A stretch of DNA of 42,760 bases from a virus, in the IMG/VR virus record IMGVR_UViG_3300046517_000581, positions 1 to 42,760 of that record; one strand, given 5' to 3'. Under the pieces are notes generated by a model. That model worked only from the letters and a program-made list of their open reading frames with translations, was not told the DNA's origin and searched no databases. Positions 1 through 42,760 of this stretch are shown piece by piece. Positions within the stretch are counted from its first letter, which is position 1, and the number at the start of each line of letters is the position of its first letter. The position numbers and the translations under genes were made by a program.

Positions 1-219
1 TTCCTTAGAAGATACCGCCCCGAAAGTCCTAGCGTGGATTTCCAAAATATCGACGGCTTTATCGGCGCGATCGTTGCGGACGGAAAAGCAACCCTCAACG
101 AATTAAAAACTATCTATACGCTAGAGGATGCTTTTTTGATGTGGGAGGTCATCGCTGTTACTCGATACAACGAGTATTTAGCAATGGAACATGCGAAGAA
201 GCAGCAAAAGGGTAGATAA
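1..219 (+). CDS. Tail assembly chaperone, C-terminal part of the -1 frameshift product (5' partial, left copy)
   Basis: The reading frame is open from base 1 to a TAA at 217-219 and encodes the downstream half of the frameshifted tail assembly chaperone whose complete copy is at 41914-42455. The frameshift site lies just before the window start in circular coordinates. There is no independent start with a ribosome site, so the internal ATG at 34 (actually GTG-like context) is unlikely to be used. The product is rich in charged helices and ends KKQQKGR. The stop overlaps the tape-measure start as TAATG, giving translational coupling. Confidence 0.8.
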   Translation, partial: FLRRYRPESPSVDFQNIDGFIGAIVADGKATLNELKTIYTLEDAFLMWEVIAVTRYNEYLAMEHAKKQQKGR

Positions 220-524
220 TGAATATCATAGAAAAATTTTATATTCTTTTTAAAAGCGACGCATCCGAAGTCAAAAAGGGTGCGGATGAAGCTAAAAAAG
301 CAACCCTAGACCTCGACAACTCTTTAAAGAACGTCAATAAAGGTACTGAAAAAGTCGGTGCCTCTTTCTTAGAATTAGCAAAAGCGGGCGCATCTTTTCT
401 AGGTGTGGCTGCCGCTATCCATGAAGTATTTTCGGGTATTACAGGAGCGAATGATTATGCACTTAGTCTTGGTGATGCATCTCGTGCTTTTGGTATCAAC
501 GCTGCTGAGTTGGACGTATGGGGT
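1..524. repeat. Left copy of the 524-bp terminal redundancy
   Basis: Bases 1-524 match 42237-42760 in direct orientation. The first ~100 bases and the last ~90 are identical, while the middle carries many single-base differences, almost all at third codon positions (for example GAA/GAG near 100 and ACG/ACA near 120). The simplest reading is a circular or circularly permuted phage genome whose assembly overlapped itself using reads from two closely related strains. A genuine tandem duplication of the chaperone/tape-measure junction cannot be excluded from this window alone. Confidence 0.9.
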
Positions 525-1532
525 AATGCAGTCAAGCGAACGGGCGGAACAGTTGAAAGTTTTCAGTCGGCATTGCGAGGTCTATCACAGCACTTCGGCG
601 CAAGTGAACAGGTTGCCCTTGCAGTCTTACCCAAGCTTGCCGATGTATTCCAACGACTCGGACGATTCAGGGCTTTGCAATATGGTAAAATCCTCGGGCT
701 AGATGAACCGACTATTTTGTTATTGCTTAAAGGCCGTCGTGAGATTGAGAGTATTATTGAACGACAAAGAGAATTGGGAACGGTTACGAATGAAAATATT
801 GATAACGCGCAAAAATATCGTATAGCTCAAAATGATTTAGCCACGGCATTTCGTAGTTTGTATTTAACTTTAGGTAATGATGTTATTCCAGTGTTATCAA
901 GTTTTTATGAATTTTTAGTACCGCCAATAGAGTATCTTAAGCGTCATACAAATTTAGTTATAGGGGCGTTTATCGGGATCGGAGCAGCAGCTGCTATTAT
1001 GCTCGCACCTTTTATTATCGCGGGTGCGGAAATTATTCTCGTAACCGTTTTGATAGGTGCCGCAATCGCTGCGTTCGCTTTACTCTTCGAAGATATCGAA
1101 GCTTTTAGAAACGGACAAAAATCATTGATCGGTCTACTCCTTGAAAAATGGCCGATCATTGGTACGGTAATTAAAACCGCTTTTCAAGGATTAAAAGGGA
1201 TATTAGATATTGCATTGTCACCATTGTTCGCAGCAGAAGCGGCGGCAAAATATCTCGCGTCATTTTTCGCTGCGAATAAAGATGTAACTTTAAATATTGA
1301 AAGCGGACAAAATCTTTTAAACTTAGCCGGTACAAGTCCGATCAATGCACAAACTACAAATAGTAATTTTTATTCTCGTTCGTTCGGAAGAAACAATCAT
1401 ATCAATACCGGGCCGATAACGATTAACACTCAAGCGCACGATGCCGTGGGATTAGCTGCGGTGCTAGGAAAAACACTGAACGATCAATTCGCTCAGACTG
1501 CTAATAATTTTTCTGATGGAGTGTTAATGTAA
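219..1532 (+). CDS. Tail tape measure protein
   Basis: 437 residues. It lies directly after the frameshifted chaperone and before the Dit-like baseplate gene, the standard position of a tape measure, which sets tail length and is ejected during infection. The N-terminal third is charged and helical (rich in A, K, E and D). Two strongly hydrophobic segments occur at about residues 243-262 and 265-290, as expected for the membrane-active region. At 437 residues it is short for a myovirus and implies a tail of only some 65 nm by the usual 0.15 nm per residue rule. The start overlaps the chaperone stop (TAATG). The right end of the window holds a divergent second copy of its first ~100 codons. 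Function is inferred mainly from position and hydrophobic architecture. Confidence 0.8.
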   Translation: MNIIEKFYILFKSDASEVKKGADEAKKATLDLDNSLKNVNKGTEKVGASFLELAKAGASFLGVAAAIHEVFSGITGANDYALSLGDASRAFGINAAELDVWGNAVKRTGGTVESFQSALRGLSQHFGASEQVALAVLPKLADVFQRLGRFRALQYGKILGLDEPTILLLLKGRREIESIIERQRELGTVTNENIDNAQKYRIAQNDLATAFRSLYLTLGNDVIPVLSSFYEFLVPPIEYLKRHTNLVIGAFIGIGAAAAIMLAPFIIAGAEIILVTVLIGAAIAAFALLFEDIEAFRNGQKSLIGLLLEKWPIIGTVIKTAFQGLKGILDIALSPLFAAEAAAKYLASFFAANKDVTLNIESGQNLLNLAGTSPINAQTTNSNFYSRSFGRNNHINTGPITINTQAHDAVGLAAVLGKTLNDQFAQTANNFSDGVLM

Positions 1533-2089
1533 TGCCGAATCCATTAAATATTATTAACACATTATTGCCATCTTTCGCGGTGGATTATGTCGCTATTTTC
1601 GATCAAAACTATAATCAGCTTTTTAGAGAAGCGCGTGCGATCAAAGCGGTCGTAAAAGAGCAATCGAAAGTAATGGAACACCCTGTAGAAACCGGCGCAA
1701 TTATTACAGATCATCGGATTCTTTTACCTACTGAAATTGAACTATCTTTAATTTTAGCATCGGTTGATTATCAAAGCGTTTATAAATCTATTCGTCAATA
1801 TTACTTAAACGCAACGCTACTCACGGTTCAAACTCGTTCGGGCGTTTATATCGATCAATTAATTGCGGCAATTCCACACGAAGAAGATCCCGCCATGTTC
1901 GATGCGCTTTCAATCGCGTTGAGTTTGAAGCGAGTTTATTTTGTGACAGCACAGTACGGAGTTGTACCGAAAGCCGCGTCTAATACCGATACCGTCGATC
2001 GCGGTACGCAACAGGGAACACCCGTTGACTCAGGTTCGACGTTATATCAAGGGGCAAGTAAAGTATTCGGAGCGAAACCCACGATATGA
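1532..2089 (+). CDS. Dit-like baseplate/tail protein
   Basis: 185 residues, resembling the Dit-like N-terminal domain family of phage tail proteins. The recognisable stretch is residues ~45-75, with the pattern KVMEHPVETG..ITDHRILLP followed by a beta-rich segment containing TRSGVY. In the family this protein forms the hub-proximal ring that joins tail tube to baseplate. The C-terminal ~35 residues are Gly/Ser/Thr-rich and probably flexible. The ATG overlaps the tape-measure stop (TAATG), and the gene's own stop overlaps the next gene (ATGATG), so it sits in a coupled tail operon. The family call rests on remembered motif patterns. Confidence 0.75.
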   Translation: MPNPLNIINTLLPSFAVDYVAIFDQNYNQLFREARAIKAVVKEQSKVMEHPVETGAIITDHRILLPTEIELSLILASVDYQSVYKSIRQYYLNATLLTVQTRSGVYIDQLIAAIPHEEDPAMFDALSIALSLKRVYFVTAQYGVVPKAASNTDTVDRGTQQGTPVDSGSTLYQGASKVFGAKPTI

Positions 2090-2421
2090 TGACCATACCC
2101 ATAACAAATATCCCTAACCAAACACTATCGATTAATCTTGATGGCAATATTTACGATATTAGTATCTCTGCCACGAACGATATCGGTCTTTTACAATCAG
2201 GAATCGTTGCTTTTGATGTTGTAATTAATAATGTTGTTATCGTAACCGGCATGCGAGCGCTTCCAGATTTTCCGATTATTCCGTCACGTTATTTAGAAAA
2301 CGGGAATTTTTTAGTAAGTACGATGGGTGATGAATATCCTGATTGGAGACAATTTGGTATTACTCAAAGTTTAATTTATGTATCTCAAAGTGAATTAGAT
2401 ACCATACGGGCTAACGCATGA
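2086..2421 (+). CDS. Baseplate plug protein (Pam3 gp18-like)
   Basis: 111 residues, small and beta-rich, beginning with IPITNIPNQTLSINLDG and containing DIGLLQSGIVAFDVVINN and a FPIIPSRYL segment. This pattern fits the small plug proteins of simple myovirus baseplates such as cyanophage Pam3, which close the tube beneath the hub. Position supports it: Dit-like ring upstream, hub and spike downstream. ATG overlaps the previous stop, and ATGA couples it to the hub gene. Two ATGs are adjacent (2086 and 2089), and either could be used. Confidence 0.65.
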   Translation: MMTIPITNIPNQTLSINLDGNIYDISISATNDIGLLQSGIVAFDVVINNVVIVTGMRALPDFPIIPSRYLENGNFLVSTMGDEYPDWRQFGITQSLIYVSQSELDTIRANA

Positions 2422-3245
2422 ATGAACTTGATCCCCGGGTTGTCAGAGTAAGTATCGAGGTCAACGGACAATTAAAAAAGTATTCGTCCCCGTTATTTAT
2501 TACCGCTAACGGTACGAAGTACGGTAACTCATTACAAAACGAAGCTGAAATAGTTATTGCGAATTTAGATCGAGATACACAGAATTATATTTTAACTCAG
2601 ACCACACCATATAATTTAAATCGAACGCCAAAAACCGTGATTGTGGAAGCTGGCCGCGTTTCGTATGGTACATCAGTTATCTATACTGGGAATATTGTCG
2701 TATCTAAAATAACGCAACCACCAGACGTTGGTATCTATTTAAAATGCCTAACAGGTAATTTTATTAAAGGTAATATCATTACTCGTAACCAGCCTGGCCT
2801 TGCACCGCTTAGCACAATCGTGCAGCAAATTGCGAGAGACACTAATACGATAAATAAATTTCAGGCCACGAATATGAACATAGCGAATTATGCTTTTTCA
2901 GGTTCCGCGCTTAAACAAATCGATCTTATTAATACTTTCGGCGGCGTGAATTGCTTTATCGACAATAATGTCTTAGTGACTAAAGACGCTTTCATTCCGC
3001 TTACGGGTACTTTAAAAATTTTAAATGCTCAAACGGGAATGATCGGAATACCGGAATTTACAGAGCAAGGTATCCGAGTTAAATTTTTATTAGATAATCG
3101 CGCAACGCTAGGCGGTGGGTTAAGAATTACAAGTAAACAAAATCCAGCAATTAACGGTGATTACGTTATTTATAAACTAGGCTTTGAGATATCAACCCGA
3201 GATACTCCTTTTTACTATATTGCAGAGGCGGCACGTAGACGATGA
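2418..3245 (+). CDS. Baseplate hub protein
   Basis: 275 residues in the hub position between the plug and spike genes. It is beta-rich throughout with few charged helices. The N-terminus (RVVRVSIEVNGQLKKYSSPLFITANGTKYGN is the region, residues 7-37) resembles hub domains related to gp27/gpD, and a later segment around residues 120-170 (ISTIVQQIARDTN-like) resembles the hub's peptidoglycan/LysM-adjacent linker in other phages. No catalytic lysozyme motif was seen. ATGA overlaps link it to both neighbours. The assignment is positional plus general fold pattern. Confidence 0.6.
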   Translation: MNELDPRVVRVSIEVNGQLKKYSSPLFITANGTKYGNSLQNEAEIVIANLDRDTQNYILTQTTPYNLNRTPKTVIVEAGRVSYGTSVIYTGNIVVSKITQPPDVGIYLKCLTGNFIKGNIITRNQPGLAPLSTIVQQIARDTNTINKFQATNMNIANYAFSGSALKQIDLINTFGGVNCFIDNNVLVTKDAFIPLTGTLKILNAQTGMIGIPEFTEQGIRVKFLLDNRATLGGGLRITSKQNPAINGDYVIYKLGFEISTRDTPFYYIAEAARRR

Positions 3246-3937
3246 ATACAGGTAATAACCCAGATATTGACCCCTCGAATAATGACAGCCTAGCTGGGAC
3301 ACTACAATTCGCTTTTTATAAATTACTCCAAGGCGTAAATGGGATGTTGCCCGCTCAAGTCATAGCCTACGATAGAACAAAAAACAGAGTGCAAGTACAA
3401 TTGTTAATCGCCGTTGTAGGAACGGATGGTAGTCAAATTTCACGCCCTCAGTTAGCGAGTATTCCCGTGTTGCTCTTAGGAGGGGGAAACTTCTTTTTAA
3501 GCTTTAATCTCAACGCTGGCGATCTAGGATGGGTTATCGCAAACGACCGTGACATATCGCTTTTCTTACAAACATACTCAGAAGCGGCACCTAACACGGG
3601 ACGAATCAAAAACTTCTCAGATGGCGTTTTCGTACCCAGTGTGATGACTGGATATACTATTGCGAGTGAAGATAGCGAAAATGCGGTACTGCAAAGTCTG
3701 GACGGAACGGTTAAAATCAGTTTAGGGGTCGGCACGATTAAGGTAGAAGCGCCGTCGGTTGTTGTGGATTCCCCGGCAGTAAGTTTAGGTAATGGAACGT
3801 TATCCGATCTTTTAACAGGGTCTGCGATAGCGATCTACAATAACCATACCCATACGGGGGCATTTTCCGGCATGACCAGTGTTCCAAGCCCGTTAATGGA
3901 TGCTAGTAACACGACAACGAATACTCAAGCATCATGA
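3242..3937 (+). CDS. Membrane-puncturing spike (Gp138 N-terminal family)
   Basis: 231 residues. Residues ~30-125 match the OB-fold pattern of the Gp138 N-terminal domain: MLPAQVIAYDRTKNRVQVQ, then a PVLLLGGGNFFLSFNL core and DLGWVIANDRDIS. Residues 150-200 are a repetitive beta-helix-like stretch. The C-terminus carries NNHTHTG, and HxH motifs of this kind coordinate iron at the tip of phage spikes (P2 gpV, phi92 gp138). It would form the trimer that pierces the outer membrane. It overlaps the hub gene by 4 bp and is followed by a 14-bp gap holding the next gene's AAAGGA ribosome site. Confidence 0.85.
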   Translation: MNTGNNPDIDPSNNDSLAGTLQFAFYKLLQGVNGMLPAQVIAYDRTKNRVQVQLLIAVVGTDGSQISRPQLASIPVLLLGGGNFFLSFNLNAGDLGWVIANDRDISLFLQTYSEAAPNTGRIKNFSDGVFVPSVMTGYTIASEDSENAVLQSLDGTVKISLGVGTIKVEAPSVVVDSPAVSLGNGTLSDLLTGSAIAIYNNHTHTGAFSGMTSVPSPLMDASNTTTNTQAS

Positions 3938-3951
3938 TTTAAAGGATTAAA

Positions 3952-4350
3952 ATGCAAACAATATCAGCTAATGTGAATAATAACTTACCGAATGTCACCC
4001 CAAACGATATTTATTTAACTTCAGACGGTAACATATCTTTGAGTTTTGATATTCAAGCTGTGCTGGAAGCTTGCGCCGAAGCTGCTAAAACATTACTGGG
4101 CGAGATGATTTTTAATGTCAATCAAGGTATTCCCTATTTCCAAGCCGTATGGATCGGTGTTCCTAACATTCAGCAATTTACGGCTTCTCTAAGAACCGCA
4201 TTTTTAGCTGTACCAAACGTGGTGGAGGTCATATCATTGATCACGTCGCAAGAAAATAATACGTTGTTATATTCAGCGATTATTAGAACATCATTCGGCA
4301 CAGGGAATTTATCGAACACAATCACAGATGGGGGAATTACAGGTGGCTGA
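3952..4350 (+). CDS. Baseplate wedge protein, gp25/gpW-like
   Basis: 132 residues. It lies between the spike and the gpJ-like wedge gene, the canonical place of gp25/gpW, which nucleates sheath polymerisation. Sequence features agree: a short beta hairpin (DGNISLSFD), an amphipathic helix with ALEACAEAAK-like composition, then GIPYFQAVWIGVPN, an equivalent of the small-wedge GxPYxxxxG pattern, and a C-terminal strand pair. The start has a good AAAGGA site at 3944-3949. The 3' end overlaps the gpJ-like gene by 8 bp with the GTG start chosen there. Confidence 0.7.
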   Translation: MQTISANVNNNLPNVTPNDIYLTSDGNISLSFDIQAVLEACAEAAKTLLGEMIFNVNQGIPYFQAVWIGVPNIQQFTASLRTAFLAVPNVVEVISLITSQENNTLLYSAIIRTSFGTGNLSNTITDGGITGG

Positions 4351-5767
4351 TGTTTACGACTATATAACCAATACGGGCGTTATCGTTCCCGATGCGGCTG
4401 TTATACAAACCGAAGTACAAAATGAGTATTTAACAGCGTTTGGAAGCGATCTCAACCTTGCACCCAATACTCCGCAAGGGATTTTAATATCTACTGAAGT
4501 TTTAGCACGTATTGCTGCAGCTGATAACAATGCGACCTTAGCAAATCAAATTAATCCGAATCAAGCGGGCGGTGTGTTCTTAGACGCGATATTAGCTTTA
4601 ACCGGATCGTCTAGGATACCGGCCACAAATTCTACTGTTTCCTGTACGATTACCGGCGTGGCTGGAACATCGATCCCGGCGGGCGCACAGATTTCGGATG
4701 CTTCAGGAAACCTTTTTGAGATTATTTCGACGACGGTAATTCCTACCGGCGGCACGATAACTAACGTACCTTTTCAATCTGTTTTAACGGGTGCAATCCC
4801 GGGATTGGCTAATACGCTTACCACCATCGTTAGTAATATTTTAGGATGGGAAACGGTTAATAATCCGGCGGCTGCAATATTAGGAGTAGCAACTCAATCC
4901 GACGTTGCGGCGCGTGCCTTACGTTTGAATACGTTAGCATCACAGGGAACGGGTCTAGCCGAAGCGATAACATCAGCTTTACTTAATCCTCAGATCACGC
5001 CCGGCGTCACTAGCTTAACTTTTCAGGAAAACGTAGCCGCAACTACCGAAGTGATTAATGGCGTCACTATGGTCTCGCATTCGCTTTATACGTGTGTTGG
5101 AGGAACGGCTACCCCTACCGCAATCGCACAGACGTTAACGAACGTAAAAGATGGTGGCTGCGCTTACAATAATGGTCTAGGTATCCCACAGAACGTGACA
5201 ATTACAAATCCGTATAGTGGGCAAGCGATCCCAGTTTTATTCGATACTCCGTCAATAGTTGCGATTAGCATAACCGCGACTGTCCACGCATTTACGTCGG
5301 TTCAAAATATTGAACAGGCGGTACAGAATGCGATTTTAACTTACGCGGCGGGTGGTATCTCTAATGAGCCTGGCTTTGCGGTGGGCGCAAGCGTTTCACC
5401 TTTCCAGATTGCCGGAGCGATTAATATTTTAGTACCGGGATTATTTGTTCAGGAAATACAAGTCGGCGTTTCGTCATTTACGCAGCAAGGTACCATTGCA
5501 AATACGATGAATACGGTTACAGGTTTAACGTATAACTCTGCTATCTCTCCCGGCATGGGAATTAGCGGCGCGGGAATTATGTCAGGCACTACCGTTTCAA
5601 GTCTTGTAGGAAGTACCGGATTGACTTTATCTAATAACTCTACTTTGAGTGCTACGGAAATTTTAACTTTTAGCCCCAGTTTAGTATTACAAACGACGGA
5701 AATTCCGATGGAAGTTTGGCAGCAAGCGTTTACCTCGGCGTCGTATATTACGGTGGTTCAAGTATGA
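4343..5767 (+). CDS. Baseplate wedge protein, gpJ-like
   Basis: 474 residues with the GTG start chosen here. GGGGA at 4331-4335 lies 7 bases before this GTG, whereas the upstream in-frame ATG at 4328 has no ribosome site. The protein follows the Baseplate_J pattern: an N-terminal GVIVPDAAVIQTEVQNEY segment, an early GILISTEVLARIAA helix, a central beta sandwich, and a C-terminal INILVPGLFVQEIQV block. Residues ~382-444 form an inserted Gly/Ser/Thr module (5490-5675) that resembles one inside the sheath protein (40621-40819). In the family, gpJ forms wedge arms that link fibres to the hub. ATGA overlap with the next gene. Confidence 0.85.
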   Translation: MADVYDYITNTGVIVPDAAVIQTEVQNEYLTAFGSDLNLAPNTPQGILISTEVLARIAAADNNATLANQINPNQAGGVFLDAILALTGSSRIPATNSTVSCTITGVAGTSIPAGAQISDASGNLFEIISTTVIPTGGTITNVPFQSVLTGAIPGLANTLTTIVSNILGWETVNNPAAAILGVATQSDVAARALRLNTLASQGTGLAEAITSALLNPQITPGVTSLTFQENVAATTEVINGVTMVSHSLYTCVGGTATPTAIAQTLTNVKDGGCAYNNGLGIPQNVTITNPYSGQAIPVLFDTPSIVAISITATVHAFTSVQNIEQAVQNAILTYAAGGISNEPGFAVGASVSPFQIAGAINILVPGLFVQEIQVGVSSFTQQGTIANTMNTVTGLTYNSAISPGMGISGAGIMSGTTVSSLVGSTGLTLSNNSTLSATEILTFSPSLVLQTTEIPMEVWQQAFTSASYITVVQV

Positions 5768-6501
5768 AGATACAGGAATTCGACTATAGCGTTGATTTAA
5801 CTCAGTCGATACTGTGGCAGTATAATGAGGCCACTAACTTATTAAGTATTATTAACCAAAAGCAAGCATGGTATACGGTTAATCAAACGCAATTTTGGCA
5901 GAATTGGTACACCAATGTTTTTAATTTATTAACGGCTAATCTATTCGGAATTATTGTCTGGTCTATTATTTTAAACGTTCCGTTATATGTTTTAAATAGC
6001 GTGGAACCAAGTGACGCTCCGATATGGGGTTTTAATAGCATTGTAGGAAGCTGGCCAACATTAGCGAACAGTTACCTAAACTTTGGTCATAGTAATTTTT
6101 CTACTAAAGGACAAGTCATTCCGTTAACTTTAGAGGAACAAAGATTTTTACTTCGATTACGATATTTTCAATTAACCACGCGTGGTGACGTAACTGATAT
6201 AAATAAATTTTTGAATTACCTAATCACTACTTCGAATATAGGATACACAGGTAATTTATATATGCTTGACGGTTTGAATATGACGATTACCTATGTTTTT
6301 ACAACAGGCGATTTTCCCGTTAATTTACTTAAGATTATTAAAATTTTAGATATTTTCCCAAGACCTGCCGGAGTCGGAATACGGTACTATATAAACTACG
6401 GAGCGCAATTTGGATTTAATCAAATTGTAGGAAGCTGGCCGAATTTAGAAAATAGAAATTTGAATTTTTCTCACGGCAATCTCTTACGATCACTTACTTA
6501 A
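5764..6501 (+). CDS. DUF2612 baseplate/tail protein
   Basis: 245 residues from the ATG at 5764, which overlaps the gpJ stop as ATGA; an earlier in-frame ATG at 5716 lies inside gpJ and lacks support. The aromatic-rich N-terminus (SILWQYNEATNL..INQKQAWYTVNQTQFW..W) and a later LRLRYFQLTTRGDVTDINKFL segment match the DUF2612 family of phage tail/baseplate proteins, thought to act like gp53/gpI-type wedge components. The peptide W/F-GFN-IVGSWP-N-LNF-H-NF occurs twice, at residues ~88-112 and ~216-240, and a shorter relative ends the connector at 38676-39143. The ends with this peptide are likely surface loops or strand swaps. Confidence 0.8.
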   Translation: MKIQEFDYSVDLTQSILWQYNEATNLLSIINQKQAWYTVNQTQFWQNWYTNVFNLLTANLFGIIVWSIILNVPLYVLNSVEPSDAPIWGFNSIVGSWPTLANSYLNFGHSNFSTKGQVIPLTLEEQRFLLRLRYFQLTTRGDVTDINKFLNYLITTSNIGYTGNLYMLDGLNMTITYVFTTGDFPVNLLKIIKILDIFPRPAGVGIRYYINYGAQFGFNQIVGSWPNLENRNLNFSHGNLLRSLT

Positions 6502-6513
6502 AGGAGTTACATC

Positions 6514-7554
6514 ATGACTACGCCATTATATTACGTATACCCGTTTGGAGAGAACGCAGATGATTTAACAGCTATTCCAACTCCGGCGGCTGGTGACGGT
6601 TCCGTGAGTTATTTCGCGGGATGGACAGACCCTTACGAATTAGACTTATTAACTAATCCATCGGCATTACCTATCCCTCGTGGACAAATGAATCAATTGT
6701 TTTTTGATATCACGAATAACATTCAAGAGTATCAACAGTATGGTGCGCCACAATGGGTTCCAGCTGCACAGAATTTAGGGGTGTCTTTACCTTATCCAAT
6801 TTATGCGACGGTTTACTATAGCGGCGTTCTCTATAGAAATTTAGTTGCCTCTAATACAGCCACACCGGGTACGGATGCTACGTGGGCGGTCGTTAGAACC
6901 AGTAGTTACGTAGTGGATACCAGTGGCGCAGCGAATACCGTCACAGTGCCTTTGGTTCCCGCTCCGGCTGCTTATTCTGCTGGGATGTTATTAGAGGTTG
7001 AGATCGCGAATACTAATACGAGTGCAACCGTTATAAATGTCGCAACGCTTGGGAATAAGGCTATAACTTATACAAGTGGTAATCCATTAATCGGCGGTGA
7101 GTTAATTGCTGGTGGAATCTCTTTGTTACAATATGATGGTACTCAATTTCAATTACTTAATCCGGTTAACGCGAGTGTTATATCAAGCGTGGTTGCGTCA
7201 GCATCGGCGATTAGTCTTTCCACCACAGCGGCTGCTAATGTGACTCATATCGTTTTATCGCCCGGTAAATGGATCGTAACAGGTAACGTATTTATTCAAA
7301 CTTCGGGTGGTGCTGCGGCTGATACTTTCGCATGGCAACAAACGGGTTCTACCCCAACGCAACCGGATGCTTCCTTGTTTAATGGTACTAATTTAGCGAC
7401 TGGGTCTATCGCATCGCAAGGTATACAGATACCTACCCAGTTTTATACTGTTGCTCCTTCGACGACTACTACAGTAAATCTAAATGCTTTAGGAATATTC
7501 ACGGGTACGGCAACGGCATGTGGCGGTATTTATGCTTTAAAAGTAAGTGACTAA
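6514..7554 (+). CDS. Tail fibre or receptor-binding protein
   Basis: 346 residues, last large gene of the tail operon, with an AAGGAG site 7 bases upstream. Residues 1-75 are a Pro/aspartate-rich adaptor (YPFGENADDLTAIPTPAAGDGSVS region) ending in a LPIPRGQMNQLFFDITNNI helix, typical of fibre attachment domains. A WVPAAQNLGV..YPIYATVYYSGVLYRNLVAS stretch resembles a chitin-binding-like module common in fibres. The C-terminal ~115 residues form a beta-rich knob whose pattern (ISLSTTAAANVTHIVLSPGKWIV) resembles the end of the second fibre at 26644-28821. Receptor unknown. Confidence 0.75.
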   Translation: MTTPLYYVYPFGENADDLTAIPTPAAGDGSVSYFAGWTDPYELDLLTNPSALPIPRGQMNQLFFDITNNIQEYQQYGAPQWVPAAQNLGVSLPYPIYATVYYSGVLYRNLVASNTATPGTDATWAVVRTSSYVVDTSGAANTVTVPLVPAPAAYSAGMLLEVEIANTNTSATVINVATLGNKAITYTSGNPLIGGELIAGGISLLQYDGTQFQLLNPVNASVISSVVASASAISLSTTAAANVTHIVLSPGKWIVTGNVFIQTSGGAAADTFAWQQTGSTPTQPDASLFNGTNLATGSIASQGIQIPTQFYTVAPSTTTTVNLNALGIFTGTATACGGIYALKVSD

Positions 7555-7571
7555 TCCGATAGGTAGAAACT

Positions 7572-7754
7572 ATGAGTAGGATTGTATGCATTATTTTAAT
7601 TGGAATGATAATTTTTTTAACTATGAAACTATGTTCTATTAGTGTTAAAAATAGCGAACTAGAATTAGATAATGAAAATTTACAGGTTCAGCTTTTCGAA
7701 CTTAGCGATTCCGAAAAGCAAGCAATTAGAGATAATGAAATTGGAGTAGGATAA
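7572..7754 (+). CDS. Small single-pass membrane protein with coiled coil
   Basis: 60 residues. Residues 3-20 (IVCIILIGMIIFLTMKLC region) form one hydrophobic segment, and the rest is a charged heptad-like helix (NSELELDNENLQVQLFELSDSE). This inner-membrane anchor plus periplasmic coiled-coil layout is that of very short i-spanins (Rz-like), and the end of the tail operon is a common site for lysis genes. No o-spanin partner, holin or endolysin was recognised nearby, so the lysis role is only a suggestion. The ribosome site is weak (GATAGGTAG). Confidence 0.5.
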   Translation: MSRIVCIILIGMIIFLTMKLCSISVKNSELELDNENLQVQLFELSDSEKQAIRDNEIGVG

Positions 7755-7759
7755 TAAAT

Positions 7760-7823
7760 AAAGATTCCTATTTATCTTTAAATCATGGTATAAAGCCATC
7801 TTTAAATGTAGGAATCTTTAAAT
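7760..7823 (+). promoter_or_regulatory. Partition-gene leader with inverted and direct repeats
   Basis: A perfect 11-bp inverted repeat (AAAGATTCCTA at 7760-7770, TAGGAATCTTT at 7809-7819) brackets three direct copies of ATCTTTAAAT at 7774-7783, 7798-7807 and 7814-7823. The last two are 16 bp apart, and the third overlaps the start codon of the ParA-like gene; the ribosome site AGGA lies inside it. ParG-type ribbon-helix-helix proteins bind repeats just upstream of their own parF gene, so this is a candidate operator and partition site. No convincing -35/-10 pair was identified. Confidence 0.6.
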
Positions 7824-8460
7824 GATCATCTCTTTATTGCAGGAGAAGGGTGGGGCGGGTAAAACCACCATTGTTATTAACGTCGCTAAGGCTTTTAAAG
7901 ACCTTGGATATAAGGTATTACTGGTGGATTCCGACCCGCAAGGATCTGCGCGGGATTGGCATACCAGCAATGACGGTGACGTACTCGATGTAATCGGTTT
8001 AGATCGTCCAACGTTAGATAAAGATATATCCCGTTTTAGACGAGAATACGATTTTATCTTTATTGACGGCGCACCTCATCTTTCTACGATGGCTGCAAAA
8101 ACGATTATATGTTCAGATGTGACCTTAATCCCCGTGCAACCCTCCCCATACGATGTGTGGGCGTCAAAGTCCTTAGTCGATTTAATTAAACAGCGTCAAG
8201 AGATAACAGACGGTAAACCAAAAGCCGCTTTTATAATTAGCCGACAAATTACTCAAACGAATATCGGCAAAGAGGTGCGTGAGGTATTGGAAGAATATGG
8301 ATTGCCCGTATTAAAGCACGGTACTTTCCAAAGAGTCGTATACCCTGAGACCGCCGCTATCGGACAGACTGTGATGAACCAATGTAATAAAAACCCAGCC
8401 CGACAAGAGATTGAACTATTAGCCCGTGAAATTTTGGAGTTTTGTAATGGCCACGCTTAA
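7822..8460 (+). CDS. ParA/ParF-like partition ATPase
   Basis: 212 residues, the size of type Ib plasmid partition ATPases such as ParF (~206). It shows the deviant Walker A KGGAGKTT at residues 9-16 with the signature lysine at 9, the A' motif VLLVDSDPQGSA at 33-44, and Walker B FIFIDGAP at 77-84. The family binds DNA nonspecifically in the ATP state and moves plasmid cargo over the nucleoid. It lacks the N-terminal HTH domain of type Ia ParA, so autoregulation should fall to the partner at 8447-8659, whose start overlaps its 3' end. A regulatory MinD-like role is possible but the RHH neighbour argues for partition. Confidence 0.88.
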   Translation: MIISLLQEKGGAGKTTIVINVAKAFKDLGYKVLLVDSDPQGSARDWHTSNDGDVLDVIGLDRPTLDKDISRFRREYDFIFIDGAPHLSTMAAKTIICSDVTLIPVQPSPYDVWASKSLVDLIKQRQEITDGKPKAAFIISRQITQTNIGKEVREVLEEYGLPVLKHGTFQRVVYPETAAIGQTVMNQCNKNPARQEIELLAREILEFCNGHA

Positions 8461-8659
8461 AATAAAGCCGAAAGGCACGAATAATTCCCGTGTTGAAAAG
8501 ATGCGAAAAGAGATGATAAATCCGACATCCCTTAAAGCTTTAAATCTGCTACTCGATAGCGAGTTATTAAAAGAATTCAAGATGAAAACAATTAGAGACG
8601 GGACAACGATGACCGAAGTTTTAACGGGATGTATCGTTGAGTATGTGGATGAGAGTTAA
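8447..8659 (+). CDS. Ribbon-helix-helix partition partner, ParG-like
   Basis: 70 residues from the ATG at 8447, inside the end of the ParA gene; GGAG lies 9 bases upstream. A basic flexible N-terminus (KIKPKGTNNSRVEKMRKEM) precedes a compact strand-helix-helix: SLKALNLLLDSELLKEFKMKTIRDGTTMTEVLTGCIVEYV, residues ~28-67. That is the ParG layout: mobile tail stimulating ParF, then an RHH dimer binding the operator/centromere. Its stop codon overlaps the stop of the convergent gene at 8656-8886. It could alternatively be a free-standing Arc-type repressor. Confidence 0.75.
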   Translation: MATLKIKPKGTNNSRVEKMRKEMINPTSLKALNLLLDSELLKEFKMKTIRDGTTMTEVLTGCIVEYVDES

Positions 8660-8886
8660 TCGATCTCGTAACGAGCATAGCATCCTTTATTACAAGGCAT
8701 ATAGTAACGCATGAATTGTAATTCAGAATGCGCTCTCCATTCGTCACCGAAAAGCTCTCGCATTTTTCTCTCAGCTTTATTTAAAGACGTGGCAGCAATT
8801 TCGATCCAATAATCACTAAGCGGTTTTTTTGTTTCGGGATGCAAATAGTTTTTACTAAAAGTAAAATAGTACGTATCTAAAGCCAT
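8656..8886 (-). CDS. Hypothetical protein, 76 residues
   Basis: Not recognised. Aromatic-rich and soluble, with YYFTFSKNYLHPETKKPLSDYW at the N-terminus and C-terminal cysteines in MPCNKGCYARYE that might bind metal. It is convergent with the RHH gene, the two stops sharing bases 8656-8659. An AGGA site lies about 12 bases upstream of its ATG. It is the last gene of the minus-strand replication block and may be co-transcribed with 8904-9269. Confidence 0.55.
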   Translation of the reverse strand: MALDTYYFTFSKNYLHPETKKPLSDYWIEIAATSLNKAERKMRELFGDEWRAHSELQFMRYYMPCNKGCYARYEID

Positions 8887-8903
8887 TTAATACGATCCTT
8901 TTT

Positions 8904-9269
8904 TCATTTTTCTATATGATACTCCCATCGATCTACTTGTAAATTATTATTTACTCTGATTACTCGACAAAACGTTCCTACTTTAGTTTTCCCGTAGTTT
9001 TCTATTTCTATGGTTGCTTTGCCATAAACATGCCAGATACTCGGGTTACTGGTAGAGATAGTGTAGTCCTCATTGGGATCGAAAGTTATTGCCTCTGGAT
9101 GAGAAGCTTTGTTTTTAATTTCGAATTTACAAACGGAAATAAGATCATTCACAAATTTTAATTGCTGGCGTTTAGCATAGTACGTTGAAGAACAGAACAA
9201 AAGTATGCTAGCAACAAATAGGATAGCGATAATTATGGGTTGCTTTAAATTTCGTAAAAATGACATCAT
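8904..9269 (-). CDS. Membrane-anchored hypothetical protein
   Basis: 121 residues. Residues 10-30 (QPIIIAILFVASILLFCSS region) are a single hydrophobic segment preceded by basic residues, predicting an N-in signal anchor. The remaining ~90 residues look like a small periplasmic beta domain with two cysteines (VCKFEI and TFCRVIRVNN) that could form a disulfide. Tandem ATGs at the start are preceded by AGAGGA. Function unknown; a role at the envelope, such as superinfection exclusion or lysis, is possible but unsupported. Confidence 0.55.
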   Translation of the reverse strand: MMSFLRNLKQPIIIAILFVASILLFCSSTYYAKRQQLKFVNDLISVCKFEIKNKASHPEAITFDPNEDYTISTSNPSIWHVYGKATIEIENYGKTKVGTFCRVIRVNNNLQVDRWEYHIEK

Positions 9270-9307
9270 TAAATAAATCCTCTTACTGGGTTAAGCATAG
9301 GATAGTA

Positions 9308-9333
9308 CCATAAAGATATCAAGATATAAAGAT
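9308..9333 (+). repeat. 26-bp bipartite element, copy 2
   Basis: CCATAAAGAT and ATATAAAGAT lie 16 bp apart (starts 9308 and 9324), separated by ATCAAG. It falls between the 3' end of the polymerase gene and the start of the membrane-protein gene on the minus strand. It matches four other sites in the window with the same spacing. The adjacent palindrome ATAAAGAAATCTTTAT (minus strand, 9326-9341) could fold into a weak hairpin. Confidence 0.55.
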
Positions 9334-9337
9334 TTCT

Positions 9338-11605
9338 TTATTTCGTGTAGCGTTTAGCCCGCCAACCGCCGCTCGCCTTAACTGGCCAATTTTTAGCCCA
9401 CGAAGGTAAGGTCGCCATAATATCTTCAAACTCCTTGATTGACCCGTAGTTTTCTGGGATTTCAGCCACGATTTCGTCATGAACGTGTAGAACCACGGGA
9501 TAAGATGCTTTTTCAAGGTTAACGATGGCATTCGCCAAAATATCGCGGGCTGTGGCTTGGACTACGTTTTCGGTTAATTTACCGCCATAGGTATTCATTC
9601 TGATCCAGCCCACACCGCCATTTTTAGGGTTAGTATTCCATCCCTCAAAACTAAGGGACATAGTGCCTTCCCGTCGGTCGCTAGGGGCTAATCGAGGTTT
9701 ATGATAGGTAAGATAACGCCCCGATAAAAGCTGACAATACAAAACATCACGGACTACCGTATAAGATAAACCCCGGTATTCGAATTTAACGCCGGGGTTC
9801 AAAGTAGCTTGAATGGCAGCACCCTCGAGCCCGTAGTATTCATCACGTCGCCAATTGGGTTGACCACCCCACATTTCGACGATCTTAGGGCTAGCATCAC
9901 GCCATGCTAAGATAGCGGTTTTAATCTCATCGTCGGTAAAAAATTCATCCGCGCCAAACTGTTTCCACGCGCCTATCCAGCCTTGATATCCAGACGCTAA
10001 TTCCGCGACCTTACCTACTTTTTTACGCATTGGATGATGTTGGCCGGTAGTAGCTTTATATAAAATAAATTCATTAAAGTCGAGGCCAGTTATTTTAGAT
10101 GCAGACATTTCGTAAATCTTACCGTGCGTGCGAAAGACCTCCATGCGCCATTCTTCTCCCGCGAGGGCTGCTAATACGACCGCCTCAATAGCGCTATAGT
10201 CTGAGCATATTAAATCGTGGCCGGGAGCCGCAATAAATAACCCGCGTAAGCAGCTAGAGATGGTAGCAATTGCATCTCCCCAAAAATATTCTATACAGGC
10301 CAGATTACCTGATTTAATAGTTTCGAAGGCATCCTCTACGGCTTGCGGATTCCATTCTTTAATTTCGCGAGTACTGTAGCAACCACACCATGGGCATACG
10401 AGTATGTTTTTACCAAAGTACCGACTACAGCTTTCTTTAGTGCATTGAGTAACTTCAATACCGCTATTTGGCAAGTTTTGGGGTTGGGCTCCAGTACCAG
10501 CAGCACGACCAGTCCTAGCAGAATGATATATAAATAAGTCATGAACGCGTCCCTTTTTCGTGAGAGTATTCATCATAGAATACAATTTTTTAACCGCAGC
10601 GGAACCAATTAATTCTCTAATTTCGAGCGCCCGACGGACGTCTACAGGAAGATGTGCAATCTTTAATAACTCCGTTACTGTATCAGAATCAAGGCTAGGT
10701 GCGGAAACGCCGTATTCCATCATCCAAACTCGCATTTTTTGTATTTCGGATGCAGCAGAAACGCGACCTTTTGTCAAGATCAATAATTCAGCGTTATATT
10801 TTTTATGAGCATCGGCCACAATATGGAGACAGTTTATAATAGCCGATCGATCCATCTGTACGCCGCGAAAGTTAATCGCCTGATCGCATAACCAAAACTC
10901 AAGCTCGCTCGGGGTTAGGTCGGGTACAAGGCTTGATATTTCGGCCTCCGCTTCAATATCTCTTAAGTTATATTGATATAACGCCATTGCATCTTTCGGG
11001 TCTTCAAGCGGGTGAATTCGAATGCGGCTATCCGTTTTCGTTGGATTACGCGGCACACTGAATTTATCCAATAACCGTTTGCCTTCTTTATCTTTCTGGT
11101 TATGCGTATTGAGAATATTACCAACTACGGCAAGGCCGCCCGGCATTGCGTAAGCATGAGATTTCGCTTTCGCACAACGGAATTGTGACTGCAATATAGA
11201 AGGCCATCCATATTTCGGTACGCAAATGTTAACCCATACCCAATGCTCAAACGCGCTATACCAAGCTTCAATTAAACCACCCGCAATAACATGCTGAAAT
11301 AAATCGAGAGGCGCTGGTTCCGTAGGTATCCATAGGCGTTTACCCCGGCCGTCCTTTAGGTCATAAGCGCAGCTTAAAACTTCCGCATCGGGATGTTCGG
11401 TATAGACGGCGGCACCCACGGTGGGCAAACCTTTAAGACGTCCACCCAAAGGTGGTTCGAATTTTCGGGTGTTAATGTTCCACGTATAACCTGCCGGGCT
11501 ATAAGTTTCAAAATCTAGGTCGGCGATAATAGTGGATACACCTAGGCCAGCGATGAGTTGTGTGCCAGCTTTTAAGTCACTTAATTTCGGTGGGAGAGGT
11601 ATCAT
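9338..11605 (-). CDS. Family A DNA polymerase with 3'-5' exonuclease domain
   Basis: 755 residues. DEDD exonuclease: DFET at residues 31-34, a second motif near YSAFEH 116-121, and YNLRDIEAE at 212-220. Polymerase: RTGRAAG..QNLP at 364-379, motif A DYSAIEAVVLA at 469-479, motif B around KKVGKVAELASGYQG at 528-542, and motif C HVHDE at 707-711. All expected carboxylates are present, so it should be an active replicative enzyme. A cysteine cluster at 388-409 (C..C, then CPWC) forms a probable zinc-ribbon insert between QNLP and motif A. It ends the operon driven from 12750-12778 and overlaps the upstream small gene by 4 bp. Confidence 0.95.
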   Translation of the reverse strand: MIPLPPKLSDLKAGTQLIAGLGVSTIIADLDFETYSPAGYTWNINTRKFEPPLGGRLKGLPTVGAAVYTEHPDAEVLSCAYDLKDGRGKRLWIPTEPAPLDLFQHVIAGGLIEAWYSAFEHWVWVNICVPKYGWPSILQSQFRCAKAKSHAYAMPGGLAVVGNILNTHNQKDKEGKRLLDKFSVPRNPTKTDSRIRIHPLEDPKDAMALYQYNLRDIEAEAEISSLVPDLTPSELEFWLCDQAINFRGVQMDRSAIINCLHIVADAHKKYNAELLILTKGRVSAASEIQKMRVWMMEYGVSAPSLDSDTVTELLKIAHLPVDVRRALEIRELIGSAAVKKLYSMMNTLTKKGRVHDLFIYHSARTGRAAGTGAQPQNLPNSGIEVTQCTKESCSRYFGKNILVCPWCGCYSTREIKEWNPQAVEDAFETIKSGNLACIEYFWGDAIATISSCLRGLFIAAPGHDLICSDYSAIEAVVLAALAGEEWRMEVFRTHGKIYEMSASKITGLDFNEFILYKATTGQHHPMRKKVGKVAELASGYQGWIGAWKQFGADEFFTDDEIKTAILAWRDASPKIVEMWGGQPNWRRDEYYGLEGAAIQATLNPGVKFEYRGLSYTVVRDVLYCQLLSGRYLTYHKPRLAPSDRREGTMSLSFEGWNTNPKNGGVGWIRMNTYGGKLTENVVQATARDILANAIVNLEKASYPVVLHVHDEIVAEIPENYGSIKEFEDIMATLPSWAKNWPVKASGGWRAKRYTK

Positions 11606-11784
11606 GATTCGCTCGAGGAATATACGTATTTATCTTCAACCCATTCAATTTGACCATTATTAAATTGGATTAAAATCATATTCCATTTAGTTTCTTTGAC
11701 TATACCGCGAAGTGTATGACCTAACAATTTGTCTTGATAAAAACTTGGATTAACTACGATATGATCCCCAATTTTAAAATCCAT
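11602..11784 (-). CDS. Small KOW/SH3-like protein
   Basis: 60 residues, beta-rich and without a signal. The spacing KIGDHIVVNPSFYQD, then GIVKETKWNMILIQFNNGQIEWV, resembles small KOW or SH3-like barrels found in phage replication operons. It lies between the probable ssDNA-binding protein and the polymerase, and its stop overlaps the polymerase start by 4 bp. Its own start has no clear ribosome site (TTAATATGG context). Function not known. Confidence 0.55.
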   Translation of the reverse strand: MDFKIGDHIVVNPSFYQDKLLGHTLRGIVKETKWNMILIQFNNGQIEWVEDKYVYSSSES

Positions 11785-11809
11785 ATTAATTCTCTTAGTC
11801 GGAAATTAA

Positions 11810-11827
11810 GCCCCGCGTTTACGGGGC
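11810..11827 (-). terminator. Stem-loop after the SSB-like gene
   Basis: GCCCCG and CGGGGC form a 6-bp GC stem with a 6-base loop (CGTTTA on the plus strand), 7 bp beyond the stop of 11834-12718. On the minus strand it is followed by TTAATTT, a weak U tract. It may act as a partial terminator that lowers polymerase expression relative to the SSB-like protein. Confidence 0.55.
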
Positions 11828-11833
11828 ATTAAA

Positions 11834-12718
11834 TTAGCCTTGCATCATACCATGTTGAATTAATAAAGCGTCAGTCCATCCGGCTTGAATTAATTGCTCG
11901 TAGGTTGCACCCTGAGCGGCGGGAAGCATTACTCTCATCGGAACCGGAGGGGTGGCGGGAGGTAAGGGCGGCGTTAAGATGCCATAATGTGGTGCCGGCA
12001 CGTTCATATTTTGAACAGATATACTGGGCGGTGTGTTTGGTGCAATAGCGGCAGCGGGCGGTGCAATCGGTGCAACCGGATTAAATCTCCCTTCAGGCGG
12101 CGTATTTAACGCACCCGCTGGAATAGGGGATTTTCCGAATCCGACACTCTTAGGATCGGCACCTAAAATAATACGATTACCATAACGGCTAAACGCAACC
12201 ATGCTGTGGTTTAAATAAACGCCGGGTTGTTGCATCGAACCGTTATCAGCCACGGTGCCATAAACTTGGATGTAATCGCCAAGATTAACGAAGTTAGTTT
12301 CGAGAATTTGTTTTGTACCGTCCTCGTTATAAATCCCGGGAGCGAATCCGCTAGCGAAGTTAAGCACCCAGTGGCCGGGATAACCTTCGCGATCGCAATT
12401 TTTACGACCCGCCTTGTTAGGGATCGTGCTATCGCCGTCCTGAATTTTCCATGCAAATTGCGGACTATCCGCTTGCCCGTTAGGAAAACCGGCGTGACCC
12501 GCAGCCCATATCTTTGCGCCCCATGGTGTTTCAGCCCAGTGACGTTCCGCGCCTTTTGCGATAGCTAATGCAAAATAATACTCAACCCGTGGCTGACCAG
12601 CGTTCGCTCCGGTTCGTACGGTTAATGGCTTGCCTTCGGCATCGGTAGTTTGAGGTTCGTATAATGATCCTTGCACCAAGCGTCCAACGGGGGTCAACAG
12701 CTCTTCTTTGTTACTCAT
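11834..12718 (-). CDS. Probable ssDNA-binding protein (DUF2815-like)
   Basis: 294 residues. Residues ~1-190 are an OB-fold-like domain: GRLVQGSLYEPQTTDAEG, VEYYFALAIAKG, and a late NLGDYIQVYGTVADNG..GVYLNHSMVAF strand series, the pattern of DUF2815-type phage single-stranded DNA-binding proteins. Residues ~200-270 are a Pro/Ala-rich linker, and the last 25 residues (TYEQLIQAGWTDALLIQHGM) form a short tail module also seen on other phage SSBs. Position upstream of the polymerase fits. It has an AAGGAG site, and its promoter (12750-12778) lies just upstream with the 18-bp shared signature. The tail is not acidic as in classical SSBs. Confidence 0.75.
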   Translation of the reverse strand: MSNKEELLTPVGRLVQGSLYEPQTTDAEGKPLTVRTGANAGQPRVEYYFALAIAKGAERHWAETPWGAKIWAAGHAGFPNGQADSPQFAWKIQDGDSTIPNKAGRKNCDREGYPGHWVLNFASGFAPGIYNEDGTKQILETNFVNLGDYIQVYGTVADNGSMQQPGVYLNHSMVAFSRYGNRIILGADPKSVGFGKSPIPAGALNTPPEGRFNPVAPIAPPAAAIAPNTPPSISVQNMNVPAPHYGILTPPLPPATPPVPMRVMLPAAQGATYEQLIQAGWTDALLIQHGMMQG

Positions 12719-12749
12719 TTATCTCTCCTTAAGTGATGTTACTTTTAAC

Positions 12750-12778
12750 ACATTAATCCTTAGTGCGGATTTTGTCAA
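12750..12778 (-). promoter_or_regulatory. Promoter of the SSB-polymerase operon
   Basis: On the minus strand TTGACA (12778-12773), 17 bp, TAATGT (12755-12750). The first 12 bp of the spacer region read AAATCCGCACTA, giving the 18-bp signature TTGACAnnnTCCGCACTA shared with 15122-15139 (minus) and 16762-16779 (plus). The -35 overlaps the stop codon of the DUF1737 gene, so the promoter is partly embedded in coding sequence. Confidence 0.75.
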
Positions 12779-12948
12779 TAACTACGTTTTTCAACTACTT
12801 GATACTTAACCATTGGTTGAACGGCACACGCCTCATTAATGGCGATACTTCCGTGAGGTTGCCAACCCTGTTGAATAGCATCATTAACCTCATTAATTAA
12901 ATCGCTAATAGAATTAGTCATAAGAATTTTGTATTCAATGATTCTCAT
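12775..12948 (-). CDS. DUF1737-type small protein
   Basis: 57 residues, below the usual gene-calling length. It begins MRIIEYKILM and contains ISDLINEVNDAIQQGWQPHG then SIAINEA and QPMVKYQVVEK, a close fit to the DUF1737 pattern (YKIL..L...VN..I..GWQP.GG). The ATG overlaps the stop of the upstream nuclease (ATGA), with GGAGG 6 bases before it, so expression is coupled. DUF1737 proteins are widespread in phages with no known function. The downstream promoter overlaps its stop. Confidence 0.85.
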   Translation of the reverse strand: MRIIEYKILMTNSISDLINEVNDAIQQGWQPHGSIAINEACAVQPMVKYQVVEKRSY

Positions 12949-14108
12949 TTATTACCTCCAAAAATTTTACGTACCGTATTGGGATTTTCGGGTACCAATT
13001 TTAATGCCCCGTGAGATATTTCCGTGTATGACTTGACTACTTCTTCAGGAATGCCCGCTTTAATAGCCTGTCGAGGAGTAATGACATCGCGCGGTTTAAC
13101 AAGATTGTGGCCTAACATTTCGCCGAGTACCGCAATTTCGTCAGCGGGGACACGCCATTTTTCTCGACCGCCTGATTCTTCCACATGGAAATGCGGGATG
13201 CGCTTACCTTTTTTGATTAACGATAACGCTTGCTCTGAAAGTCCGGTAATGCGTGCGTCTAATAAATCAGCCGCTCGGCGCAAATATCTTAATTCATTAC
13301 CGATACCTTCCGACGTTAATTCTAACGGGTTATTAGAGATACTAAGGTCTACTGAGGATAGCGCGGATCGTTGCAAGGTCTCGCAAGCATGACGCCCAGT
13401 GCAGTACGTACATTCGGGACTAGGTGAACAGTGAGCGCCCGGCGCTGTTGCTTCAAACTCCGCATGACGTAAAATATTATGAAGAGACCGCAAATCCGAG
13501 GCCATAACTTTCCACGTCCTAACGGTGCCGTCACGGTGGTAACTACGTGGTTGAACAATATAAAAAGTAACAGAAAGGAACTGATCACTAAAGCTATCAA
13601 TTTTTAATTTCTCCAAAATACCAGCAGCGTATTCGACTAACTGCCAATTCTCAAAAACCTCTACGAATCCATGACCAAACTTATAATCCCATATGTGTAA
13701 TTCAGATAGATGATGTACCCAACAATCCGGCGTACCCCAACATTCGGGATGAATAATTGAGATATCGATAGGCTCTTCAATATGTAAATTTTTTATATCC
13801 ATCGTACCGAATAGCCTATTGATCACGGTTAGAATGGAGTCGCAATAAATATCGGCACCTTCGCGCATTTCGTCAGTTATTAATTCACCATTCGGAGCGG
13901 TTTCCCATGTTGCATTAGTTTCATCCGCCCCGTTGTTTAAGCAATAGTATTGTAATAGCTCCGATGCTACCCAATGCGCTGCCTCGCCCTCGCGGGCGTG
14001 CGGCGATTCTTCATCTTCGGGATAAAGCGCCTCTAGTGCGCGTGACCCGGGACAGGCCACACGCCTAGCAGCGGAGGAGGGGGGTAAAAGGGAATGTTTA
14101 CTCTTCAT
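12945..14108 (-). CDS. RecB-like PD-(D/E)XK nuclease (DUF2800)
   Basis: 387 residues. The N-terminus HSLLPPSSAARRVACPGSRALE and the HAREGEAAHWVASELL helix match the DUF2800 phage family. Active-site candidates are GTPD (125-128, Asp128), WDYK (140-143, Asp141 and Lys143), and NWQLVEY (155-160). A later cysteine group (CSPSPECTYCTGRHAC, residues ~227-242) resembles the iron-sulfur ligands of AddB and Cas4 nucleases. In phages these enzymes act in recombination or end processing beside the SSB and polymerase. The ORF overlaps the upstream 76-residue gene and downstream DUF1737 gene. Confidence 0.88.
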   Translation of the reverse strand: MKSKHSLLPPSSAARRVACPGSRALEALYPEDEESPHAREGEAAHWVASELLQYYCLNNGADETNATWETAPNGELITDEMREGADIYCDSILTVINRLFGTMDIKNLHIEEPIDISIIHPECWGTPDCWVHHLSELHIWDYKFGHGFVEVFENWQLVEYAAGILEKLKIDSFSDQFLSVTFYIVQPRSYHRDGTVRTWKVMASDLRSLHNILRHAEFEATAPGAHCSPSPECTYCTGRHACETLQRSALSSVDLSISNNPLELTSEGIGNELRYLRRAADLLDARITGLSEQALSLIKKGKRIPHFHVEESGGREKWRVPADEIAVLGEMLGHNLVKPRDVITPRQAIKAGIPEEVVKSYTEISHGALKLVPENPNTVRKIFGGNK

Positions 14109-14328
14109 CTATCAAAGCCTCGCAAATATCGGGAACGTTGGCGCGTCGCATCGCTTCTCTAATGACTGGTACGTCATGATAGTAATGCGTGAATTGGCTA
14201 CCGCAGCGAAGGCATCTCCATGAAGACCGCGCACGACCACCATATACGCCCCATTGGTGCGTGGATTCACAACGCCAGTTATGGCTATCACCATAAGTAT
14301 CGGGAGGGTTGGGTACTAGATCGCTCAT
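14098..14328 (-). CDS. Small zinc-ribbon-like protein
   Basis: 76 residues. The centre has HNWRCESTHQWGVYGGRARSSWRCLRCGSQF, where C..C..C plus histidines suggest a zinc site. The C-terminus is helical and acidic (REAMRRANVPDICEALIDEE). Its stop region overlaps the nuclease start by 11 bp, so they are probably co-translated. The ribosome site AAGGA lies inside the 26-bp repeat at 14327-14352. Function not recognised. Confidence 0.65.
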   Translation of the reverse strand: MSDLVPNPPDTYGDSHNWRCESTHQWGVYGGRARSSWRCLRCGSQFTHYYHDVPVIREAMRRANVPDICEALIDEE

Positions 14329-14352
14329 CTTTAAATCCTTATATCTTTAAAT
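14327..14352 (-). repeat. 26-bp bipartite element, copy 3
   Basis: On the minus strand ATTTAAAGAT, ATAAGG, ATTTAAAGAT: two perfect 10-bp half-sites 16 bp apart. The inner AAGG is the ribosome site for the zinc-ribbon gene, and the second half-site overlaps its ATG. It could therefore be an operator, a leader structure, or both. Confidence 0.65.
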
Positions 14353-15065
14353 CAAGAAATCAATAAATCTATATTGGCCATAATTTGAGGGATAAGATCA
14401 GGCCGTGTGGCTGCTAAAGGTAAAGAAGGAATCCCCGCGCTTTGGCAAGCTTGAACAACCATTGCCTGTTTCAATTTACCGGCGGTAACTAGCTCGGTGA
14501 TTTTATTCATAAGCGTTGTGAAAGTTTCTTTAGGCGGCTCGATGGGATCAGCGGACGGTTGAGTAATGGGTGGTAACGGAACCGATGGGATTAGTAGGGT
14601 TGCGCTTCTCGTGCCAACGGGCGCAGGAATTGCCATAACCGATTCTAATTCTTTAGTGACTTCACCTACGACGGTCATGCTAACGCCGCGTTGCAATTTC
14701 CAAGCGCCATCCGCAGTTTTACTTTTCGTGCGAGAATGAATACGGGCATCCCAAGGTAAGCCATTGCAATCAACTTCAACGTTCGCAACCTTGCTGGCAA
14801 CTATAGTGGGCGCGGGTTCTTTTGCAAAAGGATTAATCCTTTTTGGATCTTCTGCTGGCGATACGGGCGGCGGCATCGGAACGTGTTCAGGTTCAATTAC
14901 GGGCGGTGCAACAAGAGGTGGCATCGGAACACGTTCAGGTTCGAGCAATGGCTGGGGGCTTTTCGGTAATAATTCAATACCGGCCATTTTCATAAGAAAA
15001 GTCGCGGTATCTATAAGAACTTGACGGGGCATGGTATGAGGTTCGGTTATTTCGATTTTAAGCAT
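14352..15065 (-). CDS. Pro-rich phage protein with LPWDARIH motif
   Basis: 237 residues. Residues 40-75 contain two copies of a Pro-rich repeat (PxxEPExVPMPPxVxP). Residues ~100-130 hold GLPWDARIHSRTKSKTADG then WKLQRGV, a motif I recognise from many uncharacterised phage replication-region proteins. The last 60 residues form helices (FTTLMNKITELVTAGKLKQAM, then GIPSLPLAATRPDLIPQIMANID). It may be a scaffold for replication or recombination proteins, but no activity can be assigned. AAGGA precedes its ATG inside repeat copy 4. First gene of its operon. Confidence 0.65.
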   Translation of the reverse strand: MLKIEITEPHTMPRQVLIDTATFLMKMAGIELLPKSPQPLLEPERVPMPPLVAPPVIEPEHVPMPPPVSPAEDPKRINPFAKEPAPTIVASKVANVEVDCNGLPWDARIHSRTKSKTADGAWKLQRGVSMTVVGEVTKELESVMAIPAPVGTRSATLLIPSVPLPPITQPSADPIEPPKETFTTLMNKITELVTAGKLKQAMVVQACQSAGIPSLPLAATRPDLIPQIMANIDLLIS

Positions 15066-15087
15066 AAAGATATCCTTATTTAAAGTT
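15062..15087 (+). repeat. 26-bp bipartite element, copy 4
   Basis: GCATAAAGAT, ATCCTT, ATTTAAAGTT, starts 16 bp apart (15062 and 15078). It overlaps the start codon and ribosome site (AAGGA on the minus strand) of the gene at 14352-15065. The second half-site carries one mismatch in the AAAGAT core. Confidence 0.5.
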
Positions 15088-15096
15088 TTCTTGATG

Positions 15097-15139
15097 TTGA
15101 CAGCGTTCTATCATAATCGTATAGTGCGGAAACTGTCAA
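15097..15139. promoter_or_regulatory. Divergent promoter pair between accessory and helicase operons
   Basis: Plus strand: TTGACA 15097-15102, 17 bp, TATAGT 15120-15125, reading into the helicase gene at 15156. Minus strand: TTGACA 15139-15134, 18 bp, TATGAT 15115-15110, reading into 15065. The whole is bounded by an inverted repeat, TTGACAG at 15097-15103 and CTGTCAA at 15133-15139. The minus-strand promoter contains the shared 18-bp signature at 15122-15139. The two promoters overlap face to face, so they may compete. Confidence 0.8.
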
Positions 15140-15155
15140 TAACGGAATATAGCAC

Positions 15156-16787
15156 ATGGAATTAAGGCCGTACCAACAAATAATCGTTGACCAGATATAC
15201 AAAGCATGGGAACAGGGAGCGACGAACGTTTTAGCGCAATTGGCGACGGGTGCGGGGAAGACTGTCCTTTTTTCTAAAATCATATCTGATTATTCCGGCT
15301 ATTCCATTGCGGTTGCTCATCGGATGGAGCTAGTAAGTCAAATTTCGTTAACTCTAGCCCGATACGGCGTAAGGCACAACATTATTGCTCAAAAGACCGT
15401 CTTACGGGAAATAGTATCGCTACACATGGCCGAGTTAGGTAAATCATTTATTTGTCCGAATTCCCGCCGATTCGTGGCCGGAGTAGATACTTTAATTCGG
15501 ATGGACAACAAAACACCATGGTTTTCGCAAGTCGGATTAATCGTTCAGGATGAGGGGCATCATCCGTTGCGCGTTAATAAATGGGGCTTTGCGGCGTCGC
15601 TATTTCCCAACGCAAAAGGGCTATACCCAACGGCCACACCCATTCGCGCCGATGGCAAAGGGCTCGGCCGTAAAGCTGACGGTATTATGGACGTCCTTAT
15701 TACAGGGATTTCCATGCGCGAATTAATTTCGATGGGTTATTTAACCGAATACCGTATTTTCGCACCCCCGAGCGATCTTGATCTTTCTACGGTTCCCATT
15801 AGCGCATCCGGTGATTACTCACCCCCAAAGCTTCGGAACGCCGTCCATAAAGCCCATATAACGGGGGATGTCGTAGATCACTATTTACGAATCGCCGAAG
15901 GTAAACTGGGCGTAACTTTCGCCGTTGATATCGAATCCGCAGTCGAGATAGCTAAAGCGTTTAAAGCTAAAGGCGTAAGCGCCGAAGTTATAAGCAGCAA
16001 AACACCCCCACTGTTACGAAGCGCCATTATGAACCGCTTCCGGCAACGCGAGGTACTGCAGTTAGTCAATGTGGATTTACTAGGGGAGGGTGTTGATGTT
16101 CCCGCAATTGAAGTTATAAGCATGGCACGGCCTACACAATCATACGGACTTTACTCACAACAATTCGGTCGTGCGTTACGACCCATGGAAGGAAAAAAAC
16201 ATGCTATCATTATCGATCACGTTAACAATGTTATTCGGCACGGCTTGCCTGATGCTCCGCGAGTTTGGAGTTTGGAAAGACGAGAACGTCGATCTCGATC
16301 TAGTCCTATTGACGCTATTCCTATTAGGGTCTGTCTTAACTCTCTTTGTCTAGGGGTTTATCCTAGAACGCAAAGGGTTTGCCCCAATTGCGGTCACTAT
16401 TCAGTGCCGGTTGCACGATCCTCACCCGAACAAGTCGACGGCGATCTTTACGAGTTAGACCCTGACGTACTTGCCCGCTTACGCGGCGATATAGAGCGTA
16501 TAGACAACGCGCCGCGCGTACCCCAACATTTAGACCCGATCGCTCAAAAGGCCGTTATAAATCGCCATAAGGCGCGTCAAAAAGCACAAAAGGGATTAAG
16601 GGACACGATTGCTATATGGGCGGGGTTTCTACGTGCTGAAAATAAAACAGACTCGCAAATATATCGAACCTTTTATTTTGATTTCGGCATAGACATTGCA
16701 AGCGCACAGGCTCTTAATACGAATGATGCGGATGAACTTCGCGGTAAAATACAAATTGCTATTGACAATTTCCGCACTACGATCTAA
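15156..16787 (+). CDS. SF2 DNA helicase (DEAD/DEAH-box family)
   Basis: 543 residues. Motif Q-like RPYQQ at the N-terminus, motif I ATGAGKT at 30-36, motif II DEGH at ~131-134, motif III TATP near 159, and motif VI QQFGRALRP near 335-343. A zinc-ribbon follows (CLNSLC then CPNC, ~393-412), and the C-terminal ~100 residues are helical. This is the phage SF2 helicase commonly found with primase and VRR-NUC genes and related to the RadD-like/UvsW-like group. The start has no strong ribosome site. The promoter at 16762-16790 lies in its last codons. Confidence 0.92.
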   Translation: MELRPYQQIIVDQIYKAWEQGATNVLAQLATGAGKTVLFSKIISDYSGYSIAVAHRMELVSQISLTLARYGVRHNIIAQKTVLREIVSLHMAELGKSFICPNSRRFVAGVDTLIRMDNKTPWFSQVGLIVQDEGHHPLRVNKWGFAASLFPNAKGLYPTATPIRADGKGLGRKADGIMDVLITGISMRELISMGYLTEYRIFAPPSDLDLSTVPISASGDYSPPKLRNAVHKAHITGDVVDHYLRIAEGKLGVTFAVDIESAVEIAKAFKAKGVSAEVISSKTPPLLRSAIMNRFRQREVLQLVNVDLLGEGVDVPAIEVISMARPTQSYGLYSQQFGRALRPMEGKKHAIIIDHVNNVIRHGLPDAPRVWSLERRERRSRSSPIDAIPIRVCLNSLCLGVYPRTQRVCPNCGHYSVPVARSSPEQVDGDLYELDPDVLARLRGDIERIDNAPRVPQHLDPIAQKAVINRHKARQKAQKGLRDTIAIWAGFLRAENKTDSQIYRTFYFDFGIDIASAQALNTNDADELRGKIQIAIDNFRTTI

Positions 16788-16790
16788 TTT
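16762..16790 (+). promoter_or_regulatory. Promoter embedded in the helicase 3' end
   Basis: TTGACA 16762-16767, 17 bp, TAATTT 16785-16790. The sequence 16762-16779 is another copy of TTGACAnnnTCCGCACTA. It would drive the VRR-NUC, TetR and primase-helicase genes independently of the helicase promoter. The -10 overlaps the helicase stop codon. Confidence 0.65.
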
Positions 16791-16823
16791 ATCAAAGACT
16801 TGTAAACAGAAGGGAATCGACTG

Positions 16824-17294
16824 ATGAATTTAAGCCTGTGGGCGAAACGCTGGAATGTTCCCGAAGTCGCGATTCATGACTTGCGTGGCATTCTTGGATT
16901 AAATCATACGGGCGTCGCGCCCGTTGGTCTTTCCGAAGCGGCTATACAAAATCTCGTCCGGCTGGAAGCCTCGAAGAAAGGTTGTCGATTATGGCGAAAC
17001 AATGTGGGCGCAACATACACGCCCGATGGTGCTCTCATTCGCTACGGATTAGCGAACGAATCGACCGGCGTTAACAAACAAATTAAATCGGCGGATCTGA
17101 TTGGGATACGTCCAGTAAAAATAACACAGAATATGGTAGGGGCTATATTAGGACAATTTATGAGTCGAGAGGTAAAAGCAGCAAACTGGCGTTATGCTAA
17201 TACGGAACGTGAGCAAGCTCAATTGAGATGGGCTGAACTCATTTTATCCCTAGGGGGAGACGCATGTTTTGTTAATGGAGAAGGAACGATATGA
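16824..17294 (+). CDS. VRR-NUC domain nuclease
   Basis: 156 residues. The VRR-NUC order is visible from residue ~45: LVRLEASKKGCRLWRNNVG, IRYGL, SADLIGI at ~89-95, and SREVKAANW at ~112-120, supplying the PD-(D/E)XK-like catalytic residues Glu, Asp and Glu-x-Lys. The C-terminus ELILSLGGDACFV is the usual end. Such phage enzymes are structure-specific, often Holliday-junction, nucleases. ATGA overlap with the next gene. Confidence 0.92.
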   Translation: MNLSLWAKRWNVPEVAIHDLRGILGLNHTGVAPVGLSEAAIQNLVRLEASKKGCRLWRNNVGATYTPDGALIRYGLANESTGVNKQIKSADLIGIRPVKITQNMVGAILGQFMSREVKAANWRYANTEREQAQLRWAELILSLGGDACFVNGEGTI

Positions 17295-17485
17295 ACCACA
17301 TTAAAATAGCAGATCAGGAAAGCCATAGTTGGTGTGATGAAATAATAGGTGTTGAATTTCATTTCAAAGATATTGAACAGGCTGCCTTAAACGGAATATA
17401 CGGCACTAAGACCGTATGCGGTAAATGCTTAGAAAGAATTATTCAATGCTTAGATAAAAACAAACGTGCGTATGGGGATAGTTAG
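17291..17485 (+). CDS. Small cysteine-containing protein
   Basis: 64 residues. Residues ~13-16 SWCD and the later TVCGKCLERIIQCL give a possible zinc site (C, CxxC, C). This resembles a group of small phage proteins with a histidine/cysteine N-terminus and CGKCL near the end, but no function is known. GGAG and AAGGA precede its ATG, which overlaps the VRR-NUC stop. Confidence 0.6.
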   Translation: MNHIKIADQESHSWCDEIIGVEFHFKDIEQAALNGIYGTKTVCGKCLERIIQCLDKNKRAYGDS

Positions 17486-17803
17486 ATGTCACGAGCGGTT
17501 CGGACAAAGCCAGGTACACGTCGAGAGTTAATACTCGATGCGGCTATACAGTTAAGTATTAAAATCGGTTATCGAAGCATCACTCGGGATGCTGTTGCTG
17601 ATATTGCGGGAATTTCCAGCGCTCTTATCGCTAAATATTTCCCGCGAATGACCCAACTAAAACAAGCGGTTATGCAAACCGCTATATCTCGGGAAGTCGT
17701 GGAAGTCATTATTCAAGGTCTAGCCATAAATGATATCCAAGCGCTCAATATCGATTACGATCTTAAAGAAAAGGTGATGAAGTATTTATCTCAATTAAAA
17801 TAA
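17486..17803 (+). CDS. Short TetR-type DNA-binding regulator
   Basis: 105 residues, about half the usual TetR length. Residues 11-60 match the TetR DNA-binding domain: RRELILDAAIQLSIKIGYRS, then ITRDAVADIAGISSALIAKYFP with the HTH. The ligand-binding domain is missing and replaced by ~40 mostly helical residues. Short TetR relatives occur in replication modules of several proteobacterial phages. As it lies in the operon with the shared 18-bp promoter signature, it is the best candidate to bind that site. Start abuts the previous stop. Confidence 0.82.
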   Translation: MSRAVRTKPGTRRELILDAAIQLSIKIGYRSITRDAVADIAGISSALIAKYFPRMTQLKQAVMQTAISREVVEVIIQGLAINDIQALNIDYDLKEKVMKYLSQLK

Positions 17804-17817
17804 TTTAAGGAATTAAA

Positions 17818-20160
17818 ATGGATTTTTTACCAAAGGCTTTACAAGCGTTAGGAAATTTTAATCAATTCATCGTTTATGTTCTATCTCCCAGTAAAACTCG
17901 TGTCGGTAAAACAGATAAATTCCCAATTGACTTTCGAAACGGCCAGATTGCAAATGCACATGATCCTAATATTTGGTTATCGGCACCTTTCGCGATAGCC
18001 TGTGCAAAAGGTTTCGGTGCGAATTATGGCGTAGGTTTCGTATTTACGGAATCAGACCCATTTTGGTTTCTTGACATCGACGATTGTTTAGATGCGAATA
18101 CTAATGATTGGTCAGCGACCGCGAAAAATCTCGTGGCTGCTTTCCCGGGCGCAGCTGTTGAAGTCTCTAGTTCGGGTCGTGGGTTGCATATTATTGGGAG
18201 CGGCCAGTCGCCTTCACACAGTTGTAAGAACGCTGCGCTTAAACTCGAATTTTATACTACCGGACGTTTCGTTGCGCTAACTGGAACTTACGCGCAAGGC
18301 GACGCAGCGCTCGATTGTTCGGTTGTTCTTCCTTGGCTTGTCGATAATTATTTCATCCAAAAAACAAACTCGAATCAGACTGATTGGACGGATCATCCTT
18401 GCGAGGGCTGGAAAGGTAACACCGATGACCATGAACTTATTTCACGCGCTTTACGGTCACAATCCAGTCGTTCTGTCTTTGGGGGTGGGATTGCTTTCAA
18501 AGATTTATGGGAAGCCAACGTCGAGGCGTTAGCGCGTGCTTATCCCGATCCTAACCGAGAGTGTGGTTACGATGAAAGCGCAGCTGACGCAGGGCTCGCA
18601 CAACGATTAGCATTTTGGACAGGTAATGATTGCGAACGAATGAAACGATTAATGCTGCAGTCGGCGTTATCCCGCGATAAATGGAACCGAGAGGACTATC
18701 TCCCGCGAACAATTCTCGGTGCTTGCGGGAGACAACTTGAGTGGTTAAACGACAAGTCCCCTCAAGATATCGTAAAATCTGAACAAACACAAGGGCAGAA
18801 ACCACGCGCTTCTCGTGTTACAGGCACAACCTTTCTCAACATCGAACAGCAGCAGGATATTTTCGAGGGCTGCGTTTATATTGCCGACGATCATAAAATC
18901 CTCGTACCCGGCGGGTATACTCTTAATCCCGAGCGGTTCAAAGTTATGTACGGCGGGTATAGCATGCCTATGGATATCGGCAATGAGCGGGTCACACGCA
19001 ACGCGTGGGAGGCGTTTACCGAATCCCAAGCCCTACGGCACCCCCGCGCCGATACCTCCTGTTTTAAGCCCGATTTAGCCCCCGGGGAAGTTATTATAAA
19101 AGATGGCCAACGATTAGCCAATATTTACTGGCCGGTCACTACGCCGCGAGTACAAGGCGACCCATCGCGTTTTCTTTGGCATATCGAGAAACTATTCCCA
19201 GACCCTACGGATCAAGCGATTATTCTTTCCTATCTCGCCGCATTAATTCAACACAAGGGCGTTAAGTTTCAATGGGCTCCTCTAATCCAAGGTGTGGAAG
19301 GTAACGGTAAAACTTTCTTTACCCGTTGCATTGCATACGCAATCGGCGATCGTTATAGCCATTTCCCGAAAGCGGCTGAAATCGCCAGCAAGTTTAATGA
19401 TTGGTTATACGCAAAGATATTTATCGGTGTTGAGGATATTTACGTCCACGATTCTAAGTACGAAGTCATGGAAACCTTAAAGCCAATGTTAACCAGCGAA
19501 CGTCAGGAAATTGAACCGAAGGGCGGTGCAAAACTCACCCGGGATATATGCGCGAATTTCCTAATCAATACCAACCATAAGGACGGCTTACGTAAAACCC
19601 AAAATGATCGACGTTTCGCCCCCTTTTACACCGCGCAGCAATCTGTGGCTGATCTCAAACGCGATCGTATGTTAGGTGAGTATTTCCCCGAACTTTACAA
19701 TTGGGCTATCCGCACGCAAGGTTTCGCTATTATCGCGGATTACCTTGAGAACTATGCCATTCCCTATAGCCTAAATCCCGCAACAGGTTGTAAGCGTGCT
19801 CCCATTACAAGCTCAACAGAAGCTGCGATCGAACACGGTATGGGCGGCATTGAACTGGAAATACAAGAAGCAATGGAGCAGGGCGTACCGGGCTTTAAGA
19901 ACGGATGGGTATCTTCAATGGCACTCGATAAATTATTAATCCGATTGCATGCGGGACGTCGAATACCCATTAACAAGCGCCGGGAACTTATGCAATCGCT
20001 CGGTTATGACATACATCCGAACCTTAAAGAAGGGCGCACTACGGGTATTGTGCAACCCGATGGCGGCAAACCGCGTTTATATATTAAAATGGATCATAAG
20101 GATAATAATCTGATGGGCGCAAGTGAGATCGCGAAAGCCTATTCAGAAGCACAGAAGTAG
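17818..20160 (+). CDS. Primase-polymerase/SF3 helicase fusion (DUF5906)
   Basis: 780 residues. N-terminal prim-pol-like domain: FWFLDIDDC at 82-90 with the acidic pair, SSSGRGLH at 117-124, and LKLEFYTTGRFVALTG near 142-158. C-terminal DUF5906 helicase: Walker A GVEGNGKT at ~492-499, Walker B FIGVEDIY around 534-542, motif C LINTNHKDG near 581-590. It would prime and unwind at the origin. AAGGA lies 7 bases upstream of its ATG. The last 20 residues are polar. No stop-codon or frameshift anomaly seen. The RepA-like fusion suits both phage and plasmid replicons. Confidence 0.93.
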   Translation: MDFLPKALQALGNFNQFIVYVLSPSKTRVGKTDKFPIDFRNGQIANAHDPNIWLSAPFAIACAKGFGANYGVGFVFTESDPFWFLDIDDCLDANTNDWSATAKNLVAAFPGAAVEVSSSGRGLHIIGSGQSPSHSCKNAALKLEFYTTGRFVALTGTYAQGDAALDCSVVLPWLVDNYFIQKTNSNQTDWTDHPCEGWKGNTDDHELISRALRSQSSRSVFGGGIAFKDLWEANVEALARAYPDPNRECGYDESAADAGLAQRLAFWTGNDCERMKRLMLQSALSRDKWNREDYLPRTILGACGRQLEWLNDKSPQDIVKSEQTQGQKPRASRVTGTTFLNIEQQQDIFEGCVYIADDHKILVPGGYTLNPERFKVMYGGYSMPMDIGNERVTRNAWEAFTESQALRHPRADTSCFKPDLAPGEVIIKDGQRLANIYWPVTTPRVQGDPSRFLWHIEKLFPDPTDQAIILSYLAALIQHKGVKFQWAPLIQGVEGNGKTFFTRCIAYAIGDRYSHFPKAAEIASKFNDWLYAKIFIGVEDIYVHDSKYEVMETLKPMLTSERQEIEPKGGAKLTRDICANFLINTNHKDGLRKTQNDRRFAPFYTAQQSVADLKRDRMLGEYFPELYNWAIRTQGFAIIADYLENYAIPYSLNPATGCKRAPITSSTEAAIEHGMGGIELEIQEAMEQGVPGFKNGWVSSMALDKLLIRLHAGRRIPINKRRELMQSLGYDIHPNLKEGRTTGIVQPDGGKPRLYIKMDHKDNNLMGASEIAKAYSEAQK

Positions 20161-20189
20161 TTGACTCGCTATAGTCAATCGTCTATAGT
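20161..20189 (+). promoter_or_regulatory. Strong sigma70-type promoter
   Basis: TTGACT 20161-20166, 17 bp, TATAGT 20184-20189, immediately after the primase stop. CTATAGTC occurs twice (20170-20177, 20183-20190), 13 bp apart, as a possible operator. It would transcribe the small membrane-protein gene at 20219. Confidence 0.75.
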
Positions 20190-20218
20190 CGAATCTCTAT
20201 TAACAACGGAGGTAATAT

Positions 20219-20389
20219 ATGAACTATGTTATACTGGAACGTCGCAAACGTCGCAAACCCATGGCTGCGTATGTAAATAAACGATCCGGCATTTACCCCA
20301 GACTCGAATTGATAGGCGTGTCCGGGGCGATGCTTTTCTTATGGGGATACGTTGGATATTTAATTCTTCAGTTACCCATTCCGCTTTAA
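20219..20389 (+). CDS. Small single-span membrane protein
   Basis: 56 residues, below the usual length cut-off. It has a near-perfect GGAGGT site (20208-20213) 5 bases before the ATG and its own promoter, which makes it credible. The first 24 residues are strongly basic (ERRKRRKP), then residues ~31-51 (LIGVSGAMLFLWGYVGYLIL region) form one membrane span. A basic cytoplasmic head with a C-terminal span might suit a holin-like or host-takeover role, but nothing identifies it. It ends one base before the convergent minus-strand operon. Confidence 0.7.
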   Translation: MNYVILERRKRRKPMAAYVNKRSGIYPRLELIGVSGAMLFLWGYVGYLILQLPIPL

Positions 20390-20575
20390 CTAAACTTTGG
20401 GGACGCTAGGTATACTAGCGTTCTCACTTTCCGTCAATGGCTTTTTATGAAGATTGAAACTCATATCATATTTTTCTAGGAACGCAAAAAACGCCTTTAA
20501 AGTTTCTAAGGCATCTTTGCGATCTTTAAATTCGGCGGTTAGTTTTGCACGGCAACAGTCACATATTTTTGACAT
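20390..20575 (-). CDS. Small cysteine-rich protein
   Basis: 61 residues from the ATG at 20575, preceded by GGGAG. It begins MSKICDCCRAKL, a CxxxxCC-type metal-binding start, and continues as an amphipathic helix (KDRKDALETLKAFFAFLEKYD). The neighbour at 20559-20750 also begins with a Cys pair (SNVCKHCER). Last gene of the minus operon; overlaps the upstream gene by 17 bp. Unknown function. Confidence 0.6.
   Translation of the reverse strand: MSKICDCCRAKLTAEFKDRKDALETLKAFFAFLEKYDMSFNLHKKPLTESENASIPSVPKV
20403..20421. terminator. Stem-loop at the convergent junction
   Basis: ACGCTAG (20403-20409) and CTAGCGT (20415-20421) form a perfect 7-bp stem with a 5-base loop. It lies in the last codons of the minus-strand gene and 13 bp beyond the plus-strand stop. 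It could stop both convergent transcripts, though neither side has a strong U tract. Confidence 0.35.
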
Positions 20576-20750
20576 CGGTTTTCTCCCGTGGAAAAATGGG
20601 CGCATCTAGTTTTTTAAATACACTTTCCATTGCATCGCGTACTACCGAAAGGTCTTTATCCGATAGACCGTTTTTTAATAACCACATGATAAAATCGCCT
20701 TTTACTTTGAGTATTGTCATACGCTCGCAATGTTTGCATACATTACTCAT
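20559..20750 (-). CDS. Small protein with N-terminal CxxC
   Basis: 63 residues from the ATG at 20750, whose ATGA overlaps the stop of 20747-21097. It starts MSNVCKHCERMT, then a helical body (SDKDLSVVRDAMESVFKKLD). The CxxC plus the neighbouring gene's Cys cluster suggests small zinc-binding proteins. No known family recognised. Confidence 0.6.
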   Translation of the reverse strand: MSNVCKHCERMTILKVKGDFIMWLLKNGLSDKDLSVVRDAMESVFKKLDAPIFPREKTDVKNM

Positions 20751-21097
20751 AACCATTTAAACCCATGCGCCATGATTAATAACGTTCCGGCAAAGCCACC
20801 AACCATCCAGTAAAATTGGCTCCATAAACGATTATTTAAAACGTCGAAACGACCGTCTACTTTAGCACTTAAGTTTTCGATTTTTGCGTTAACGTTATCG
20901 AAACGCGCATTTATGCCGTCACTAACATTACTGAAACGCGCATTTATGCCGTCGATTTTAGTATCGATCTTTGTATCAATTTTAGTAATCAGCGCTTTTA
21001 TCTCATCTAAAGTCGTTAAGATATGCGCGTTCGTTGTTTCCAGTATCGCTAGGCGTTCATCGTTAGTCATAATATTCTCCCGTTTAGGTAAGCTCAT
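20747..21097 (-). CDS. Coiled-coil protein with C-terminal membrane span (XhlA-like)
   Basis: 116 residues. Residues 35-90 are a repetitive coiled coil (two DGINARF units and several IDTKID units), followed by a single hydrophobic span (FYWMVGGFAGTLLIMAHGF region, ~93-112). This layout resembles XhlA-type phage membrane proteins linked to lysis, but the position in an early-looking operon rather than beside an endolysin leaves this open. The ATG at 21097 is coupled to the previous stop (TAATG); a second start at 21070 has AGGAG-like GGGAG and is a real alternative. Confidence 0.6.
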   Translation of the reverse strand: MSLPKRENIMTNDERLAILETTNAHILTTLDEIKALITKIDTKIDTKIDGINARFSNVSDGINARFDNVNAKIENLSAKVDGRFDVLNNRLWSQFYWMVGGFAGTLLIMAHGFKWL

Positions 21098-21273
21098 TAG
21101 TGCATTTCCTTTTTAATCAATTCTTCAATACCATCGGCAATCGCATTAACAAACTTTAAGGCTTCTTCTTTGTTTAAAGCAAACCAAACTATAGACTTTC
21201 GAAAATCTATCACTACTTTATCGTCGATCACAACTATTGCAATTCTCAATTCGCCTTCGTCGTTCTCCATCAT
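21097..21273 (-). CDS. Small acidic protein, 58 residues
   Basis: Begins MMENDEGELRIAIVVIDDKVV and ends IADGIEELIKKEMH; a beta hairpin followed by an amphipathic helix. It lies exactly between two genes with ATGA at its start (overlapping 21270-21644) and TAATG at its end, so despite its size the spacing makes it a real gene. No family recognised. It may be a small protein that binds a host factor. Confidence 0.65.
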   Translation of the reverse strand: MMENDEGELRIAIVVIDDKVVIDFRKSIVWFALNKEEALKFVNAIADGIEELIKKEMH

Positions 21274-21644
21274 TTTATTTTAATCCCCTTTATACCGTCC
21301 GGTAATCCTTTTACATTTTCGCGAATCTCTTTTTTCTGATTTAGAAAAACATAAATACCTTCAACCCATTCGTCTAATAGTTCTTGCGTGGTACTTTCGT
21401 GTTCTCTCATTTTATCACTTTTTATTTTAATCATCGTGCAAAAACCTTGACAGAAAACTTTCGTATAAACATTAGCGAAAAATGATATCACTTCAAAATC
21501 TTGCATTTCCTCAAATACCGGATGCTCTTTTATTTTATCCATGTAATCCATCGAAAACTCGAATACCTTATCGTACATTTCGTCAGCTATTTTAAATAAA
21601 ATTTTCTGGCGTTCGGTTTTATCCTCTTCTTTAATTACTCTCAT
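21270..21644 (-). CDS. Hypothetical helical protein, 124 residues
   Basis: Almost entirely helical and highly charged, with many Met, Phe and Lys/Glu residues (EMYDKVFEFSMDYMDKIKEHPVFEEM). No catalytic motif or membrane span. ATGA overlaps at both ends place it in the coupled operon. Function unknown; similar bulky helical early proteins often bind host enzymes, but that is only analogy. Confidence 0.6.
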   Translation of the reverse strand: MRVIKEEDKTERQKILFKIADEMYDKVFEFSMDYMDKIKEHPVFEEMQDFEVISFFANVYTKVFCQGFCTMIKIKSDKMREHESTTQELLDEWVEGIYVFLNQKKEIRENVKGLPDGIKGIKIK

Positions 21645-21829
21645 TTTTTCTTTCGTCCTCTGTGCTTAATTTCCAATTCTAAATCTTCTCTCGGGATCAT
21701 AATGCTACGGCCGCATTCGCACCGGCTGGCGTTGGGGAAATGCCCTTGATTTAATTTTGCGCTTATGCGCTGCGGACACACCCCCAGCTCTTTTGCGACC
21801 ATTAGCGTGGTTAGTCTTTGCTTTGCCAT
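21641..21829 (-). CDS. Small HTH/excisionase-like DNA-binding protein
   Basis: 62 residues from MAKQRLTTLMVAKELGV, with GGAG 8 bases upstream. The first 40 residues suit a MerR/excisionase-type winged helix (VAKELGVCPQRISAKLNQGHFPNASRC), followed by SIMIPREDLE, the typical wing end, and a basic KKK tail. An in-frame ATG at 21865 overlaps the previous stop (TAATG) and would add 12 residues. It may regulate this operon. Confidence 0.75.
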   Translation of the reverse strand: MAKQRLTTLMVAKELGVCPQRISAKLNQGHFPNASRCECGRSIMIPREDLELEIKHRGRKKK

Positions 21830-21864
21830 TCGTAAATCTCCGTGCAAAAACAGACTTTCTACCA

Positions 21865-22038
21865 TTACCGATTGTCTCCGTCTATAGTTTCCTTGCAATC
21901 TTCCTCCGCAACGGTTAGGGTATAGCGAACCTTCTCCAATACCGCAAGGTTGCCGCTGGTAACGACGGCTTTTGTAAAAAGGTCGATTAGGTCTTTTTCG
22001 TTAGCGTATATCAAAAATGTAATAAAGCTATTTATCAT
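21865..22038 (-). CDS. Small helical protein, paralogue A
   Basis: 57 residues, not usually called. It begins MINSFITFLIYANEKDLIDL, and shares with 22035-22220 and 22666-22833 the pattern (D)DL-x-x-L-x-x-x-A/V, a short Gly/Asn turn, then L-x-K/R-x-x-x-A/T-L-x-V. Its ATG overlaps the neighbour's stop (ATGA). The three are the remnants of a tandem expansion. Function unknown. Confidence 0.7.
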   Translation of the reverse strand: MINSFITFLIYANEKDLIDLFTKAVVTSGNLAVLEKVRYTLTVAEEDCKETIDGDNR

Positions 22039-22220
22039 TTTCGTTCCCCTATGTATTTTTTACTGAACCAGCCTTCGTACCGGCCGTTTTTTATAACGTC
22101 TAAGGCTTCCTGTAGTTTCCAGATTAATATGATACCGCCATCGTCAACCGCTTCCATTAATATCGCTAGTAAATCGTCGTGTTTAACATTTATCGGAAAG
22201 CTAATTATTTTATCGCTCAT
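22035..22220 (-). CDS. Small helical protein, paralogue B
   Basis: 61 residues from the ATG at 22220 (MSDKIISFPINVKHDDLLAI). The DDLLAILMEAV, GG, and LQEALDVIKNGRYEG pattern is shared with 22666-22833 and, more distantly, 21865-22038. The start lies in a 31-bp sequence duplicated at 22347-22377, with the site GAGGAG. No known function. Confidence 0.65.
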   Translation of the reverse strand: MSDKIISFPINVKHDDLLAILMEAVDDGGIILIWKLQEALDVIKNGRYEGWFSKKYIGERK

Positions 22221-22240
22221 TCGGTTTCTCCTCGTTTTTT
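22210..22240 (-). repeat. 31-bp duplicated leader, copy 1
   Basis: Identical over 31 bp to 22347-22377. On the minus strand it is an A-run, a GAGGAG ribosome site and the ATG AGC GAT start of a gene. Two neighbouring genes (22035-22220 and 22241-22357) thus share the same 5' leader, a sign of local duplication. Confidence 0.85.
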
Positions 22241-22357
22241 TTATGATGAACTGCAACATTTAGGATCGTTGATTTTTTCCCCGCAGTCGGGGCATATTCC
22301 TCTCTCAACACTCGCATCGATTGCAGCGTCAATATCGTATTCATAGTTATCGCTCAT
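22241..22357 (-). CDS. Tiny zinc-ribbon-like protein
   Basis: 38 residues, found by hand. It starts MSDNYEYDIDAAIDASVERG and ends ICPDCGEK..DPKCC, a minimal CxxC-x8-CC metal motif. It begins with ATGA overlap on the upstream gene (22354-22653) and shares the duplicated 31-bp leader. The intact frame, leader and coupling support it; function unknown. Confidence 0.6.
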   Translation of the reverse strand: MSDNYEYDIDAAIDASVERGICPDCGEKINDPKCCSSS

Positions 22358-22377
22358 TCGGTTTCTCCTCGTTTTTT
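22347..22377 (-). repeat. 31-bp duplicated leader, copy 2
   Basis: Second copy of the leader described at 22210-22240, here carrying the ribosome site and start of the 38-residue zinc-ribbon gene and the last codons of 22354-22653. The duplication may allow homologous deletion of the gene between. Confidence 0.85.
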
Positions 22378-22653
22378 AATAGCCACAAGCCACGTCCCTT
22401 CCCAGTTATAAACTTGTAATCCAATAAAGTCTTCATCCTCATATTCGCTAAAATAATTACCGCGATTAAGCAAAGTTAATCCTTTGTAATCACCGGCGTC
22501 TGTTTTAATCGCCGGTTGGAATCCTCGGTCTAAAGCGTTCGATTGGTAATAAAGACCGGCATTTAACCTAGCGACATATTTTCGCCGAATATATAGCTTC
22601 CCATCATTCTTCTTAACGAAACTTTTGAAAGTCGTTTTAGTTATTTTTCGCAT
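22354..22653 (-). CDS. Hypothetical protein, 99 residues
   Basis: A basic N-terminus (MRKITKTTFKSFVKKNDGKLYIRRKY) followed by a beta-rich middle and a C-terminal EDFIGLQVYNWEGTWLVAIKK. No membrane span or recognised motif. Ribosome site GGGAA. ATGA coupling to the downstream tiny gene. Confidence 0.6.
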   Translation of the reverse strand: MRKITKTTFKSFVKKNDGKLYIRRKYVARLNAGLYYQSNALDRGFQPAIKTDAGDYKGLTLLNRGNYFSEYEDEDFIGLQVYNWEGTWLVAIKKRGETE

Positions 22654-22665
22654 GTGGGTTCCCTT

Positions 22666-22833
22666 TTAGAAGTCGTTTTTAATATCTTCGTAACCTTCTC
22701 GGACAACGTCCAGCGCGTGTTGTATCCTATCTAGCGCTTCGGTATTACCGCCGAGTAAAGTAACTTCCATCAATAATTCAACTAAATCGTCGTTATTCAT
22801 TTTTACTAAGCTTTCAACTATCTGGTCGTTCAT
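22666..22833 (-). CDS. Small helical protein, paralogue C
   Basis: 55 residues from the ATG at 22833 (MNDQIVESLVKMNNDDLVEL). GGAG precedes the ATG; the longer in-frame start at 22872 would lie inside the promoter and is rejected. It contains NNDDLVELLMEVTLLGGN and LDRIQHALDVVREGYE, which align with paralogue B. First gene after the promoter at 22861-22889. Confidence 0.7.
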   Translation of the reverse strand: MNDQIVESLVKMNNDDLVELLMEVTLLGGNTEALDRIQHALDVVREGYEDIKNDF

Positions 22834-22860
22834 ATTTGGCTCCTTAATTAATAGAAAGCC

Positions 22861-22889
22861 AGTATAGAGCATCCGCTATAGCGCGTCAA
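22861..22889 (-). promoter_or_regulatory. Promoter of the small-gene operon
   Basis: Minus strand TTGACG (22889-22884), 17 bp, TATACT (22866-22861). The spacer contains CGCTATAGCG, a 10-bp palindrome that may bind a repressor. The ATG of the first gene follows 27 bp downstream. This would transcribe the genes from 22833 down to 20390. Confidence 0.8.
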
Positions 22890-23251
22890 CTACTTTCTAC
22901 GAATAGTTGCGATGCACGCCATAGTTCTTGGGCGTAGTCGCTTAGTAACTTAATGTAATCAACGCCATCCGGGTCTAAATGCCATTTATTTAAAAGATGT
23001 ACGAATTGCGCATGTAGTTCCCTATCTTCCGGCCTAATGCGGGCTGTAACCTCCACAAAGCCCATCGAATCCATTAGCCGATTTTGTTGTAACTTTTGAC
23101 GATGAGCGCGTTGGTAATAAGCTAAACAGGCGAGACAAGCCGAAGTAATTGTATTTCGTTGAGAGATATGACCACGTTTACAAGGTCTGCCCGTAAAATA
23201 CCTCGTTAAACCTCGGGATATCGCTTCTTGAAGTGTAGTAATTGGTAACAT
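22886..23251 (-). CDS. Protein with zinc-binding YFTGRPCKRGH motif
   Basis: 121 residues. Residues ~11-45 hold ISRGLTRYFTGRPCKRGHIS and then ACLACLAYY, a C-x3-H plus CxxC pattern typical of many phage and HNH-adjacent proteins. No HNH catalytic motif follows; the rest is helical (RPEDRELHAQFVHLLNKWH). It may be a DNA-binding protein. A GGAG site precedes the ATG and a separate promoter lies upstream (23283-23311). Confidence 0.7.
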   Translation of the reverse strand: MLPITTLQEAISRGLTRYFTGRPCKRGHISQRNTITSACLACLAYYQRAHRQKLQQNRLMDSMGFVEVTARIRPEDRELHAQFVHLLNKWHLDPDGVDYIKLLSDYAQELWRASQLFVESS

Positions 23252-23282
23252 TTTTAAGTATCTCCATTATGAAAAGGTCGAA

Positions 23283-23311
23283 ACTATACGTCAGCCTATT
23301 ATGGATTACAA
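23283..23311 (-). promoter_or_regulatory. Promoter of the 22886-23251 gene
   Basis: Minus strand TTGTAA (23311-23306), 17 bp, TATAGT (23288-23283). The -10 matches the other phage promoters exactly; the -35 is weaker. The start codon is 32 bp further on. Confidence 0.6.
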
Positions 23312-23346
23312 GCCCATACGCCCGTACTCCCCACCCAACTCTTCAA

Positions 23347-23367
23347 AAAGCCCGAACTACGGGCTTT
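23347..23367. repeat. 8-bp stem-loop and iteron copy
   Basis: AAAGCCCG and CGGGCTTT pair perfectly around AACTA. On the minus strand the stem ends in CTTTTT and could terminate transcription; on the plus strand the T run is only three bases. The left arm is also a copy of the 10-bp repeat found at 23581 and 23594. Confidence 0.6.
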
Positions 23368-23706
23368 ATAACTCATTGATTTAATTAAATAAAAAAACGA
23401 CTCCCGAAAATCAGCATCAATTCGTACTCACCGCTTATAGATCAACAGTGGGGTAAGTTATACATACAACCGTATATGTACTTACTATATTACTTTCTAT
23501 ATTTCGTAACGGCTGATACTAACAGTACGGGGATTCGGGCTTTTATAATAATAATAATAATAATATCAATAACTTATAATAAAGCCCGAACCAAAAGCCC
23601 GAATGAAAAAGAGCGGGGAGTACGGGGAACCGAAATGCGCTACTGCCTTGTGGCTGAGAGCGCGATATAATCCCCTCGAATTCGACATCTTTAGGAAATA
23701 TTTATA

Positions 23707-24942
23707 ATGGAAATAATCATGCGGCCGATTGCCGATCTTAAGAATTATGATAAAAATGCACGCACCCATAGTGCCGCGCAGATCAAAGAATTGGTCGATT
23801 CTATAAAGATTTATGGATTTCTTGATCCTATCGAAATTGCTCAAGACTTGACCATTATCTCAGGACATGCAAGGCTTGCTGCTGCGTTAGAATTAGGGTT
23901 AACCCACGTACCTACCATCTGCCATCATCACCTTACTAAAACGCTTAAAAAGGGCTATACGCTAGCTGCAAACCGTATTGCCCTAAGCGCGGGATGGGAT
24001 GGAGGAATACTTAAAGATGAATTCACCGATCTCATAGAGGAGGAGTTTGATTTAAGGCTAACAGGATTTACCCAAGATGAAATTGACGACTATCTTAATC
24101 CAGATATTTTAAACGATAACTTGACAGACGGCGATGATTGTGAAATGGGAGAAGGGCAAGAGGCGGTTACGCAACGGGGCGATGTATGGATTTTAGGCGA
24201 TCATCGTTTGCGTTGCGGCGACAGTACGTTTGTTGACGACGTTCAAGCTTTACTCGCCGGAAACGCGCCGCACCTTATGATTACCGATCCTCCGTACGGC
24301 GTTGAGTATGATCCAAGCTGGCGTGACGGCGCTGACTTGGGGGTGGGTGAACGCTCCCGGGGAAAAGTAAAAAACGACAATATCGTCGATTGGACGGACG
24401 CTTATTCGCTTTTCGAAGGTGATGTCGCGTACGTATGGCATGCCGGGAAATTTACGCATATCGTCGCGAAAAACCTCGAGGATTGTGGCTTCGACATCGT
24501 TAGCCAGATTATATGGGCGAAGCAACATTTCGCACTTTCACGCGGCGATTACCATTGGCAACACGAGCCATGTTGGTACGTTGTTAGGAAAGGCAAGAAA
24601 CATCACTGGCGAGGTGCACGCGATCAAAGTACGTTATGGGAAATTAAAAATAATAATTCGTTTGGTAATTCAGACAAAGAAGAAACGTGGGGACACGGAA
24701 CACAAAAGCCAATCGATTGCATGCTAACGCCACTTGAAAACAACAGTCGCGCTAATGACTATGTATACGATCCTTTTGGCGGTAGCGGCACAACTTTAAT
24801 TGCTTGCGAAAAAACAGGACGTCGTTGCTTGATGATGGAACTAGACGAGAAGTATTGTGATATCATTGTACGAAGATGGCAAAAGTTTAGTGGTAAGAAA
24901 GCAATACTAGAAGAAACAGGAGAACCCTTCGATGGCAACTAA
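23707..24942 (+). CDS. ParB-N domain fused to DNA methyltransferase
   Basis: 411 residues. Residues 1-~95 are a ParB/sulfiredoxin-like N-terminal domain (RPIADLKNYDKNARTHS then ISGHARLAAALELG). The methyltransferase has motif IV DPPY at 194-197 and the SAM-binding DPFGGSGTT at 355-363, in the order IV before I expected of beta-class N4-cytosine/N6-adenine enzymes. A neighbouring ERS/HW-rich target recognition stretch lies between. No restriction enzyme is adjacent, so it is an orphan, perhaps protecting phage DNA or modifying packaging sites. Overlaps the TerS-like gene by 11 bp. Confidence 0.92.
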   Translation: MEIIMRPIADLKNYDKNARTHSAAQIKELVDSIKIYGFLDPIEIAQDLTIISGHARLAAALELGLTHVPTICHHHLTKTLKKGYTLAANRIALSAGWDGGILKDEFTDLIEEEFDLRLTGFTQDEIDDYLNPDILNDNLTDGDDCEMGEGQEAVTQRGDVWILGDHRLRCGDSTFVDDVQALLAGNAPHLMITDPPYGVEYDPSWRDGADLGVGERSRGKVKNDNIVDWTDAYSLFEGDVAYVWHAGKFTHIVAKNLEDCGFDIVSQIIWAKQHFALSRGDYHWQHEPCWYVVRKGKKHHWRGARDQSTLWEIKNNNSFGNSDKEETWGHGTQKPIDCMLTPLENNSRANDYVYDPFGGSGTTLIACEKTGRRCLMMELDEKYCDIIVRRWQKFSGKKAILEETGEPFDGN

Positions 24943-25381
24943 GCCGAGAAAAAAACCTGTTAGGCCTCGCGTCCCGGGACAAAAATATCAGCCTCTTAAG
25001 TTTGTAGTTACTCCTGATATTCTTAAAGAAGTCGAAATTTTATCAGGACGGGGTCTTACGCAAGAACATATTTTCGATTACTATAGTATTAGTCGAAGCT
25101 GCTGGTTTAATAACATTCAGCATCATCCCGAACTTGGGGAAGCGGTTAGACGCGGAAAAGCGAAAACCATTTCTAAAGTTTCCGGCAAGTTAATGGAACA
25201 GGTACTTAAAGGAAATTTGAGTGCTATAATTTTCTATCTCAAGACCCAAGCACGGTGGTCTGAGAATGCGGCATCAGGAGATGAGGGCGGCGAGAAGCCA
25301 CCATCACCGGCGTTGACGATAACGGTTCACGATCCGGTCGAAGCGTCGAAAATCTATCAACAGATTATGATAGGGAGTTAG
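24932..25381 (+). CDS. Small terminase subunit
   Basis: 149 residues. After a basic N-terminus (KPRKKPVRPRVPG) comes the terminase small-subunit pattern: GLTQEHIFDYYSISRSCWFNNI, ELGEAVRRGKAKTISKVSGKLMEQ, and GNLSAIIFYLKTQARWSE, a helix-turn-helix then oligomerisation helices. It should recognise the packaging site. The large subunit is 4 kb away at 29256, unusually separated by fibre genes. Starts inside the methyltransferase gene. Confidence 0.8.
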   Translation: MATKPRKKPVRPRVPGQKYQPLKFVVTPDILKEVEILSGRGLTQEHIFDYYSISRSCWFNNIQHHPELGEAVRRGKAKTISKVSGKLMEQVLKGNLSAIIFYLKTQARWSENAASGDEGGEKPPSPALTITVHDPVEASKIYQQIMIGS

Positions 25382-25384
25382 TCA

Positions 25385-25654
25385 ATGAGTGAAACGGTTC
25401 AAGCAAACGATGGCGCGATGCTACCTCTTTCTTCCTTAGCCCAAGAATTCGTTTATTCAGGCAATTTCGTCAGCACAATTACGGTTTTATATGCGGGCAA
25501 AACGTATGTTCAAACTTTCCTAAACGATGGGACGAATATTATTTATATTTCCGGTTGGATTAACTCAGCGGCTCCTGTGGGACAACAGATAATGACTGAC
25601 CAAAGCGGTACGATTATGGTCGATCAAAGTGGCGATATCATGGTAACTCAATAG
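25385..25654 (+). CDS. Small structural protein upstream of fibres
   Basis: 89 residues. PLSSLAQEFVYSGNFVSTIT and GKTYVQTFLNDGTNIIYISGWI resemble small proteins that often precede fibre genes. Its last 22 residues are a near-tandem MTDQSGTIM/MVDQSGDIM. It starts 3 bp after the TerS stop. Probably virion-associated; not identified. Confidence 0.6.
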   Translation: MSETVQANDGAMLPLSSLAQEFVYSGNFVSTITVLYAGKTYVQTFLNDGTNIIYISGWINSAAPVGQQIMTDQSGTIMVDQSGDIMVTQ

Positions 25655-25668
25655 AAGGATTTTTAATT

Positions 25669-26631
25669 ATGACAATTATGTGGACAGGTTTCCCCGCAGC
25701 GCAAGCAGCGGTTAGCGGCGACGTTATAGTTGGGTTATTAGGCGGTACAGCGAACCAAAGATTTACGGCGGAATCGTGGCTTTTTGCAGCGAATAATTTA
25801 TCTGACGTTGCGAATAAGACAACGTCATTTGATAACCTTTCGCCACTTAGCACGAAAGGCGATACCCTATTCTATAATGGTTCCGGCCATAACGATCGAT
25901 TGCCTATTGGTACGACAGGAGAAATCCTAACCGTAGTTTCTGGCTTACCCGCATGGGTAGCAAACCCGGGGTTACTAATTGCTAACAATCTTAGTGATCT
26001 TAACAATGCGACTACTGCGCGAACTAACATAGGTTTAGGTACGACTAGTACGGTCGGTTTCGGTATTACAACCGCCACAACGAGTACGGCTTCCGCAACG
26101 CCCGGCACGATACGTGCGCTTATCGGTAGCGTAACAGGCTCAAATACGACAATGACATCCGGCAATCTCGTCGGCGCACGCGGTGTTGCAACCGTTGTGG
26201 GTGCAAGTGGCGGGTTTATTTATGGAGCGCAGGGTAAAGTAGTTTCTACAGGTACTCTATCCGGTAGCTCATGGACAGCGGGTGTTTTCGGTCAATTCGA
26301 TCTAAGCGCGGCAACCGTAAATGGCGGCCAGACAGCAGCGATATGGGGCGATTACGGCACCTCGGTTGGCACGGTAACAAGCGCAGTCGGCGCACGCGGT
26401 ATTGCAATGACTAATACAACCGGCATGAAGTTAAACGCTCAGGACTATCGATACGGCGATGCAACGTACTTGATGGAATTGGCTAGCTCTGGAACCCCTA
26501 CGTATTACGCGGCCGCAGGTACAAGCGCGGGTTCGGCGGGTAATTCTTCGCATTGCGCGGCGCAACAGGTACTCGCGTTAGTGATAAATGGCACGGCCGT
26601 TTACATTCCGGTATTTACGCAAAATACATAA
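25669..26631 (+). CDS. Tail fibre protein, first of pair
   Basis: 320 residues. N-terminal FPAAQAAVSGDVIVGLLGGTANQRF resembles an attachment domain, followed by two NNLSD(V/L) repeats ending in the classic TARTNIGLGTTSTVGF fibre motif. The C-terminal half is glycine- and alanine-rich beta repeats (IYGAQGKV..TGTLSGSSW..) and then a chaperone-free end. An AAGGA site at 25656-25660 precedes the ATG. It probably forms part of the side fibre with 26644-28821. Confidence 0.78.
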   Translation: MTIMWTGFPAAQAAVSGDVIVGLLGGTANQRFTAESWLFAANNLSDVANKTTSFDNLSPLSTKGDTLFYNGSGHNDRLPIGTTGEILTVVSGLPAWVANPGLLIANNLSDLNNATTARTNIGLGTTSTVGFGITTATTSTASATPGTIRALIGSVTGSNTTMTSGNLVGARGVATVVGASGGFIYGAQGKVVSTGTLSGSSWTAGVFGQFDLSAATVNGGQTAAIWGDYGTSVGTVTSAVGARGIAMTNTTGMKLNAQDYRYGDATYLMELASSGTPTYYAAAGTSAGSAGNSSHCAAQQVLALVINGTAVYIPVFTQNT

Positions 26632-26643
26632 GGATGGTGTTTG

Positions 26644-28821
26644 ATGATAACTGCAGCCGAGTTTCTCAAGTGGCTTGAGATTTTTGGGGTTAGAACAGGA
26701 AGTGGGGCGGGTACCGTTACAAGCATTACTGCTGGTACGGGTTTAACGGGCGGTACGATTACCACGAGTGGTACAATCGCGCTTGCGTTACCTGTGACGG
26801 TCGTACATGGCGGTACGGGCTTAACGTCTACAACCGCTAACGCTATACTTTACTCCTCGGCTACCAGTGTTATCGGTCAAATCACGCCAGTTGCTAACGC
26901 GCTTTTAGTTACTAGCAGCGGGGGTGTTCCTAGTCTTAGTACCACATTGCCCACCGGTTTGACGATTCCCGGTTATCTTCCGCTTGCGGGCGGTACGATG
27001 TCCGGCGCAATTGCGATGGGAACTTTTGGAATTACAGGGCTTGCGAATCCTGTAAATCCTCAAGATGCAGTGACTTTGAATTACATTACGACGGCATTGG
27101 GTTCATATCTCCCGCTTGCGGGCGGTACGATGTCTGGCGCGATCAGTATGGGCAATCATCAGATTAATAATTTACTTGCGCCCACCTCAGATACCGATGC
27201 GAGTACAAAACTTTATGTTGATACGGTTGCATCCGGTTTAGCGCCAGCGGGTGCAGTTGACGCGGCTACCACAACAAATTTCGCAGCGACCTATAATAAC
27301 GGCGCGGCGGGAGTAGGCGCGACATTAACTGCGACGTCTACAGGAGCGGTCACGTTAGATGGCGTGGCTGTTACGTTGACCGGCGATTACCTTTTCAAAA
27401 ACCAAGCTGACAATACTCAAAACGGTATTTACACATGTACCACTTTAGGTGACGTAGGAGTTGCGGCAGTATTTACTCGCGATAATCGATACGACACACC
27501 TGAGAAAATTAATGAAACAGGCATCGTTCCGGTTATCGGTGGATCGACCCAAGCGGGTCAAGGTTACTACGAAACGAGTACGATCGTTGCTATCGGTACC
27601 ACCCCCATTATTTACGTTAACTTTGGAAATAGCGGAACGGTAACGAGTATTACTGCCGGTACGGGTTTAACAGGTGGCACAATCACGGGTAGCGGCACGA
27701 TTGCATTAGCAGTCCCCGTAGTAGCCGGTAATGGCGGTACAGGTCAAACGTCTCTTACCGCGTTTAATCTTATTTTAGGTAATGGAACGAGCGCTGTTAA
27801 TTTCCTTCCACCTTCTGCGACATCCGGTATCCCTATTATATCTCAAGGGGCATCAGCTAACCCAGTTTACGGCACGGCAGTTGTGGCGGGAGGCGGTACG
27901 GGTCTTGCGACTACGACAGCGTATGGTTTACTTGCGGGCGGAACGACCGCAACCGGCGCGTTCCAGAATGTTGGAACGGGCGCGGCGGGTACATTGCTTC
28001 AAGGCGCGGGTAGCGCAGCATTACCTACATTTACCACGACAACGTACCCATCGACTAATGCCATTAATACGATAATGTACGCTAGTTCAGCGAACGTACT
28101 TGGGGTAATAACTCCAGCTAATAGTTCGGTATTAGTTAGCGGAGTTACGGGTATCCCCGCATGGAGTACGACATTGCCTCAATTCATAGCAATGACTTCT
28201 CCTCAAATTACTACATCGATAAATGACGCAAATAACAATCAGGTATTCGGGATAAGCGCAACCCCGAGCGCGGTAAACTATATACAAGCTATAAATTCTG
28301 CCTCGACTAATCCTGTTGCTTTACAAGCTTTAGGAACAGCAACGAATTTAATTTTAGAGTTACAAGGAAAAGGTACTGGGGGTGCGGCAGTACAAGGTAC
28401 CTCTACGAACGATAGCGCTCCGGCAGGATACGTCGGTCAAATTATTTCTGCAGAAGTTTTGATTGGTTCTCCGGTAACTATTTCATCTAACTCTGCAACC
28501 GATATTGCAACACTTCCATTAACAGCCGGTCAATGGGACGTATACGCTAATATCGGCGTGGTCGGTTCGACGGGTACAACCCTCGATACTATGATCGGAT
28601 GTATAAATACCAGTACATCTATTAATCCAGCTTCACGAAGAGCGTTTGTTGCGTATGGCACATCTTTTCCGCTCGGTGCGGGTGATATAGAAACGGTTGT
28701 TCCTTCACAATTTTTTCAACTAATTGGGAATACCACTATACATTTAGTAATTCAATCCCAGTTTAATGTTACCTCTACAATAGGGGCATTCGGCTATATA
28801 TGGGCAATTCGAAGAAGATAA
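26644..28821 (+). CDS. Tail fibre protein, long
   Basis: 725 residues from the ATG at 26644 (AAGGA at 26631-26635; a TTG three bases earlier is less likely). Two copies of SITAGTGLTGGTIT (26716, 27646) and of PLAGGTMSGAI (26981, 27113) show internal duplication, and DNA repeats at these places could recombine. A mid-domain (YNNGAAGVGATLTAT..QNGIYTCTTLGDVG) is a common fibre module. The C-terminal ~115 residues resemble those of 6514-7554. Likely receptor-binding. Confidence 0.85.
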   Translation: MITAAEFLKWLEIFGVRTGSGAGTVTSITAGTGLTGGTITTSGTIALALPVTVVHGGTGLTSTTANAILYSSATSVIGQITPVANALLVTSSGGVPSLSTTLPTGLTIPGYLPLAGGTMSGAIAMGTFGITGLANPVNPQDAVTLNYITTALGSYLPLAGGTMSGAISMGNHQINNLLAPTSDTDASTKLYVDTVASGLAPAGAVDAATTTNFAATYNNGAAGVGATLTATSTGAVTLDGVAVTLTGDYLFKNQADNTQNGIYTCTTLGDVGVAAVFTRDNRYDTPEKINETGIVPVIGGSTQAGQGYYETSTIVAIGTTPIIYVNFGNSGTVTSITAGTGLTGGTITGSGTIALAVPVVAGNGGTGQTSLTAFNLILGNGTSAVNFLPPSATSGIPIISQGASANPVYGTAVVAGGGTGLATTTAYGLLAGGTTATGAFQNVGTGAAGTLLQGAGSAALPTFTTTTYPSTNAINTIMYASSANVLGVITPANSSVLVSGVTGIPAWSTTLPQFIAMTSPQITTSINDANNNQVFGISATPSAVNYIQAINSASTNPVALQALGTATNLILELQGKGTGGAAVQGTSTNDSAPAGYVGQIISAEVLIGSPVTISSNSATDIATLPLTAGQWDVYANIGVVGSTGTTLDTMIGCINTSTSINPASRRAFVAYGTSFPLGAGDIETVVPSQFFQLIGNTTIHLVIQSQFNVTSTIGAFGYIWAIRRR

Positions 28822-28845
28822 TTTTTTAATAGGAGAGTAAAAATA

Positions 28846-29250
28846 ATGTCAGAAGTATTAACACATGAACAGCAATTGGCTAAACTTAACGAAGAGCATG
28901 CTAAGGCTATTAACTTAGCCAATAGTCAAATCCAAAATATGAGTAGCGCTATTTCGGTTCATGAAGCGGAAAAAGGAGCGCTAGGTCAATCGGTTAATGA
29001 ATTACTTCAAGCTAACATACGTTTACGCGCAGCTACTACCTTACTTGATAACCAAGGTAAAGAAGGGTTCGCCTTACGCGACAATAAGATTAATGAGTTA
29101 GTAAAAGAATTAAACGAGAAAAACGCGTTGATCGCAGAATTACAAACGAAGTTGGATGTAGCAAATAAAGTAATTGCCGCTAATACGAATTTAGTTCCAC
29201 CAGCCTCTGAACACGCACCGAAGGAACTGAATCCTAATAAACATAAATAA
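28846..29250 (+). CDS. Coiled-coil protein between fibres and terminase
   Basis: 134 residues, almost entirely helical, with heptads (LAKLNEEHAKAINLANSQIQ, then LVKELNEKNALIAELQTKLDVANK) and a Pro/Lys tail. Placed between fibre genes and TerL, with AGGAG before its ATG. It may be a fibre chaperone or assembly factor; only shape and position support this. Confidence 0.6.
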   Translation: MSEVLTHEQQLAKLNEEHAKAINLANSQIQNMSSAISVHEAEKGALGQSVNELLQANIRLRAATTLLDNQGKEGFALRDNKINELVKELNEKNALIAELQTKLDVANKVIAANTNLVPPASEHAPKELNPNKHK

Positions 29251-29255
29251 CTTAG

Positions 29256-30866
29256 ATGCCATTACCATTTTCGTTTAATTTTAAAAACCCGGATTACGTT
29301 GAGGTCTTTCAATGGCGACTAGAAAGACTCAACCGTATCCGAGCTACCCCGGGTATTCTTCCAGCGTTAAAAAAATACTATCAAGACAATGTTGCTCAAT
29401 TTATTATCGATTGGGGGACTACTTACGATCCACGTAACGTAGATCGGGGTTTACCGGCGCTCGTTCCGTTTATTTTATTTCCTCGACAAGAAGAATTCGT
29501 CCATTGGTTTATGGAACGGTGGCGGTCACGCGAACCGGGGCTTGCAGATAAATCTCGCGATATGGGGATGAGTTGGTTGACGGTAAGTATTGCCTGTACG
29601 ATCTGCCTATTCATCGAAGGCGTGGCCGTAGGATTCGGTTCGCGTAAACAGGAATACGTAGATAAAATCGGCGATCCTAAGTCTCTTTTGTACAAAGGAA
29701 GGCGTTTTGTAACAAACATACCCCGAGAATTTAGGGGAACATGGGAAGAAAGCAAGCATGCGCCGCACATGCGTATTCAATTCCCCGATACAAATTCAAT
29801 CATATCTGGCGAGGCGGGCGATGGGATCGGACGCGGCGACCGTGCAAGTTTCTATTTTGTGGATGAGGCGGCGTTCATTCCACGCCCAGAATTGGTTGAA
29901 GCGTCACTTTCCGAAACAACGAATTGTCGTATCGATATCTCGACACCTTGCGGTATGAATAATCCTTTTGCCCGCAAACGATTTAGTGGAAAGATTAATA
30001 CGTTCAGTTTGCATTGGCGCGACGATCCACGTAAAGACGATGAGTGGTATCAAAAACGATGCGATTACATTGACGATCCTGTTATTATTGCTCAGGAATT
30101 AGACTTAGATTATTCAGCGTCCGTTGCGGGCGTAGTCATTCCTGCAGCTTGGGTTAACGCAGCGATAGACGCCCATGTTAAGCTTAATATCGAACCCAAG
30201 GGAATGCGTAAGATGGCATTAGACGTTGCAGACCAAGGACATGATAAAAACGCCGTGTGCGGGCGATATGGGATTTTAGTTGAGTACGTAGAATCGTGGT
30301 CGGGTAAAGGAGAGGATATTTATGCGTCGGTTGAAAAAGCTTTTACACTCTGCGATGTTCTCGGCTATTCTGATCTATTTTATGATGCTGATGGCTTGGG
30401 AGCAGGTGTGCGAGGAGATGCGCGAGTAATTAACGCTAAACGCGAGATTAAAATTCACGTCGTACCGTTTCATGGTTCGGGTGCGGTTATTGATCCCGAA
30501 GGCGATCCGTTTCGTGGAAGTCGCGAATTTAAGACAAACGAAAAGGGACGTACTAATGACGATTTTTTCGCTAACTTAAAAGCGCAAGGATACTGGGCTT
30601 TACGACGGCGGTTTCAGTTAACTTACCGCGCGGTAGTTGAGAAACTCCCCTTTATAGAAGATGATATTATCTCAATATCGAGCCATATTCCCGAATTGCG
30701 TAAATTAGTTTCTGAATTATCGCAACCGACCTACTGGCCGAATGAAGTCGGAAAGATCATAATTGATAAATCGCCAGATGGGGCGCGTTCACCGAACTTA
30801 GCGGACGCACTCATGATTGCGTATGCACCCTATAAAAAACCGGCAAGAGGATTTTTCAGTGATTAA
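29256..30866 (+). CDS. Terminase large subunit
   Basis: 536 residues. ATPase: Walker A-like KSRDMGMSW at 99-107, Walker [10 protein letters not shown] at 199-207, and STPCG coupling motif near 229-233. Nuclease: [11 protein letters not shown] at 320-330, FYDADGLG at 375-382, and [12 protein letters not shown] at 512-523, the acidic cluster of an RNase H-fold nuclease. The combination predicts headful or cohesive-end packaging. It follows the coiled-coil gene by 5 bp and overlaps the portal gene by 8 bp. No inteins seen. Confidence 0.95.
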
Positions 30867-32415
30867 AAAACTATGGAATAGATTTAAGAAACCCGAGAAA
30901 ATTGCTGAAGCCGCGCCGAAACGTGAAAAGCCGCGTCAGGTCTTTAGTACGAATGATATTTTCGATCCTTCCCACACGTTAGATAAGCTGGAAGCGATAG
31001 CACAGAAAACCTTTCAGAATAGCATACATCCCGAATTAAAAATCGCATTAGATGCCGCGGCAGCTGATAAAACGGCGAGTTTTTCGTATGCCATGGATAA
31101 CATGACGAATATTAAATCCGCGTTTTTCGGTAATGAACTTATTCCAAACGGTCAGCTGCTTTGGTACGCAAACCAAGGATTCATCGGGTATCAGTTATGT
31201 GCGATGCTGGCGCAGCAATGGTTGATTTCCAAAAGCTGTTTAATGCCCGCCGAAGATGCCACGCGCAAAGGTTACGAGATTACGGTTAACGACGGAAGTG
31301 AAGTGGAACCCGACGTTTTAGACAAAATGCGAAAGCTAGATGTCGAATACAATATCACTAAAAATCTTATTCAGTTTATTCAATTTGGGCGCGTTTTTGG
31401 TATTCGTATCGCAATGTTTCAGGTCGAATCCGACGATCCTGAATATTATTTTAAACCGTTTAATCCGGACGGCGTTAAGCCCGGAAGTTACAAAGGCATA
31501 TCGCAAATAGACCCCTATTGGGTTACGCCCCAACTCGATCCAGAATCGGCGGGTAATCCTTCGAGCATTCATTTTTATGAGCCAACATGGTGGAACATTG
31601 CGGGCAAACTTATCCATCGTTCGCATCTTGTCGTTTATCGTACTGAAGAGGTCGCAGATATCTTAAAACCCTCTTACATTTATGGGGGTGTGCCTATTCC
31701 TCAGAAAATTTATGAGCGTGTATACGCAGCCGAGCGAACCGCTAACGAAGCGCCTATGCTTGCCCTTACAAAGCGTACCGACGTCATCAATGTTGATTTA
31801 GCGCAAGCATTAGGGCAAGAGATAAATTTCACTCAGCGTATTCAAAAATGGGCGCAATTTAGAGATAACTACGGTATTAAAGCGCTTGGCCTTGACGAAA
31901 CGATGCAGCAATTCGATACATCGCTCGCCGATTTAGACGCGGTTATCATGACTCAGTACCAACTTGTGGCTGCTGCGGCAAATGTACCAGCGGTTAAGTT
32001 ATTAGGAACATCTCCTAAAGGCTTTAATACCACAGGTGAATTCGAGGAGTCTAGCTACCACGAAATGTTAGAAAGCTTACAAGCGCATGCGTTATCTCCG
32101 CTTCTCGAAAGGCATCATTTACTTTTGATTCGTTCGGAGATTGTTCCCGAGTTTAATATCGCACCTTTCGATACGACTATTACTTGGAAACCCTTAGACG
32201 CTATGACAGGAAAAGAACTTGCAGAACTCAATAAACTTAAAGCGGATACGGGTACGGTTCTAACGGCTACGGGCGCAATTGATGGAAACGACGAGCGCGA
32301 GCGAATCATTAACGATCCAGATAGTGGCTATACAGGATTGGTTAATGAGAATCCTGAAACAGAAGAACCGGCAGAAGAGATTCTAAGTGAACCAGAAGGT
32401 GGTGGAGTGATTTAA
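30859..32415 (+). CDS. Portal protein (DUF1073 family)
   Basis: 518 residues from a GTG at 30859 (AAGAGG at 30845-30850, 8 bases upstream); an upstream TTG at 30817 lies inside the terminase gene. Residues ~70-180 ([29 protein letters not shown]) and ~330-400 ([22 protein letters not shown]) match the DUF1073 portal family, one of the common myovirus/siphovirus portals. It lies between TerL and head morphogenesis genes. The family is also named in databases for an anti-CBASS relation; that name does not imply activity here. Confidence 0.88.
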
Positions 32416-32417
32416 AA

Positions 32418-32507
32418 GCAACCGAAGCACATGGCGTGCATGGGTAAACGGGCTTGGGTACTTTGGACACCTCCCGCCTAAAACTGGTTCGATTCCAGTC
32501 GGTTGCA
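32418..32507 (+). tRNA. tRNA-like element, anticodon uncertain (perhaps UUG)
   Basis: A 7-bp acceptor stem (GCAACCG 32418-32424 with CGGTTGC 32500-32506) and a perfect T arm (ACTGG, TTCGATT, CCAGT; 32483-32499) close a 90-base element. Between them the anticodon arm can only be drawn with flaws: GGGT (32456-32459) with ACCT (32469-32472), an A.C mismatch, and a CTTTGGA loop giving anticodon UUG (Gln). The D-like hairpin GCAC/GTGC (32427-32439) has only a 5-base loop. No CCA is encoded. It could be a degenerate tRNA or a tRNA-mimic. Confidence 0.55.
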
Positions 32508-32540
32508 TCGATTCGTTATAAATCAGTAGGAGATTGGTAG

Positions 32541-32807
32541 ATGAATTTTAGTGAAGCTTTAATAGCAATAAAAGCGGGTTGTAAATTAGCGCGTACATCT
32601 TGGAATACCGAAGGTTTAGCTTTTGTTTATCTTGTTCATGGCTCGAAATTTAAAGTTAACCGCGCTCCACTAAATGTCATATTTAAAATGGATACTGAAG
32701 TAACGTATCGTCCGCATTTAGATTGCAAAATGCCGGATGGAACTTGCGGAACATGGACGGCTGATGATAATGACTTATTGGCAGAAGATTGGGAAATTAT
32801 CGAGTAA
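32541..32807 (+). CDS. tad2: Tad2-type anti-Thoeris protein (DUF2829)
   Basis: 88 residues. The N-terminal NFSEALIAIKAGCKLARTSWN, the middle VNRAPL, and the C-terminal LLAEDWEIIE match the DUF2829 family. In that family Tad2 of SPO1 and others binds the 1''-3' cyclic-ADP-ribose signal of Thoeris, and some members also sequester CBASS nucleotides, as tetramers. No enzymatic motif is expected. It lies after the tRNA-like element inside the structural gene block, with AGGAG 9 bases before its ATG. Activity here is inferred from family membership. Confidence 0.85.
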   Translation: MNFSEALIAIKAGCKLARTSWNTEGLAFVYLVHGSKFKVNRAPLNVIFKMDTEVTYRPHLDCKMPDGTCGTWTADDNDLLAEDWEIIE

Positions 32808-33136
32808 TGTGTGAATGCACCCCCAGTAATCAGACGACGGTTTGTAGTCGTTGTCCTTACAGATTACGAGTTAAATGGGGATTTACGAAAGGGAAAACAA
32901 AAATGGTAATTGACCCGAATGACGATAATGTAAACCACCCGTTGCATTACAATTCTAGTAAAGCTGAATGCCCGGGTTGCGAAAGACGAATTGAATGCAT
33001 CGATATTACCCGCCACATGAATTTTAATATCGGGAATGCTTTTAAGTATCTATGGCGTTTCGAACATAAAGGCGGCAATGAAGATTTAAAGAAAGCTTTA
33101 TGGTATATCACTAACGAATTAGAGAAAAAACGCTAA
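32807..33136 (+). CDS. DUF3310 protein (T7 gp1.7-related) with N-terminal zinc-like motif
   Basis: 109 residues from the ATG that overlaps the Tad2 stop (TAATG). The C-terminal ~70 residues NVNHPLHYNSSKAECPGCERRIECIDI then NAFKYLWRFEHKGGNEDLKKALWYI match DUF3310, related to T7 gp1.7, a nucleotide-binding/kinase protein. The N-terminal 25 residues hold MCEC and VCSRC, an extra metal-binding look. A shorter start at 32903 has only a weak site. Confidence 0.78.
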   Translation: MCECTPSNQTTVCSRCPYRLRVKWGFTKGKTKMVIDPNDDNVNHPLHYNSSKAECPGCERRIECIDITRHMNFNIGNAFKYLWRFEHKGGNEDLKKALWYITNELEKKR

Positions 33137-34080
33137 TGACTAAGCCGCCGCTAACGAAACAGAAGCGAAAATGGGTTGCGAATCGCAACGTCACCCTGCG
33201 CGGCACGGGTTTAAATTATAACGTAAGTCAACAAGCGAAGTATAAAGACGCTTTGAATAAACTAGTTAAGCAAATGGCAGAGGAAGCTAACAAACAAATC
33301 CAACGCCTTTTTAACGGGGAAATTGCGGACGATTATTTCGATCAGCAGAAAGAAGCAGCGTCTATAGACGCCAAGTCCGTTATGGTATCTTTAGACACCA
33401 ACTCGAATGCGGTATCTTTAGATACTAGCATCGCCAGTAAAGCTCGGAAATTAATGAACGCGCTGACATCTAAGTTTCAGCAATTATTTAATGCGAAAGC
33501 GCCGATACTTGCCGCATCAATGATTAAAGGCGCGTCCGACGTTAGTAAATCAAATCTACATAGCAGTCTTAAACAATTAAGCGGCGGCCTATCGTTGAAA
33601 ACCGGCGTAGTTCCTAAAGGAATGGAGGACGTTTCAAAAGCCCTAATCGCCGAAAACGTATCGCTTATCAAGTCAATCCCCCAGCAATATTTTAAAGATG
33701 TGACCGGGGCGGTAATGCGGTCGATTACCGTAGGCCGCGGTCTAGCCGATTTATTGCCAGAAATTAAAAAATACCAAGGGCAAACCCAACGACGCGCTAA
33801 AAATCTATCGCTAGATCAAACCCGTAAGGCGTATAATTCGATTAATAAGCAGCGCATGCAATCGATCGGCGTTAAGCAGTTTGAATGGGTACATAGCGGC
33901 GGTGGGCAAAAACCCCGAGCGTCGCATCTTAAAATTAGCGGCCACATATTTAATTTTGAGAATTTGGAAGCCCAGCAAGCGGCGCTCGGGGTTCCCGAAA
34001 AAGACCAAGGAATCCCGGGCTACCCAATTAATTGTCGATGCACCATGACGCCTGTGATAAACTTTGGTGATGAAAGTTAA
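33136..34080 (+). CDS. Head morphogenesis protein (SPP1 gp7/Mu gpF-like)
   Basis: 314 residues. The C-terminal ~70 residues carry the MuF signature: FEWVHSGGGQKPRASHLKISG, then GIPGYPINCRCTMTPVI. The rest is helical. In related phages this minor capsid protein is needed for head assembly or ejection. TAATG coupling with the DUF3310 gene. Confidence 0.9.
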   Translation: MTKPPLTKQKRKWVANRNVTLRGTGLNYNVSQQAKYKDALNKLVKQMAEEANKQIQRLFNGEIADDYFDQQKEAASIDAKSVMVSLDTNSNAVSLDTSIASKARKLMNALTSKFQQLFNAKAPILAASMIKGASDVSKSNLHSSLKQLSGGLSLKTGVVPKGMEDVSKALIAENVSLIKSIPQQYFKDVTGAVMRSITVGRGLADLLPEIKKYQGQTQRRAKNLSLDQTRKAYNSINKQRMQSIGVKQFEWVHSGGGQKPRASHLKISGHIFNFENLEAQQAALGVPEKDQGIPGYPINCRCTMTPVINFGDES

Positions 34081-34081
34081 G

Positions 34082-34107
34082 ATTTAAAGATATCTACATT
34101 TAAAGGA
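34082..34107 (+). repeat. 26-bp bipartite element, copy 5
   Basis: ATTTAAAGAT, ATCTAC, ATTTAAAGGA, half-site starts 16 bp apart. It sits just before the protease/scaffold gene and its second half contains the ribosome site AAAGGA. This is the only copy in the structural block. Confidence 0.6.
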
Positions 34108-34116
34108 ATCTTTATC

Positions 34117-35649
34117 ATGCCGTTAATTAATGGAAAGAGCGATAAATCACGTTCTAAGAACATCGCCGAGCTAATTAAAGCTGGGCATGATCCCAAACAA
34201 GCTGCTGCGATTGCTTACAAAAAACAACGTGAAGCTAAGTCGAAAGACGAAACTGCCGAGTCTTGGATTTCAAAAAAAATAGAAGATTTAATTAACGAAG
34301 GTTACGATCCGAAACAAGCGCAAGCGATCGCTTACGCGGAACATAGACGTAACGCAAAAGACGACGATAAAGGTAAAACTTTTAAAATTTTCGATTCGGC
34401 AAGTAAAAGAGATTACGATCTTAACGGTTGGCCTGAAATTAAAGATAATCCGATTAGTAAAGTTGGTGTTTTTCCGTATTATGGCCGTGATATTTCGCCA
34501 GATTTAATACCGGATCAAATTTATAATGTTTATCGCCCCGAAGAGGAACTTTCGAATCCCGAAACAATAGATTCGTTTAAGTTACTACCATGGACGGACG
34601 AACACGCAATGTTAGGCTCCGAAGACGAAGGTTTGCTACCGGCTGAAAAAAAAGGCATTCATGGCGTTATAGGCGAAGATGTATACTACGACAATGGGTA
34701 CCTCAAAGGTAATGTGAAAATCTTTTCGGATAAGCTTGCAAATCTGATAGACAAAGGTAAAAAAGAGTTGTCCATCGGCTATCGTTGCTTATATGATATG
34801 GTGAGTGGGGTATTTCAAGGTCAAAAGTATGACGCCATCCAGCGCAATATTCGCGGTAATCATTTAGCGTTGGTTGATGAAGGTAGGTCGGGATCTGATG
34901 TGGCCGTGTTAGACCATTTCAAGTACGTATTTGATGCAAAGGAGATAAAAATGCCAGCCGTAAAAGATGACGATAATGTATCGATTGAAAAGTGTATGGA
35001 AATGGTAAAAGCACTGGCCGAAAAGGTCGACAAACTTGCAATGAAAATGGGTGGCGACGAAGAGGAAGGTGAAAAAGAGACTTCCGAAGAAGCGGCTCAT
35101 GAAGGCGACAAAAAAGCTAAAGACGAAGAAGGCGAGTATAATAAATTCGTTAACAAAGCTGAGATCGAAGATGACGATATAGAAGAAGAAAAAGAGGGCG
35201 AAGAATATATCGAGGACGATGATAAAGAAGACGACGTTAAGGAAGAAGAGATGTCGCAAAAAGATGACAAGCCCGGCGATATGTCAAAGCCTAAAGATAA
35301 GAAAATGAAAGACAAGAAGGCGATGGATTCTAAGATCAATCATCTTACTAAAGAAATTAATCATCTTAAAAATTATGGTACGAAAGCGATGTTTAGGGAA
35401 ATTTCCCGACGCGATGCCTTGGCACAGCGTTTATCTTCGCATATCGGAACATTTGACCATGCTAATAAAACCTTCGATGAAGTCGCTCAATACGGACTAA
35501 AAAAGTTGGGTTTACGTTGTGCGGCTGGTCAAGAGGCGGCTATGTTGGAAGGGTTCTTGTCGGCAGCTAGACGTAACAACGTCGTCGCTACGAAAGATGC
35601 TCAGATCAAATCTAGCTGTATTGACTCGTATTTGAATGGAGGTAAATAA
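34117..35649 (+). CDS. DUF2213 prohead protease with scaffold tail
   Basis: 510 residues. Residues ~10-75 hold two copies of an IxxLIxxGxDPKQAxAIAY motif. Residues ~85-265 are the DUF2213 protease, with LSIGY (Ser ~218) and RGNHLALV (His ~247) as likely catalytic residues of an HK97/assemblin-type serine protease. Residues 285-400 are a Lys/Glu/Asp-rich scaffold segment, and the last 100 residues ([32 protein letters not shown]) are capsid-binding helices. It would assemble and mature the procapsid. Its 3' end overlaps no gene. Confidence 0.9.
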
Positions 35650-35650
35650 C

Positions 35651-36175
35651 ATGGGTTTTCAATCTTCAGTATTTATTAATCAAGGATTCGGTGTTCCGGG
35701 CGAGCAATACTCTGATAGCCCATGGAGAGCGCAGTCCTTTACGATTAACTCCGCGTTAGCATCTTATAATATTATCGGTGCCACGATGTGTTCTGTTACA
35801 AGTCAAGGATTCTGTGCGGCTGGTAATTCCGGCGGCACGGCAGCATTCGCCGGTCTTTTAGTTGATCCGAAAGATATCGCTCTGTTTGGCTCGGGCGGCG
35901 TCCCTTTGAATCCTACATTGACCGTGCCTAATTTCACTTTAGTTGAATGCGCTACGATGGGTTCGTTCGTCGTAACTTTACCCGGCGCGGCAGCTATTGG
36001 AGATTACGTTGTTTACGACAATACTACTGGCGCGATCAGTACGGTTGCTGCGGGTAGTTCAACCCCCGGCTCCGGTAAGTCTTGGGGTAATGCGATCGTT
36101 GATTACTACACAGTAGCGGGTGCAGGATTAGCGGTTATTACTATGAATCCGGGCGTAGGTATTCCAACCGTCTAA
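35651..36175 (+). CDS. Capsid cement/decoration protein
   Basis: 174 residues from the ATG at 35651, 8 bases after GGAGG (35638-35642); the earlier TTG at 35636 is unlikely. Sequence AAFAGLLVDPKDIALFGSGG and AIGDYVVYDNTTGAISTVA match the structural cement family between scaffold and major capsid genes. It would be a surface trimer stabilising the head. Confidence 0.78.
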   Translation: MGFQSSVFINQGFGVPGEQYSDSPWRAQSFTINSALASYNIIGATMCSVTSQGFCAAGNSGGTAAFAGLLVDPKDIALFGSGGVPLNPTLTVPNFTLVECATMGSFVVTLPGAAAIGDYVVYDNTTGAISTVAAGSSTPGSGKSWGNAIVDYYTVAGAGLAVITMNPGVGIPTV

Positions 36176-36195
36176 CATAATAAGGAAGTATTGAT

Positions 36196-37317
36196 ATGAT
36201 GAATCGAGCAAGTGTTGAACGTTCTTATTTATCCCCTAAGAATGTTAGGTCGTTGGAGAATTTTAAAGCCGAAGAATACCAGTCTTTAAATAAGATCGGT
36301 ATTAACTTAGGCCGACGCGAAGTAGGTATGATGATGCGCGGTCAGGCGGCAATGGATGCAATGGCGCAAGATGCCCTGCAGCCAACCGTGACAACCGCAA
36401 GTACAGGTACTCCGGTTCAATTTCTCCAAAACTGGCTACCCGGTTTTGTTTTTGTTGTGACCGCCGCCCGTAAGATCGATGATATTATCGGCCTTATGAT
36501 TACCGGCGCGTGGGAAGATGAACAGATCGTGCAAGGTATTTTAGAACGTGTGGGTTCCGGTCAGACATACGGAGACTATACTAACGTTCCTTTAGCTAGC
36601 TGGAATACTAACTTCAACTATCGTACCGTCGTACGTTTTGAAGAAGGTCTGAAAGTCGGCGTTTTAGAATCCGCTCGCGCAGCCCGTCAGTTAGTCGACG
36701 ACGCTGGTATGAAACGTGAAGCTGCTGCGTTGAACCTCGAAATTAACCGAAATGCAGTCGGTTTCTTCGGGTTTAACTCTGGTGACAATAACACCTATGG
36801 CTATCTGAATGATCCCGGTCTCGGAGCCTATGTTGTGGTGGCCACGGGTGCCTCAACCTTTACGACTTGGTCAACTAAGACATTCTTGGAAATTTGCAAG
36901 GATATCCGAACAGCCATCGTAGCGTTGCGTACCCAATCCCAAGATACAATCGATCCTGAAAAAGTCGATTTAACATTGGCGATTGCGACAGACGCGGTAG
37001 ATTGGCTTTCTACAACTTCCGATTTCGGTATTTCGGTTCGCGATTGGTTGCGTGAAGCTTACCCACGGATTCGTGTTGTATCCGCCCCACAGTTAAATAA
37101 CGCATATACCAGTGATAACGTATTTGTACTCCATGCTGACGTTATTAACGATATGTCGACAGACGGTGGACGCGTTTGGATTCAACCCGTACCCACTAAG
37201 TTTCAAGTCTTAGGTGTACAGCAATTAGCGAAAGCTTACGAAGAAGATTATTCAAACGCGACAGCGGGTGCTATGTGTAAACGCCCCTATGCCGTAGTGC
37301 GATACTTCGGAATTTAA
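36196..37317 (+). CDS. Major capsid protein (DUF2184)
   Basis: 373 residues. VFVVTAARKIDDIIGLMITGAWEDEQIVQG, YTNVPLASWNTNFNYRTVVRFEEGLKVG and the C-terminal FQVLGVQQLAKAYEEDYSNATAGAMCKRPYAVVRYFG match the DUF2184 HK97-fold capsid family. Expressed after the cement gene with an AAGGA site. Two ATGs at the start are equally placed. Confidence 0.93.
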   Translation: MMNRASVERSYLSPKNVRSLENFKAEEYQSLNKIGINLGRREVGMMMRGQAAMDAMAQDALQPTVTTASTGTPVQFLQNWLPGFVFVVTAARKIDDIIGLMITGAWEDEQIVQGILERVGSGQTYGDYTNVPLASWNTNFNYRTVVRFEEGLKVGVLESARAARQLVDDAGMKREAAALNLEINRNAVGFFGFNSGDNNTYGYLNDPGLGAYVVVATGASTFTTWSTKTFLEICKDIRTAIVALRTQSQDTIDPEKVDLTLAIATDAVDWLSTTSDFGISVRDWLREAYPRIRVVSAPQLNNAYTSDNVFVLHADVINDMSTDGGRVWIQPVPTKFQVLGVQQLAKAYEEDYSNATAGAMCKRPYAVVRYFGI

Positions 37318-37334
37318 AATAAGAGGATTGTATA

Positions 37335-37724
37335 ATGCCTTACGTTTATTCGACTGCTACCTGTAGCGGAACGTATGTGGAATATAAAAAAGATTCGTCA
37401 AAAGGTCACGGGCATTCGGAAATAGCGCGAAAGGTAACAATCAATGGTGGTCACGGCGTGGCCACAAAATCTTTGATTACTCCCCAAGGCGTCGTTACGG
37501 AAGTGACTAGAGATGAGTTAGACTTTTTACTTAAAGATGCAAATTTTCAACGTCACATGAAAGCCGGTTTTATGACTTACAGTGACACTAAAGTTGACCC
37601 AGCTAAGAGAGCCGAAAGTATGGCTGAGAAAGATGGGTCTGCGCCACTTACCCCGGACGATTTTAAAAAGGGCGAGAACGGCGATGAAGTTACGAAGATT
37701 TACAAGGGCAAAAGTAAAAAATGA
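37335..37724 (+). CDS. Hypothetical protein after capsid
   Basis: 129 residues, Lys/Gly-rich, with [29 protein letters not shown] near the N-terminus and a [25 protein letters not shown] end. Two GHG motifs. Similar genes lie between capsid and connector genes in related phages, probably as head accessory proteins. ATGA to the next gene. Confidence 0.6.
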
Positions 37725-38185
37725 CGAATCCAATAATTCTGACATTTAACTATAGTCAGTTTATTGCGTTAATCCCGGCGTACGCAAATTCGAGCCAATA
37801 CCCGGAAGCGAATTTACAGGCGTTCTGGAATTCCGCGATAAACTACCTTTCTGATGTCGGAAATTTTGGGTCGCTACAAGGTGATTCCCGTCAATACGCG
37901 CTTAATCTAATGACGGCGCATTTAGTTTATATCAGTAATTTAATCGCAGCGGGGACGGTTCCGTACCTGATGCAAACCTCCACGATTGACAAAGTTTCCG
38001 TGGGTTTAACGCCGCCTCCCTTAAAAAATCAATTCCAATGGTGGCTTAGTGTTTCGCCTTACGGTCAGCAATTATTAGCTCTATTGCAAATTAACTCGGT
38101 CGGTGGTTTCTACATTGGCGGCAGTCCTCAGCGGGCAGCTTTTGGTTTTCAAGGTAATTGGGGCTTTCCGATCGGGGGTTCCTGA
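37721..38185 (+). CDS. DUF4054 head-tail connector
   Basis: 154 residues. [32 protein letters not shown], then a long middle helix and [26 protein letters not shown] match the DUF4054 family, related to head completion adaptors. ATGA overlaps at both ends. Confidence 0.8.
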
Positions 38186-38679
38186 TGAAGACCTTACAAA
38201 TTCAAGGCGAAGCAGCTAAAAAACTAGAGATAGCCTTAAAAAATTTAAGTGGCAAAGTCGGAAAAGTAGGGTGGTTTGAAAATTCCAGATATCCCGATCC
38301 TCCGCATATTCAAGTTGCCTACGTTGCGACTATTCAAGAATACGGAAGTCCTGCGAATAATATACCTCCGCGGCCTTTCGTGCGCCCTACGATAATCGCT
38401 AAACAAAAAGAGTGGTCGGAAATTGCGGAAAAAGGCGCGAAAGCTATTTTAAACGGTGGTCAAACCATTGATAATGTAATGGAAGGAATAGGATTGAAAG
38501 CCGCAGGGGATATACGTAAAGCGATCACTCTAGTCGTCTCCCCGCCTTTAAAACCGGCCACGATTGCAGCACGTTTGAGAAAACGAGCGAATAAAAAAGT
38601 GACGGGGTTATTAACGAAGCCTTTAATCGATACGGGTTTAATGTTAAGTACATTAACAAATACGGTGGAAGATGAATGA
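38185..38679 (+). CDS. Tail completion/neck protein, gp10-like
   Basis: 164 residues from the ATG at 38185, which overlaps the DUF4054 stop (TGATG). VGWFENSRYPD, VAYVATIQEYGS, IPPRPFVRPTI and a C-terminal PLIDTGLMLSTLT match the HK97 gp10/Mu G-like neck family that connects head and tail. An ATG 27 bp earlier is inside the previous gene. Confidence 0.8.
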   Translation: MKTLQIQGEAAKKLEIALKNLSGKVGKVGWFENSRYPDPPHIQVAYVATIQEYGSPANNIPPRPFVRPTIIAKQKEWSEIAEKGAKAILNGGQTIDNVMEGIGLKAAGDIRKAITLVVSPPLKPATIAARLRKRANKKVTGLLTKPLIDTGLMLSTLTNTVEDE

Positions 38680-39143
38680 GCGTAGGAATACCCGGACAGA
38701 ATTTATTAAATATGGCTCTTACGGTTATCGCTAAACAGGCGCTAACTTACTATAAATTCGCGGGTCGTTCATTAAATAGTGTCGGTCAGGATATCACGAC
38801 TTACGATCCTCCCATAACAATATACGGAAGTTTCCAGCCGGTTCCTCGCGCCTTATACCAGCAATATGGCTTAGATTTACAAAAAGAATATTATGTTTAT
38901 TATACGTCCAATAATACTGTGGACGTTCAACGTGACGTTTCGGGCGATCAAATAGCTTTTAACGGTCGTCGTTACCAATGCGAGTCTAATACCGAATGGT
39001 TCCGCTTAGACGGTTGGAATGGCATCCTTTGCGTCTATATTGGCGCTGATGTGGCTGACCCTGTAATATGGGGCTTTGGATCGAATCCTCCGAATAGCTA
39101 CGTTAATTTTGGACATGGTAATTTTCTGGGACAAGACACATGA
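38676..39143 (+). CDS. Collar/adaptor protein with NFGHGNF tail
   Basis: 155 residues. Beta-rich with VYYTSNNTVDVQRDVSGDQIAFNGRRYQC, the layout of phage collar/adaptor proteins of this gene position. Its C-terminus WGFGSNPPNSYVNFGHGNF repeats the pattern in the DUF2612 baseplate protein. ATGA overlaps on both sides. Confidence 0.65.
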   Translation: MSVGIPGQNLLNMALTVIAKQALTYYKFAGRSLNSVGQDITTYDPPITIYGSFQPVPRALYQQYGLDLQKEYYVYYTSNNTVDVQRDVSGDQIAFNGRRYQCESNTEWFRLDGWNGILCVYIGADVADPVIWGFGSNPPNSYVNFGHGNFLGQDT

Positions 39144-39682
39144 CAGATAATCAATTAATACAATTGTTCTTGCCTATCATTCAAGCCGGTCTGATTGCAG
39201 ATGGTTTCCCTAATGTCGTCACAAAGCAAGCTAACCAGCCAACGCAACAGGGTATTAACTCCAGTCCGACCGTTTATTTTTATAAAGTGGCCAGTAAGCG
39301 ATACGGTTTCTTAGGGCGTTCAGACGTTTGGGATTCGAATACAAATGAGATGATACATACCGAATCGCAATATTATGAGACAACTTTTCAGATATCGGCG
39401 CTCGTTCGACAATTTCCGATTACACCTAACCAGTATACCGCATCCGATCTGGTAAATGAGGTCGCGAGTATAATGCAAAGTGATAAAACTAGAGATATAC
39501 TAAACAATTCGGGAGTAGGAATACTAAGGATCACCGATATTAGTAATCCCTATTTTGTCGACGATCGTGACCAATTCGAGGCGTCACCATCTTTCGATTT
39601 TATTTTAACGTCACAAGCGAGTAGAGTGAGCGTAAACCCGGTATTTACATTACCGATATTGTTAAATATTCAAGGAGTATGA
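39140..39682 (+). CDS. Tail terminator-like protein
   Basis: 180 residues. LIQLFLPIIQAGLIADGFPNVVTKQANQPTQQG, TESQYYETTFQISALV and SDLVNEVASIMQSDKTRDIL suggest a terminator or gateway protein of the LIC12616-like group, which caps the tail at the neck. Position before the sheath agrees. Confidence 0.7.
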   Translation: MTDNQLIQLFLPIIQAGLIADGFPNVVTKQANQPTQQGINSSPTVYFYKVASKRYGFLGRSDVWDSNTNEMIHTESQYYETTFQISALVRQFPITPNQYTASDLVNEVASIMQSDKTRDILNNSGVGILRITDISNPYFVDDRDQFEASPSFDFILTSQASRVSVNPVFTLPILLNIQGV

Positions 39683-39686
39683 ATAA

Positions 39687-41453
39687 ATGTCAATTAGCAT
39701 AACAAGGTACGTTGATATTGTATCCGGTATTGGTGCCGGTGCGGTGGTTCCTACCCGTGATTTAGTGGGTCGTTTATTTACAGCGAATAACTTACTACCA
39801 CCTCAGACTTTCATTTCATTTACTGACGCCGCCGATGTTGGCACTTACTTTGGATTCGGTTCCGAAGAATATTTAAGAGCGGTATTTTATTTTTCATGGG
39901 TTAGTAAAAATCTAACTCAGCCACAATCGATACAATTCGCACGATGGGTTCAGACTGCGGTTGCTCCGATGATTTTTCCGGTTCAAAACGGCGGTACGAC
40001 TCTTGCTGCTTGGAATCTCATCACTAATGGTAGTTTCATCCTTACGATGGGTGGTTTCACTTTCACGCTTAGTAGCTTAGATTTCAGCGGTGCGGGAAAC
40101 CTTGCTGCCGTTGCTACAATTATCGAAGACGCCATCCAAGCTGAATCGGGCGGCGGTGCTATTTGGACGGGCGCGGTAGTTACCTATTCTGCATCTTATG
40201 GCGGTTTCACTTTAGTTGGTGGCGCAACAGACGTAGTAACGCATCCTTTAGTTGTGGAAGTTGGCGGTGGCGGCACAGATATTACTCCAGCTGGTTTACT
40301 TGGATGGCTACCTGAATCACAAATGGTAAACGGTAATTTCATCCCCGGTGCTATATGGGCGGTAGGTTCTGCAGTTGAAACAATTACTCAGACATTAACT
40401 AGCTCGGCAGCCGCGTCTAATAATTTCGGATCATTTTTGTTTTTAGATAACTTAGCAATTACAAAACAAAATATGATCGATGCAGCTACATGGAACAATT
40501 CTCAAAACGTATTATTCATGTATACACAAGCGATAACACCCGCTAACGCCACAACATGGCAATCTGCGGTCGCAGCGATTGGTGGTATTGGATTAACTTT
40601 ATCTCCCACGATTAGTTTTAGTTTAACGGGGACATTAACATCCGGTTCTAACGTAGTTTCGGGGTTGACAAGCAATGCCGGAATCACAATCGGCATGCCT
40701 GTGACTGATGCGGGGAGCCATTTACCGGCGAATACTTACGTAACGAGTTTAGTCGGTACAACCGGCTTGACGTTAAATAATAATTCGGCGTCTACCTCTA
40801 CCGAACAATTAACTTTTTTCACTCTTCAATTCCCTGAAATGTTCCCGATGATGATCGAAGCGGCAACAAATTACGCGGGATTCAACTCAGTACAAAATTA
40901 TGAGTTTCAGCAAGTCGCAGGGCTTACCCCAAGTGTGAATACGGATGCGAGCGCAAATGCTTATGACGCAATAAGTATTAATTACTATGGTGTAACTCAG
41001 CAAGCCGGAGCATTAATTGCTTTCTATCAAACCGGAGTGCTACAAGGAATATCACCCGATATTTTAGACATGAATGCTTACGTTAATGAAATATGGTTGA
41101 AAGACGCTGCTACGGCTGCGATTATGACGTTGTTGTTATCCGTCGCTCAAGTACCGGCTAATGCCCAAGGTCGCAATCAAATTCTTGCGATACTTCAAGG
41201 TGTCGTAAATCAAGCATTGAATAACGGAACAATAAGCGTTGGTAAAGCGCTCACTACTAATCAGCAGATGTATATTACTTCTGCCACGGGTGATCCGCTA
41301 GCTTGGCACCAAGTACAAAACAATGGGTATTGGCTCGATGTCGTTATTACAGCAACGGGAAGCAGCCCTGTGGTTTACACCGCGACGTATACTTTGATCT
41401 ACAGCAAAGATGACGTTATTAGAAAAGTGAACGGTACACATACGTTGATTTAA
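39687..41453 (+). CDS. Tail sheath protein (DUF3383)
   Basis: 588 residues. [27 protein letters not shown] and [13 protein letters not shown] match DUF3383, the sheath-like family of small myoviruses. Residues ~312-377 form an extra Gly/Ser/Thr module ([29 protein letters not shown]) resembling that in gpJ. C-terminal helix [22 protein letters not shown] is usual. The presence of a sheath proves a contractile tail. Confidence 0.9.
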
Positions 41454-41470
41454 TCAGGGAGCGAATCACC

Positions 41471-41917
41471 ATGCAAAATATATCTGGCTTTGGTTTAATG
41501 GTTAATATTCTGGCCTCAAATACCTTTCCGGTAGGGCTTATTTTAACGGAGTGGGCGGATGATTCTGATCCCTTCGATTTACCCTCGTTACAAATAGCGG
41601 ATACCGCCATGGGCTTAAATGGCGATTTAATCGGATGGTCTAAGCCTAATCCTATTAAACTTACATTGAATGTTATCCCGCAAAGTTTTAGCGACCTTAA
41701 TCTAGCGGTGCTTTTAGAAGCTAACCGTGTCGGTCGCGGTAAAACAGGCGCAAGGGATACTATTACAATGACTGCTATCTACCCTAACGGTAGCCCGATT
41801 ATTTTAATAAACGGATTCATTACTGACGGTATACCCGGCAGTCCGGTTGCAAGCTCCGGTCGTTTAAAATCGAAAAGCTATCAATTCGCGTTTGAGAACA
41901 AGGTACTTGGATTATGA
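41471..41917 (+). CDS. Tail tube protein
   Basis: 148 residues. [42 protein letters not shown] then [15 protein letters not shown] and a C-terminal [15 protein letters not shown] match the tube proteins that follow DUF3383 sheaths. It forms the inner hexameric tube. ATGATG overlap with the chaperone. Confidence 0.85.
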
Positions 41918-42342
41918 TGGGATTGTTAGAACCCAAAGAGGTGACTATTGATGGACGTAACTTTGTTTTATCGAAATTTCCAGCCGTTGCGGGCAGGGAA
42001 ATTATATCAAAGTACCCCATTTCAGCTATGCCGAAGTTAGGCGATTACAAAGTTAATGAAGAAACAATGTTTAAGTTAATGAAATTTGTAGGCGTTAAAC
42101 AAGGCGATACGATCCTTTGTCTAACTACTCCGGCGCTGATTGATAACCACACTAGAAGCTGGGAAACTTTGATGAAAGTCGAGTGGGCTATGATCGAGTA
42201 CAATTGTACTTTTTTTCAGAACGGGGCGCTCTCGACTTCCTTAGAAGATACCGCCCCGAAAGTCCTAGCGTGGATTTCCAAAATATCGACGGCTTTATCG
42301 GCGCGATCGTTGCGGACGGAAAAGCAACCCTCAACGAGTTAA
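41914..42342 (+). CDS. Tail assembly chaperone, short (0-frame) form
   Basis: 142 residues. It lies between tube and tape measure, the universal position of the frameshifted chaperone pair (lambda gpG/gpGT, Mu 41/42). Begins [27 protein letters not shown] and ends after a basic [12 protein letters not shown] once past the frameshift site. Reading on in this frame stops at 42342. Confidence 0.85.
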
Positions 42343-42455
42343 AAACTATCTATACACTAGAGGATGCTTTTTTGATGTGGGAGGTCATCGCTGTTACTCG
42401 GTATAACGAGTATTTAGCAATGGAACATGCGAAGAAGCAGCAAAAGGGTAGATAA
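41914..42455 (+). CDS. Tail assembly chaperone, long form by -1 frameshift
   Basis: Ribosomes slipping -1 on T TTT TTT (42210-42216) continue with TCA GAA CGG and produce a C-terminal extension of ~80 residues ([18 protein letters not shown] to KKQQKGR) ending at 42455. Total ~180 residues. The extension contains [20 protein letters not shown] and a helical [14 protein letters not shown] typical of GT-type extensions that bind the tape measure. The TAA stop overlaps the tape-measure ATG. Confidence 0.85.
42210..42216 (+). other. Slippery heptamer for -1 frameshift
   Basis: T TTT TTT in the zero frame, followed by CAG. It permits both tRNAs to re-pair in the -1 frame. The -1 frame is open from before the site to 42455, whereas the zero frame ends at 42342. 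Confidence 0.8.
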
Positions 42456-42760
42456 TGAATATCATAGAAAAATTTTATATCCTCTTTAAAAGTGACGCAT
42501 CCGAAGTCAAAAAGGGTGCGGACGAAGCTAAAAAATCAACGCTTGATCTCGATGCATCTTTAAAAAATGTTAACAAAGGCACTGAAAAAGTAGGCGCTTC
42601 GTTCTTAGAATTAGCTAAGGCCGGAGCATCTTTTCTAGGCGTGGCTGCTGCCATTCATGAAGTGTTTTCGGGTATTACAGGAGCGAATGATTATGCACTT
42701 AGTCTTGGTGATGCATCTCGTGCTTTTGGTATCAACGCTGCTGAGTTGGACGTATGGGGT
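42237..42760. repeat. Right copy of the 524-bp terminal redundancy
   Basis: Matches bases 1-524. Differences cluster between 42335 and ~42665; the first ~100 and last ~90 bases match exactly. Only about two amino acid changes result (Ala to Ser and Asn to Ala near codon 28-35 of the tape measure), so the difference is under purifying selection, not sequencing noise. Confidence 0.9.
42455..42760 (+). CDS. Tape measure protein, 3'-truncated second copy
   Basis: First 102 codons of the tape measure, cut by the window end. The amino acid sequence is nearly the same as 219-524 but with many synonymous changes and KKSTLDLDASLKN in place of KKATLDLDNSLKN. It belongs to the overlap rather than to a second gene, unless a true duplication is shown. 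Confidence 0.8.
   Translation, partial: MNIIEKFYILFKSDASEVKKGADEAKKSTLDLDASLKNVNKGTEKVGASFLELAKAGASFLGVAAAIHEVFSGITGANDYALSLGDASRAFGINAAELDVWG

Follow-up and report, generated by a model that had tools for sequence, protein, structure and literature searches.

A candidate anti-Thoeris Tad2 gene carried as cargo between the portal and Mu-F-like head morphogenesis genes of an IMG/VR virus record

Proteins of the Tad2 family are homotetramers with two ligand pockets. SPO1 Tad2 reportedly counters type I Thoeris through its binding of gcADPR, and ModTad2 reportedly counters type II Thoeris through its binding of His-ADPR (PMC13299392). In SPO1 Tad2 the gcADPR pocket is made up of the loop between β1 and β2, the loop between β3 and β4, strand β4, the loop between β4 and α3, and helix α3 (reviewed in PMC12043709). 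HgmTad2 and SptTad2 bind cyclic dinucleotides, at a site that reportedly needs a long insertion (PMC12043709), and SPO1 Tad2, which is free of this insertion, does not bind 3'3'-cGAMP (PMC11722364). Structures have been deposited for ModTad2 (MoTad2, from a Myroides odoratus prophage; PDB 9eib with hisADPR and 8v3e apo), SPO1 Tad2 (Gp34.65; PDB 8sme, 8smf and 8smg), and HgmTad2/AcrIIA7 and SptTad2 (PDB 8kbi-8kbm, 8wjd and 9kzr).

The stretch of DNA analysed here (the window) is a 42,760-base IMG/VR virus record. The gene tad2 is located on the plus strand at positions 32541–32807 and consists of an ATG start and 88 codons, with a Shine-Dalgarno-like GGAG 5' of the start. Pfam family PF11195 (Tad2-like, formerly DUF2829) matched the product along model positions 1–73 of 73, with an E-value of 2.2e-17 and a score of 63.8 bits (cut-off 25); searches with PADLOC and NCBIfam gave no match for it. 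A sequence search of the PDB gave seven matches at E ≤ 0.001, all of them Tad2/AcrIIA7 family members, the top match being ModTad2 (E 1.6e-15, 44% identity), with the others far behind. The AlphaFold2 monomer model, for which the input alignment comprised 71 sequences (window Tad2 and homologues from viral contigs), has a mean pLDDT of 95.2 and a pTM of 0.78. When this model was compared with the PDB using Foldseek, the 24 chains matched at E ≤ 1e-3 were all Tad2/AcrIIA7, and the best was 9eib, the ModTad2-hisADPR complex (TM 0.81/0.83). The initial annotation of the product as an 88-residue DUF2829/Tad2-family protein is confirmed by the full-length Pfam match, the PDB sequence matches and the predicted fold; tad2 is a real gene and, as observed directly in its sequence and predicted fold, a member of the Tad2 family.

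ModTad2 is the closest solved relative of window Tad2; the two are of similar length and neither has the long insertion. ModTad2 nevertheless falls in a different subclade, grouping with L015, L013 and L011, and has PYLA where window Tad2 has PHLD; the WNGKGMF loop and S75 are changed in the window protein. SPO1 Tad2 shares the fold and is likewise insertion-free, but is only ~27% identical to window Tad2, binds gcADPR and keeps WNGKNMF and PSQTD. HgmTad2/AcrIIA7 and SptTad2 share the family and the core fold and, unlike window Tad2, have the long insertion to which cyclic-dinucleotide binding is attributed; in the alignment SptTad2 has ~9–10 extra residues between the middle strands, where window Tad2 has none.

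These comparisons bear on what window Tad2 could bind. CBASS had been put forward alongside Thoeris as a target. HgmTad2 and SptTad2 bind cyclic dinucleotides (PMC12043709), and window Tad2 might likewise bind such nucleotides and block CBASS. This part of the proposal did not hold up: the insertion credited with the site (PMC12043709) is missing from the window protein, and SPO1 Tad2, which lacks it too, fails to bind 3'3'-cGAMP (PMC11722364), so that a role against CBASS is improbable. Inhibition of Cas9, as suggested by two solved family sequences labelled AcrIIA7 or inhibitor of type II CRISPR-Cas, is more improbable still, because the AcrIIA7-labelled chains are much more distant from window Tad2 (E 4e-6 and 4e-4) and contain the insertion, and because several of the deposited structures of the family are nucleotide complexes. 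More likely than cyclic dinucleotides, among the known ligands, are hisADPR, the signal of type II Thoeris, or gcADPR, that of type I.

We consider it likely, on the strength of family membership and predicted fold, that tad2 encodes a functional sponge for an ADP-ribose-type signal that a host TIR enzyme (Thoeris) produces, and that it is carried as cargo in the head operon. Window Tad2 is predicted to fold as Tad2 and would probably form the homotetramer of the family. In an infected cell it would bind the signal of the host TIR enzyme and leave it uncleaved, and with the signal sequestered the Thoeris effector would stay off. The anti-Thoeris function is inferred from membership of the family.

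Window Tad2 sits in an abundant subfamily of uncharacterised phage DUF2829 proteins (e.g. L112–L188 and L007), referred to here as the PHIDMK subfamily, with the pattern GSxFxVNRxPLxxIxPEGTxIxYxPHIDMK. Viral contigs yielded at least 600 matching stretches, and no member was found among the solved structures in the PDB copy searched. The initial annotation described the family signature as kept throughout the length of the protein, which is true of the profile match; at the level of residues, 8 of the 36 columns conserved at ≥85% in the 71-sequence alignment are changed (mean for the members 2.1, median 1) and there is a one-residue insertion. The changes at near-invariant sites include G20S, G23T, K24E, M26L, G51D and S75D, and these six, together with the extra residue, set window Tad2 apart from the PHIDMK subfamily. 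Position 20 is glycine in all 70 other homologues and position 75 is serine in 68 of the 70; G20, G23, K24 and S75 are kept in nearly all of them. The extra residue, A27, lies within the conserved WNGKGMF loop, where none of the 70 homologues has an insertion. Those solved Tad2 sequences that the alignments show in full retain WNGK and the serine at position 75. All residues invariant in the 71-sequence alignment (R18, W72, D78, D83 and W84) are retained in window Tad2, as are the core family residues F3, A6, K11, G13 and W21. Overall, window Tad2 is an ordinary family member, in which a few positions that are normally fixed show unusual changes.

In the window Tad2 model residue 75 directly precedes the helix of residues 76–80, and is therefore probably within the region that lines the gcADPR pocket in SPO1 Tad2 (PMC12043709); whether the loop of residues 20–27 belongs to the pocket depends on the strand numbering. 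Being near the predicted pocket, the S75D change would introduce acidic charge that could weaken the binding of a diphosphate. Since near-invariant sites are changed, ligand binding by window Tad2 cannot be assumed. Loss of near-invariant residues from probable pocket regions could mean that the protein is decaying and has lost nucleotide binding, which we regard as rather unlikely: the reading frame is intact with a good start site, the predicted fold is confident, the start and stop codons overlap with those of the neighbouring genes and dN is far below dS. The latter was estimated against the tad2 of the nearest relative, L119, where dN is 0.29 and synonymous sites are almost saturated; the Mu-F genes of the same pair have a similar dN (0.27). 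By these values Tad2 appears to be under purifying selection.

The same changes could instead mark a sponge with a shifted ligand, in which the pocket, altered by the changed WNTEGLAF loop and by S75D, takes a different or rarer TIR product, or lets the protein escape surveillance systems that sense sponges. The number of changed conserved columns in a coding sequence still under purifying selection is in keeping with this reading, as is the long end branch of window Tad2 in the Tad2 tree (0.88 vs 0.34 for its sister L119). Drift, however, could equally account for the changes, and Panoptes, a described sponge-sensing system, reportedly responds only slightly to one of four tested Tad2s; we consider a shifted ligand possible but unlikely, and a sponge for an ADP-ribose-type Thoeris signal remains the preferred reading.

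The genes bordering the insert were identified by Pfam matches and are those named in the initial annotation. Upstream is the portal gene (30817–32415, plus strand; PF06381, 289 bits; PHROG 4660/146) and downstream the gene for a Mu-F-like head morphogenesis protein (33136–34080, plus strand; PF04233, 48.7 bits; PHROG 324). The second gene of the insert encodes a DUF3310 protein of 109 amino acids, with its likely start at ATG 32807 (32807–33136, plus strand; PF11753, 45.7 bits). The stop codon of tad2 overlaps the DUF3310 start as TAATG, and the DUF3310 stop overlaps the Mu-F start in the same way, such that each pair is translationally coupled; a simple consensus scan of the insert found no internal promoter or terminator. 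Expression of tad2 would probably be together with the head genes, in a translationally coupled stretch.

Eighty relatives were fetched using the portal protein, of which 30, several of them near-duplicates, had a portal identity of ≥56% and a readable portal/Mu-F junction. The junction is empty in 25 of the 30, where the genes abut or overlap, holds a Tad2 in four (L022, L029, L034 and L043) and another open reading frame in one (L019). With the junction mostly empty among relatives, the earlier description of tad2 as part of a small insertion of cargo among the virion genes is right, and the insertion is observed directly; tad2 would have been acquired as cargo at this junction. No DUF3310 protein match is encoded in any of the relatives' loci, and none of the scanned open reading frames in the slot of more distant relatives has a recognisable anti-defence domain.

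Between the portal gene and tad2 there is a tRNA-like element (32418–32507, plus strand). That such an element lies beside tad2 was borne out, as a marginal match: RF00005 scored 30.0 bits against a gathering threshold of 29, with an E-value of 1e-4 when only 211 bases were searched, and ARAGORN and a default Rfam run found no tRNA at these positions. The element has a 7-bp acceptor stem (GCAACCG/CGGTTGC) and a canonical T arm with the loop TTCGATT. Its middle is atypical, with 34 nt replacing 11 model positions around the anticodon arm, and its folding z-score against shuffled sequences is -1.75. It is probably a degenerate tRNA. No Rfam match was found in the six relatives' loci searched. 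The 3' half was also considered as an element shared among phages, which was ruled out as it has no exact match in viral contigs.

L119 (TerL 66%, portal 61% and Mu-F 65% identical) has a 64%-identical Tad2 one gene further downstream, between the Mu-F and head protease genes, and in L111, which is an unrelated phage, a Tad2 of 60% identity is encoded between the scaffold and major head protein genes. Window Tad2 forms a clade with these two proteins (support 100/96). The Tad2s of the portal/Mu-F slot are not grouped together, and their acquisition in a single event was not supported, as the tree calls for at least two changes on well-supported (starred) branches, in a tree that is coarse and of low resolution, being built on only 88 columns. 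Tad2 has probably entered this junction on more than one occasion. Beyond the four slot copies, no Tad2 was found in 46 records of the relatives, many of which are fragments. Three of the slot Tad2s (L029:4283-4537, L034:7526-7783 and L043:1219-1473) have lost the WNG motif (GLPENC, GWPDGV) and represent another divergent branch. Salmonella phage TR2 (L191) and Vibrio phage 1F273_PE002 (L015) each have two nearby genes annotated as DUF2829 or as Thoeris anti-defence, and these pairs are possibly sponges with different ligands.

The major capsid protein, encoded ~3.4 kb downstream of tad2 (36196–37317, plus strand; PF09950), is what triggers two Thoeris systems that have been studied (PMC12578639). 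A sponge made with the head genes would therefore not come too late. Placement in the head block was considered as a general rule for Tad2 and was rejected, as the immediate neighbours are mixed across 73 non-redundant homologues: portal (about four), ribonucleotide reductase (four) and major head protein (two), and also helicases and SSB. Among named phages SpaA1, EF2-1 and Vibrio phage 1F273_PE002 have Tad2 in the head block, and in the remainder it is in replication, terminase, lysis or other regions. Head placement is common to the three closest Tad2s (those of the window, L119 and L111), which is suggestive only. A more speculative idea, to which we give little credence, is that the sponge is tied to the trigger, by being made with the major capsid protein, or to the virion, by being packaged and injected so as to act at once, and that the altered residues tune it for a signal beyond the known ligands.

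Several other features of the window were observed. Its ends (1–524 and 42237–42760) align without gaps across 524 bp at 93.5% identity (34 mismatches), and the record may therefore wrap round a circular or terminally redundant genome that is nearly complete and shows strain variation, or have diverged terminal repeats. A ParA-like ATPase is encoded at 7822–8457, in a phage whose head and tail genes are of myovirus type, and may point to plasmid-like maintenance. A 780-amino-acid protein with NrS-1 polymerase-type HBD and DUF5906 domains (17818–20160) is a candidate primase-polymerase/helicase, present in addition to a family A DNA polymerase (9338–11605). The DNA methylase at 23707–24942 has an N-terminal ParB-like domain just under the Pfam cut-off.

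With tad2, a group of phages related to E217 and Pam3 by their portal and cement proteins gains a well-placed candidate for an anti-Thoeris gene. The distribution of Tad2 among the relatives suggests that the portal/Mu-F junction is a repeated landing site for this family. The Tad2s of the window and L119 make up a natural pair, 64% identical and with the changed loop and S75D in the window protein only, which would offer a direct route to the residues that determine ligand choice.
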